Part shown: positions 1 through 33,198 of the stretch, one piece after another
How the letters are laid out: each line of letters opens with the position of its first letter
How positions within the stretch are numbered: the first letter of the stretch is position 1
IMG/VR virus record: IMGVR_UViG_3300005265_000855
Span: 1-33,198 of that record
DNA: 33,198 bases
Reading direction: 5' to 3' (one strand)
Origin: a virus
Translations under genes and position numbers: made by a program
The notes under the pieces: model-generated
Seen by the model: the letters and a program-made list of their open reading frames with translations, nothing else
Database searches by the model: none
What the model was told of the DNA's origin: nothing

Positions 1-135
1 AAACGCCGCCACGCGGCGCGGTGTATCCTTTAGCCCTTCTCTATCTGGATTCTCACCTAACGCCACTAAGAACTGCCGTACTAGGCGCTCTAACGTATCC
101 CTGTTACCTTGTGTTGCTGTAACATCATCCGCCAA
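1..135 (-). CDS. folE: GTP cyclohydrolase I, N-terminal part (runs off the left edge)
   Basis: GTP cyclohydrolase I opens GTP to 7,8-dihydroneopterin triphosphate, the first step towards 7-deazaguanines (and folate). Only 45 codons are inside the window; no stop is reached. The reading frame contains [20 protein letters not shown], the conserved N-terminal helix signature of FolE (ALGE, REGL, DTPxRVA). I place the start at a TTG (135-133) because AAGGAG lies eight bases upstream; the gene then overlaps the end of queE by 46 bases in another frame. It follows queD and queE in the same direction, so the three form one pathway cassette. The zinc-binding and catalytic residues of FolE lie further downstream and cannot be checked here. 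Family assignment is secure; the exact start is an inference. Confidence 0.85.
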
Positions 136-713
136 CCCACGTGCTCCTTGACAAGCTGCAGGCAGGTCTCGATTGCCTCTGGCCGGTTATCCACCGGCTG
201 GAGGATAACCGGCTTGTCCATAACGACATAGCGGGCGAGAAATTCGAGGATAAATAGCTCCTCCTCCTTCCTCTCGCCCGCTATCACGAACTTAAGCTCA
301 TCTGCCTGCTGAACTGTTCTGATACTGCACTCCAAACGCTTAGGCGAAACGCTGTAGTATATCGGATATGCCAGGGGCGGCAACGTGCCGTTGGTCTGCA
401 CCTGAACCTCATGGCCGGACTCCAACAGCATCTCCACCAACGGCCTCAACACCCTGGCCTGCAATAGGGGCTCCCCGCCGGTGATACAAACCCATCTGGC
501 ATAAGGCAAGGCGGCCAAACGAATATAGGCCGCCTCAGGCTTCATCTCTTCACCACCACTGCGGGCATACTTGGTATCACACCATTTCCAACAACGAAAC
601 TGCTCATCCGCGTTGCAGCCCGCCAGGCGCAGGAAACGCATAGGCAGGCCGGTAAGTAGGCCTTCACCTTGTACTGACCAGAATATCTCAGATACTATAA
701 GCCGCTCCTGCAT
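90..713 (-). CDS. queE: 7-carboxy-7-deazaguanine synthase (radical SAM)
   Basis: QueE is a radical SAM enzyme that rearranges 6-carboxy-tetrahydropterin into 7-carboxy-7-deazaguanine (CDG). The 207-residue protein has the family opening [11 protein letters not shown] (residues 8-18), the cysteine cluster (C33, C41, C45, followed by DT), the ITGGEP SAM-binding motif near 77-82, QTNG, and a VSPK segment. The length is normal for QueE. The odd point is cysteine spacing: the bases read TGC, seven codons, TGT, three codons, TGT (CX7CX3C), not the usual CX3CX2C or the known CX14CX2C of some QueE. The ATG at 713 lies inside the end of queD (26-base overlap) with no good ribosome site, so translation is probably coupled to queD. 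The product would feed DNA or tRNA 7-deazaguanine modification. Confidence 0.9.
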
Positions 714-1029
714 TCGGCGTCTCCCATACTACCACAGACTTGACCTTGGGGCCGTCCAGAATCTTGCTGAACTGCTCAAAGAAGTGACGGGCCAAATTCT
801 CTGCTGTAGGGACGAAGGGAAAGACCTCGTTAAGGTACTCATGGTCGGGCAGGACGGCCCTTATCTTCTCCTTTACCTCGCCGAAGTCAACTAACATCCC
901 ATCCTTAAGCTGCGAGCCCTCAAGGATGACCTCGACGAGATAGCTGTGTCCATGTACCCTACCGCAGCGGGGATGCCCCGGCAACCTATGGGCTGCCTCA
1001 AATCGGAACTTCAGTCTTAGCTCGTACAT
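688..1029 (-). CDS. queD: 6-carboxy-5,6,7,8-tetrahydropterin synthase
   Basis: QueD converts dihydroneopterin triphosphate, the FolE product, to 6-carboxytetrahydropterin, the substrate of QueE. The 113-residue protein shows the whole PTPS/QueD signature: zinc histidines H14 (FEAAHRL) and H26/H28 (RVHGHSY), catalytic C22 (RCGRVHGH), H63 in the LPDHEYLN motif, E77 (PTAENLA) and E103 (VWETPNAGA). Size is typical of bacterial QueD. It sits directly upstream of queE (26-base overlap) and one base after the small membrane gene at 1031-1213, so it is probably read from the promoter at 1251-1279. A eukaryotic-type pterin synthase is less likely because of the Cys-containing motif and the Que neighbours. 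Confidence 0.92.
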   Translation of the reverse strand: MYELRLKFRFEAAHRLPGHPRCGRVHGHSYLVEVILEGSQLKDGMLVDFGEVKEKIRAVLPDHEYLNEVFPFVPTAENLARHFFEQFSKILDGPKVKSVVVWETPNAGAAYSI

Positions 1030-1030
1030 C

Positions 1031-1213
1031 CTAGCCGAACACGAACATGTCCAGCAGGAACAAAGCGCCGCCCACCACCATCAGGATAACGCCGGTCACC
1101 GGATCCTGCTCATAAATCTTCATACCTTCTCCGATAAGCAGCACAGCGATAGTCTTGAGGATGGAGGACGGCACGGCCTTCACTGCAAAAGCCAAGCTCA
1201 ACTTCTTCTTCAT
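1031..1213 (-). CDS. small membrane protein (60 aa)
   Basis: No family recognised. The start is set at 1213 by GGAGGTGCAAG directly before ATG AAG AAG. The protein has a lysine-rich N-terminus, then two hydrophobic stretches (about residues 17-30 and 44-59) separated by a short polar loop with KIYEQDP, so it probably spans the membrane twice as a small hairpin. It is the first gene after a good promoter (1251-1279) and leads into queD, queE and folE. Size and topology resemble small holins or phage membrane adaptor proteins, but nothing specific supports a lysis role. Confidence 0.7.
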   Translation of the reverse strand: MKKKLSLAFAVKAVPSSILKTIAVLLIGEGMKIYEQDPVTGVILMVVGGALFLLDMFVFG

Positions 1214-1250
1214 CTTGCACCTCCTTTGGCCCACTTACCGGCCCATCCCT

Positions 1251-1279
1251 ATCTTAACCACTTCTTGCCTTTTTGTCAA
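1251..1279 (-). promoter_or_regulatory. sigma70-type promoter for the que cassette
   Basis: On the minus strand TTGACA (1279-1274) is followed after exactly 17 bases by TAAGAT (1256-1251). Transcription would start near 1244, about 30 bases before the ATG at 1213. The promoter lies just upstream of the small membrane gene and the queD-queE-folE genes. Confidence 0.75.
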
Positions 1280-1281
1280 GC

Positions 1282-1863
1282 CTATCTCTCCACCTCCCTT
1301 TCCCTCTCCACCGACGGCGCAAGGTCGGGGAACATGTCAAAGAAAAGATGGAGAAGGTCTGCCAACGCCCAACCGGAAAGAAAGAAACCGATGAACCGGG
1401 CGTGCTGCACCAAGAACCGAAGCCAGGCTAGAATCGCCTTCAAGCTCCACACCAAGTCCAATCCGCCCTCATAGGCCCAACCATAACTAACGGTCAACCA
1501 GCGGGCCAACTGCCCCAGGCCGCCCAGGGCCAAGATGGCAAGTACCGACATTACCAGCAAATACCCTGCCCTAAATAGCGTGCCGACTATAGGCGTGTGC
1601 GACAGACCACGATGCTTGGCTATCAGGGCGAAGGGATACCAGAAAAGGACGAAGAGGACACCCAGGGGCGGCACACGACGTAACAGCCTTTCCTCAACCG
1701 CCGTCACCTCCTCCATGTCCAAATCCGGATCGAGAAACAACCCACCACAGACATAACCCAGGTCAAAAGGGCCACCATCCTTGCCCAACAACAATAGGGC
1801 TGTCGGCAAGACGAAGGGAAACGAGATCAGGAGCGCCCTCTCATGCTGCTTGCCGCTCGCCAT
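1282..1863 (-). CDS. putative metal-binding membrane protein, DUF2227-like
   Basis: This 193-residue, strongly hydrophobic protein has three conserved polar motifs between membrane segments: DPDLD (45-49), HRGLSH (84-89) and LLHLFFD near residue 170, plus an N-terminal histidine (H7). That pattern, acidic PDLD then HRGxxH and a late HxxxD, is seen in the DUF2227/YdjM-like group of putative membrane metal-dependent hydrolases. The activity is unknown. The ATG at 1863 lies 37 bases inside the upstream gene and its ribosome site (GGGTGCGG) is weak, so coupling to the PH-like membrane protein is likely. The family call is from motif memory only. Confidence 0.6.
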   Translation of the reverse strand: MASGKQHERALLISFPFVLPTALLLLGKDGGPFDLGYVCGGLFLDPDLDMEEVTAVEERLLRRVPPLGVLFVLFWYPFALIAKHRGLSHTPIVGTLFRAGYLLVMSVLAILALGGLGQLARWLTVSYGWAYEGGLDLVWSLKAILAWLRFLVQHARFIGFFLSGWALADLLHLFFDMFPDLAPSVEREREVER

Positions 1864-2378
1864 TTCCGCACCCTGTCAAATAGGATTTCCGCCACCAACC
1901 AGGGCTTGCCCACATCCTGAAACTCTATCCTACCGGGCCGCCCTGCCGTCCTCACAATGATAGTGCCGAAATCAAAAATGCAGGCCGCCCAACCTTCTTT
2001 AACATATACCACGTCCTGCACCTGGCCCAGGCCGGCCACCACCTGGTGCTGATAAGCCCTGCCCAGCCGCCGCTCCAAATGGCCCACCGAACGGTGGGAG
2101 ATAAAGAAGATGTCGTTCCGCCAGTCCAGCCAGCGATATATCAGAAAGAAGGCCCATCCGAAAAGAAGCCCACACCAGGCCAGCCATATCCGCAGGCTGC
2201 GACAGCCGAAATACCAGAGACCGTAGCCTAACGGAAGGATTAACACCAACACCGTCTCCAGTTTCAGCGTTAGTAGAAAGGCCACCGGATGACGGCGAAA
2301 GATGAACGTGGGGCTCTCCTCCACCCGCCGCCGCAACCTGACCGGGATATAAGCTCTACTCTGCTCCAAGCCAACCAT
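1827..2378 (-). CDS. membrane protein with bacterial PH (bPH2/DUF304-like) domain
   Basis: The 183-residue protein has two adjacent hydrophobic helices (about 33-53 and 63-80), followed by a beta-rich soluble part. The soluble part contains ISHRSV, QHQVVAGLGQVQDVVY and FGTIIVRTAG, which match the usual bPH2/YdbT pattern (a T/S-xR strand, then I-x-L-x-x-VQDV, then FGTLxIxTAG). Members of this group are membrane-anchored PH-like domains of mostly unknown role. The start at 2378 has AAGGA in front of ATG. The gene sits between the small TM gene and the DUF2227-like gene; these look like one membrane-protein cluster. Confidence 0.65.
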   Translation of the reverse strand: MVGLEQSRAYIPVRLRRRVEESPTFIFRRHPVAFLLTLKLETVLVLILPLGYGLWYFGCRSLRIWLAWCGLLFGWAFFLIYRWLDWRNDIFFISHRSVGHLERRLGRAYQHQVVAGLGQVQDVVYVKEGWAACIFDFGTIIVRTAGRPGRIEFQDVGKPWLVAEILFDRVRKWRAASSMRGRS

Positions 2379-2430
2379 CTGTCCTTGGTCTATCCTTATA
2401 TCTCACCTATTCTCTTTTCGGAGCAAAGCT

Positions 2431-2610
2431 TTACTCCAAAATCTCAATATCACTTCCGATACTTCGAATGGACTTCTCCTCCAAATACGTAGCTGCGGCT
2501 GACGGCGCTGATGTCTTTCTCACAACGGAGAAGGCAACGGCTACCAGGATCAAGGTGAACACTGCACCGGCACAGAAACCGATAAGAAGATACAACTCAC
2601 ATCCGCCCAT
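2431..2610 (-). CDS. small single-pass membrane protein (59 aa)
   Basis: Not recognised. ATG at 2610 is chosen because GGAGGCAAGTG stands directly in front of it; the gene overlaps the end of the FtsK-like gene by 14 bases. After a short N-terminus comes one strongly hydrophobic helix (about residues 5-27), then a basic Arg-Lys pair and a polar serine- and alanine-rich tail ending in acidic residues. The predicted orientation is N-out or signal-anchor. It could be a small anchor or lysis accessory protein; nothing more specific can be said. Confidence 0.6.
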   Translation of the reverse strand: MGGCELYLLIGFCAGAVFTLILVAVAFSVVRKTSAPSAAATYLEEKSIRSIGSDIEILE

Positions 2611-3880
2611 CACTTGCCTCCAACATCTTCTCCACACGGTCGGCCACAACCTCCCGCTTCTTCCTTCCGCCGGGATAAGGGCCTACCAAACCCAGCTCCT
2701 CCAATAGGGCCATCATCCTGCTGGCCCTAGAAACACCCCAAGAAAACCGATTCTGAAGATCGTTCTGTGATACGCCCGTCTCCCTTCTTTCGAGAAGGAA
2801 ACGGAGGACGGGCAGGGGAACCTCCGGCGATGCTGGCCTTTCCCAACCTACCTGGCTCAGCTCCCCGCTGATGTCCCATAACCGAGAGGCAACAACCAGA
2901 TAACGCTGTATTTCTTCGCTCGAAACCCAGGGGCCTTGAAAGTGAACAAAGGTCAAACCGCTGTACAGGAAATCCCCACGACCCAATAGCAGGTGGGCGC
3001 GGCTGCCCTTTCTGCCCGTCGCTACCCTAGCGTTCTCCGGCGACTTAACCTGCCCCACTATCCTGGCTGATAGGTTGCTCTTCGCCAGGCTACCCAACAG
3101 GGCGGATAGGGGATTCTGCGTGGCCACGATAAGGTGAACCCCGGCCTCCCTGCCCCTCCTAGCCAGCCTGGTCAACCTATCTGCCGCACCGGGGACGAGG
3201 GAGATAACGTCGGCCAGCTCGTCTACTATGAGGAAAAGGTGCGGCCTTCTCACCCCGACCCGGTTTCTCCTATCCATTTCTTGAACCGCCCAGGCCAGGG
3301 CCTTGCCTATGCTGCCCTCATCCGATAGCACAGGGGCCAGAAGGTTTCTCGCCCCGTCCAGCTCCTTAAACCGCCCTACCGCCGGGGCCAGCAGCAGCAC
3401 GCCCACATCCCGCTTGGCTAATAGCTGCAAGGCCAAGGTCAACAGCAGGGTCGTCTTCCCACTGCCGGTCGTCCCGGCGATGGACAGGTGGGGCGTGACA
3501 GGGGATGAAAAATCCAGGGCCACAATGCTGCCCGATAGGGCGACACCCACCACACAGCGCAGGTCGTCCGATGACAGGTGGGGCGCCAGGTCGGAAAAGG
3601 TTAGCTGCCTCATGCCAGGCCGGGCAACGTCGAGCACCACGTACCTACCCACCCGGCTAACATAAATCACCCGTACCCCGGCCCACACGGCCAAATCATC
3701 TGCCAGCCGCTCGATCTTAGATAGCGGCCCCGGCGTCCTCAGGTGGAAACGCAAATACTGGTAGCTCCTCCGGCAGCTCACGAACCGATGGGGTATGTTA
3801 GCCATTGCCAGGCGCTGGCTGAGCTTGGCTGCCAGTGCCGCTATCTCTGCCCTCCCGACGTTTCCTCCGCCTTCGCTCAT
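2597..3880 (-). CDS. FtsK/HerA-like DNA translocase ATPase
   Basis: This 427-residue P-loop ATPase has Walker A GTTGSGKT (136-143), Walker B LFLIVDE (215-221) and an ATQNP sensor segment near 255, in the order typical of FtsK/SpoIIIE translocases. The C-terminus (about 345-420) looks like the winged-helix gamma domain of FtsK (VSQNDLQNRFSWGVSRASRM). It lacks the membrane segments of cellular FtsK and is a compact phage or plasmid version. The likely job is ATP-driven movement of double-stranded DNA, for example resolving, segregating or moving replicated genomes. ATG at 3880 has GGAGG upstream and lies 83 bases inside the preceding gene. A HerA-type or conjugation coupling ATPase is possible, but the wHTH tail favours FtsK. 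Confidence 0.85.
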   Translation of the reverse strand: MSEGGGNVGRAEIAALAAKLSQRLAMANIPHRFVSCRRSYQYLRFHLRTPGPLSKIERLADDLAVWAGVRVIYVSRVGRYVVLDVARPGMRQLTFSDLAPHLSSDDLRCVVGVALSGSIVALDFSSPVTPHLSIAGTTGSGKTTLLLTLALQLLAKRDVGVLLLAPAVGRFKELDGARNLLAPVLSDEGSIGKALAWAVQEMDRRNRVGVRRPHLFLIVDELADVISLVPGAADRLTRLARRGREAGVHLIVATQNPLSALLGSLAKSNLSARIVGQVKSPENARVATGRKGSRAHLLLGRGDFLYSGLTFVHFQGPWVSSEEIQRYLVVASRLWDISGELSQVGWERPASPEVPLPVLRFLLERRETGVSQNDLQNRFSWGVSRASRMMALLEELGLVGPYPGGRKKREVVADRVEKMLEASDGRM

Positions 3881-4280
3881 TCCTCGCTATCCTCCGGCAT
3901 TCGTCTGAACAGTACTTCTGGTAAGCGTAGGGAAAAATGTAAACCCTATGACATATAGGGCAAACCTTGGGCTCACCCAGGATCACCGTCCCAGGTGGCA
4001 GGCTATGAACAGCATAAACCCTGGGCGGGAGAACCTTTAGGTGGGACAGGCCGTGGCGAAGCTTAAAGAAGGTGTCCCAAAAGCACCTGCGCTTGGGAAC
4101 CCAACCTTTGTTCAATATCTTCCAAACGAGCCTGGAGCTACAACTGCACTCCTCGCTGTGCAACAGCTTCGCTATCTCCCGATAGGTGAAACCGTCCTTG
4201 CGAAGCTGGCTAAGCCAGGCCCTCAGCTCCTCCAGCCAGGTCTCCTCCGGCTCCACAAGCTCTTTCCTGAACTCGCCCAC
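3798..4280 (-). CDS. HTH plus treble-clef zinc finger protein
   Basis: The 160-residue protein has an N-terminal helix-turn-helix-like stretch (residues about 29-55: GFTYREIAKLLHSEE then VWKILN), a linker, and a C-terminal zinc finger CPICH...CSDECRR (about 107-130) followed by a very basic run (RNERRRRKRR). This is the layout of a small DNA-binding regulator or a nuclease accessory factor. It starts at GTG 4280 with AGGAGGCGATTTTC in front. Its last 27 codons overlap the FtsK-like gene in another frame; that tail is low-complexity and perhaps not important. Targets are unknown. Confidence 0.65.
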   Translation of the reverse strand: MGEFRKELVEPEETWLEELRAWLSQLRKDGFTYREIAKLLHSEECSCSSRLVWKILNKGWVPKRRCFWDTFFKLRHGLSHLKVLPPRVYAVHSLPPGTVILGEPKVCPICHRVYIFPYAYQKYCSDECRRIARNERRRRKRREGRDSGTGSQAQPAPGNG

Positions 4281-4360
4281 GAAAATCGCCTCCTAAAGCC
4301 CCAAAACTAGGGAAGCCGATAAGAATACTGAGCTGTACGAACTGGGCCGCTAGAATGCGG

Positions 4361-4384
4361 TTACCTCATGTTACCCAAGCCCAT
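4361..4384 (-). CDS. possible seven-residue leader peptide
   Basis: In the 127-base gap between 4280 and 4408, AGGAGG (4397-4392) stands seven bases before ATG. That opens a seven-codon frame, MGLGNMR, ending in TAA. The ribosome site is as strong as those of the real genes. Two near-identical 12-base repeats, CCGCTARAATGC (4347-4358 and 4405-4416), flank it, so it may be a leftover of a small duplication or gene loss. No attenuator hairpin was found. Confidence 0.25.
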   Translation of the reverse strand: MGLGNMR

Positions 4385-4407
4385 TTTAGCACCTCCTGGC
4401 GAACCCG

Positions 4408-4623
4408 CTAAAATGCCCAGCTACATAGCCGCACCAGGAAGCCCAACCCCACGATCACCAGGGCGGCAATCAATACCCCGGCCACTAGCAGCGTGATCAC
4501 GTGGGCGATCTGCTGCGGCAACTGGCTGCTGTAGCCCTCCAGTATCTCCTCCGCCAGCCTGCGCTCCTTATCGCTCAGATGGCCGTACTTCTCATCTAGA
4601 AACTTCTGCACGCTCTTTCTCAT
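4408..4623 (-). CDS. small C-terminally anchored membrane protein (71 aa)
   Basis: Not recognised. The start at 4623 is fixed by GGAGGTGCAAG before ATG AGA. The first half is charged and helical (residues 1-40, KFLDEKYGHLSDKERR then AEEILEGY). The second half is one or two hydrophobic helices (about 42-70, rich in L, V, A, G). This is a tail-anchored layout with a cytoplasmic helical head. The gene lies between the RuvC-like gene (32-base overlap) and a noncoding gap. A holin-like or membrane-tethering role is possible but unproved. Confidence 0.6.
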   Translation of the reverse strand: MRKSVQKFLDEKYGHLSDKERRLAEEILEGYSSQLPQQIAHVITLLVAGVLIAALVIVGLGFLVRLCSWAF

Positions 4624-5179
4624 CTTGCACCTCCCAGGCATATAGTCCAACCACCACGGCGTCGGCCTGGTGGTCGTCCTCCACCCACACCCCGGTCAGG
4701 GCGAAGACGGAGGCCAGGATATCCGCCTTCACACCACGCTTGGCCTTTGCTTCCGCCAGCTCCCTCACCTCCGGCGGCACTACCAACCCCGACAGCACCA
4801 CCCGCCGCGCCGCGTTCGGCTCCACCTGTAACAACGGCACCTCGCCGCTGGCTAGCCATAGCACCGCCTTGGCATAGCCCAGGCTTAACATGCTGGCCGT
4901 GTTCACCGGATGCCGCTGCCGGAAACGGCTTCTGGCCTTCGATAACAACCACTGCTCCGCCGTCTCATAGGCTACCAGGTCGGGGCGATAACTTTCCACC
5001 AGGCGCTTGATCTCTTCAAACAAATGCCGCGCCCTCTCCCGCTGTAGCTCTTCCGTCACCCTTCTCTTCTTCTGTCGAATGGTGCCAACGTCTAATACCC
5101 TGGCCTTCCCATCTTCACCGCCCACCAGCGCCCAACCGGTCGGGCCGGCAAAGGCTAGATCAAGGCCTAAAACTAGCAA
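4592..5179 (-). CDS. RuvC-like Holliday junction resolvase / RNase H-fold nuclease
   Basis: The 195-residue protein opens with LVLGLDLA..TGWA, placing the first catalytic aspartate at D7. It continues with AYETAE (E72) and ends with DDHQADAVVVGLYA, whose D169/H170/D173 match the last RuvC motif. The order and spacing are those of RuvC-type crossover junction endodeoxyribonucleases. In phages these cut branched DNA made by replication and recombination before packaging. The start is TTG at 5179 with GGAGGACGTAG upstream, inside the end of the preceding gene (20 bases). Its place between DnaB and the FtsK-like ATPase fits a role in genome processing. Confidence 0.8.
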   Translation of the reverse strand: MLVLGLDLAFAGPTGWALVGGEDGKARVLDVGTIRQKKRRVTEELQRERARHLFEEIKRLVESYRPDLVAYETAEQWLLSKARSRFRQRHPVNTASMLSLGYAKAVLWLASGEVPLLQVEPNAARRVVLSGLVVPPEVRELAEAKAKRGVKADILASVFALTGVWVEDDHQADAVVVGLYAWEVQDEKERAEVSR

Positions 5180-5900
5180 CTACGTCCTCCTGAAAACGCT
5201 GCCGGAAGTTTAACCTCTCCTTTATCGCTTGACGAAACTGCTCCGGACAGTCCTCCGTAAATATTAGTCTAGCTACTGCTTTTCCGCAAGCGGAAACGAT
5301 TAGACCGATACCATCGTTCTCTTCTACCAATGCCGAGGTCTGAAAACGCACCGCTACTTCCTCTTCTCTGTGCTCTCTCAGATGTTCTAATAATTCGTAG
5401 TAACTGGGCTGGGAGGCCAGATAGTCCACCAAACCGGCGACGTCCGGCCCCTCTTCCTCATTCCCAGGTTCCAGGCTACGTCTCAGGCTCCCCAGGGCTG
5501 CCAGCAGCTTGCTCCTGCCCAAGGTTGCCAAGAACTCCCACGGCAACCCCAGCCTAATTCTATATACCTCCCATACCCTAGCACGCTGGTTGGCGCGCCG
5601 GGGCTCCATTTCCAGGATGTCCAGGCAGAAATCGTTCCAACCCCAATCCGGGTCGGGCGCGAATAGCTGCCAAAGGGCACGTCCATCCGGCAGGGTCGTA
5701 TTCTGCAATAGCCAGATGCTTTCGCAATCTCGGAGAAAGGCTGCCGTCTCATCCGCGCAGCTTCTCTTATGCCGCTCAACCAGAAGGATAGCCTTCAGCT
5801 CCGGCTCCGCCGTGCTCAACGCCAGCTCCAGCTCCCGGTCGTCAAGCTCCGATACGTCCTTCGGCCTTGCCAGGTCAAATCTCGATGTCGTCTGCCTCAT
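5160..5900 (-). CDS. hypothetical protein in the replication cluster (246 aa)
   Basis: No family recognised. The start at 5900 is supported by GGAGGTTGAAG before ATG AGG. The protein is soluble and mixed helical. The first 60 residues are acidic and leucine-rich (DDRELELALSTAEPELKA); a tryptophan-rich middle follows (LFAPDPDWGWNDF, about 90-105), and a C-terminal third is rich in E, R and F. It lies between dnaB (26-base overlap) and the RuvC-like gene (20-base overlap), so it is probably translated with them. No catalytic motif stands out. Confidence 0.6.
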   Translation of the reverse strand: MRQTTSRFDLARPKDVSELDDRELELALSTAEPELKAILLVERHKRSCADETAAFLRDCESIWLLQNTTLPDGRALWQLFAPDPDWGWNDFCLDILEMEPRRANQRARVWEVYRIRLGLPWEFLATLGRSKLLAALGSLRRSLEPGNEEEGPDVAGLVDYLASQPSYYELLEHLREHREEEVAVRFQTSALVEENDGIGLIVSACGKAVARLIFTEDCPEQFRQAIKERLNFRQRFQEDVVASFRP

Positions 5901-7191
5901 CTTCAACCTCCAACATATCGTCTGAAACGAAACGTAGCCTCAGGCTGTCGAAACTACAGGCAAATCCTGCCGTTATCGGCTTCTCAAGGTAAATCTCCGC
6001 CTCCGGGCTGGCGAGGTCCGTGTCCATCAGCTCAGGCCGGTGCATGAAGATCACGTAGTTGCTCTTCTCCGCTATCTCGCCAGAACCTCTTAAATGGTGC
6101 AGGTGTGGCTTCTTATCGCCTGTCTGGAAAACGCCCCGGCTGATCTGGCAACCCAACAACAGGGGCACAGCTAGCTGCTCCGCCGCCGTCTTCAATCTCT
6201 CCACCACCATGCCCAACAACGCGGCCTGATTGAACCCGTTACGTCTGGGCAATGGTATCTTCTGAAGATAGTCCACCACAGCTAAATCACATTTACCCGC
6301 CGCCACCAACACCTTAAGCTTAGCCACTATCTGCTCCACCACCCATCCGGGACAGTGGATAAAATGCTCACCCCCCTTCCAGCCCTTTATCTCCTCCTCC
6401 GCCTCCAACGCCCTATCCATCTCCTCGCCCATCTCGAAACGATAGTAGTGAACACCCGTGTTTCTCATCAGGCGACGCAAGATCATCTGGATAGGCGATA
6501 GCTCAAGGTGAAAGAAGCACACCTGAAATCCACGCCTGGCGTTGAACTCCGCTATCTGTTCCAGGAAGCTCGTCTTGCCCACCGCCGTGACGCCGGCCAC
6601 CGTGTATAGGTTGCCGCGACGAAGACAACCTAAAAGGACATTAAGCTCGCCCCACGGCGTTAGGATCAACCGATTCTCTTTTCTCAGCTTCTCCATTTCC
6701 TCTAGGTAGGAAAATAGCAGGTCGCTGGTCTCGCCGTGAAACAGCACATCCTCCTCCACCCTTCCGCTTAACCTCGCCACCAACTGCTGCGCCTGGGCCA
6801 GTAGGTGCTCTGGCCTCCTCGGCTCGCTCGATAGCTTGGCGATCTCCGCCCCTGCCTCCAATAACTTTCTTCTTACCGCCAGGTCTTTGAGCTGGCGGAC
6901 ATAGCCCGGCGCGTGGGCGGAAAGGGGAACTGAGTCCAACAGCCGGATAAGATAGGCCTCACCGCCAACGGTCGCCAGCTTTCCCATCCGGCGCAGCTTC
7001 TCCGCAACCGTCACCACGTCCAGGGCCGTGCCCTCCCGCCTTAACGAGGCCATAGCCTTGAAGATGATCTTGTGCTCCAATCTGGCAAATAACTCAGGAT
7101 ATACGTCCAGCTCCTCCAGTAGCTCGCCGTCCAGCAACAGGGCGCCGAGAAGGGCACGCTCCAATGTGGGATTTATGAAGCTGTCGTCCAT
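5875..7191 (-). CDS. dnaB: DnaB-type replicative helicase
   Basis: This is the hexameric 5'-3' helicase that unwinds the replication fork. The 438-residue protein has the N-terminal DnaB domain (PTLERALLGALL, then LRRMGKLATVGGEAYLIRLL around 66-85). The RecA-like core has Walker A GVTAVGKT (200-207), the glutamate in FHLELS (E230) and the Walker B strand DLAVVDYLQKI (301-311). Length is close to cellular DnaB. ATG at 7191 is preceded by GGAGGAGGAGCG; the 19-base overlap with the upstream gene suggests coupling. It follows a loader-like protein (7430-8380), a normal order in phage replication modules. Confidence 0.9.
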   Translation of the reverse strand: MDDSFINPTLERALLGALLLDGELLEELDVYPELFARLEHKIIFKAMASLRREGTALDVVTVAEKLRRMGKLATVGGEAYLIRLLDSVPLSAHAPGYVRQLKDLAVRRKLLEAGAEIAKLSSEPRRPEHLLAQAQQLVARLSGRVEEDVLFHGETSDLLFSYLEEMEKLRKENRLILTPWGELNVLLGCLRRGNLYTVAGVTAVGKTSFLEQIAEFNARRGFQVCFFHLELSPIQMILRRLMRNTGVHYYRFEMGEEMDRALEAEEEIKGWKGGEHFIHCPGWVVEQIVAKLKVLVAAGKCDLAVVDYLQKIPLPRRNGFNQAALLGMVVERLKTAAEQLAVPLLLGCQISRGVFQTGDKKPHLHHLRGSGEIAEKSNYVIFMHRPELMDTDLASPEAEIYLEKPITAGFACSFDSLRLRFVSDDMLEVEDEADDIEI

Positions 7192-7433
7192 CGCTCCTCC
7201 TCCATCTCCGTTGCCTTCTGCGGCCAATGCTTGACCACGTAGGTTGTTATACCTCGGATTGCCGCGAGGGCCAGCGTGGAAAGAAGGCCCAGGCGACAAC
7301 CTCCGGCGACGCGAGTTCTGAGCTGATCGCTGTCCTCATCCTCAGGGCAAAGGACGGCGACAGCGATAAGGTACTCCTCGCCCTCCAACCTCATCTTCTC
7401 CTTGCCGTCAACCATCACCACTAGCTGGCTCAT
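7173..7433 (-). CDS. hypothetical small protein (86 aa)
   Basis: Not recognised. The start ATG at 7433 has GGAGGTGGAGCG in front and overlaps the stop of the loader-like gene (ATGA). Residues 1-30 look like beta strands (LVVMVDGKEKMRLEGEEYLI). A short polar loop (PEDEDSDQ) and a hydrophobic helix (about 48-65, GLLSTLALAAIRGITTYVV) follow, then a charged tail ending in a tryptophan. It may be a small partner of the helicase or loader given its position between them, but no motif shows this. Confidence 0.55.
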   Translation of the reverse strand: MSQLVVMVDGKEKMRLEGEEYLIAVAVLCPEDEDSDQLRTRVAGGCRLGLLSTLALAAIRGITTYVVKHWPQKATEMEEERWTTAS

Positions 7434-8380
7434 CGCTCCACCTCCATATATCGGGAAAGGCGCGCATAGGCCTCCCTCCTGCCCTCCTCCCTTTCCCTCC
7501 TCTCCTGCTCCTCCCGCTCCAGCTCCTCCAACAGGCTGGGCAGGGCGTGCCATACAGCCGCCAGGCCGTGTGGCATCATGCGGTTCGTCGCCGGGCAGAT
7601 GAAGAATAGCTCCACTATTCGCTTAGCCCGCTCCACCCCACCCACCTCCTCTATCAACTTCTTCGCCATCCTCATCTCCCGCTTGAACCTTCTACTGCCA
7701 GGCACCAGCCTCAATCTCCTGTGCTGATACTCGTCCAGGCAGCGAAGGAACTCGCCCAGCACCTGCTCCGGCCCGCTAGCGCCCACCACCAGCGCGCCCA
7801 CCTTGTTTTGCACAGGATTCGCAGAACTTAAAGAATTAAAGGCCTGCCTCTCCGCCTCCTCTATCCTCTTAGCCACCAGGCCCATTATCCGCCTGGCTGC
7901 CCCCTGTTCCCACTGCCAGGGGGTCAGCACTGCGGCCAGGGACGAATACAGCCAGCGCAGTACATCCGCCTGTGCTGGCGGCGGCAGGCGCAGGATGCTA
8001 TCAGGTAAGGGGAAGGCTAACTGCAGCTTCTCCAACCCAAACCGCTCTGCACAGACCGCTGCCGCCTCCTCCATGAAGCTCCTTCCGTCCACGCCGACGG
8101 CCACCACCATCCTTTCCCCTTCCTTCAACCTGACCGCAAATCCGACGGCCTCCAAGGCCCGGAAAGATTTGGACAGCCTCGTCTGGCTGATGCCAAATTG
8201 CTCAACCACGCCCCGCTGCACCAACTGGCATACCGATAGGCCCTCTCTCCTCCACGCCTCCAACCGCTCATCCTCCTGTACCTCCGCCTGCCACTGCAGC
8301 CATAACCCGAGGGGCAATAACCGCTCAGCGCTCACCACCCTCAACAGCTTTGTCGTGATCACCTCATCTGGCACCTTCAT
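7430..8380 (-). CDS. putative replication initiation / helicase loader protein with winged-helix N-terminus
   Basis: The 316-residue protein starts at ATG 8380 after GGAGGTGGGCAAG. The first 110 residues look like a winged-helix domain (MKVPDEVITTKLLR; then VEQFGISQTRLSKSFRALEAVGF), the layout of DnaD-like or phage replication initiators. The middle is leucine-rich. The C-terminal third is helical with a long run of Glu/Arg (about 285-305) that is probably coiled coil. No Walker motif is present, so it is not a DnaC-type ATPase. The reason for the call is the fold pattern plus its place just upstream of dnaB. A plain transcription regulator is the alternative. Confidence 0.55.
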   Translation of the reverse strand: MKVPDEVITTKLLRVVSAERLLPLGLWLQWQAEVQEDERLEAWRREGLSVCQLVQRGVVEQFGISQTRLSKSFRALEAVGFAVRLKEGERMVVAVGVDGRSFMEEAAAVCAERFGLEKLQLAFPLPDSILRLPPPAQADVLRWLYSSLAAVLTPWQWEQGAARRIMGLVAKRIEEAERQAFNSLSSANPVQNKVGALVVGASGPEQVLGEFLRCLDEYQHRRLRLVPGSRRFKREMRMAKKLIEEVGGVERAKRIVELFFICPATNRMMPHGLAAVWHALPSLLEELEREEQERREREEGRREAYARLSRYMEVER

Positions 8381-8425
8381 CTTGCCCACCTCCTTTAACT
8401 CCAAACTTGGGACGAAAACCTCAAC

Positions 8426-8454
8426 TTGACATCTTTTGCAATTTGTGCTAGAAT
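8426..8454 (+). promoter_or_regulatory. plus-strand sigma70 promoter pointing against the operons
   Basis: TTGACA (8426-8431), 17 bases, TAGAAT (8449-8454), with TGC directly before the -10 (extended -10). Transcription would begin near 8461 and run antisense into the 3' end of the two-HTH gene (8489-9271). No plus-strand gene or clear terminator follows. It is one of only two plus-strand promoters seen and closely resembles the one at 9326. Confidence 0.6.
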
Positions 8455-8488
8455 AGCAATGGGTTGGCCGGTGTTAAGGGGTAAATTT

Positions 8489-9271
8489 CTATGCCCTTAC
8501 CACCAGGGCCCATATCCCAACGCCATACTTCTCTTCTTCAAAGAGATAGGCCGCCTGTTGCCCCGCTTGTATCGCACGGGCTAAACTACCGGCCTTGTGG
8601 TAGTAGAGGCGCGAATAACCCTCGCCGGGCGAAAGAGCTAGCGCCCTATCTACCTTCCGGGCCATGCCATAGCTCGCCCGATCAAACGGGGCAACATATC
8701 TATTTGGCAGTTGAAACCAAACACCGTCTGCGGCCATCTTGTATGGCGATGGGATGTGAAAGGCCAATATGTCGTCGGTCGTGGGCCAGGGACAACGGGC
8801 ATAGTTCTGTCTTACCTCCACCCCGGCCAACCTCTCCCATTGCCTCAATGTCTGCCGCGTTCTACCCCATAGCTCCTCCAACCTCTGTCTGCTAATCACC
8901 ACCCCCTTTTCGCCCTTTTGCGCCAGCCAGGCGGCGTAAAGGGCCGCCCTGAAACGACGTAAGGGAAAGAGGCAATCACTGTCCACCCACACGGGCTTGC
9001 CAACACGGCAACCTAACGTCTCCGCTACCTTGCCTAACCCCACCAGAAAGACGCGGCGACGCCCTATCCGAAAGAAGGGCGAAGATAACGCCTTCCTCAC
9101 CCGCCAGGCTGGGATGCCGAAACGGTCAGCCACCGCTGCAAGCTCATCCCGCTTGACCCAGCCTTTGCCCTCCTTATCCTGGGCACGCAGGATAAGCCAG
9201 AGGCGGTAGCTGTCCTCTAACCCTCTCTTGACTACTATCCTACCTAGCTCACCGTGAACCTTCAGCTTCAT
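8489..9271 (-). CDS. putative DNA-binding protein with two HTH regions
   Basis: This 260-residue protein is not assigned to a family. Two helix-turn-helix-like stretches can be seen: KRDELAAVADRFGIPAWRV (about 40-58) and VISRQRLEELWGRTRQTLRQ (about 124-143). The rest is basic and aromatic, ending in a beta-like segment (GVGIWALVVR). It could be a replication initiator or a phage regulator; the position beside the loader and helicase genes fits either. The ATG at 9271 has no ribosome site, which is unusual here. An open frame on the same strand ends exactly at the start (ATGA), so translation may depend on coupling. Both flanks carry plus-strand promoters. Confidence 0.5.
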   Translation of the reverse strand: MKLKVHGELGRIVVKRGLEDSYRLWLILRAQDKEGKGWVKRDELAAVADRFGIPAWRVRKALSSPFFRIGRRRVFLVGLGKVAETLGCRVGKPVWVDSDCLFPLRRFRAALYAAWLAQKGEKGVVISRQRLEELWGRTRQTLRQWERLAGVEVRQNYARCPWPTTDDILAFHIPSPYKMAADGVWFQLPNRYVAPFDRASYGMARKVDRALALSPGEGYSRLYYHKAGSLARAIQAGQQAAYLFEEEKYGVGIWALVVRA

Positions 9272-9325
9272 CGGTTTCTAAGCTGCACTATACTGCTTGG
9301 AGGAAACCCTTCCTGCCACCTTCGC

Positions 9326-9354
9326 TTGACAAATCGTGGCTTCTCTGCTACACT
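9326..9354 (+). promoter_or_regulatory. plus-strand sigma70 promoter of the small RNA
   Basis: TTGACA (9326-9331), 17 bases, TACACT (9349-9354), preceded by TGC. Transcription would begin near 9361, directly at the first base of a stem-loop. The promoter points away from the gene at 8489-9271 and towards the terminator at 9402-9440. Confidence 0.7.
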
Positions 9355-9360
9355 GTTAGT

Positions 9361-9440
9361 TGCGATTAGGCCTGCCCTTTCTCTAATCGCAGCCCACCTC
9401 GCCCGCCTGGGTGTTAGCCCAGGCGGGAAATCTTTTTTTT
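9361..9440 (+). ncRNA. predicted phage small RNA (about 80 nt)
   Basis: Between the plus-strand promoter and a T-run lie two stem-loops. The first pairs TGCGATTAG (9361-9369) with CTAATCGCA (9383-9391) over a 13-base loop. The second pairs CCCGCCTGGG (9402-9411) with CCCAGGCGGG (9418-9427) and is followed by eight Ts. The linker between them, 9392-9401, is GCCCACCTCG. It can pair with GAGGUGGGC, the extended Shine-Dalgarno sequence in front of at least five genes of this phage (8380, 10733, 18006, 18234, 22051). No peptide frame with a ribosome site was seen in it. Existence as a transcription unit is well supported by signals; the trans-acting role is inference. Confidence 0.55.
9402..9440 (+). 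terminator. intrinsic terminator of the small RNA
   Basis: A 10-base-pair GC-rich stem (9402-9411 with 9418-9427, six-base loop) is followed by AAATC and then T8 (9433-9440). The five-base gap before the T-run makes it less than ideal. Confidence 0.55.
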
Positions 9441-9518
9441 GTCAAAAACTGGCCGACAGGGCCGCAAGGCGGGCAGGGCGGCGGATAAGATTCTTCGTGG
9501 CTTGCCCTGTCGGCCAGT
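9440..9518 (-). terminator. minus-strand terminator with long stem (15 bp, 41-base loop)
   Basis: ACTGGCCGACAGGGC (9448-9462) and its exact reverse complement (9504-9518) form a perfect 15-base-pair stem. On the minus strand it ends directly in TTTTTGAC (9447-9440), the form of an intrinsic terminator. It closes the operon ending at 9539 and meets the plus-strand terminator at the same bases. The 41-base loop is large for a terminator. Confidence 0.55.
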
Positions 9519-9538
9519 GCTCACGGTGCCACCCTCCT

Positions 9539-9745
9539 CTAGCCCTGCCCACCTTGGCTAGCTACATCTGGACTCTCCTCAACATCCGTCAGTGTTAAGA
9601 GAAAGAGATAGCTATCTTCGCCCTTTACTGGGCCATAGACTTCAACCGATACCTCGGTACCCAGCTCCTCCACAGGCCGGTCGGCTATGACCGACTGCAC
9701 TTCGTCACCAACTACCAGCACCGCTAGGTGGCAAACCTTACCCAA
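9539..9745 (-). CDS. hypothetical small protein (68 aa)
   Basis: Not recognised. The start is TTG at 9745; GGAGCGGTAGCG stands in front, and the stop of the upstream gene (9748) is only two bases away, so coupling is likely. The protein looks like a small all-beta fold (VCHLAVLVVGDEVQSVIAD, then TEVSVEVYGPVKGED and SYLFLLTLTD) with a polar glycine-rich tail. It is the last gene of its operon before the terminator at 9440-9518. Confidence 0.5.
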   Translation of the reverse strand: MGKVCHLAVLVVGDEVQSVIADRPVEELGTEVSVEVYGPVKGEDSYLFLLTLTDVEESPDVASQGGQG

Positions 9746-9747
9746 CG

Positions 9748-10041
9748 CTACCGCTCCAATATGCTAATCGGCCACAGGCCCAACAACCAGCCTACGACCA
9801 GGATCAAAAGACCAAAACCCAGGACGGCGACTAAACAGCCAACCTCTCGCTCAAACCTGCCGCTGCCCAAAGGATACCGTCTTACCGATAGACCAAAGAA
9901 CAGCGAGGCCAGCGCCAGAAAGATCAAGATACTGGCATCCGACAGATGACGGAACTGCCTTATCACCCACAGGCAGGCCAACGCCAAGGCTATCAGGGCA
10001 ATCTCGTTCCATAAGCTAACCCGCTTCCGCCGCCTCTTCAT
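9748..10041 (-). CDS. small membrane protein with about three TM helices (97 aa)
   Basis: Not recognised. The start ATG at 10041 has GGAGGTGGCGG in front. A very basic N-terminus (KRRRKR) is followed by three hydrophobic segments (about 12-26, 36-51 and 67-92) with positively charged loops (VRRYPLGSGRFER), predicting the N-terminus inside. The size and topology are compatible with a holin or another phage membrane protein, but there is no lysis cassette beside it. Confidence 0.6.
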   Translation of the reverse strand: MKRRRKRVSLWNEIALIALALACLWVIRQFRHLSDASILIFLALASLFFGLSVRRYPLGSGRFEREVGCLVAVLGFGLLILVVGWLLGLWPISILER

Positions 10042-10246
10042 CCGCCACCTCCACGTACTGTGCCGACACGCTCTGCAATCTGGGCGTGCCCTCCGGCGGA
10101 CTATCTAACACCACCTGCACCACAGGCCGGAGGCTATAGGGCGAATAGCATACCTGCCAGACGGTGCCGGGATAGCGTCCGTCCGTAAAGGCGGTCACAA
10201 CCACCCTATCACCTGGACGCAACCGCCAAATCTCACGCTCCTCCAT
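10016..10246 (-). CDS. hypothetical small beta-rich protein (76 aa)
   Basis: Not recognised. ATG at 10246 follows GGAGGAGGGGG. The sequence is that of a small beta barrel (WRLRPGDRVVVTAFTDGRYP, then TVWQVCYS, RPVVQVVLDS), somewhat like SH3- or KOW-type domains, with an acidic C-terminal helix. It overlaps the membrane gene downstream by 26 bases and the cysteine-rich gene upstream by 14 bases. No function can be assigned. Confidence 0.55.
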   Translation of the reverse strand: MEEREIWRLRPGDRVVVTAFTDGRYPGTVWQVCYSPYSLRPVVQVVLDSPPEGTPRLQSVSAQYVEVADEEAAEAG

Positions 10247-10418
10247 CCCCCTCCTCCTGATCCTCCAAAGGATCAAACCCAGGCCTGGGATAGAACAATC
10301 TGCACCGTTTGCTGTCTTTCATCATCTTTGCAGGTACCTCACCCACACAGTATCCGAAATGCTTATCGCCTTCAACCCTCACGAAGTAGATACAGTTGCC
10401 GCAGCACTCACTCTCCAC
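10233..10418 (-). CDS. small cysteine-rich, probably zinc-binding protein (61 aa)
   Basis: The protein starts at GTG 10418 with AGGAGGTTACG in front. Cysteines C5, C6, C9, C24 and C39 (ECCGNCIYF, YCVGE, KRCRLF) suggest one zinc- or metal-binding site in the N-terminal 40 residues, followed by an acidic, disordered tail (LEDQEEGDGG). Similar short CxxC...C...C proteins are common in phage accessory regions and usually lack an assigned role. Confidence 0.6.
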   Translation of the reverse strand: MESECCGNCIYFVRVEGDKHFGYCVGEVPAKMMKDSKRCRLFYPRPGFDPLEDQEEGDGGA

Positions 10419-10427
10419 CGTAACCTC

Positions 10428-10733
10428 CTAGGAGAAGAAGAACCTTCTATCGTATTCCGCTATCTTCAAGGCGAAACGGCGAAACCAGCCGTGACGACGG
10501 ATCGAATACGGCAGGCTACAAAGGCGGTTGAACAACCAGCGAAACGGCAAGCTCAATATACGTCGCGGGCGTCGCAGATAGAACTGAATCCGCTCGGCTC
10601 GCGACAGCTCGATGGCACTGCCGAGGTTGCCAAACACCCATGCCAACGCCCGCACCTGTTGGCTAGTACCGTGACGCGCTAGAAGGCTATCCACCCTTCT
10701 TGCTTCCTCAAAGTCCGGCCTGTGTACCTTCAT
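10428..10733 (-). CDS. hypothetical basic protein (101 aa)
   Basis: Not recognised. The start ATG at 10733 is supported by GGAGGTGGGCAG. The protein is helical and strongly basic (RRPRRILSLPFRW, then YSIRRHGWFRR), ending in YDRRFFFS; nucleic-acid binding is plausible. It lies directly after the broken polymerase X gene (stop at 10745) in the same direction, and its ribosome site is one of those that match the small-RNA linker exactly. Confidence 0.5.
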   Translation of the reverse strand: MKVHRPDFEEARRVDSLLARHGTSQQVRALAWVFGNLGSAIELSRAERIQFYLRRPRRILSLPFRWLFNRLCSLPYSIRRHGWFRRFALKIAEYDRRFFFS

Positions 10734-10744
10734 CTGCCCACCTC

Positions 10745-10999
10745 CTAATATAAGCTCACCCCGTAGTGCTCATAAGGCTGCCCCTCGTTAGCCTCCTCCG
10801 GGACATCCCTATCCTTGGGCGGTATCCAGGGCAAGCCCAATGCCCGGAAAATCTCCCGCTCCGAGCGCCAGGCGACACGCTGCCCCGTACCCATCCTTAC
10901 CAGGCCCACGCCGTTGACCTTGAGGCGAAACCCCCTCCTCATGGCCAACTGTGCCAGCCAACGATTGTGCTCCTGCTGCCAGTTCTGATAAGAAAGGTT
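10745..10999 (-). pseudogene. polymerase X-type nucleotidyltransferase, 3' fragment
   Basis: Reading on from the right end of the tnpB element, the frame gives DNLSYQNWQQEHNRWLAQLA, then RRGFRLKVNGVGLVR and finally EREIFRALGLPWIPPKDRD. The last motif is the C-terminal signature of DNA polymerase X-family thumb domains (EEEIFxALGLPxIPPExRE). The matching N-terminal part lies on the other side of the element (12287-12483). An internal ATG at 10948 could still start a 67-residue peptide, but without catalytic residues. Confidence 0.75.
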
Positions 11000-11007
11000 G
11001 TCAGCTA

Positions 11008-11027
11008 CTGACGGCTCAAACCGTCAG
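11008..11027 (-). other. right-end hairpin of the tnpB element
   Basis: CTGACGG (11008-11014) pairs with CCGTCAG (11021-11027) over a six-base loop that contains the tnpB stop codon. An overlapping alternative hairpin, GTCAG-cta-CTGAC (11000-11012), lies at the very tip. In IS605 elements this end forms the 3' part of the guide (omega) RNA, with the guide taken from bases beyond the tip, here towards lower coordinates. An RNA covering roughly the last 100-150 bases of tnpB is expected from the family; its 5' end cannot be seen. Confidence 0.5.
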
Positions 11028-12170
11028 CTTGCCTCCCGAAGAGGCTTCAGGGGTGGCTGACGGCACCCCACCGTCCCGAAGGACGGCATAGCGGTTGCGG
11101 ATATTGCGTGCAGCGTTGAGGTCGGCATGAAGTTCGAGACCGCACCAAGGACAGGAAAACCGATGACGAGAACGCACCCCCTTAAGGCCACATCTGGAGC
11201 ATATTTGGCTGGTGTCTCTGGGGTCAATCAGAGCAACTTGACCTTTGCCTTCGACCTTGTATCTAGCGAAGGTAAGCAACATTCCTCTCGGCCAGGTATG
11301 GAATCTCCGGTTCCAAAATCGGGGCCCCTTCCTCCCTTGCTTAAAGTTCAGGTCCTCAAAGACAAGGACGCAGTTCTGCGGAGCCCATTCGACCAGCTTC
11401 TTGGAAGCCATGTGACAGAAGTCCTTGGTGCGGCGAGCTTGCTTGCCCTGAAGCCGTTTGAGGGCCCGAGCGACGCTCTTTGTACTTTTGCCCTCTGCCT
11501 TACGGGCCGCAAGCTTCTTTTGAAGCCGCTTGATGGTCTTTCGGGTTCGCTTATTGGCGATCCGCCTTTCGAGGCCAGAGATGAAAAGCTCTCTCTCCTC
11601 AGGGTCAACCGCCACAAGAGCGTTAGTCTCATTAAGGTCAACTCCGACGGGAAGGATACCAGGTGCATCTGGAATTTCAATGGTCAAAGCAACGTAGCCG
11701 ATAAGCTTCCCATTCTTAACCTTCACTGTGATGCTGTCTATTTCCGTGGCTCTGGCCAGCATCGGCTTGAAGTAGTCGGGGACGGTGTAGTGAAGACGCT
11801 TTCTGCCGGCTACCGTCCAGATAGAAAGTGTGCCGTCCTTTCGGAAGTCAGCGTCCCTTCCGCGCTTCCCAACGAGAAAAAGCGCAAAAGGCTTCTTGTA
11901 CTTGATAGGCTTCTTGAGCTTGTGTCCATTGTGCTTGGCCGCTACATAAGCTCCTGCAACGAGCCTAATGGCGGTACAAGTAAGCTGGCTGGAGAGCTTT
12001 CCCTTGACCGAGTGATAAATAGCTTTATGCAAGGGAAGTGCTCCGAGGGGCTTCCCTTTATTCCAAGCTTTAGGGGAAATCCGGTTGCAAACCTCTATAA
12101 AGGCCCGGAGGGTTGCCTTGAGGTCTTTGTCGGGTTCTATGACTATTTGAGCTGTCCGTCGAACTTTCAT
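11016..12170 (-). CDS. tnpB: TnpB RNA-guided nuclease (IS605 family)
   Basis: TnpB is the transposon-encoded RNA-guided DNA endonuclease related to Cas12. The 384-residue protein is full length for compact TnpBs and has all three RuvC acidic residues: D178 (GVDLNETNAL), E272 (VFEDLNF) and D350 (HADLNAARN). The zinc finger is intact, with C324/C327 and C340/C343 (CSRCG, CPWCG). The N-terminal helical part and a coiled, basic RuvC insertion (about 200-250) are present. The start is ATG 12170; no strong ribosome site precedes it, but its own promoter does. The 3' end runs into the right-end hairpin. By its motifs the enzyme looks active. Confidence 0.93.
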   Translation of the reverse strand: MKVRRTAQIVIEPDKDLKATLRAFIEVCNRISPKAWNKGKPLGALPLHKAIYHSVKGKLSSQLTCTAIRLVAGAYVAAKHNGHKLKKPIKYKKPFALFLVGKRGRDADFRKDGTLSIWTVAGRKRLHYTVPDYFKPMLARATEIDSITVKVKNGKLIGYVALTIEIPDAPGILPVGVDLNETNALVAVDPEERELFISGLERRIANKRTRKTIKRLQKKLAARKAEGKSTKSVARALKRLQGKQARRTKDFCHMASKKLVEWAPQNCVLVFEDLNFKQGRKGPRFWNRRFHTWPRGMLLTFARYKVEGKGQVALIDPRDTSQICSRCGLKGVRSRHRFSCPWCGLELHADLNAARNIRNRYAVLRDGGVPSATPEASSGGKLTV

Positions 12171-12179
12171 GGCAGTTAT

Positions 12180-12207
12180 ATTATACCACTAACAGAAGAA
12201 ATGTCAA
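12180..12207 (-). promoter_or_regulatory. tnpB promoter
   Basis: On the minus strand TTGACA (12207-12202), 16 bases, TATAAT (12185-12180), with TG one base before the -10. The ATG follows within ten bases of the -10, so the message would be leaderless or nearly so. Confidence 0.6.
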
Positions 12208-12243
12208 ACGAATAGTGGAAAGGAGGTCAAAGCCGAAATTCCT

Positions 12244-12263
12244 CTGCCGACTAAAGTCGGCAG
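12244..12263 (-). other. left-end hairpin of the tnpB element
   Basis: CTGCCGACT (12244-12252) and AGTCGGCAG (12255-12263) form a near-perfect palindrome, the subterminal hairpin expected at the left end of an IS200/IS605 element. It lies about 25 bases inside the estimated junction with the polymerase X fragment. Confidence 0.6.
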
Positions 12264-12286
12264 TCCCTTTGCGGCTGTATTCTTTT

Positions 12287-12483
12287 GTCGGATTCCCGAA
12301 AAGGTCGTGCTGTACTGCCAGAAGGGGGATTGCCACCACATCGAGGTCGTGAACTACGGGCTGGCGACGGCGGAGGCTACCAGCGGGGACTATCTTCCGG
12401 CAGACAGGGCGAAGCTGATCTCTTAGCTCCACCCACACCTGCCAGGCTTCCTCCCAGGGGAACTCACTCTTTGCGGAAACCAT
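12287..12483 (-). pseudogene. polymerase X-type nucleotidyltransferase, 5' fragment
   Basis: Starting at ATG 12483 (GAGGTGGGTC in front), the frame gives about 65 residues including the nucleotidyltransferase signature AGSLRRRQPVVHDLDVVAIP and then DLFGNP. In family X polymerases the GS-RR helix and the DxD pair hold the first two catalytic aspartates. The host frame is then lost into the tnpB element and resumes at about 10999. The third catalytic aspartate and the TGS motif are found in neither fragment, so the gene is dead even if the element were spliced out precisely. Confidence 0.75.
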
Positions 12484-13306
12484 GACCCACCTCGCGTTCT
12501 AGATTATAAGACAATCCGCTAAGTTTGTCAAGCTGGGGAAACTCCAACTGGGCACGAAGGAGACGATCCTTCCTCATCCATTCCCGTGCCGCTATCACAT
12601 ACTCTTCACAAATGTCACATCCGAACCACCTCCTGCCAAGGCGATCTGCGGCCACCAGGGTCGAACCAGAACCGCAAACGAAATCAGCCACCAGGTCGCC
12701 AGGATTTGAAAGATAGGCTATCCAAACCTCTAGCGGCTTCAGCGCCTTCTGTGTAGGATGGATTCTACGAGAAGGATGGACAACCGGCGCTTTCACAACG
12801 TTAGGCTGCTGACCTAACTGGAAGTTAAAGGTCGCGCCTGCTTTACTGCCTTTGGTAAACCAGACTGCACTCTCAAGCGCTACCATAAAGTCAACCTTCC
12901 GCATTCGTGGCGTGGGATTACTCTTCAACCAGAATAAGTGCTGACGCATCTGGAAACCAAAACGCCGCGCCAAGGCTATCAGATATGCGCTGCGATTCAG
13001 ATCAAAGAAAATCACTAAGTGCCCTGAGTCCTTAAGTACCCTGGCCTGTTCTTTGAGAAAGGCCTTTATAAAACGCCAGTAGTCTCGCTCACTGTCGAAA
13101 TGATCCCATGCGCCGAAATCCAAGCTGATGTCAGAACCAGGAAACCTTAACGAGTCTTTCCTCCGATGGATTACCACCTCTTGTGAAACAGCCCAGGGCG
13201 GATCGGTAACTATCAGGTCTATGCATCCATCTGGGAGCTCAGCCATAACTTCTAAACAATCACCCACCACTATAGTGTTAGGCCGATATCTACCTAACCG
13301 AGACAT
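12464..13306 (-). CDS. DNA methyltransferase, N4-C/N6-A beta class
   Basis: This is an S-adenosylmethionine-dependent DNA amino-methyltransferase. The 280-residue protein has motif IV DPPW (35-38) before motif I DFVCGSGST (208-216), the order of the beta class, and a HPTQK segment (183-187) typical of this group. Length is normal for an orphan phage methylase, and no restriction enzyme is beside it. A likely role is protecting phage DNA from host restriction or marking it. The start ATG at 13306 overlaps the upstream gene by 17 bases and has a weak ribosome site. A consensus promoter for the next gene lies inside its 3' end. Target sequence and N4 versus N6 cannot be told. Confidence 0.88.
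   Translation of the reverse strand: MSRLGRYRPNTIVVGDCLEVMAELPDGCIDLIVTDPPWAVSQEVVIHRRKDSLRFPGSDISLDFGAWDHFDSERDYWRFIKAFLKEQARVLKDSGHLVIFFDLNRSAYLIALARRFGFQMRQHLFWLKSNPTPRMRKVDFMVALESAVWFTKGSKAGATFNFQLGQQPNVVKAPVVHPSRRIHPTQKALKPLEVWIAYLSNPGDLVADFVCGSGSTLVAADRLGRRWFGCDICEEYVIAAREWMRKDRLLRAQLEFPQLDKLSGLSYNLEREVGHGFRKE
12503..12531 (-). promoter_or_regulatory. consensus sigma70 promoter for the polymerase X operon
   Basis: On the minus strand TTGACA (12531-12526), 17 bases, TATAAT (12508-12503). It lies inside the end of the methyltransferase gene, about 20 bases before the ATG of the broken polymerase X gene at 12483. Confidence 0.75.
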
Positions 13307-13796
13307 TGGACACTATCTCCGAAAAGGCTACCTCCAAATAACGCTGGAGGATAGCTGCTATCTGCTCCAGCGACTCCGCTATCCTTTCTTCTACTGAGCG
13401 TTCGTTATCGGTCATGCCCTCAGCCTGCACAATCTCAACTCGCCTCCAACGGTGGGGATCGGTCAAGCTTTCGATCAACCTTTCCAACTGCTTAGTATGT
13501 CGTTCGCCCACGCTTGGGCCGTAGTAGTAGAACTCCGGCGGATTATACTGTGGCGAGGGACGGAAGCCTTTAGGAAAAATCTTGACCGTGGCCTTTAACT
13601 CACCCTCTTCAGCTTCCGGGCACAGCCAGTCCGGTTCAAAGGATAGGTCATCTGTCGCGTAACCTCTCGATTGCAATAAGGTCTTGAGATACTGTACGGC
13701 CTCCTGAAACAGCTCTTGCTCAAATCTTCTCAAATCCCGCCGCCAAGCTTCCTCGCGGCGAATGTTCTCTTCCAACAGCCTTGTCAAGCTTTCCAT
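13290..13796 (-). CDS. hypothetical protein with N-terminal coiled coil (168 aa)
   Basis: Not recognised. The start at 13796 is fixed by GGGAGGTTAAG before ATG. Residues 1-45 are highly charged and helical (probable coiled coil). A middle part is rich in proline and tyrosine (PSPQYNPPEFYYYGP, about 87-102), and the last 50 residues are helical again. It directly precedes the methyltransferase gene with a 17-base overlap, so it may be its partner or simply a co-transcribed gene. A strong hairpin (13822-13853) stands just upstream of the ribosome site. Confidence 0.6.
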   Translation of the reverse strand: MESLTRLLEENIRREEAWRRDLRRFEQELFQEAVQYLKTLLQSRGYATDDLSFEPDWLCPEAEEGELKATVKIFPKGFRPSPQYNPPEFYYYGPSVGERHTKQLERLIESLTDPHRWRRVEIVQAEGMTDNERSVEERIAESLEQIAAILQRYLEVAFSEIVSNVSVR

Positions 13797-13821
13797 CTTA
13801 ACCTCCCTACGTTGGAAATGT

Positions 13822-13853
13822 GGGCGGATAGCCAGCACGCTGGCTATCCGCCC
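13822..13853. other. intercistronic hairpin, 15-bp perfect stem
   Basis: GGGCGGATAGCCAGC (13822-13836) and its exact complement (13839-13853) sit between the genes starting at 14062 and 13796. The stem extends by one T-A pair. On neither strand is it followed by a run of T, so it is not a standard terminator. It ends about 17 bases before the ribosome site of the next gene, and may protect or process the mRNA or lower read-through. Confidence 0.6.
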
Positions 13854-13861
13854 ATGTTGTC

Positions 13862-14062
13862 TTAAATCTCCAGCTCTTCCTCCTCCGGCGGGGGCATCAG
13901 CACCTCCTCTTCCTCCACCGGCACCAGGGCCAGGCGGTAGCGCCGGTCGCCTTTCACGATCTCGTCGGGCAAGGCCACCACCACCTTTCCTTGACCCACC
14001 AGGTCGAGGACAGGCTCCTCCGCCAGAGAAACGCCGTTGCTCTCCACTACCAGGCATATCAT
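13862..14062 (-). CDS. small acidic protein (66 aa)
   Basis: Not recognised. ATG at 14062 follows GGGAGGTGTGAACG. Residues 1-48 look like short beta strands (ICLVVESNGVSL, GKVVVALPDEIV, YRLALVPV). The tail (50-66) is almost all glutamate and proline. Acidic tails of this kind occur on ssDNA-binding proteins and DNA mimics, but the head domain does not identify itself. Confidence 0.55.
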   Translation of the reverse strand: MICLVVESNGVSLAEEPVLDLVGQGKVVVALPDEIVKGDRRYRLALVPVEEEEVLMPPPEEEELEI

Positions 14063-14065
14063 CGT

Positions 14066-14242
14066 TCACACCTCCCTGTCCGTGATCTCTTCCGTTATGG
14101 CCCTGCATAGCTCCAGCCAGTTCGCAAAGGTAAGGTAAATGTGGTCTACCGTGTTGTCGTCCAGGTTTACGAGGCGCAGGTCTATGCCCTCCCCATCCGC
14201 ATGTATCAGGGCCACCTTACCCAACAGCGTTACCGTCTTCAT
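14066..14242 (-). CDS. PC4-like small protein, paralogue of 18046-18234 (58 aa)
   Basis: The gene starts at ATG 14242 (AAGGAGGTGGTGGG in front) and ends in TGA three bases before the next ATG. The protein has strands around LLGKVALIHADG and GIDLRLVNLD, then YLTFANWLELCRAITEE. It aligns along its whole length with the 62-residue protein at 18046-18234 (shared pattern: KxVxLxGxVAL, D-GxDxRLVxLD, W-xL-xA-xEE). Both resemble the PC4 fold (curved beta sheet, then the helix following a KGIxLxxxxW-like segment), a ssDNA-binding fold. The PC4 likeness is my inference. Confidence 0.6.
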   Translation of the reverse strand: MKTVTLLGKVALIHADGEGIDLRLVNLDDNTVDHIYLTFANWLELCRAITEEITDREV

Positions 14243-14257
14243 CCCACCACCTCCTTT

Positions 14258-14548
14258 TCAAGCCTCCTCCAATTGTCGGGCCTTCATCTCCTCCACCAGC
14301 TCGGCAAAGCTCATATCCTTGCCAACTGATAGGCGCTCGCCCCACAACCAGACGAGGTCTCTTATCTCCTTCGGCCAGTGATCCGCGTACTTCACCAAGA
14401 GGGCCGCCAGGTAGTGGCGATTTGTCTGCGATAGGTACAGGCCCTTGAACTGACCAAAGGTCAACACCCCGTCCTGAACCTCCCCGTCTATCAGGTCCAT
14501 CCGTACCGTGGGCTGGACGCCCCAGTCCACCAGTGCCCTCACTTTCAA
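14258..14548 (-). CDS. hypothetical protein (96 aa)
   Basis: Not recognised. The best start is TTG at 14548: AAGGGGTGG lies in front and the upstream stop (14550) is one base away, a TAA-C-TTG junction like others in this genome. The first 40 residues are beta-like (KVRALVDWGVQPTVRMDLID), and the rest is helical with several tryptophans and a charged C-terminus. The segment FKGLYLS with a following helix weakly recalls the PC4-like neighbours. It precedes the PC4-like gene at 14066-14242. Confidence 0.55.
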   Translation of the reverse strand: MKVRALVDWGVQPTVRMDLIDGEVQDGVLTFGQFKGLYLSQTNRHYLAALLVKYADHWPKEIRDLVWLWGERLSVGKDMSFAELVEEMKARQLEEA

Positions 14549-14549
14549 G

Positions 14550-14873
14550 TTACCACCCCTTTCGACAGATAGGCGATACCCACCAGTAGGCTCGCCCTTG
14601 ACAGCTAACGTCCAGGCCCACAACCCGCCAGGTGGCGTCGGGCGGGATACAGTTCACCACGAACACCTGGAAACAGCGCGGGAGGTAGTACAGACGGGCC
14701 GTAGAGGACGACTGGCCGTCCAGGTTGACGAAGTGGCACGTGATGACTGTCCGACGCGCTGAAAAGAGGAAAACGGTGTAACGTGCCACCTCGCCCCATC
14801 CGCACCCCACACGATAGGGCAGGGGCGGAACCAATAGCAGACACAGGACGACTAAGCACACCAACCGCTTCAT
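14550..14873 (-). CDS. small secreted or membrane-anchored protein (107 aa)
   Basis: Not recognised. The start ATG at 14873 overlaps the stop of the upstream gene (ATGA). The N-terminus is a clear export signal: two basic residues (KR) then a leucine/valine-rich core to about residue 17. The mature part contains several cysteines (C24, C46 and later pairs), fitting disulphides outside the cytoplasm. It could modify the host envelope during infection, for example by superinfection exclusion, but this is a guess from the export signal only. Confidence 0.6.
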   Translation of the reverse strand: MKRLVCLVVLCLLLVPPLPYRVGCGWGEVARYTVFLFSARRTVITCHFVNLDGQSSSTARLYYLPRCFQVFVVNCIPPDATWRVVGLDVSCQGRAYWWVSPICRKGW

Positions 14874-15691
14874 AGCTCACCCTCCGGCACTTCAACATCC
14901 CTCTCGGACAGTGCCACCAGAAGCTCGTCCACCAGCACCTGCAACTGCTCTTCCGTTAGCAAGGACGTCAGCTTCTGGCCTGGTTCCGGCTCGATGCCCC
15001 AATTCACCTTGGCCTGCTGTAGGAGAAACTGCTTCATCTCCTCCAGCAGCCCGGCTTCACGGGCCGCTGTCAAGAGTTTCTTCAGTTGCCGCTTGGCTCG
15101 CTCTTTGCCCGCCTGCTCGCCCTCCTGCTCCTCCAGCTCCTTAAGCACCATCCGGGCTACCTCTGGCGGTGCCGGCGTCACACCTGCGTTCCAGTCTACC
15201 CAGGGGCTGCCATCCTGCCCTGCTATGACCTTCACGTTCACCAGGTGATCCCTCGCCTTTTCCTTCAGCACCGCCTCCAGCCCGTCGAGCACGCTCTCCG
15301 GCGTAACCGGCGTCTCAAAGAGGGGCCTGCTGAGGTCGGTGGCGAAATCCAGGCCACAGGCCGCCAACCAGGTGATGAAGTTGGGGGCAAACCCTCCGCC
15401 GGGTGCTTTGAAGCGGGGCACTATCATCCCGTCCTTCTCGATGAAGGTAACCCCTCTAAAGGGTGTGCTGCCAACCACCTCTTCCCCGGCGTACTCACCC
15501 GACACGATCTCAAAGCTCCAATAGCACTTCAAGGTCGTGCGGGTGACCTCCTCACCATCTTCATTCGTGAAGTGGCTCTCCCTCTCTCTCAGCACCGGCC
15601 TGCCCTCGCCATCCCTCACGAACCCGCTGAAACGGGCCAGATAGGTTCCGGGCGGAACCGGCTTCTGAATCTGTCCTTGCACCCTTGCCAT
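14870..15691 (-). CDS. DUF669-like phage protein, possible ssDNA-binding (273 aa)
   Basis: ATG at 15691 follows GGAGGTGGGAAG. The N-terminal 110 residues have the pattern PPGTYLARFSGFVRDGEGRP, then LKCYWSFEIVSGEYAGEEV and a later FITWLAACGL. This resembles phage DUF669-type proteins found with recombination genes and thought to bind single-stranded DNA. The C-terminal part (about 180-273) is helical and strongly charged, ending acidic (VEVPEGEL), as in many SSBs. No enzyme motif was found. The family call rests on pattern memory and should be treated as tentative. Confidence 0.45.
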   Translation of the reverse strand: MARVQGQIQKPVPPGTYLARFSGFVRDGEGRPVLRERESHFTNEDGEEVTRTTLKCYWSFEIVSGEYAGEEVVGSTPFRGVTFIEKDGMIVPRFKAPGGGFAPNFITWLAACGLDFATDLSRPLFETPVTPESVLDGLEAVLKEKARDHLVNVKVIAGQDGSPWVDWNAGVTPAPPEVARMVLKELEEQEGEQAGKERAKRQLKKLLTAAREAGLLEEMKQFLLQQAKVNWGIEPEPGQKLTSLLTEEQLQVLVDELLVALSERDVEVPEGEL

Positions 15692-15706
15692 CTTCCCACC
15701 TCCTTA

Positions 15707-16033
15707 TTAAATGTCTACCTCCTCTGCCATCTCCTTAGCCTTCTGACGCTGGGCATGGTATAATGCTTCCGCCCAACGCCTGTTGGCCTCCGAGATAGCC
15801 TGGCCTAGCTGAAAGAGGGCCTCGGTCAGGTTGGCCAGGCTGTCGCCCGTGTCCTCCACCTCCACCACCACCGGCTGGCTGGTTGCAAACTCCACCTGTG
15901 TGAAGCCCACGAAGTCGGAGCTGTAGGGCACATGCCCACCACCAGCCGATGGGATGGGAAACTGAAGGTTGCACGTCACGGGCACCTTCGTTAACTCAAA
16001 CTCATACCTGACTTTCTTGCGCTTCTTGCTCAC
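15707..16033 (-). CDS. hypothetical protein (108 aa)
   Basis: Not recognised. The start GTG at 16033 is preceded by GGAGGTGGGGCA and overlaps the upstream stop (GTGA). The N-terminus is very basic (KKRKKVR); residues 10-65 are beta-like, and the last 45 residues form an amphipathic helix (LTEALFQLGQAISEANRRW). It lies between two helical genes and the DUF669-like gene in a single operon. Confidence 0.55.
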   Translation of the reverse strand: MSKKRKKVRYEFELTKVPVTCNLQFPIPSAGGGHVPYSSDFVGFTQVEFATSQPVVVEVEDTGDSLANLTEALFQLGQAISEANRRWAEALYHAQRQKAKEMAEEVDI

Positions 16034-16341
16034 TGCCCCACCTCCTTTAAGAAGCTCGCTCTGCCGGACTTGTATCCGACTATATAGCTCATCTTGAGCA
16101 ACGCCAGCAGATAGGTGATCAACTCCAAATCGTTCGTGAAGTGGTTGATAAAACACAGCCCTTGACAGACGGTCTCGAAGTCTGCTGTGAACTCAAACTT
16201 CTCGTCCAGTAGGGGCGCTAAGTTTCTTAAACGCTGTAGCAAGTCCTTGAGCTTCTGCTTAGCACCCTCCGAGTTCTCGATCACCTCTGCCTGGGCCTTA
16301 AGCCAGGCTGCTGTGGCCTTTCTTAAGAACTCCTCGTCCAT
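16030..16341 (-). CDS. hypothetical helical protein (103 aa)
   Basis: Not recognised. ATG at 16341 has GGAGGTGGAGGTATAGC in front, one base after the stop of the HTH gene. The whole protein is predicted helical: charged in residues 1-45 (KATAAWLKAQAEVIENSEGA), leucine-rich from 60 to the end (LELITYLLALLKMSYIVGY). It may form a small helical bundle. No function can be given. Confidence 0.55.
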   Translation of the reverse strand: MDEEFLRKATAAWLKAQAEVIENSEGAKQKLKDLLQRLRNLAPLLDEKFEFTADFETVCQGLCFINHFTNDLELITYLLALLKMSYIVGYKSGRASFLKEVGQ

Positions 16342-16342
16342 G

Positions 16343-16804
16343 CTATACCTCCACCTCCTTAATCTGCGGCCAGCTTTCCGCAATCTGCCTGGCTATCTCC
16401 GGAGGATAGAATAGCCGATAGCTTCTGGCCGCCCGGCGACGGTTGGGCGCAGGGATGACCCCCTGCTCCACCAGCTTTAGAAGGTGCAACGATGTGGTGC
16501 CCAGCCGTCTGGCAAGCTCCGATAATGAGACCTGCTTCTTTTCCTCCTCCGCCCAGGCCAAGATCGCCTTCGCCTCCTCCGGCGTTATCCGGTAGCGACC
16601 GCCACGCTTCTTCAGCTCAACCGGGAAGTCTGGCCTGGTCGCTGCACGATATAGCAAGCCTTGGACTGTTAGGCCCATCAGCTTGGCAATGGTGGAAAGC
16701 TTAACTGTTGGCTGCTTCTCCACCTGGGCCGCCAGGTCCAGCAGGTCTTTCGTCACCTGCCAGAGGTTCTGATAAATCTCTGCCAACCTTTTCTCCCTGT
16801 CCAT
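16343..16804 (-). CDS. helix-turn-helix DNA-binding protein (153 aa)
   Basis: The start ATG at 16804 is set by GGAGGTGCGGAG. Two DNA-binding-type regions can be seen: VKLSTIAKLMGLTVQGLLYRA (about 34-54) and VSLSELARRLGTTSLHLLKLV (about 91-111, followed by EQGVIP and NRRRAARSYRLFYPPEI). The second is close to MerR/excisionase-type winged HTH domains. The first 30 residues are probably coiled coil. It is a good candidate for a phage transcription regulator of the middle operon. Confidence 0.65.
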   Translation of the reverse strand: MDREKRLAEIYQNLWQVTKDLLDLAAQVEKQPTVKLSTIAKLMGLTVQGLLYRAATRPDFPVELKKRGGRYRITPEEAKAILAWAEEEKKQVSLSELARRLGTTSLHLLKLVEQGVIPAPNRRRAARSYRLFYPPEIARQIAESWPQIKEVEV

Positions 16805-17006
16805 CTCCGCACCTCCAACCCAATAGTAGGTGTCTCGGCGGGCAGGCGGCCTCCACCAACCTCAAACCCGCCCTGCTGTACTCAACCTTCACACCTTCAC
16901 CTAACACTACTACCTCTGGCCGCCTGCCCGTCCGGGCCAACACCCTCTTTGCCATCTCCTCTAAGCTCTGTCCATCGTGAAGGAAAAGAACGCCCTCAAT
17001 TCGCAC
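16701..17006 (-). CDS. hypothetical small protein (about 101 aa)
   Basis: Not recognised. GTG at 17006 is preferred because GGAGCGG lies ten bases in front; it overlaps the end of the DUF932 gene by 11 bases. The first 65 residues look genuine (IEGVLFLHDGQSLEEMAKRV, then EVVVLGEGVKVEYS and VEAACPPRH). The last 35, glycine-, proline- and charge-rich, overlap the HTH gene by 104 bases in another frame and may be read-through sequence. A small beta-alpha fold is likely. Confidence 0.45.
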   Translation of the reverse strand: MRIEGVLFLHDGQSLEEMAKRVLARTGRRPEVVVLGEGVKVEYSRAGLRLVEAACPPRHLLLGWRCGDGQGEKVGRDLSEPLAGDERPAGPGGPGGEAANS

Positions 17007-18006
17007 TGTAGTACCGCTCCAACAATCGTCCACCGAACTCCTCGAACCGCACCCGCTCGTCTATGGTCTGCTGCAATCTGGCGAACCGGGTGACGCCGTT
17101 TATTAAGTGGAAAGCACTGATATTCTCACCCAACGCCTCCTCCTGTGTAAAGAATTTGACGCCCTCCGCCTGGCCCTTGGTCAAACCGAACTCCTGCTTA
17201 AGACGGTTGATCTCCGCCTCCAAGTCCGGTATCTCTACCTGACGCAGGGCCTCCAGCCTCTGCACGTCCACAAGGGCCTTCTCCAGCAACTCAATCGTTC
17301 GGCTGGCAAAGATGGCGGTCAAGATGTTCTGATCGAGACGGCCAATGTGACGCTGGCGGAAGCCCTCCTCTTCCACCAGAACGAGGTCGTTCAAACAAGC
17401 CTGCCGGTAAATGAACGGCGACATACCCACAGACCGGTTGCCCAGCTCGCCGTTGAAGTAGATCACGCCCACCTTGTATAGCTCATCGCCGATCCTGCAC
17501 ATAAGCTCAGGAAAGAGTAGCTTAAGGTAAAGGTCTTCGGCCTGTGGGCCTAAGGCGAAGCTGTGAATCTGGGCCACCTTCTCTATCTGCGTCTTGGGAT
17601 CGAGGAGCGCCTCCAAGAACGGCCTGTGGTCGAAGGGCCGGAACTTGTCCGATAGAAAGGCCCTTATCAACTGGCACGCCTCGGTCTCCCTCATCCTCAC
17701 GAACCATCTAAGGTGGCGATAATGCTGCAACCTGGTGTTAAGAATGGTGGTGAAAAGCCGCTGGTCTATCTGCCCACCGTGTTCGTGGCGGCGGGGGTAG
17801 GTGACCATCTTAAAGAAGGGCCGCTGCTCGATCCCAAGACGGCATAGAAGCTGCGACAGGGCCCAGTCTGTCGGATGGCCTACCTCCTCACCACCAAGCT
17901 GGATGAAGTCGGAGTCTAACACCTTCAGATCCTTGGACGTGAGGACGGCATCCCAACAGCCACGCGCGTGTTGCTCTATCCTTTCTCTCAGCTCGTCGAA
18001 ATTCAT
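16996..18006 (-). CDS. DUF932 family phage/plasmid protein
   Basis: The 336-residue protein starts at ATG 18006 (GGAGGTGGGCT in front). It carries the DUF932 signatures: RAFLSDKFRPFDHR (about 114-127), followed by YFNGELGNRSVGMSPFIYRQ (about 183-202) and a conserved RQRHIGR. DUF932 proteins are frequent on phages and plasmids near recombination and ssDNA-binding genes; their biochemical role is not settled. The C-terminal half is helical with a probable coiled coil (DLEAEINRLKQEFG). It lies in the same operon as a possible ssDNA-binding protein, which fits the usual context. Confidence 0.7.
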   Translation of the reverse strand: MNFDELRERIEQHARGCWDAVLTSKDLKVLDSDFIQLGGEEVGHPTDWALSQLLCRLGIEQRPFFKMVTYPRRHEHGGQIDQRLFTTILNTRLQHYRHLRWFVRMRETEACQLIRAFLSDKFRPFDHRPFLEALLDPKTQIEKVAQIHSFALGPQAEDLYLKLLFPELMCRIGDELYKVGVIYFNGELGNRSVGMSPFIYRQACLNDLVLVEEEGFRQRHIGRLDQNILTAIFASRTIELLEKALVDVQRLEALRQVEIPDLEAEINRLKQEFGLTKGQAEGVKFFTQEEALGENISAFHLINGVTRFARLQQTIDERVRFEEFGGRLLERYYSAN

Positions 18007-18045
18007 AGCCCACCTCCTTCCTCACTTCGGGAGCAAAGGCACTGC

Positions 18046-18234
18046 TCACTCCTGCTCCCTTGCCAATTCCTCAACGGCGGCGTTCAACTGACGCCACTCC
18101 TCCAAACTGATGAACAGGCGGCGTCCTTTCACCTCTGCCCCATAGGGGTCAAGCTCGACAAGGCGAATGTCTACACCACCGCTATCGTCCACGATGACTA
18201 ACGCCACCTGTCCACATAGCTCCACCACCTTCAT
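18046..18234 (-). CDS. PC4-like small protein (62 aa)
   Basis: ATG at 18234 follows GGAGGTGGGCTGAT. The protein has strands ELCGQVALVIVDD and GVDIRLVELDPYG, then RRLFISLEEWRQLNAAVEEL, which closely follows the PC4 layout (dIRxxY..., KGIxLxxEqWxxL). PC4/YdbC-type proteins bind single-stranded DNA and help transcription or replication. It is paralogous to the protein at 14066-14242 and shares the helix pattern with both halves of the protein at 20716-21180. The fold call is inference; the paralogy is visible directly. Confidence 0.6.
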   Translation of the reverse strand: MKVVELCGQVALVIVDDSGGVDIRLVELDPYGAEVKGRRLFISLEEWRQLNAAVEELAREQE

Positions 18235-18235
18235 A

Positions 18236-18472
18236 TCAGCCCACCTCCTTCTTAAGAACTTCTAGCCTGAAAGGGCCTTCTATGCTGCCACCAGTCTCGA
18301 TTACGTTAGCAACTGCTAGGTCGCGCTTGACAGATGCTACACAGGCCTCGCACAGCGCCAATCGGCGAATTAGCACGGGCCCTTTGAAGATACCGTAGCT
18401 TCTTACTTGGCCTTGGCACCTCTGGAAACCTTGCTTGCCAAGGGCTGTAACACTAGGACGATCGCACTTCAT
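18236..18472 (-). CDS. small cysteine-containing protein, first gene after a promoter (78 aa)
   Basis: Not recognised. Start ATG 18472, with only a weak GGGG ribosome site. Cysteines C3, C19, C41 and C44 (MKCDR, QRCQG, LCEAC) could form a single treble-clef-like zinc site. The C-terminal third is beta-like (IEGPFRLEVLKKEV). It is the first gene behind the consensus promoter at 18502-18530, and its stop nearly touches the ribosome site of the PC4-like gene. Confidence 0.6.
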   Translation of the reverse strand: MKCDRPSVTALGKQGFQRCQGQVRSYGIFKGPVLIRRLALCEACVASVKRDLAVANVIETGGSIEGPFRLEVLKKEVG

Positions 18473-18501
18473 CTTGCTGCCCCACTGTCTGCTGCAATTG
18501 C

Positions 18502-18530
18502 ATTATATCACATTTTTTCGAGATTGTCAA
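18502..18530 (-). promoter_or_regulatory. consensus sigma70 promoter of the middle operon
   Basis: On the minus strand TTGACA (18530-18525), 17 bases, TATAAT (18507-18502), with TGA before the -10. A palindrome TGCAATTGCA lies directly downstream (about 18494-18503) over the expected start of transcription and could be an operator. Upstream, AACCTTAAAAGTT (about 18553-18565) recurs in similar form at the promoter 22401-22429. Confidence 0.8.
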
Positions 18531-18565
18531 GACAGACTTTGGGCTTCTGACGAACTTTTAAGGTT

Positions 18566-18916
18566 CTAATAGGTACAGCCTTCTCTGCTGACGACAACTA
18601 GATAGTAGTCCTTCTCCCGCTTGCTGCCCAACTTCCTGGGCCGGAAAGAAAAGTTTGCGCCTTCACGCAGTGCTCGCCAGCACTCCATCCTTGTACCCCA
18701 TACCGAGACGCCCAGCCCTCTGCCCAGGTTGTAGGCAATGCTCCATATCAACATCTGCGCGGTTGACTGCTCGCCACTGACGAAGTTAAGGGCTGCGGCG
18801 ACATCGCCTCTATCCAGCTTGACCACCTCCATTATCTGGCGCTTAGGATCGTAACGGGCACCCAACGGCTCATCGCTGAAGCTGATAAGATAGGGCGGCA
18901 ACGCTAGCTCGAACAT
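18566..18916 (-). CDS. hypothetical protein (116 aa)
   Basis: Not recognised. The start ATG at 18916 is fixed by GGAGGTGCAAG, the same 11 bases used at 1213 and 4623. The protein is mixed alpha/beta: a beta-like N-terminus (LPPYLISFSDE), a helix around 50-75 (AQMLIWSIAYNLGRGLG), and a basic C-terminal part (FRPRKLGSKREKDYYLVVV). It is the last gene of the operon that begins at 22348, just before the promoter at 18502-18530. Confidence 0.55.
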   Translation of the reverse strand: MFELALPPYLISFSDEPLGARYDPKRQIMEVVKLDRGDVAAALNFVSGEQSTAQMLIWSIAYNLGRGLGVSVWGTRMECWRALREGANFSFRPRKLGSKREKDYYLVVVSREGCTY

Positions 18917-18927
18917 CTTGCACCTCC

Positions 18928-19320
18928 TCACCAAATGCCCTCCTTAAGTCTGGTGCTAATCGCCTCCTGCACGGCCTCAAGGATAGGCTCAAATTCCTCC
19001 ACCTTTCCGTCCAGGCATTCTAGAAGGTAGGTTATCCAACCGACCCACTCCTCCTGCGGATGAAAGGCTATGCTCTCCGCCGCGTCCTGGATCAAGCCCA
19101 AGGTATCCGGTATCTGCAAGAAGCGCTTTAGCACTCCCTCTGCCTCCTCCACACTGGACACCTGAGGGGCGATTATTCTATGGCCGCTGGTGGAGAAGCC
19201 TTCGAGCCAGGCCCTACCACCGCGCTGCCATAGGAGAAAGAAGGCATTGTCCGTCTCAAAGATGGCTACCAGCCCCGCCCTCTTCTCGATGTCCATTGGC
19301 TCCTTTCTTCTCACCTTCAT
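18928..19320 (-). CDS. hypothetical protein (130 aa)
   Basis: Not recognised. ATG 19320 follows GAGGAGGTAGCAGC. The N-terminus is basic; residues 15-60 contain beta strands with several aromatics (LVAIFETDNAFFLLWQRGG). The C-terminal half is helical and acidic (EEFEPILEAVQEAISTRL). About 107 noncoding bases lie upstream (19321-19427); they hold only a weak six-base-pair hairpin (CAGCTT-atc-AAGCTG) and no clear promoter. Confidence 0.55.
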   Translation of the reverse strand: MKVRRKEPMDIEKRAGLVAIFETDNAFFLLWQRGGRAWLEGFSTSGHRIIAPQVSSVEEAEGVLKRFLQIPDTLGLIQDAAESIAFHPQEEWVGWITYLLECLDGKVEEFEPILEAVQEAISTRLKEGIW

Positions 19321-19427
19321 GCTGCTACCTCCTCTATTCTTGGAGCTCAGCTTATCAAGCTGCGATTTCCTCCTTCCGTTCTTTAACCAAATCCTGCTAT
19401 CACTGTAGCCAACGCCTGCAACGGAAA

Positions 19428-19622
19428 CTACTCTAAATCTGGGTCGGGTCGCCCTGGCTGGTAGTCTGGATGCTCTTCTAACCATTCCTTGAGACAACCT
19501 TTACGCGCGTGGAAAGGGAAACGACCCTCTAAATCACCGGGCAAGTATACAGCATACTCTCCAGTTTCGCGGCCACCCCAAATAGGCTTACCGCAATAGG
19601 TACAGGTGCCCATGAACTTCAT
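19428..19622 (-). CDS. small zinc-ribbon-like protein (64 aa)
   Basis: ATG 19622 follows GGAGGTGAAAG. CTYCGKPIWGG (C7, C10) near the N-terminus and FHARKGCLKEWL (H38, C43) fit a CxxC...HxxxxC zinc site of the LIM or treble-clef kind, and the tail is acidic. Similar small proteins are common in phages; the role is unknown. The gene is separated from the next one by 16 bases. Confidence 0.6.
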   Translation of the reverse strand: MKFMGTCTYCGKPIWGGRETGEYAVYLPGDLEGRFPFHARKGCLKEWLEEHPDYQPGRPDPDLE

Positions 19623-19638
19623 CTTTCACCTCCTGCAA

Positions 19639-19947
19639 CTAACTCATCTCTTGAGAAGATAACGAACCCTCTTGCTCCCATCTTCTCAAGATGGCTTCAC
19701 ACTTTTCTCTAAAGGCCTTAGGCAACTGATTGTTGCTGGCGATGATGGCGATGGTAAGGGGCTTGCCCTTTGATAATCTCACTTGACGCCGTCCGCACTC
19801 AGAACGGAAGGCTAGGTCGCCAACCACCTTCACTGGGCAATCCACACTCACGGCAAATCGTTTGAAGTCCGACCATAGGGCCTTAAAATCACGGTACGAT
19901 AAATCAAGCTCAAAGGTTAACGAACTGGCTCCTTGTATGCTTCGCAT
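19639..19947 (-). CDS. hypothetical protein (102 aa)
   Basis: Not recognised. ATG 19947 is eight bases after the upstream stop (19955) and has no clear ribosome site, so coupling is likely. The protein is mixed alpha/beta with strands SLTFELDLSYRDF, VKVVGDLAFRSE and LTIAIIASNN, and a basic C-terminal helix (FREKCEAILRRWEQEG). No motif found. Confidence 0.5.
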   Translation of the reverse strand: MRSIQGASSLTFELDLSYRDFKALWSDFKRFAVSVDCPVKVVGDLAFRSECGRRQVRLSKGKPLTIAIIASNNQLPKAFREKCEAILRRWEQEGSLSSQEMS

Positions 19948-19954
19948 TGCTTCG

Positions 19955-20335
19955 CTACTTTATCACCAACCATAACTGGCCTTTTCCTTGGGCGCTGAAG
20001 ATGGGCCAGACCTTGCCGCCCAGGTTAGCCAGCCTTTCTGCATCCTCCTGTGTCTCGCAGAAGGAAACCCGCTGCCCTTTCTCCTTCGCCGCCGCGATTA
20101 TGGCGGCCATAACGTGGTAACAGATCGTCCCATTGCTGTTGCCGGGACAAGCTTCCGTACCATGACCGCCCAGGTCACGATGGCACTCAAACTGTGTTGT
20201 GCCTTTGCGGCGATAGACGATGTACCGGCGGCCTTTGCTCCCAGGCACCAACCAGGTGCGGGGGCCCAGCTTCTTGCAGAGGTCAAGCTCCACAATCATT
20301 CGGGCCTTCTCTACCCGCTTACCCAGGCGCTTCAT
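19955..20335 (-). CDS. SWIM-like zinc finger protein (126 aa)
   Basis: ATG 20335 follows AGGAGGGTTACG. Central residues read FECHRD then ACPGNSNGTICYHVMAAII. The C/H pattern ending in CxH before a hydrophobic helix resembles SWIM zinc fingers (CxC...CxH), although the first pair here is C-x-H rather than C-x-C. SWIM domains bind DNA or proteins in recombination and defence proteins. The N-terminal 45 residues are basic and beta-like (TWLVPGSKGRRYIVYRRKG). The match is by pattern only. Confidence 0.5.
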   Translation of the reverse strand: MKRLGKRVEKARMIVELDLCKKLGPRTWLVPGSKGRRYIVYRRKGTTQFECHRDLGGHGTEACPGNSNGTICYHVMAAIIAAAKEKGQRVSFCETQEDAERLANLGGKVWPIFSAQGKGQLWLVIK

Positions 20336-20351
20336 CGTAACCCTCCTAACG

Positions 20352-20534
20352 CTATCCCTCGCGCTCAACTGTCCTCCTAACGGGCCGGGCCTTGAAGGTA
20401 ACGTAGGTAGGCCACGGCGCCGACTGTCGCACCTTAGCGATGGCCTCCTCTTTAGTGGCGGCTGTGACGCTGAAGCGCTGACAAGGCCAGAAACCTGTTG
20501 TGACTATCACAGTGAAGCTGGAAACCTTGCCCAT
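20352..20534 (-). CDS. hypothetical small protein (60 aa)
   Basis: Not recognised. ATG 20534, one base after the stop of the preceding gene, has GAGGAGGTTTAAG in front. The sequence suggests a beta-alpha-beta unit (FTVIVTTGFWPCQRFSVTAA, then KEEAIAKVRQSA and TYVTFKARP) with a basic tail, a layout seen in small ssDNA- or RNA-binding and toxin-like folds. No further call is possible. Confidence 0.55.
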   Translation of the reverse strand: MGKVSSFTVIVTTGFWPCQRFSVTAATKEEAIAKVRQSAPWPTYVTFKARPVRRTVEREG

Positions 20535-20535
20535 C

Positions 20536-20703
20536 TTAAACCTCCTCATTCTCCTTACTCTGCCCCACCACTTTGAACTCCTGAAAGATACAGTAGCCGC
20601 TACCAAACTCAACGATGAAACGACCATCCTCTGTCTCAGTGATTGTCACCTTCTTTACCTCAAACTCCCACTGTCCATCATCCCATCTGCCTACTATCCG
20701 CAT
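20536..20703 (-). CDS. hypothetical small protein (55 aa)
   Basis: This short gene starts at ATG 20703 with AAAGGAGGTTTAAG in front and ends in TAA one base before the next ATG. The translation is MRIVGRWDDGQWEFEVKKVT, then strands DGRFIVEFGSGYCIFQEFKVV, and an acidic end. It looks like a small beta sheet. It shares its ribosome site (GGAGGTTTAAG before ATG) with the gene downstream. The strong start and tight fit between neighbours make it a real gene; the function is unknown. Confidence 0.65.
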   Translation of the reverse strand: MRIVGRWDDGQWEFEVKKVTITETEDGRFIVEFGSGYCIFQEFKVVGQSKENEEV

Positions 20704-20715
20704 CTTAAACCTCCT

Positions 20716-21180
20716 TTAGAAGAGCACAGGACGCCCACGGCGGACCGCCTCCGTCAACTCCCTCACCAGCGGGATGCTGTCCCTCCCAGGGTTGTGGCGG
20801 GGGATGGGGCGGAACATCTCCTCCACCGCCTTCTTAACTGCCTCCCACTCCTTCTTGGTGAAGATGAGCAACTGGGTCTTCTGAAACGGAAGGTCGTCCC
20901 AACCGAAGACCCACAGTCGGATCATCCCAGGGACGACCTCCACCCGACAACGCCAGCTACCGCTGGGCAAGCTCACCTTCACCATCCTCGATTGCCGGTC
21001 TTTAAAGGCTTGCTCCATCGCCTGGCTGACGGCCTCCCACTGCCGGGGGCTGAAGAGCACTTCCGCCTGCTGCCTCATGCCCCCAAACCCCCGATCCTCC
21101 AGCCTTACATAACCACGCCAGGAGGAAAGCCTATACTCATACTCCTCATCTGCTATCCTGACTTTCACTATCTTCTCCAT
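20716..21180 (-). CDS. hypothetical protein built of two similar halves (154 aa)
   Basis: The preferred start is ATG 21180 (GAGGAGGTGGCAGAG in front). The two halves repeat the same plan: VKVRIADEEYEYRL, strands, then LFSPRQWEAVSQAMEQAF (about 45-62); and VKVSLPSGSWRCRV, strands, then IFTKKEWEAVKKAVEEMF (about 106-123). The beta sheet followed by an xxEWEAVxxAxEE helix recalls the small PC4-like proteins of this phage, so it may be a fused dimer of that type. A run of ten A just upstream could fuse it in frame to the zinc-ribbon protein before it. Confidence 0.6.
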   Translation of the reverse strand: MEKIVKVRIADEEYEYRLSSWRGYVRLEDRGFGGMRQQAEVLFSPRQWEAVSQAMEQAFKDRQSRMVKVSLPSGSWRCRVEVVPGMIRLWVFGWDDLPFQKTQLLIFTKKEWEAVKKAVEEMFRPIPRHNPGRDSIPLVRELTEAVRRGRPVLF

Positions 21181-21388
21181 CTCTGCCACCTCCTCTTTTT
21201 TTTTTCCGTAGAATGGCCGGGATGCTGTCTAGACAATAGGTTGCACCACAACTGCAGACGTAGGATAAACGGAAGCCGTATGGCCCATAGGGCATACTAA
21301 CCAGGCTGATGGCCAGAACGCCACCACATTGTGGGCATCTGTGGTCAATCCGAATCCGCCACCAGTCCTTCGATAACCGCTGCTTCAT
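21146..21388 (-). CDS. zinc-ribbon protein (80 aa) ending in a slippery A10 run
   Basis: ATG 21388 follows GGAGGCGGAGG and overlaps the upstream stop (ATGA). Cysteines C18/C21 (CPQCGG) and C45/C47/C52 (CSCGATYC) make a zinc ribbon. The last 20 residues after the lysines at 62-64, coded by an A10 run at 21196-21205, are low-complexity and overlap the next gene. Loss of a single A from the run would put the zinc ribbon in frame with the two-halved protein downstream, giving a fusion of about 230 residues. Confidence 0.6.
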   Translation of the reverse strand: MKQRLSKDWWRIRIDHRCPQCGGVLAISLVSMPYGPYGFRLSYVCSCGATYCLDSIPAILRKKKRGGGRDGEDSESQDSR

Positions 21389-21693
21389 CCTCCGCCTCCT
21401 AGTATCTCATCCGCCATCTTCTGCGCCGCCGGGCTGTCCAAGAATCTATCCAGGTCGTCGTAGTCTCCGTCCAAAAATAGACGGAAACATAAACGGTATA
21501 GGATGTTCTCCGCCCAGACCCTTAACGGCTCAACACGGCTGCAGACCTCACCACGATAGCTGCTGCCCACAGCTATCAGGCGATAGCGCCATGTGCCCTG
21601 TACCGCTATATAGCCCTTTCCGCCCTCCTCCGCCCGCTTGACTGCCAGCAGACAGTCGCGCCAGGCCTCTTCTATCGGTGTTAGCTCCACCAT
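21385..21693 (-). CDS. hypothetical protein (102 aa)
   Basis: Not recognised. ATG 21693 has GGTGGAG seven bases in front. The N-terminal 20 residues are an acidic helix (PIEEAWRDCLLAVKRAEEGG). Then come beta strands (GYIAVQGTWRYRLIAVGSSYRGEV), a helix with several aromatics (ILYRLCFRLFLDGDYDDLD), and a glycine-only end. A strong hairpin (21715-21753) lies directly upstream, between this gene and the previous one. Confidence 0.55.
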   Translation of the reverse strand: MVELTPIEEAWRDCLLAVKRAEEGGKGYIAVQGTWRYRLIAVGSSYRGEVCSRVEPLRVWAENILYRLCFRLFLDGDYDDLDRFLDSPAAQKMADEILGGGG

Positions 21694-21714
21694 GCTGTTT
21701 CTCCACCATATAAC

Positions 21715-21753
21715 GGCAGCGGCAGCGATCTTGGTTTGATCGCTGCCGCTGCC
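21715..21753. other. intercistronic hairpin, 16-bp perfect stem
   Basis: GGCAGCGGCAGCGATC (21715-21730) pairs perfectly with 21738-21753 over a seven-base loop. It sits in the 67-base gap between two genes of one operon. No T-run follows on either strand, so it is unlikely to be a simple terminator. Its form and place match the hairpin at 13822-13853. Confidence 0.65.
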
Positions 21754-21760
21754 CTCTGTG

Positions 21761-22051
21761 TTATAGGGAGATCGTCGCCGTTTCCGTAGCGCTGCCGACC
21801 ACTACCAGCCGCGCGGTGAAGAGGCCGCCTTCCTCGCCCCAGTACTCGAACCTGGGGTTCAAGAGGCTAACTTCAGGGCCAAGTCCAGGGCAGGGAAGGT
21901 TCCGGCGAAGGATGTCGCGTATCCTATCCTCCAACTGCCTCACGAACTGGCTCTCGTCCTCCACCTCACCGCGCTCAAAGATGATGCTGATGGGAGTGTT
22001 GGTGTGGAACGTCACGGTGAATTGGATTCGCGCTTTCTCCGAGACTTTCAT
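21761..22051 (-). CDS. hypothetical beta-rich protein (96 aa)
   Basis: Not recognised. The start ATG 22051 is fixed by GGAGGTGGGCAAG. Strands at both ends (ARIQFTVTFHTNTPISIIFE and GLFTARLVVVGSATETATI) flank a charged helix (QFVRQLEDRIRDILRRNLP), a ferredoxin-like beta-alpha-beta order. Its ribosome site matches the small-RNA linker exactly. The strong hairpin 21715-21753 follows it. Confidence 0.55.
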   Translation of the reverse strand: MKVSEKARIQFTVTFHTNTPISIIFERGEVEDESQFVRQLEDRIRDILRRNLPCPGLGPEVSLLNPRFEYWGEEGGLFTARLVVVGSATETATISL

Positions 22052-22066
22052 CTTGCCCACCTCCTT

Positions 22067-22348
22067 TTAATTGAGCATCTGAGAAAGGTACTGATCCGGG
22101 ACGAACCTCGGATCAATCATCTCGTAACGACCATCCGACTGCTGAACCACGCCCCAACGCTTCGCTGCCCTGGGAGCCCAGGCGTCGCCATTCTCCAGCC
22201 CGGAAACTATAACCTCCTCAATCTTCCGCTTGAGGTCTTTCTCCCAGGAACCACACCCGCTCTTGAGGCGCATCGTGTACTCTCTAACCAAGCGCCCATA
22301 CCTTTCCTCACGATCGGCCTCTTCCTCCTTCTGAACCATAGTCTTCAC
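22067..22348 (-). CDS. hypothetical protein, first gene of the 22.4-18.6 kb operon (93 aa)
   Basis: Not recognised. The start is GTG 22348, with GGAGGGAGGGCAAG in front; a second in-frame ATG lies three codons in. The protein is highly charged and helical (EEEADREERYGRLVREYTMR, then WEKDLKRKIEEVI), ending in a short beta-like part. It follows the consensus promoter 22401-22429 with a leader of about 50 bases. Confidence 0.55.
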   Translation of the reverse strand: MKTMVQKEEEADREERYGRLVREYTMRLKSGCGSWEKDLKRKIEEVIVSGLENGDAWAPRAAKRWGVVQQSDGRYEMIDPRFVPDQYLSQMLN

Positions 22349-22400
22349 CTTGCCCTCCCTCCTTCAATCGGGTGCTTTTTTGAGGTTCTTCTTCACCTTT

Positions 22401-22429
22401 ATTATAACACATTTTCGCCAACTTGTCAA
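22401..22429 (-). promoter_or_regulatory. consensus sigma70 promoter of the small-gene operon
   Basis: On the minus strand TTGACA (22429-22424), 17 bases, TATAAT (22406-22401), with TGT before the -10. The spacer end CGAAAATGTG is nearly the same as in the promoter 18502-18530 (CGAAAAAATGTG). About 45 bases upstream lies AACCTTAAAGTT (about 22475-22486), also shared. The rest of the 234-base gap 22349-22582 holds a T8 tract on the minus strand (22545-22552) after the tail genes, without a convincing stem. Confidence 0.8.
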
Positions 22430-22582
22430 GACGTTTTGTGGAGATTTTAAGAGAAAAGTAACGAATTGGACAAAACTTTAAGGTTGTTAAAACGAACACA
22501 GGTGGGAAAGACGGAGAAGGGGCTGCAGAAACGAGGAAGCTAGGGAAAAAAAAGATAAGGGAAACGGGGAAAGCACGGGGCG

Positions 22583-23464
22583 CTAGCGGAGCCTGACGGA
22601 AAGTAAAACGGGCGTGGCTATCCGCCCGCCTTTCTGTGGAGATAACACCTCGATTTGGAACGAGGGCTGACTTACCCTCAACTCAAACTCTTCTGTGACA
22701 CGTTCTTCAACCCGGCCACCAGTTTTTGCCAAAAAACGGAAACGATAACGGCCACTTCTCGGCGGGCTAAAGCTCAACTCAAACCGGTCACCAACCCGGC
22801 TCATTGCTCCTATCATCTGCCAAGGCGCGCCGTCCAGAGAAAAGAAGCTTAACACCACCGCCTCCGGCAATACCCTGGACGAACCTTCGCCAAATAACCT
22901 CAAATGCTTCTTATCGTGATAAAGGTACGGCCTAATCCGCTCAGGTGCTTCCTCTATCGCCTGCGAATACCTGGCCTGGGCGGCCACCAGGGCTGCCTCC
23001 GCCTCCAAGCCCTCCACCAAGATCGCCAAGTCCAGGCTGTGATGGCTGGCTATAAAATGTCGCACCAGGCCGTTTCCTTTATCCTCCGCTGCAAACCAAT
23101 ATACCGCGTCGTAACCGAAGGCCACGACACCATAGGACGCAAGAAAGGGCAACAACTCCTGTCCTAACAGGCACGAGCAAGGGGCAAAGAATTTGCCACA
23201 GAACCGAACGGCCTGCTCTTCATCACAACCTACCAATTCCACCTTCTGCCCGTGAAAGCTGTCCGATGACCCATGACCAACCCCACCAATCCAAACTGCC
23301 TGATCTAAACAGGCAAACAACTGCTGTCTGTTAGCTGCCTTGCCTCTCAGCTCCTCTATCTCCCAACCGCCATCCCGAAGCTGGGGCACCAGCCAGTTAC
23401 GCAAGTGGTCGCTCCATATCCTCGTGGCTAGATCGTGATCCGGCTCAACTAACACGACCTTCAT
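22583..23464 (-). CDS. caspase-fold (clan CD, C25/gingipain-like) peptidase homologue with Ig-like C-terminus
   Basis: The 293-residue protein starts at ATG 23464 (GGAGG in front). Residues 57-65 read VWIGGVGHG, a hydrophobic strand ending in G-H-G (H64). About 34 residues on comes FFAPCSCLLG (C98), a second strand ending in the Cys-x-x-Gly of clan CD peptidases, then a strand VVAFGYDAVYWF. The His and Cys order and spacing match the catalytic dyad of C25/caspase-like enzymes. The last 90 residues are beta-rich (FELSFSPPRSGRYRFRFLA, then EEFELRV), an Ig-like domain as in gingipains. There is no signal peptide. The gene is the last of the tail operon. The fold call is strong by motif; activity and target are unknown. 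Confidence 0.65.
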   Translation of the reverse strand: MKVVLVEPDHDLATRIWSDHLRNWLVPQLRDGGWEIEELRGKAANRQQLFACLDQAVWIGGVGHGSSDSFHGQKVELVGCDEEQAVRFCGKFFAPCSCLLGQELLPFLASYGVVAFGYDAVYWFAAEDKGNGLVRHFIASHHSLDLAILVEGLEAEAALVAAQARYSQAIEEAPERIRPYLYHDKKHLRLFGEGSSRVLPEAVVLSFFSLDGAPWQMIGAMSRVGDRFELSFSPPRSGRYRFRFLAKTGGRVEERVTEEFELRVSQPSFQIEVLSPQKGGRIATPVLLSVRLR

Positions 23465-23684
23465 CTTTGGCCTCCAGGTAGTCTTTTATGACGTTAAGAT
23501 GCTCACGTCCTAACGGCGTGCCACGACGCATTTGATATAACCACCACTCCGGCGGACCACCTACGCTACCACCTGCACCGAGACGAAAGATCAACAACCT
23601 ACGGCGTAGAAAGGACAGCAGGCCGCCCTTCAAACCGTGCTGTTCGGCGAACCACTCCACCGCTTCCTTGTCCGAGGTTGCCAT
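23445..23684 (-). CDS. hypothetical protein (79 aa)
   Basis: Not recognised. ATG 23684 follows GGAGGTGAAAG. The first half is helical and basic (VEWFAEQHGLKGGLLSFLRR). The middle is glycine-rich (LGAGGSVGGPPEWW), and the end is a charged helix. It overlaps the peptidase-like gene by 20 bases and lies inside the end of the barrel-protein gene by 86 bases, so the three are tightly linked. It could be an adaptor or inhibitor of its neighbours, though nothing in the sequence shows that. Confidence 0.55.
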   Translation of the reverse strand: MATSDKEAVEWFAEQHGLKGGLLSFLRRRLLIFRLGAGGSVGGPPEWWLYQMRRGTPLGREHLNVIKDYLEAKDEGRVS

Positions 23685-24012
23685 CTTTCACCTCCCTATA
23701 TCTCACATACAGCTTGCCAATCCTCCGCCAATCCTCACCCGCCAATGCCCGAAACGTGGCCGGCCAGCAGTCAAGCGCTGTGCCCCAGCCACGTGGCATT
23801 CTGTCCAGTACTACTGCCACCACCTTCCGTCCTATCAGATGGCTATACTGCTGTCTAGCCCACCCTGGCACACCCACCACCTCTATCTCCAACCGCGTGC
23901 CGAAGGGGATAGACCAGTCCGCCACAGCCACACCATAGAAGCTGTCCGTCACCACACTTGGACAGACAGCCGGAACCTGGCCGTGCTCAAATGCACTCCG
24001 GAACCCTGGCAA
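23599..24012 (-). CDS. double-psi beta-barrel (RlpA/3D-like) protein
   Basis: The 137-residue protein contains YGVAVADWSIPFGTRLEIEV (26-45), then RKVVAVVLDRMPRGW (62-76) and LDCWPATFRAL (80-90), ending in YREV (105-108). This is the pattern of double-psi beta-barrel domains of RlpA-type lytic transglycosylases and 3D-domain proteins (PfGT-l, VvDR-p, lD-s-a-F-l). The likely catalytic-type aspartates are D70 and D81. The start is TTG 24012, inside the tail gene before it, with no strong ribosome site. A tail-borne wall-cutting role would fit its place. The last 30 residues overlap the next gene and look unstructured. Confidence 0.55.
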   Translation of the reverse strand: MPGFRSAFEHGQVPAVCPSVVTDSFYGVAVADWSIPFGTRLEIEVVGVPGWARQQYSHLIGRKVVAVVLDRMPRGWGTALDCWPATFRALAGEDWRRIGKLYVRYREVKDGNLGQGSGGVVRRTARFEGRPAVLSTP

Positions 24013-25237
24013 ACCAGTCTACACAGGTAAACCTCCAACCGGAAGTATCACCTGTAAACACCAAACCACGACGTTGGGGCGTCCAGGCTAAACCGCTAAT
24101 CCAAGTGCTAAGACCAGCAGTATTAGGCGCGTCACGATAGCGAAGCTGATACTGTGCCCTCCAATTTGACCATAGCGTTCCTTGCGGACATAATCCAATC
24201 ACGAAGGCGCCAGTGGCGTCTAAGGTGAATCGCTGAGTATCTGTTACCGACCCACCACCAACCCTATGCCGCGTCACGAACCATACTTTTCCGTGGCTCT
24301 GCCAACGAATTAGCACTTCCACAAAATTATCATCTGTGCCATCATCATAACGTAAACCCACGCTCCAAGCTGTCGAATTAGTAGTCATCGAAACCTTGGC
24401 AAGTAAACAATGAAAGAACATGGCATCTGAACGATATAGAAAAGCCCTGTCTCCACCTGAGAACTGATTTACCTTCAGAAAACTACGGAGAAGACTATAA
24501 TTCGGCGTGATAAATGGACTACCGGCCCATGCCCAACCGGACCGCAACGCACTACCATCGAAATCGTCTATCTGTTCTATCGGTATGCCCATCGCGGCAA
24601 AGTAAAGCTTCTCCGCCAGTCCACAGGAAGTTTGTCCATAGGGATAAAAGTCCTGCTTCTCAACAGGGAACGGGCTTGGGCTATAAGCGGCGGGGACTGG
24701 GCCTAACACTAAACAGGCGGCGTCAGCCAGCACCTGCACCGCGGGGCCGGTATCTATGCCTATAGCCACATTATAGGCAGTTTCTGTCGGGTCTACTTCT
24801 AAGGTGGACGTCAACAAGTGCCACTCTCCGTCACCAGGATGATACTGTTTATCTTGAGCACCAGTAACATCCCCATAGAACGAAACATACACTTGCCCCG
24901 ACACCGAACACTTAACCCAACAGGAAAAGGATAGATAGCGAATCCGTTTCACCAAACCCTCACCAATCTGCCAGGCCCGCTGCCAGAATGTAGCCCAATG
25001 TCCATCCGCATTGCTAAGCTGAACTGAGTAGCTACCTTCTAGACGGTCTGTACTTCGGGCAATACTCGCCCCGCTGCCGGAAAGGCTCCAACCATCTGGG
25101 ACACAGCTAGAGCCTCTACTCCACGCCTCGAACCCACCATTATACAGAAGGTTAACCGACGAGGAGTACTGCCAGAAGTTATCCACGCGACCGACAAAGT
25201 ATGGACGCAAAGCTCGAACATAGTCTTCTTTCGCCAT
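23987..25237 (-). CDS. tail fibre / receptor-binding protein with carbohydrate-binding-like domain
   Basis: Not matched to a named protein. The 416-residue protein has an N-terminal attachment part, then NLLYNGGFEAWS (about 29-40), PDGWSLSG, and RLEGSYSVQLSN. That is the classic start of CBM4/9-type jelly-roll domains (NGGFExW..., PDGW, G..SvxL). A second beta-rich half (residues about 220-416, IDDFDGSALRSGWAW onward) looks like a concanavalin-type lectin domain. This fits a receptor-binding tail protein that grips cell-surface sugars. It follows the hub-like gene by five bases. Whether it is a fibre, a spike or a baseplate cap cannot be told. Confidence 0.65.
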   Translation of the reverse strand: MAKEDYVRALRPYFVGRVDNFWQYSSSVNLLYNGGFEAWSRGSSCVPDGWSLSGSGASIARSTDRLEGSYSVQLSNADGHWATFWQRAWQIGEGLVKRIRYLSFSCWVKCSVSGQVYVSFYGDVTGAQDKQYHPGDGEWHLLTSTLEVDPTETAYNVAIGIDTGPAVQVLADAACLVLGPVPAAYSPSPFPVEKQDFYPYGQTSCGLAEKLYFAAMGIPIEQIDDFDGSALRSGWAWAGSPFITPNYSLLRSFLKVNQFSGGDRAFLYRSDAMFFHCLLAKVSMTTNSTAWSVGLRYDDGTDDNFVEVLIRWQSHGKVWFVTRHRVGGGSVTDTQRFTLDATGAFVIGLCPQGTLWSNWRAQYQLRYRDAPNTAGLSTWISGLAWTPQRRGLVFTGDTSGWRFTCVDWFARVPECI

Positions 25238-25242
25238 CTCTC

Positions 25243-26364
25243 CTACTCCAAACTCTCTCTAGCTACTAGAATATCTAGCAAGGGGCTAGCAAAGTCCGGG
25301 GAAACCCTTAGCTCCCCTGTATCATCGTTATATTCCGTCTCCACCAGAAAGAACGTCCGAAGGCTATCTGCCAGCTCCGAATCCAACATTGCCTCGCTGG
25401 GAACTAAATCCTTTATCCTTAATACATCCCCGGCGCGGATAAGATAGAGCGGCTTCCGAACCCCGTTCCTATCCCAGGCGTAACCACGAAACCGGGCTGT
25501 GGCACTCTGGCTGGGCTGCTTATATATCTCCAAAGCCACATCCCTAGCCTTCTCCGCCACGTCCTCCGTCACACCCGCCAGGCTCAGGATATAATCCCTC
25601 CTGCCGTACTGCGCTATGCTGTCGTCGTCCTGAACCCAATCCGTCATCTCCCTAGCACCCACCTCCGACGAATAGATCGCTGCCACCCTGTTCCATAGGT
25701 TGCTCGACGAACGACAGAAGCGGATACCGCCACTTGCTAAATCCGCCAGGCTCATGCACCAATCCACCTGCTCTTTTCTCGGAAACAGGTAGGGCTTCCT
25801 ATCCTCCCAAATGGCGAAATACCAGGCTCGCGGCGGGTCTTCTGTATCCCCGTAACTAACCACCGTCTGCACTATCTGCCCCGGCCTAAAATTGTCCTCA
25901 AACGTCTGCGGATGTATATCCAGGCCGGGGTCTTGCAGCCCGCTATAATCGGTCGCAATGTCTGGACAGGCGTTGCTCAGCACGTCAATTATTATATCCC
26001 TGGCCGTCCAGGTGGTATGCCAGTACCGGGCGTTATACACCTGGTCAAACAGGCTGGCCCAAAACCCAACTGCCCTCACCTTCATCCCAACGTCCAGAGG
26101 ATACACGTCCTCAATTCTGCCCTCCCATACCAGCCCAAACTGGCTGTCCCATAACACTAGGCGGTGTAGGTGATACCGCTCCGCCCAGAGAAACGCGGTC
26201 GGCTCGCCCAATAATGGCCTGAACTCCAGGGCATTGAAACCACCGTGCAGGCTGGTGGAAAACTTCAACCCTCGAAACTTGCCCGTCAGGTCGGCTATCA
26301 CTTCATCTTGCTTTTCACGAGAATAGAGATATAGCTGTAACATCTCTAACCTACGAAAAGCCAC
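25243..26364 (-). CDS. tail hub / minor tail protein
   Basis: The 373-residue protein starts at ATG 26364, overlapping the Dit-like gene by 19 bases. The N-terminal part (LQLYLYSREKQDEVIADLTG, LKFSTSLHGGFNALEF, LVWEGRIEDV) and the later RVAAIYSSEVG and FFLVETEYNDDTGELRV follow the layout of siphophage tail hub proteins (Tal-like or gp27-like), which close the tail tube and hold the receptor-binding proteins. The order tape measure, Dit-like, this protein, adhesin is the standard tail-tip order. No peptidase or glucosidase domain was recognised at its C-terminus. Confidence 0.6.
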   Translation of the reverse strand: MAFRRLEMLQLYLYSREKQDEVIADLTGKFRGLKFSTSLHGGFNALEFRPLLGEPTAFLWAERYHLHRLVLWDSQFGLVWEGRIEDVYPLDVGMKVRAVGFWASLFDQVYNARYWHTTWTARDIIIDVLSNACPDIATDYSGLQDPGLDIHPQTFEDNFRPGQIVQTVVSYGDTEDPPRAWYFAIWEDRKPYLFPRKEQVDWCMSLADLASGGIRFCRSSSNLWNRVAAIYSSEVGAREMTDWVQDDDSIAQYGRRDYILSLAGVTEDVAEKARDVALEIYKQPSQSATARFRGYAWDRNGVRKPLYLIRAGDVLRIKDLVPSEAMLDSELADSLRTFFLVETEYNDDTGELRVSPDFASPLLDILVARESLE

Positions 26365-27746
26365 TGAGGGATATAACCAATGTAAACACGCATCTGACTG
26401 TCTAAAGCGTTGACTGGCACACCCCCTGAATAGTACTCATCTACGCTGAAAAAGAAACGATGGTCTAGGCCGGGCCACAACTCACCAAGAAAGCCGAGAT
26501 CACTATCCGGAAGATCGTAAAAGAGATTAGTCGTGGAGATAACATTCGTCACGGGCGGAGGTTCCAAATTATTGACTTCCAGGAAAAAGGGATAGGGCCA
26601 ACCTAGCTTCAGTAACTTACTCTGATCTAACGGCAGGAAAAGAAGATAGTCCAAATCGTAACTACCGCTAGCAGCATCCGACTGTCCGTAAAGATTAAAC
26701 ACTAACTGCCAACTGATGTGAGTTCGCCAGGGCGGCACGGTGATTACTCCCAAATCAACCATTCTAAAGAGAGCTCCCGTTGCTATAGTCGGAATCTCAA
26801 CCTGCTCAGTCCGATAGTACTCCTTCTGAGAAGTCCCTAAGCCTAACTGAAGCTTAACCACACGATCGGTATCGTTATTCCTCGCCCGTACGAACACACG
26901 ATAACTGCCAGGCGGCGGCCAACCCGCAGTTTCGATACTATGTAACCTGAATAGATTTTCCGTAGACGAAGGACTTACTCTAACGGCTTCACCTTGGCTG
27001 AATTCCGTACCAGATACAACCGAGGCGTCAAAACCAGCGCTCCAATCTTCACATTGACGAATGGCAAAGAAACTGGCAGCGGAACGTGAAACCATGAGGC
27101 CAATACGACAACGAAGATATGCCGACGAACTGGCGGAGATGTTCTGAATATCTAAACGCAGAAGACCAGGCGCTGTACCCTCAATCTCATCTCCCGAAAC
27201 ATCCACATAATAAGGGTCTGTGCCATTATCGTGATTCTGTACTGTCGTCCAATCCACCAAACAAGACTCCTCACCCTGCCAGAAGGGATAGCACACCAAG
27301 TCCAAGGTCGCAGATAGAATACCATCCTTAACCAGGGCGGCCACATCCTCTGCTGCCGGCGTCAACCGCCCGCTGAATACCTCCTTGCTGACCACACGGT
27401 CGCCAAAACCACGATATATCTTCACCTTGGGGCCACGCCCACGAACTTGACGTAACCGGGCAAGTTCCAACATCCGCATGATACGATGGAGGTTATCCTT
27501 TACCGAGGCAATGTCGGGGCCGAGGACGGATAGGCGAATCCGCACACTAGAATTGCCATAAACCGCCCGTACCAGGTCGGAACCGTGACGATAGAAGTTG
27601 TCCGCGCCCCAACTCTCCCTCAAGGGCGGCGGCGGCGCACTAACCGCACCCGGCCCCAAGCTGAAGCTAACACCATCGGTCAGCTCCACCGCGTCTAGTA
27701 CTTCTCCATCCTCTTCAAGCTTTAACGTCACTTCGTACTCAGCCAT
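26346..27746 (-). CDS. distal tail (Dit-like) protein
   Basis: The 466-residue protein starts at ATG 27746 with GAGGGTGAG in front, eight bases into the end of the tape measure gene. Residues 1-180 match the usual Dit-like plan: a strand-rich ring domain with VRAVYGNSSVRIRLSVLG, a helix of about LHRIMRMLELAR, then GRLTPAAEDVAALVKDGILS and LDLVCYPFW. The rest is beta-rich with a jelly-roll-like insert (YRVFVRARNNDT, about 270-330), perhaps a carbohydrate-binding module, as in evolved Dits. Position right after the tape measure supports the call. Confidence 0.65.
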   Translation of the reverse strand: MAEYEVTLKLEEDGEVLDAVELTDGVSFSLGPGAVSAPPPPLRESWGADNFYRHGSDLVRAVYGNSSVRIRLSVLGPDIASVKDNLHRIMRMLELARLRQVRGRGPKVKIYRGFGDRVVSKEVFSGRLTPAAEDVAALVKDGILSATLDLVCYPFWQGEESCLVDWTTVQNHDNGTDPYYVDVSGDEIEGTAPGLLRLDIQNISASSSAYLRCRIGLMVSRSAASFFAIRQCEDWSAGFDASVVSGTEFSQGEAVRVSPSSTENLFRLHSIETAGWPPPGSYRVFVRARNNDTDRVVKLQLGLGTSQKEYYRTEQVEIPTIATGALFRMVDLGVITVPPWRTHISWQLVFNLYGQSDAASGSYDLDYLLFLPLDQSKLLKLGWPYPFFLEVNNLEPPPVTNVISTTNLFYDLPDSDLGFLGELWPGLDHRFFFSVDEYYSGGVPVNALDSQMRVYIGYIPQWLFVG

Positions 27747-30700
27747 ATCTCACCCTCAACTCCAACATCTCTCCAAGCTCGGCACGCAGCGACTGCACCA
27801 CACTATCTTTAATAGCCTCTACATCCGCCTCCTCCCTCACCCAGTTCGGCCCTACGCCAAGCTGCACGTTGATATACTGGCTGACACGGCCCACACCCGC
27901 TGGCTGAACAATGGGCGCTACCACACGGCCCAGGCCCAAACCGGCAAGTTGAAGGTTTATATCCCCTATCCCAACGGCCACCCGCCTCTTCATTTCCGCC
28001 ATCTCGATGTCCAGCTTCGATGCTGCCTGGGAGAAGGCGTCTACCAGGTTCCAGAGGAACGCATACTTGGGCGAGGTCTCACCTAAATCGTCCAACGCTG
28101 CGTTTACATCTGCCACACCCGCCTGCACCGTCTGCTCAAGGTGGTTAAGCTCTTCCTCCACCTTGGGGCAGGCATCCGTGATATTCTGACCGAAGTTATA
28201 GACGTGACGATAACCGTCCTGGGCCATCTGGTGTAACGACTGGCCGATGGAGTTCGTCGTGAAGTTTACCTTGTTAATTAACACGTTCAAATCATCCGCA
28301 ATATCACTCGCCCCGTCCGCAACGTTCTCACCAAAATCCCTCACGTCGTCGTAGCCCATCCGGCTGATTCTATCCATCGGTGCCGATACTTCGCTCTCCA
28401 GGTAGAGCACCTTGTTAATAAAGTTCTTAACACCTTCTGCCACTACGTCCAAGCCTTGATTGATACCCTCCCCAAAACCGGAGGTTGCCATATAGCCCAG
28501 GTCTTCAAGCTCCTGCAAACTGCTCTTCAATTCCGTCGTGTCCCAATCCACGCCCATAAAGCTAACGCTTTGTAGATTCTGGAGACCTCCTACTATATCG
28601 GAGACTATAGCTTCCGAGGCACACTTAAACCTGTCCGCGTCTGCCGCACCCTTCTCCAATAGGTCTGCCGCCGCTCCTAAGAAGTCCCTTATCGCCTCCA
28701 CATCATCTTTTAAATCAATCCACTTATCGCCCACGCCAGTATAATCCCGAACGCTCGACAATACCTCCAAACCTCTGGCAATCGTGTCCAACACGTCGTT
28801 AGCTGCTGACGCAAACTTGGACGCCTCTTTCACAAAGTCCTCGCCAACCGTCTTTCTGACCTCCTCCATCAAACCAAGCGCTGCCAATATGTCCTGCTTG
28901 AATCTGCCGAAGGCTGACTGGGGCACGCCCTTATAATCTCTCAAATCCGTCAGGGCGTCCACACCATCGCCAATCGTATCCAGCACGTCACCGGCGGCCT
29001 CGGCAAACTTTCGCGCGTGCTCCATACCCTCTACCGAGAACTGTTGGGCCGCCTCACTGAGATACTGAATCGCCGCCTCCAAATCCTCAAAGAAGGCCTT
29101 TAACGCCGACTCCGGTATGCCTCGATAGTCCTTCAATGCCTCAAAACCTTCCGCTCCATCGGCCAGGATGCCGACTGCCTCCTCCGCCGCCTCAAGGAAA
29201 ACGTTGGCCTGGGATAAGGCGTTTGTGCTGAAGTCTTGGGCCGCCTCCGTAAATAATCCGACCAAATACGACACGTCGGAGACAAAGCACTCCATAGCCA
29301 CAGTGCTGACATCTGGCAGCGTGGCGATACCGGATAGGGCCTCAAACGCTGACTCCAACACGTCCATCGCCTGTTCCGCCACATCGAGAAAGTCACCCGC
29401 TGCCGCTAACGCCTCTCGCTCAAAGTAACCCGAAAGATAGACGAAATGGTCAACCAGCGTCGCCACCAAGGTGGTAACCCGCAATACTGCCGATATGCTG
29501 GGCTCCACAAACCCCGGCATCTTCTCGAAAGCGTCAAAGGCGGCCTCCATAACATCTAGGCTATCCTCCGCCGCCTCCAAGAACGCCTCCGCTGCCTCAA
29601 GGCTGCCGTCCTCAAAGTCCTCGGCGGCGGCGGTGAACTCCCTCACCACCTGCTTAATCAACGATACCAGGCGGTCAACAGCGTCATCCGCCACCTCAAA
29701 GGTGCTCGGCATCTCACCGAAGGCTTCCGCCGCGTCACCTATGAGGTCAACCGCGTCTTCCGCTGCCTTCACGAAATCCTCACACTTCGCCAGGACGGAA
29801 AGGCGGAACTCGCCCGCTGACTCACTGAGCTTCCTCACCACCAGGCGGATGCTGTCGGCTAGCTCCTCAACCGCCCGCTCCGTAGGACGGCGGAAGCCCT
29901 CCGACATATCCTTAAACGCCTCCGCTGCGCTGGAGACCAAATCCATCGCCTTCTCCGCCGCCTCAGAGAAGTCCTGCACTGCGGCCAGACCCTCTATGTC
30001 GAACTCATCGCCCAAGGCGACAAACTTCTCTATCACGCTGTGAACACAGGATACGAAGGCGTCAACCGCTTCTTCACTAGGAGCCACGAAATCACATAGA
30101 CCCACTAGGGCGTCAACGCCTCGGTCTATCCAACCGACCGCCTTAGCCATCAACTCACCTATTCTGGCCGACCATTTCTCCGCACCCAACCAGCCCAGAC
30201 CGGCCTCCTCAAAGGCCCACGCGCTCTCTAGTAGCTTCATCACAATGTAACGGGCTGCCTCCACGAAGGCGTCCGCTAACTCCTGAATCTCCGTTAGGGC
30301 GGGCAGGCCCGCTACTGCCCTAATCCCGCTGGCTATATCGCTGAACGCCTGACCGATCTCAGAGAACAGCTCACCCAGCTCCTCCACTACCTCGGCTTCC
30401 CCTTCCGAGATACCCTCAGCTAAGTCCAGCATAATCTGCAGGCCAATGTCAAAGAAGACGCTGGGCGAGAACATCTGTAGGGCCTTCTTAACCCAGTCGG
30501 GCAGCTTGGCAAACTGCTGGGAGAACCAGGTCTGCAAATCCTGCCATAAACTCTCTATGCCGCCTTTTATGCCGTTGATTATGCCCTTACCAATCTCCAT
30601 TGCCGCTTCACCTACGGCAACCGCTATCTCGCCCACCGCCTCCAACAGCGCGGTTAAGAAGTCCTCCATTGCCGGGCCTATCCTGGGGATGGCCTCCTCA

Positions 30701-33198
30701 TACACCCATTGGGCGAAGGCAATACCCCACTTCACCAAGTTCTTGGCCAAGGTCGGCACGCCCTCAGAAAGAATCCACTCCACCACCTCAGCCAACAACT
30801 TACCCAGCTCCACGATAAGGTCAGGCGCTACATCCGCCACCCACCGAACGAACTCCGCCGCCCACTCCAACAGCGCTGCCGCTATATCAGGTGTGGCCTC
30901 CGCCAAGGTGGAAAGCACGGCCCCGATCAATTCGCCCAACTCGCTTACCAATGGCCCAATGTTAGGCCCAACCCACTCGATAAACTCTTTGCCCCATCGC
31001 TCAAGCTGCGCTACTATCTCCGGCACGGCCTCCGCCAGCTTGTCCAGAAGACTGGATATCAGATCGCCAACGGCGTCGAGCATAGGGCCTATCCTAGGCC
31101 CGACCCACTCCACAAATGCCTTACCCCACTCCAAAACCTCTTCAGCCAGGCGGGGCGCTTGTTCGGCGACGAAGGCTAACAACTCACCTGCCAACTCTCC
31201 CAACTCACTCAACATAGGGCCTATGTTAGGCCCGACCCACTCCACGAAAGCCTTGCCCCAGGCTGAAAGTTCTTCTAGGATAACCGGGGCGCCCTCCGCA
31301 ATCCAACCCACTACCCTGTCCAAGACGACACCCAACGACTCCACTAGCTCGACGGCCACCCTAGCGGCAAAGCTCAGAAAACTGTCCAGCCAGGAGCCTA
31401 AGCTGTCTTCTATCTCGCCAGTGCCGGATACTAAAGCTTGTGCTACCGAGGCCACCAACTCGCCCAGCTTCGACAATAGCCGGGGCACGACCTCCTCTAT
31501 CCAGTCCAAGAAGCTCTCTACCCACGAAGAGAAGTCAAACTCCCCAGCCGCGTCGGCCAGCCAAGCGCTGATCCGATCTAGAATATCGCCTAGTGCCGAG
31601 GCTATCCCACTGACCACCGGGCCCACCCAGGAAAGAAAGGCGTCAGGCCACTCCGATACCCCATCCGAAATTCCCGACACTATGTCACGCGCCGAGCTCA
31701 CTATTGTTGAACCCAGGTGCGATAAATTGTCCACCACCAGCCTCAATAACTCGGACAACGTCTCACGCGCCACCCCAACCAATTCCGGCCACTGGCGCGA
31801 CCAAACGGCCAGCGCCTCAGTCAAGCCACCTTCAGAAAACGCCTTGGCTACATCTTCCACAAAAGACACCAGGCGAGCTATCAACGGCTGGACTGTGCCA
31901 ACCACATCGGATACCACCTGCGAGATCGTGCCGAAGTGTTTAGCTACCAGGGGGCCGATGACCGCCACCGCTGCCGAAAAGGCTAAAATGGTGGGATTGA
32001 GGCCACCCAACACAGACATCAGCTTACCCAACAGAACCAGGCCCGGCCCCAACGTTGCACTCAAGCCAGCGAAGGCTGCCGCCGTCTGAATTAGCTGGGG
32101 ATGCCCTTTGGCGAATTTGGCGAAGGCCTGCGAAGCCCTCTCTGCCACCGTGCCCAGCTTTTCACCAAACTCCACCAAAGGCTTTAGTATCTCATAGACC
32201 GCTGGCATCAAGGCCCGACCTATGGTGTCCTTAAGGTTCTTGAGCTTGGCGGACAGACGACCGGCCAGAACCGCCGCGTCCTCCTGCACCTTACCGAAGG
32301 TCTTAATATAATCCTCCCCGCGCCTCATAACCTCCGCCAATAGCGCCGCCACCTTCTGTTCTTTCGTCAATTTGACCGTGCCTTCACCAACCGCAGACGC
32401 GAACTTACCATGCGCCGCGGTCGCCTTCGCCAGCTCTTTCTCCGTTTCCGCTATCTGGCGGTTAAGCTTATCTATCCTGAACTGCAGCGCTGCCCTAGTA
32501 GATTCCTTGGTCTTCTCACTAAGCTCGCCCATCCTAAGCTGGGCGATGTGAAGCTGGGTCTTTAAGTCTTGCAACTTGGTGGTCAACTGTGCTATCTTCG
32601 CCGAATTGTCCACCACCTGTCCACTGGTTGCTCCTAACGTCTTGGCATACCGCTCATAGGCGGCGGTCAAGTCTATAGTGAAACCTAGGTTGTCCAGGAT
32701 CATCGGCGAGGCCCTACCGATACCTTTCACGATACTCTCGAACATGAAACTCAAGCTCTCACCAGTTGCACGGCTGGCTGCGGCGGCTATCTCCGCCAAC
32801 CGGGGCAGGGTCTCACTCAAATCTCCCAATGACTCACGGCCAATCAACAACATGGCCAGCACTGCCTGCTGCATAAGCTCACTGTCACTCACCATACCGT
32901 GCGTCGCTTCCCTGAGCTTCTGCAAGATGGTATCTGCGTCCTGCCCCACACTGGCGGCCAGATCGTGAAAGGTTTGCCTCACCTGGTCAATCTTGGCCGA
33001 ATCAACCGCCAGCTTAACCGCCGCCGCCCCTATGCCCAGGATGGGCGCGGTCACATTCTTGGTCAAGGTTGCACCAAGACTGCCAAGCCGCTCGGCGGCC
33101 TGCTGCATCCGGTTCAGCCCTTCCTCATATTCCTTTAACCCCTGGCGGAAGTCCGTCATATCCGCCAGGATTTTTACTCCGACCTTCGGAAAGGCCAA
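27739..33198 (-). CDS. tape measure protein (start cut by the window edge)
   Basis: At least 1819 residues, one of the longest types of phage protein; it sets tail length. The first codon in the window is TTG, so the true start may be here or beyond the edge. N-terminal 180 residues (TDFRQGLKEYEEGLNRMQ, APILGIGAAAVKLAVD, SPMILDNLGF) match known tape measures. A coiled coil follows (about 200-265), then a hydrophobic stretch (about 365-420). Next comes a repeat region (about 520-820) with units of about 45 residues such as FVEWVGPNIGPMLSELGEL. A second array (about 1000-1450) of 75-80-residue units follows, of the form FxEAAEDxLDVxExAFEAL. No peptidoglycan hydrolase motif was seen. Stop TGA 27741-27739. 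Confidence 0.88.
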   Translation of the reverse strand: MAFPKVGVKILADMTDFRQGLKEYEEGLNRMQQAAERLGSLGATLTKNVTAPILGIGAAAVKLAVDSAKIDQVRQTFHDLAASVGQDADTILQKLREATHGMVSDSELMQQAVLAMLLIGRESLGDLSETLPRLAEIAAAASRATGESLSFMFESIVKGIGRASPMILDNLGFTIDLTAAYERYAKTLGATSGQVVDNSAKIAQLTTKLQDLKTQLHIAQLRMGELSEKTKESTRAALQFRIDKLNRQIAETEKELAKATAAHGKFASAVGEGTVKLTKEQKVAALLAEVMRRGEDYIKTFGKVQEDAAVLAGRLSAKLKNLKDTIGRALMPAVYEILKPLVEFGEKLGTVAERASQAFAKFAKGHPQLIQTAAAFAGLSATLGPGLVLLGKLMSVLGGLNPTILAFSAAVAVIGPLVAKHFGTISQVVSDVVGTVQPLIARLVSFVEDVAKAFSEGGLTEALAVWSRQWPELVGVARETLSELLRLVVDNLSHLGSTIVSSARDIVSGISDGVSEWPDAFLSWVGPVVSGIASALGDILDRISAWLADAAGEFDFSSWVESFLDWIEEVVPRLLSKLGELVASVAQALVSGTGEIEDSLGSWLDSFLSFAARVAVELVESLGVVLDRVVGWIAEGAPVILEELSAWGKAFVEWVGPNIGPMLSELGELAGELLAFVAEQAPRLAEEVLEWGKAFVEWVGPRIGPMLDAVGDLISSLLDKLAEAVPEIVAQLERWGKEFIEWVGPNIGPLVSELGELIGAVLSTLAEATPDIAAALLEWAAEFVRWVADVAPDLIVELGKLLAEVVEWILSEGVPTLAKNLVKWGIAFAQWVYEEAIPRIGPAMEDFLTALLEAVGEIAVAVGEAAMEIGKGIINGIKGGIESLWQDLQTWFSQQFAKLPDWVKKALQMFSPSVFFDIGLQIMLDLAEGISEGEAEVVEELGELFSEIGQAFSDIASGIRAVAGLPALTEIQELADAFVEAARYIVMKLLESAWAFEEAGLGWLGAEKWSARIGELMAKAVGWIDRGVDALVGLCDFVAPSEEAVDAFVSCVHSVIEKFVALGDEFDIEGLAAVQDFSEAAEKAMDLVSSAAEAFKDMSEGFRRPTERAVEELADSIRLVVRKLSESAGEFRLSVLAKCEDFVKAAEDAVDLIGDAAEAFGEMPSTFEVADDAVDRLVSLIKQVVREFTAAAEDFEDGSLEAAEAFLEAAEDSLDVMEAAFDAFEKMPGFVEPSISAVLRVTTLVATLVDHFVYLSGYFEREALAAAGDFLDVAEQAMDVLESAFEALSGIATLPDVSTVAMECFVSDVSYLVGLFTEAAQDFSTNALSQANVFLEAAEEAVGILADGAEGFEALKDYRGIPESALKAFFEDLEAAIQYLSEAAQQFSVEGMEHARKFAEAAGDVLDTIGDGVDALTDLRDYKGVPQSAFGRFKQDILAALGLMEEVRKTVGEDFVKEASKFASAANDVLDTIARGLEVLSSVRDYTGVGDKWIDLKDDVEAIRDFLGAAADLLEKGAADADRFKCASEAIVSDIVGGLQNLQSVSFMGVDWDTTELKSSLQELEDLGYMATSGFGEGINQGLDVVAEGVKNFINKVLYLESEVSAPMDRISRMGYDDVRDFGENVADGASDIADDLNVLINKVNFTTNSIGQSLHQMAQDGYRHVYNFGQNITDACPKVEEELNHLEQTVQAGVADVNAALDDLGETSPKYAFLWNLVDAFSQAASKLDIEMAEMKRRVAVGIGDINLQLAGLGLGRVVAPIVQPAGVGRVSQYINVQLGVGPNWVREEADVEAIKDSVVQSLRAELGEMLELRVRYG

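Follow-up and report, generated by a model that had tools for sequence, protein, structure and literature searches.

On the plus strand of the window, by which we mean the whole virus record of 33,198 bases, positions 9361–9440 read as a self-terminating RNA gene lying on the strand opposite the replication genes. The initial annotation had described there a structured, terminated small RNA with an exposed linker, and promoter, fold, terminator and linker exposure were all confirmed at the sequence level. The feature is real and most likely belongs to an already known kind. We favour a cis-antisense reading over the claim, made in the same annotation, that the RNA acts on several operons, which we keep as a possibility. 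Tentatively, and with slightly less than even confidence, we regard the RNA as a cis-encoded antisense RNA of the pMV158 RNAII or lambda OOP kind, which would brake the gene starting at 9271 and possibly also those that follow it. The parts of the RNA gene are the following:

9326–9354, plus strand: promoter, TTGACA-17-TACACT with an extended −10 (TGC), ranking sixth among all promoter-like sites of the window in a log-odds scan of both strands.
9361–9391, plus strand: hairpin 1 of the small RNA, nine Watson-Crick pairs and a G-U, with an 11-nt C/U-rich loop.
9392–9401, plus strand: unpaired linker GCCCACCUCG, the complement of GAGGTGGGC, facing an SD-like site on the minus strand.
9402–9440, plus strand: intrinsic terminator, an 11-pair hairpin and a T tract, the best T-tract terminator of the window.

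The RNA 9361–9440 was predicted to fold with a minimum free energy (MFE) of −36.7 kcal/mol, compared with −21.9 ± 3.0 kcal/mol for shuffled sequences (z −4.9), none of 200 shuffles being as good. Both the 9-bp first hairpin and the 10-bp terminator hairpin described initially hold, each with one extra G-U, the second thus comprising 10 pairs and one G-U. In this fold, the linker positions 9392–9401 have a probability of being unpaired of 0.88–1.0. The terminator stood out among the seven T-rich tracts of the window: the fold upstream of its T tract reached −25.6 kcal/mol, against −13.8 kcal/mol for the next best, and 9402–9440 was the sole canonical T-tract terminator found in the 33 kb on either strand. 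Inverted copies of TTGACAAA at 9326–9333 (the −35 box of the RNA's own promoter) and at 9438–9445 (after the T tract) bracket the RNA gene.

The small RNA lies in the largest intergenic gap of the window and faces the leader of the minus-strand gene for a 260-aa protein:

9272–9538, between minus-strand genes: the largest intergenic gap, 267 nt, holding the small RNA and no clearly coding frame; the minus-strand genes are otherwise tightly packed.
8489–9271, minus strand: 260-aa orphan protein, with an ATG that has no SD and a clear coding signal from the first codons; the likely gene affected in cis.
5875–7191, minus strand: DnaB-like replicative helicase (family match), in the same gene block as the 260-aa gene.

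As expected of a cis-antisense RNA, the gene carries in sequence its own promoter and terminator on the opposite strand, giving a short RNA, and this RNA is complementary to the leader or intergenic stretch just upstream of the presumed target gene. The 260-aa gene is located three genes upstream of dnaB, in a block which also has a 316-aa gene. Family searches with the 260-aa protein gave no match; helix-turn-helix-like segments were recognised by eye, and single-sequence structure models were poor for both the 260-aa and the 316-aa proteins (pLDDT 40 and 45, respectively). Neither clear iterons nor a clear origin signature could be recognised within or around the 260-aa gene, and GC skew keeps its sign there. 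With no family match and a poor fold, it is position only that ties this gene to replication.

The initial annotation called this the only convincing plus-strand transcript. Its promoter is not the only good one on that strand: 8426–8454 (+), TTGACA-17-TAGAAT with an extended −10, scores 17.4, higher than 9326–9354 and than every other plus promoter in the window. It overlaps a minus promoter at 8477–8450, and the two strongest plus promoters (8426 and 9326) stand on either side of the 260-aa gene. A second small RNA at 8461 (+) was rejected, having a weaker fold (z −2.4) and no terminator, and the plus-strand coding frames 9254–9598 and 8491–8895 were rejected as well, with −0.20 and −0.33 per codon. 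We considered that the terminator might end an antisense RNA of about 1 kb, starting from 8426–8454, running over the 260-aa gene and stopping at 9440, to which the 9326 promoter and hairpin 1 would add, control then being exerted by transcription collision and not by the small RNA. The strength of the 8426 promoter and the uniqueness of the 9402–9440 terminator are consistent with such an RNA, and between 8461 and 9440 there is no other plus terminator except a weak 5-bp site. The long RNA would not need the 9326 promoter, yet this promoter is strong and placed exactly at the base of hairpin 1; moreover, the 8426 promoter may be limited by the minus promoter that it overlaps. We regard this explanation as rather improbable.

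On the minus strand, no promoter in 9271–9560 ranked above about 400th in the log-odds scan, and a weak TATAGT was found at 9292–9287 (score 4.9). Because there is neither an SD before the ATG at 9271 nor a good minus promoter in 9271–9560, the 260-aa message probably comes from upstream, through the gap. Other minus promoters are near-consensus, with perfect 12/12 sigma-70-type promoters at 22401–22429, 18502–18530 and 12503–12531 (−) heading gene blocks; the replication block has no promoter of 12/12 quality before 9271. The minus strand of the gap itself carries three elements:

9448–9518, minus strand: perfect 15-bp inverted repeat with a 41-nt loop, then a short T run (hairpin −34.7 kcal/mol).
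9414–9524, minus strand: 36-codon GTG frame, SD-led by AGAGGAGGGTGG, ending in the loop facing the plus-strand terminator.
9269–9387, minus strand: 39-codon frame with an ATT at SD spacing from GAGGTGGGC; its stop overlaps the ATG at 9271 and its coding signal is weak.

The repeat at 9518–9448 (−) may act on the minus-strand transcript as a leaky terminator or an attenuator. The MFE fold of the leader (−101.2) paired the inverted-repeat region with the SD-like site, and the fold with the inverted repeat enforced reached −97.4. The minus-strand leader may therefore adopt more than one structure.

It had also been proposed that the linker could instead mirror a minus-strand ribosome site, that of the ATT frame (9387–9269). 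This found slight support: the SD spacing and the stop within the ATGA of the next gene stand, but codon usage is poor. Taken further, the signal would be of the minus strand only, GAGGTGGGC serving a 39-codon leader frame as its ribosome site and translation of that frame being coupled to that of the 260-aa gene, while the complementarity on the plus strand would be passive and any plus transcript would do little. The spacing from SD to ATT is the same as at 18234 (GAGGTGGGCTGATATG), and the overlapped ATG at 9271 has no SD of its own, as would suit a coupled leader. ATT is however very rare as a start codon (infC) and would sit here in a hairpin stem, and the site is devoid of the AAG found before GAGG in most matching ribosome sites. 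The codon score of the frame, −0.16 to −0.21 per codon, falls between those of real (0.36 ± 0.22) and false (−0.41 ± 0.17) frames, and only 1–2% of real 38–39-codon stretches score as low. The strong plus promoter and the terminator would also be left unexplained, and we judge this alternative to be quite unlikely. The sliding codon profile of the gap 9272–9538, the sole basis on which the 36-codon frame (9524–9414) was judged, showed no frame with a clear coding signal; the 36- and 39-codon frames may be real genes filling the gap.

We then turn to the linker and its matches at the ribosome sites. In the whole window, GAGGTGGGC occurs on the minus strand alone, in six copies. Five of them coincide with ribosome sites (starts 8380, 10733, 18006, 18234 and 22051), and the remaining copy is the minus-strand reading of the linker. 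The exact 9-nt complementarity to these five sites had been reported initially and was borne out, together with the one-base variants at starts 12483 (GAGGTGGGT) and 16033 (GAGGTGGGG); start 15691 (GAGGTGGGA) is likewise one base off GAGGTGGGC. When annotated ribosome sites were left out, about 11 of 31,748 plus-strand 10-mers had a 9-nt complement in at least five ribosome sites, hence p ~3.5e-4 for a random linker to match at least five of them. Pure chance is thus an unlikely source of the match.

The proper control for the linker is the antisense of an ordinary ribosome site, rather than a random sequence. Duplex energies were accordingly compared over 36 start regions chosen from the ORF list. 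The linker averaged −13.5 kcal/mol and the 16S tail −13.2 kcal/mol; ranked together with the antisense sequences of the 36 genes' respective ribosome sites, the linker came 17th of 37, with 16 of the 36 antisenses averaging equal or better. Accessibility-aware pairing gave −10 to −16 kcal/mol at six start regions, versus 1 of 119 random regions, and the six strongly pairing starts are those of genes with the shared GAGGTGGG(C/T) site. Pairing prediction against the start regions therefore yielded six accessible partners, but a mean energy like that of any anti-SD. The RNA does present an exposed seed complementary to several ribosome sites, as a trans-acting anti-SD RNA should, while its complementarity does not exceed that of any anti-SD sequence, the 16S tail being about equal. 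Because antisense and 16S controls score alike, the RNA carries an anti-SD of the phage's own type and no designed target set is singled out. That so many ribosome sites seem to be matched is for the most part what any ribosome-site complement would give, and the action of one RNA on several operons found no support above this generic level.

A trans-acting RNA, whose anti-SD linker would pair with the GAGGTGGGC ribosome sites of several genes and jointly lower their translation, appears unlikely to us. The exposed linker with its five exact complements and the accessible pairing at six starts both argue for it. A precedent exists in C-rich small RNAs acting on G-rich ribosome sites, namely sX13 of Xanthomonas, a C-rich trans-acting RNA with such targets (PMC3771888). 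The phage RNA shares with sX13 and with RNAIII of Staphylococcus aureus an exposed C-rich stretch and G-rich targets at ribosome sites; it differs from them in that its complementarity is at the generic anti-SD level and its trans targets are predicted ones. The linker does not outscore the 16S tail or the antisense of a usual ribosome site of the phage, and the complement shared with each target amounts to the SD plus GGC, with a gene-specific extension of only two bases, at 18234. In addition, the position opposite a leader lets a cis role explain the linker. The controls suggest that its matches elsewhere follow from complementing a sequence of the phage's ribosome-site type, and trans effects would be secondary. 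A dual role, in which cis control of the 260-aa gene would be combined with mimicry of the 16S anti-SD braking the phage's strongest GAGGTGGGC-type ribosome sites in trans, several operons being translated less and less as the RNA accumulates with genome copy number, seems very doubtful.

In the cis-antisense model, which we prefer, the plus promoter would yield an RNA of ~80 nt, ended at its own terminator, within the gap between two minus-strand genes. A minus-strand mRNA running through the gap into the 260-aa/316-aa/dnaB block would bear the exact complement of all 80 bases, and this complement could likewise fold into two hairpins with an exposed linker. Pairing would start at the exposed linkers and loops and spread to a full duplex, covering the SD-like site 9400–9392 and altering the leader fold near the 9518/9448 hairpin. 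The duplex would then lower translation, or make the mRNA more prone to decay or to termination ahead of the 260-aa gene, and the dose of this gene, perhaps also of the replication genes behind, would be set in this way. The promoter-like sequence, the fold, the terminator, the linker exposure and the positional complementarity are the computed parts of the model; transcription of both strands, pairing and effect are what we infer from them.

The perfect 80-bp duplex was predicted at −174.6 kcal/mol, compared with about −37 kcal/mol for each self-fold. The model is supported by the anatomy of the locus: a strong promoter and a unique terminator frame an RNA of z −4.9 in the largest gap, just before the 260-aa gene. 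As the RNA faces a leader, no additional assumption is needed to account for the linker by a cis role. Two features speak against the model: the 9518/9448 hairpin with its T run could halt the minus mRNA before the gap, leaving little sense RNA, and the TATAGT at 9292–9287 could begin a leaderless 9271 message having no overlap with the RNA. Exposure on the sense side is also less certain, since minus-strand MFE folds partly pair the complement of the linker.

We compared this arrangement with known antisense systems. RNAII of plasmid pMV158 is a small antisense RNA that faces the stretch between copG and repB, directly before the atypical initiation signals of the latter, and its binding begins with single-stranded tails (PMC4485353). 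Similarly, the phage RNA is a short self-terminating antisense in an intergenic region, opposite the leader before a gene with atypical initiation signals, and has exposed single strands. RNAII is however 48 nt long with one hairpin, whereas the phage RNA would be ~80 nt with two; furthermore, the genome here is that of a phage, carrying genes for a tail and for DnaB, the 260-aa gene downstream is an orphan and at most a putative initiator gene, and the likeness proposed is one of layout. Lambda OOP is a small phage RNA with its own promoter and terminator, transcribed against the replication-gene operon (PMC5869508, PMC12197685). The phage RNA resembles it in having its own promoter and terminator opposite a replication-gene block, but OOP overlaps the cII 3′ end while the phage RNA faces a leader with an SD-like site. 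Neither cII nor lysogeny genes were recognised in this phage. The c4 RNA of P1 and P7 and its target derive from one transcript, out of which c4 is cut, unlike the small RNA here, for which a separate promoter lies on the other strand. c4, too, is a phage antisense RNA, blocking a ribosome site via exposed complementary stretches (PMC12197685).

No useful relative turned up when INPHARED phages, PLSDB plasmids, IMG/VR and GTDB genomes were searched at the DNA and protein levels. The queries between them covered the 260-aa, 316-aa, DnaB, FtsK, tape measure, TnpB and 466-aa proteins, each against some or all of the collections, and the peptide-pattern searches detect close relatives only. DnaB and FtsK had phage matches at only ~25–31% identity. 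The phage thus looks like an orphan, with seven proteins devoid of useful relatives in these searches and only DnaB and FtsK having distant phage matches. A 15-mer of linker and terminator was too common to serve as a probe for relatives, and the single exact 18-mer match elsewhere was dismissed as chance, since it falls within a DNA polymerase-like reading frame and nothing else there is similar. Rfam gave no match in the window at family threshold and chance-level hits only for 9271–9600; no tRNA or tmRNA was found in the window. As no relatives were found, our verdict stands on anatomy and controls in one genome.

Recognisable products of the minus-strand genes are a DnaB helicase, an FtsK-like ATPase and a tape measure protein. 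A TnpB gene (NF040570, E 1e-40) is located at 11016–12170 (−) with its own 12/12 promoter at 12207–12180, the −10 of which ends only 10 nt short of the ATG, a leaderless-like arrangement. On either side, the frames 12181–12483 and 10745–10990 (−) look by eye like opposite ends of a PolX-type nucleotidyltransferase, and the TnpB element may therefore have landed inside a PolX-type gene. At 90–713 (−) we found a radical SAM protein resembling QueE (best E 1e-27, well short of the curated cut-off), which hints at a deazaguanine pathway in the phage, and at 1282–1863 (−) a DUF2227 protein.

For the search of small RNAs in general, C-rich linkers matching many ribosome sites call for an antisense control built on ordinary ribosome sites before a multi-target claim is made. 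For this phage, if the cis-antisense reading is true, a plasmid-style antisense RNA would control a gene adjoining the replication block, and an orphan phage would provide an independent example of copy-number-like control outside plasmids and lambdoid phages.

Follow-up and report, generated by a model that had tools for sequence, protein, structure and literature searches.

In the clan CD arrangement of cysteine peptidases, the catalytic His and then the catalytic Cys are described as lying at the ends of strands 3 and 4 (PMC4357240), and a Gly before the catalytic His is given as a further feature of the clan (PMC12445089). The gingipains RgpB and Kgp (MEROPS family C25) belong to this clan, and in gingipain R the P1 arginine is bound by Asp163 in the first helix (PMC4357240). 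A published two-gene conflict system, EACC1-caspase, pairs a small 5' gene with a caspase-superfamily gene on its 3' side, whose C-terminal parts vary and in some cases include transmembrane (TM) segments; EACC1 has a conserved TM helix and the system is chiefly actinobacterial (PMC7159879). In the literature searched, neither a phage tail or phage-encoded caspase-fold protease nor the cassette examined here was described.

The peptidase homologue examined here resembles the gingipains in its fold, in a dyad placed where strands 3 and 4 end and in an acidic residue near helix 1; a putative Ig-like domain, with moderate model confidence and a weak Pfam match, would follow the catalytic domain as it does in gingipains. 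The homologue has, however, no sequence membership in their family and no signal or prodomain before strand 1, and it is coupled to a small partner gene in a phage tail operon. With CHAT, SAVED-CHAT and Craspase it shares a caspase-like fold and a cytosolic-type protein, although no SAVED, TPR or CRISPR partner and no family match was seen here. It shares the fold of separase (C50) as well, but separase is a large eukaryotic protein and no sequence relation was found. As in EACC1-caspase, the 3' gene carries an N-terminal caspase domain and variable C-terminal parts; in contrast to that system as summarised above, the partner has no TM helix and the cassette is found in viruses and Patescibacteria. 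A further counterpart, vir519 gene 54, has a homologous peptidase domain and a small upstream gene but differs in having a C-terminal hydrophobic anchor instead of the Ig-like domain and in not lying beside tail genes.

The peptidase gene and its operon

The window, i.e. the whole stretch of DNA analysed, is a single virus record of 33,198 bases (IMGVR_UViG_3300005265_000855). Its features relevant here are the following.

22583-23464, minus strand: clan CD (caspase-fold) cysteine peptidase homologue, 293 aa, with an Ig-like C-terminal region; final gene of the tail operon
23273-23275, minus strand: codon of the predicted catalytic His64 (V-G-H-G), from the sequence and alignment rows
23171-23173, minus strand: codon of the predicted catalytic Cys98 (S-C-L-L-G101; SCxxG), from the sequence and alignment rows
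23432-23434, minus strand: codon of Asp11 (PDxDLATR), which immediately precedes helix 1; by analogy with Asp163 of RgpB, a candidate S1 residue that would accept a basic P1
22586-22858, minus strand: C-terminal Ig-like region, residues 203-293, of low confidence after residue 250
23445-23684, minus strand: small partner gene, 79 aa, predicted helical; 20-nt overlap with the peptidase gene
23599-24012, minus strand: neighbouring ORF of 137 aa, double-psi-barrel-like by eye only; no Pfam match
23987-25237, minus strand: neighbouring adhesin/tail-fibre-like protein; CBM_4_9 at E 2.5e-5, just below the cut-off
27739-33198, minus strand: tape measure protein, 1819-codon ORF open at the contig end; marks the unit as a tail operon
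22401-22429, minus strand: sigma-70-type promoter TTGACA-17-TATAAT with TG before the -10 element, 12/12 consensus; belongs to the transcription unit that follows, located downstream of the peptidase gene

The peptidase ORF begins with an ATG preceded by a ribosome-binding-like GGAGG just 5' of it, and it closes a leftward operon to which the tape measure and adhesin-like genes also belong. The initial annotation had assigned an H64/C98 dyad to this ORF and had placed it at the close of a tail operon behind an adhesin and a barrel protein. The ORF is real and holds both motifs, and its terminal position agrees with the tape measure and adhesin-like genes upstream and with the promoter of the next unit at 22429-22401. 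The adhesin-like gene has its CBM_4_9 match just under the cut-off; the barrel is an interpretation by eye and drew no match in Pfam. The perfect sigma-70 consensus of the promoter argues for a bacterial host.

The window also encodes QueE-like and QueD-like proteins (90-713 and 688-1029, minus strand; PHROGs 2.8e-32 and 4.2e-20), whose similarities point to 7-deazaguanine synthesis, perhaps for DNA modification. Other genes on the same strand are those for a DUF2227 metal-binding protein (1282-1863; 1.5e-20) near an FtsK/SpoIIIE-like gene at 2597-3880, a TnpB/IS605 OrfB-like gene within the phage (11016-12170; Cas12f1-like_TNB 1.1e-17) and an N6/N4 DNA methylase gene (12464-13306; 7.4e-39).

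Fold of the peptidase and conservation of its active site

An AF2 model of the peptidase, built from an eight-sequence alignment (A6), had a mean pLDDT of 81.1 and a pTM of 0.73. Its elements follow the order beta-alpha-beta-alpha-beta-(H64)-hairpin-alpha-beta-(C98)-alpha-beta plus a helical segment, and then a beta-rich C-terminus. In the model H64 comes directly after strand E56-62 (beta 3) and C98 directly after strand E92-96 (beta 4), which is the clan CD order; because both residues sit at clan CD positions, they are more than a chance pair of motifs. Foldseek returned SAVED-CHAT, RgpB and caspase-4 at E < 0.001. When 1000 PDB chains were aligned with VIA-align, RgpB was the best among the matches listed (Z 17.1 over 178 residues, 2.5 A), with SAVED-CHAT (15.9), separase (15.2), Kgp (14.3), legumain (about 13), caspases (about 11) and Craspase (11.0) at lower Z. 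Chains of gingipain, CHAT, separase, legumain, MALT1 and caspases headed the listing, where the anti-sigma factor DdvA also appeared; this superposition hardly tests the C-terminal part, and families missing from these chains carry no weight as evidence. Foldseek matches among viral models included one myovirus protein and caspase/metacaspase-like proteins of giant viruses.

At the sequence level, the window peptidase matched no Pfam or NCBIfam family, no PDB sequence and no entry in a PHROGs scan. Even with E values of up to 1 allowed, Peptidase_C25 did not match the window protein, and PF00656 (C14 caspase/metacaspase) had none in the window record or the Pfam scan, whereas one control genome did match it. 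Membership of C25 or C14 by sequence was therefore rejected. Only the vir519 homologue comes near Peptidase_C25, with E 0.015 and 15 bits where the cut-off is 23. The caspase-fold topology that had been proposed from the motifs is thus borne out by a predicted structure of clan CD order that superposes on gingipain, CHAT and separase, whereas the proposed likeness to gingipains holds for the fold (RgpB) and does not extend to the family.

Besides the window, six virus records, a single Chloroflexi MAG and 12 of the 379 Patescibacteria genomes searched carry distant relatives of the protein. A scan of phages with the window protein gave a weak match at E 0.2 (the second match was at E 9) to vir519 gene 54 (BK063666, Methanofastidiosa virus, annotated as hypothetical), a homologue with a blastp value of 7e-13 in a single comparison. 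Scans of viral contigs with the vir519 protein, with the two-row alignment A1 or with the tail gene at 25243-26364 yielded no relative, and neither a megablast search with the tail region nor tblastn with 26346-27746 found a match in phages. Because pattern scans with the window protein alone also produced no relative in viral contigs, genome contigs or plasmids, a DNA-pattern search was used. Three viral scans returned 104, 50 and 48 stretches and a genome scan 119, of which 80 were listed. Most of these were chance matches, and filters and a profile kept five new viral records (L034/L106, L089/L107, L041, L113 and L182) and two cellular loci, in a Patescibacteria MAG (L220) and a Chloroflexi MAG (L215).

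The profile search, for which L215 and L220 were seeds, matched 1 of 400 Chloroflexota genomes, which was the seed alone, and the 12 Patescibacteria genomes, one of which was the seed; 2 of 13 genomes in one order carry a relative. No match was found in 249 Bacillota genomes, 151 Methanobacteriota genomes or 10 single genomes, sets that contained no known positive. The closest relative is L113, with 33% identity over the full length including the Ig-like region (E 1e-54). The window protein and the Patescibacteria protein L330, the sole such pair run, matched at E 2e-8 in a single comparison. Two Patescibacteria relatives are damaged or incomplete, L334 being interrupted by internal stops and L338 being short.

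An 18-row alignment (A7) was used to examine the active site; it omits L334 and L338 for these reasons, L326 as a fuller copy of L220 and, like A4 to A6, L034 and L089 as shorter copies of L106 and L107. C98 and G152 are present in 18/18 rows and H64 in 17/18, and the position of D11 is acidic in all 18 (15 D, 3 E). The Gly before the catalytic His (G63 in the window) is found in 16/18 rows; in L041 the His is preceded by Met. Seven rows (L106, L041, L107, L113, L182, L220 and L215) had been found by DNA patterns that imposed H-G, G72, C, G101, L104/L108 and G112, and these rows are not counted as independent since the patterns dictated the motif residues. In the remaining 11 motif-free rows (the window, vir519 and nine Patescibacteria proteins, the last found with a profile itself built from motif-bearing rows) C98 is conserved in 11, H64 in 10 and the acidic residue at D11 in 11, so the initial annotation's dyad is conserved in homologues. 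D11 lies at the start of helix 1, and Asp163 of gingipain R lies in the first helix; by this analogy cleavage after a basic residue would be a fair guess.

The single exception at H64 is L337, which has Tyr at the catalytic His position. This loss, together with the existence of caspase-fold pseudoenzymes, might suggest that the caspase-like domain is kept as a binding module and is no protease at all. The retention of C98 and H64 in nearly all motif-free rows, in an alignment whose relatives are only 14-36% identical to the window protein, makes such a role very unlikely.

The recurrent gene pair and its settings

The 79-aa gene at 23445-23684 lies directly upstream of the window peptidase gene and overlaps it by 20 nt. 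L113 has a partner homologue in the same position (E 4e-15), and a small gene also stands immediately upstream of the peptidase in vir519 (where the two overlap by 4 nt), L041, L215 and all 12 Patescibacteria loci. The spacing was -32 to +10 nt in 16/16 pairs measured, a set that includes vir519 and all 12 Patescibacteria loci and leaves out L215, L182, L107 and L106. Peptidase and partner are probably translationally coupled. The peptidase had at first been treated as a lone gene; the evidence points instead to a two-gene cassette common to these viruses and Patescibacteria.

Homology among the partners was examined with a profile made from Patescibacteria sequences only, which is non-circular for L215 and vir519. 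Across 2959 ORFs from nine sources it ranked the L215 partner first (E 4.7e-6) and that of vir519 second (E 0.038). HHalign of the Patescibacteria family gave probabilities that are weak singly, 2.1 % against the window partner alone and 3.2 % against the window-L113 pair. Among 66 small control ORFs the L041 and vir519 partners ranked first and second; the window partner, scored outside that set at 15.8, would rank third, barely above a chance ORF at 15.7. For the small ORFs of L182 and L107, partner homology was not supported, and in L182 a NUMOD3 homing-endonuclease-like gene (L341 9201-10004, minus strand; 7e-9) separates the small ORF from the peptidase gene. The partner is predicted to be helical (model pLDDT 75), and its model had no structural match (best E 3.1). 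A TM segment is absent from all 18 distinct partners, the highest 19-residue hydropathy being 1.31.

In Patescibacteria a further gene of about 60 aa precedes the pair in 11/11 assessable loci. These operon counts cover all 12 loci (L326 and L328-L338), of which L333 lies at a contig end such that its first small gene could not be assessed. The family opening the operon has a conserved PITW motif (YANLPL..R.EIVLVL..PITW), and the one member tested matched nothing in Pfam or NCBIfam. A paralogous relation between the two small proteins of the Patescibacteria operon was considered and not supported (0.5 %).

The C-terminal parts of the peptidase vary among records, with an Ig-like region in the window and L113, an Ig-like region plus a hydrophobic anchor in L041, a hydrophobic anchor in vir519, a Pro-rich end in L107 and L182, a Ser-rich fibre-like extension in L106 and nothing further in Patescibacteria. 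In L106 the peptidase domain forms the N-terminus of a 1036-aa Ser-rich fibre-like protein. The Ig-like domain that the initial annotation had proposed for the window protein is moderately supported by strands modelled at residues 203-274 and by a Big_3_5 match above the cut-off at the same place in the L041 homologue, but confidence falls along these strands, pLDDT is below 50 at residues 275 to 287 and the Pfam Ig-like_KY match is weak (E 0.2, far under the cut-off). By eye, the Ig-like tails encoded at 22583-22670 in the window and at 8430-8523 in L339 end after the start of an apparent second, truncated Ig-like domain, which could possibly serve as a donor strand for another protein. At the other end, strand 1 of the window peptidase starts at residue 2 and N-terminal hydropathy is 0.07. 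An N-terminal hydrophobic signal is absent in 17/18 rows of A7, and vir519 is borderline at 1.34. With no such signal, export with the particle is plausible.

Tail genes lie upstream of the peptidase in 4/7 virus records (the window, L113, L106 and L041). In L113 Dit and Gp37-like tail genes precede it and the next gene looks glycosidase-like by eye, with no Pfam match; in L106 it stands behind head-tail adaptor, major tail protein, tape measure and tail assembly genes, and in L041 it follows the tape measure gene. L107 and L182, which are closely related to each other, have repeat-rich proteins nearby, with no tail PHROG in the two proteins tested. The vir519 pair is downstream of a queuine tRNA-ribosyltransferase gene, away from the annotated tail genes.

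Such settings might indicate a late processing or lysis protease, which would trim the virus's own tail or head proteins or else assist release by opening a surface layer from the inside, in concert with the barrel-like protein. The peptidase is the last gene of the late operon and adjoins a possible cell-wall enzyme (by eye), and both the glycosidase-like gene after the L113 peptidase and the hydrophobic anchor of the L041 form would suit this role. However, known head maturation proteases are encoded with capsid genes, which is not the case here, the vir519 and Patescibacteria copies lack such a setting, and no holin was identified in the window. A processing or lysis role therefore seems unlikely.

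Proposed role of the peptidase and its partner

The fold, the position and conservation of the dyad, the recurrence of the pair and the tail-operon setting in the window and three other viruses are computed results, and the fold, the dyad conservation and the recurrent pair together make it quite likely that the product is an active clan CD peptidase and that its partner is a dedicated one. Since the pair recurs in other viruses and in Patescibacteria, which are tiny parasites, it looks like an undescribed protease system.

The best overall explanation, which we put forward tentatively, is that the pair comprises an endopeptidase of a new family and its partner, made late with the tail and aimed at a host surface protein. 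The virus would produce the clan CD cysteine endopeptidase late, as the last tail gene, alongside the small helical partner. The peptidase would be active and would cut after a basic residue, and the partner might be an inhibitor or a chaperone, holding the protease inactive inside the cell that makes it and either restraining or delivering it. The peptidase would then be borne on the particle, with the Ig-like part serving for attachment, and would cut a host-surface protein of the S-layer, sheath or pili as the virus adsorbs or enters. Such a particle-borne, host-surface protease is favoured by expression late and together with the tail, by the missing signal sequence and by the Ig-like and fibre-like fusions. 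Against it stand the vir519 pair away from tail genes, the lack of a tail PHROG in the two proteins tested for L107 and L182, the Tyr for His in L337 and the broken or short copies L334 and L338. Moreover, the Patescibacteria pair stands alone and lacks Ig-like and anchor parts, so the general role of the family cannot lie in acting at the surface.

The Patescibacteria copies bear more directly on an intracellular conflict module, in which a small regulator and a protease would be carried as late-region cargo by viruses, for superinfection exclusion, counter-defence against host death systems or addiction, and would form an accessory defence or toxin-like operon in Patescibacteria. The spread is patchy and accessory, as the 12 of 379 genomes and the 2 of 13 in one order illustrate, and the three-gene operon has changing neighbours that by eye include HNH protein, recombinase, restriction-like and toxin-antitoxin-like genes. 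The stand-alone patescibacterial operon, the setting of the vir519 pair outside tail genes and the parallel with EACC1-caspase, in which a caspase is likewise tightly coupled to a small protein (PMC7159879), favour a conflict role inside the cell, and the lack of a signal peptide suits it too. However, PADLOC models searched at up to E 1 against 10 proteins gave only one chance-level TIR match, several Patescibacteria copies adjoin housekeeping genes (by eye), and the viral Ig-like and fibre-like fusions suit display on a particle better. We consider the conflict module possible, if rather on the doubtful side, and across the family surface and conflict roles need not exclude each other.

A broader scenario, which we regard as doubtful, would join the host-surface protease to these other copies. 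A two-part system of helical controller and gingipain-fold protease would have been exchanged among bacterial and archaeal tailed viruses and the ultrasmall Patescibacteria; in some phages the protease would have become joined to Ig-like or fibre parts and mounted on the tail, where it would shave the host's protein coat, whereas Patescibacteria would keep the bare three-gene form for conflict.

The fold and the mechanism class are already known. The family, the partner and the place in a tail operon appear undescribed, judging from their absence from the literature searched and from Pfam, NCBIfam, PADLOC and PHROGs (the last for the window protein only), and the cassette would add an undescribed family to clan CD. 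Sugar-cutting enzymes and wall lysins are known from phage tails; a caspase-fold protease placed there would, if true, be a new kind of tail tool, and would otherwise be a phage-borne conflict protease. Hardly any gene function is directly testable in Patescibacteria, and the pair that they have in common with these viruses offers a defined, small and testable two- or three-gene system.
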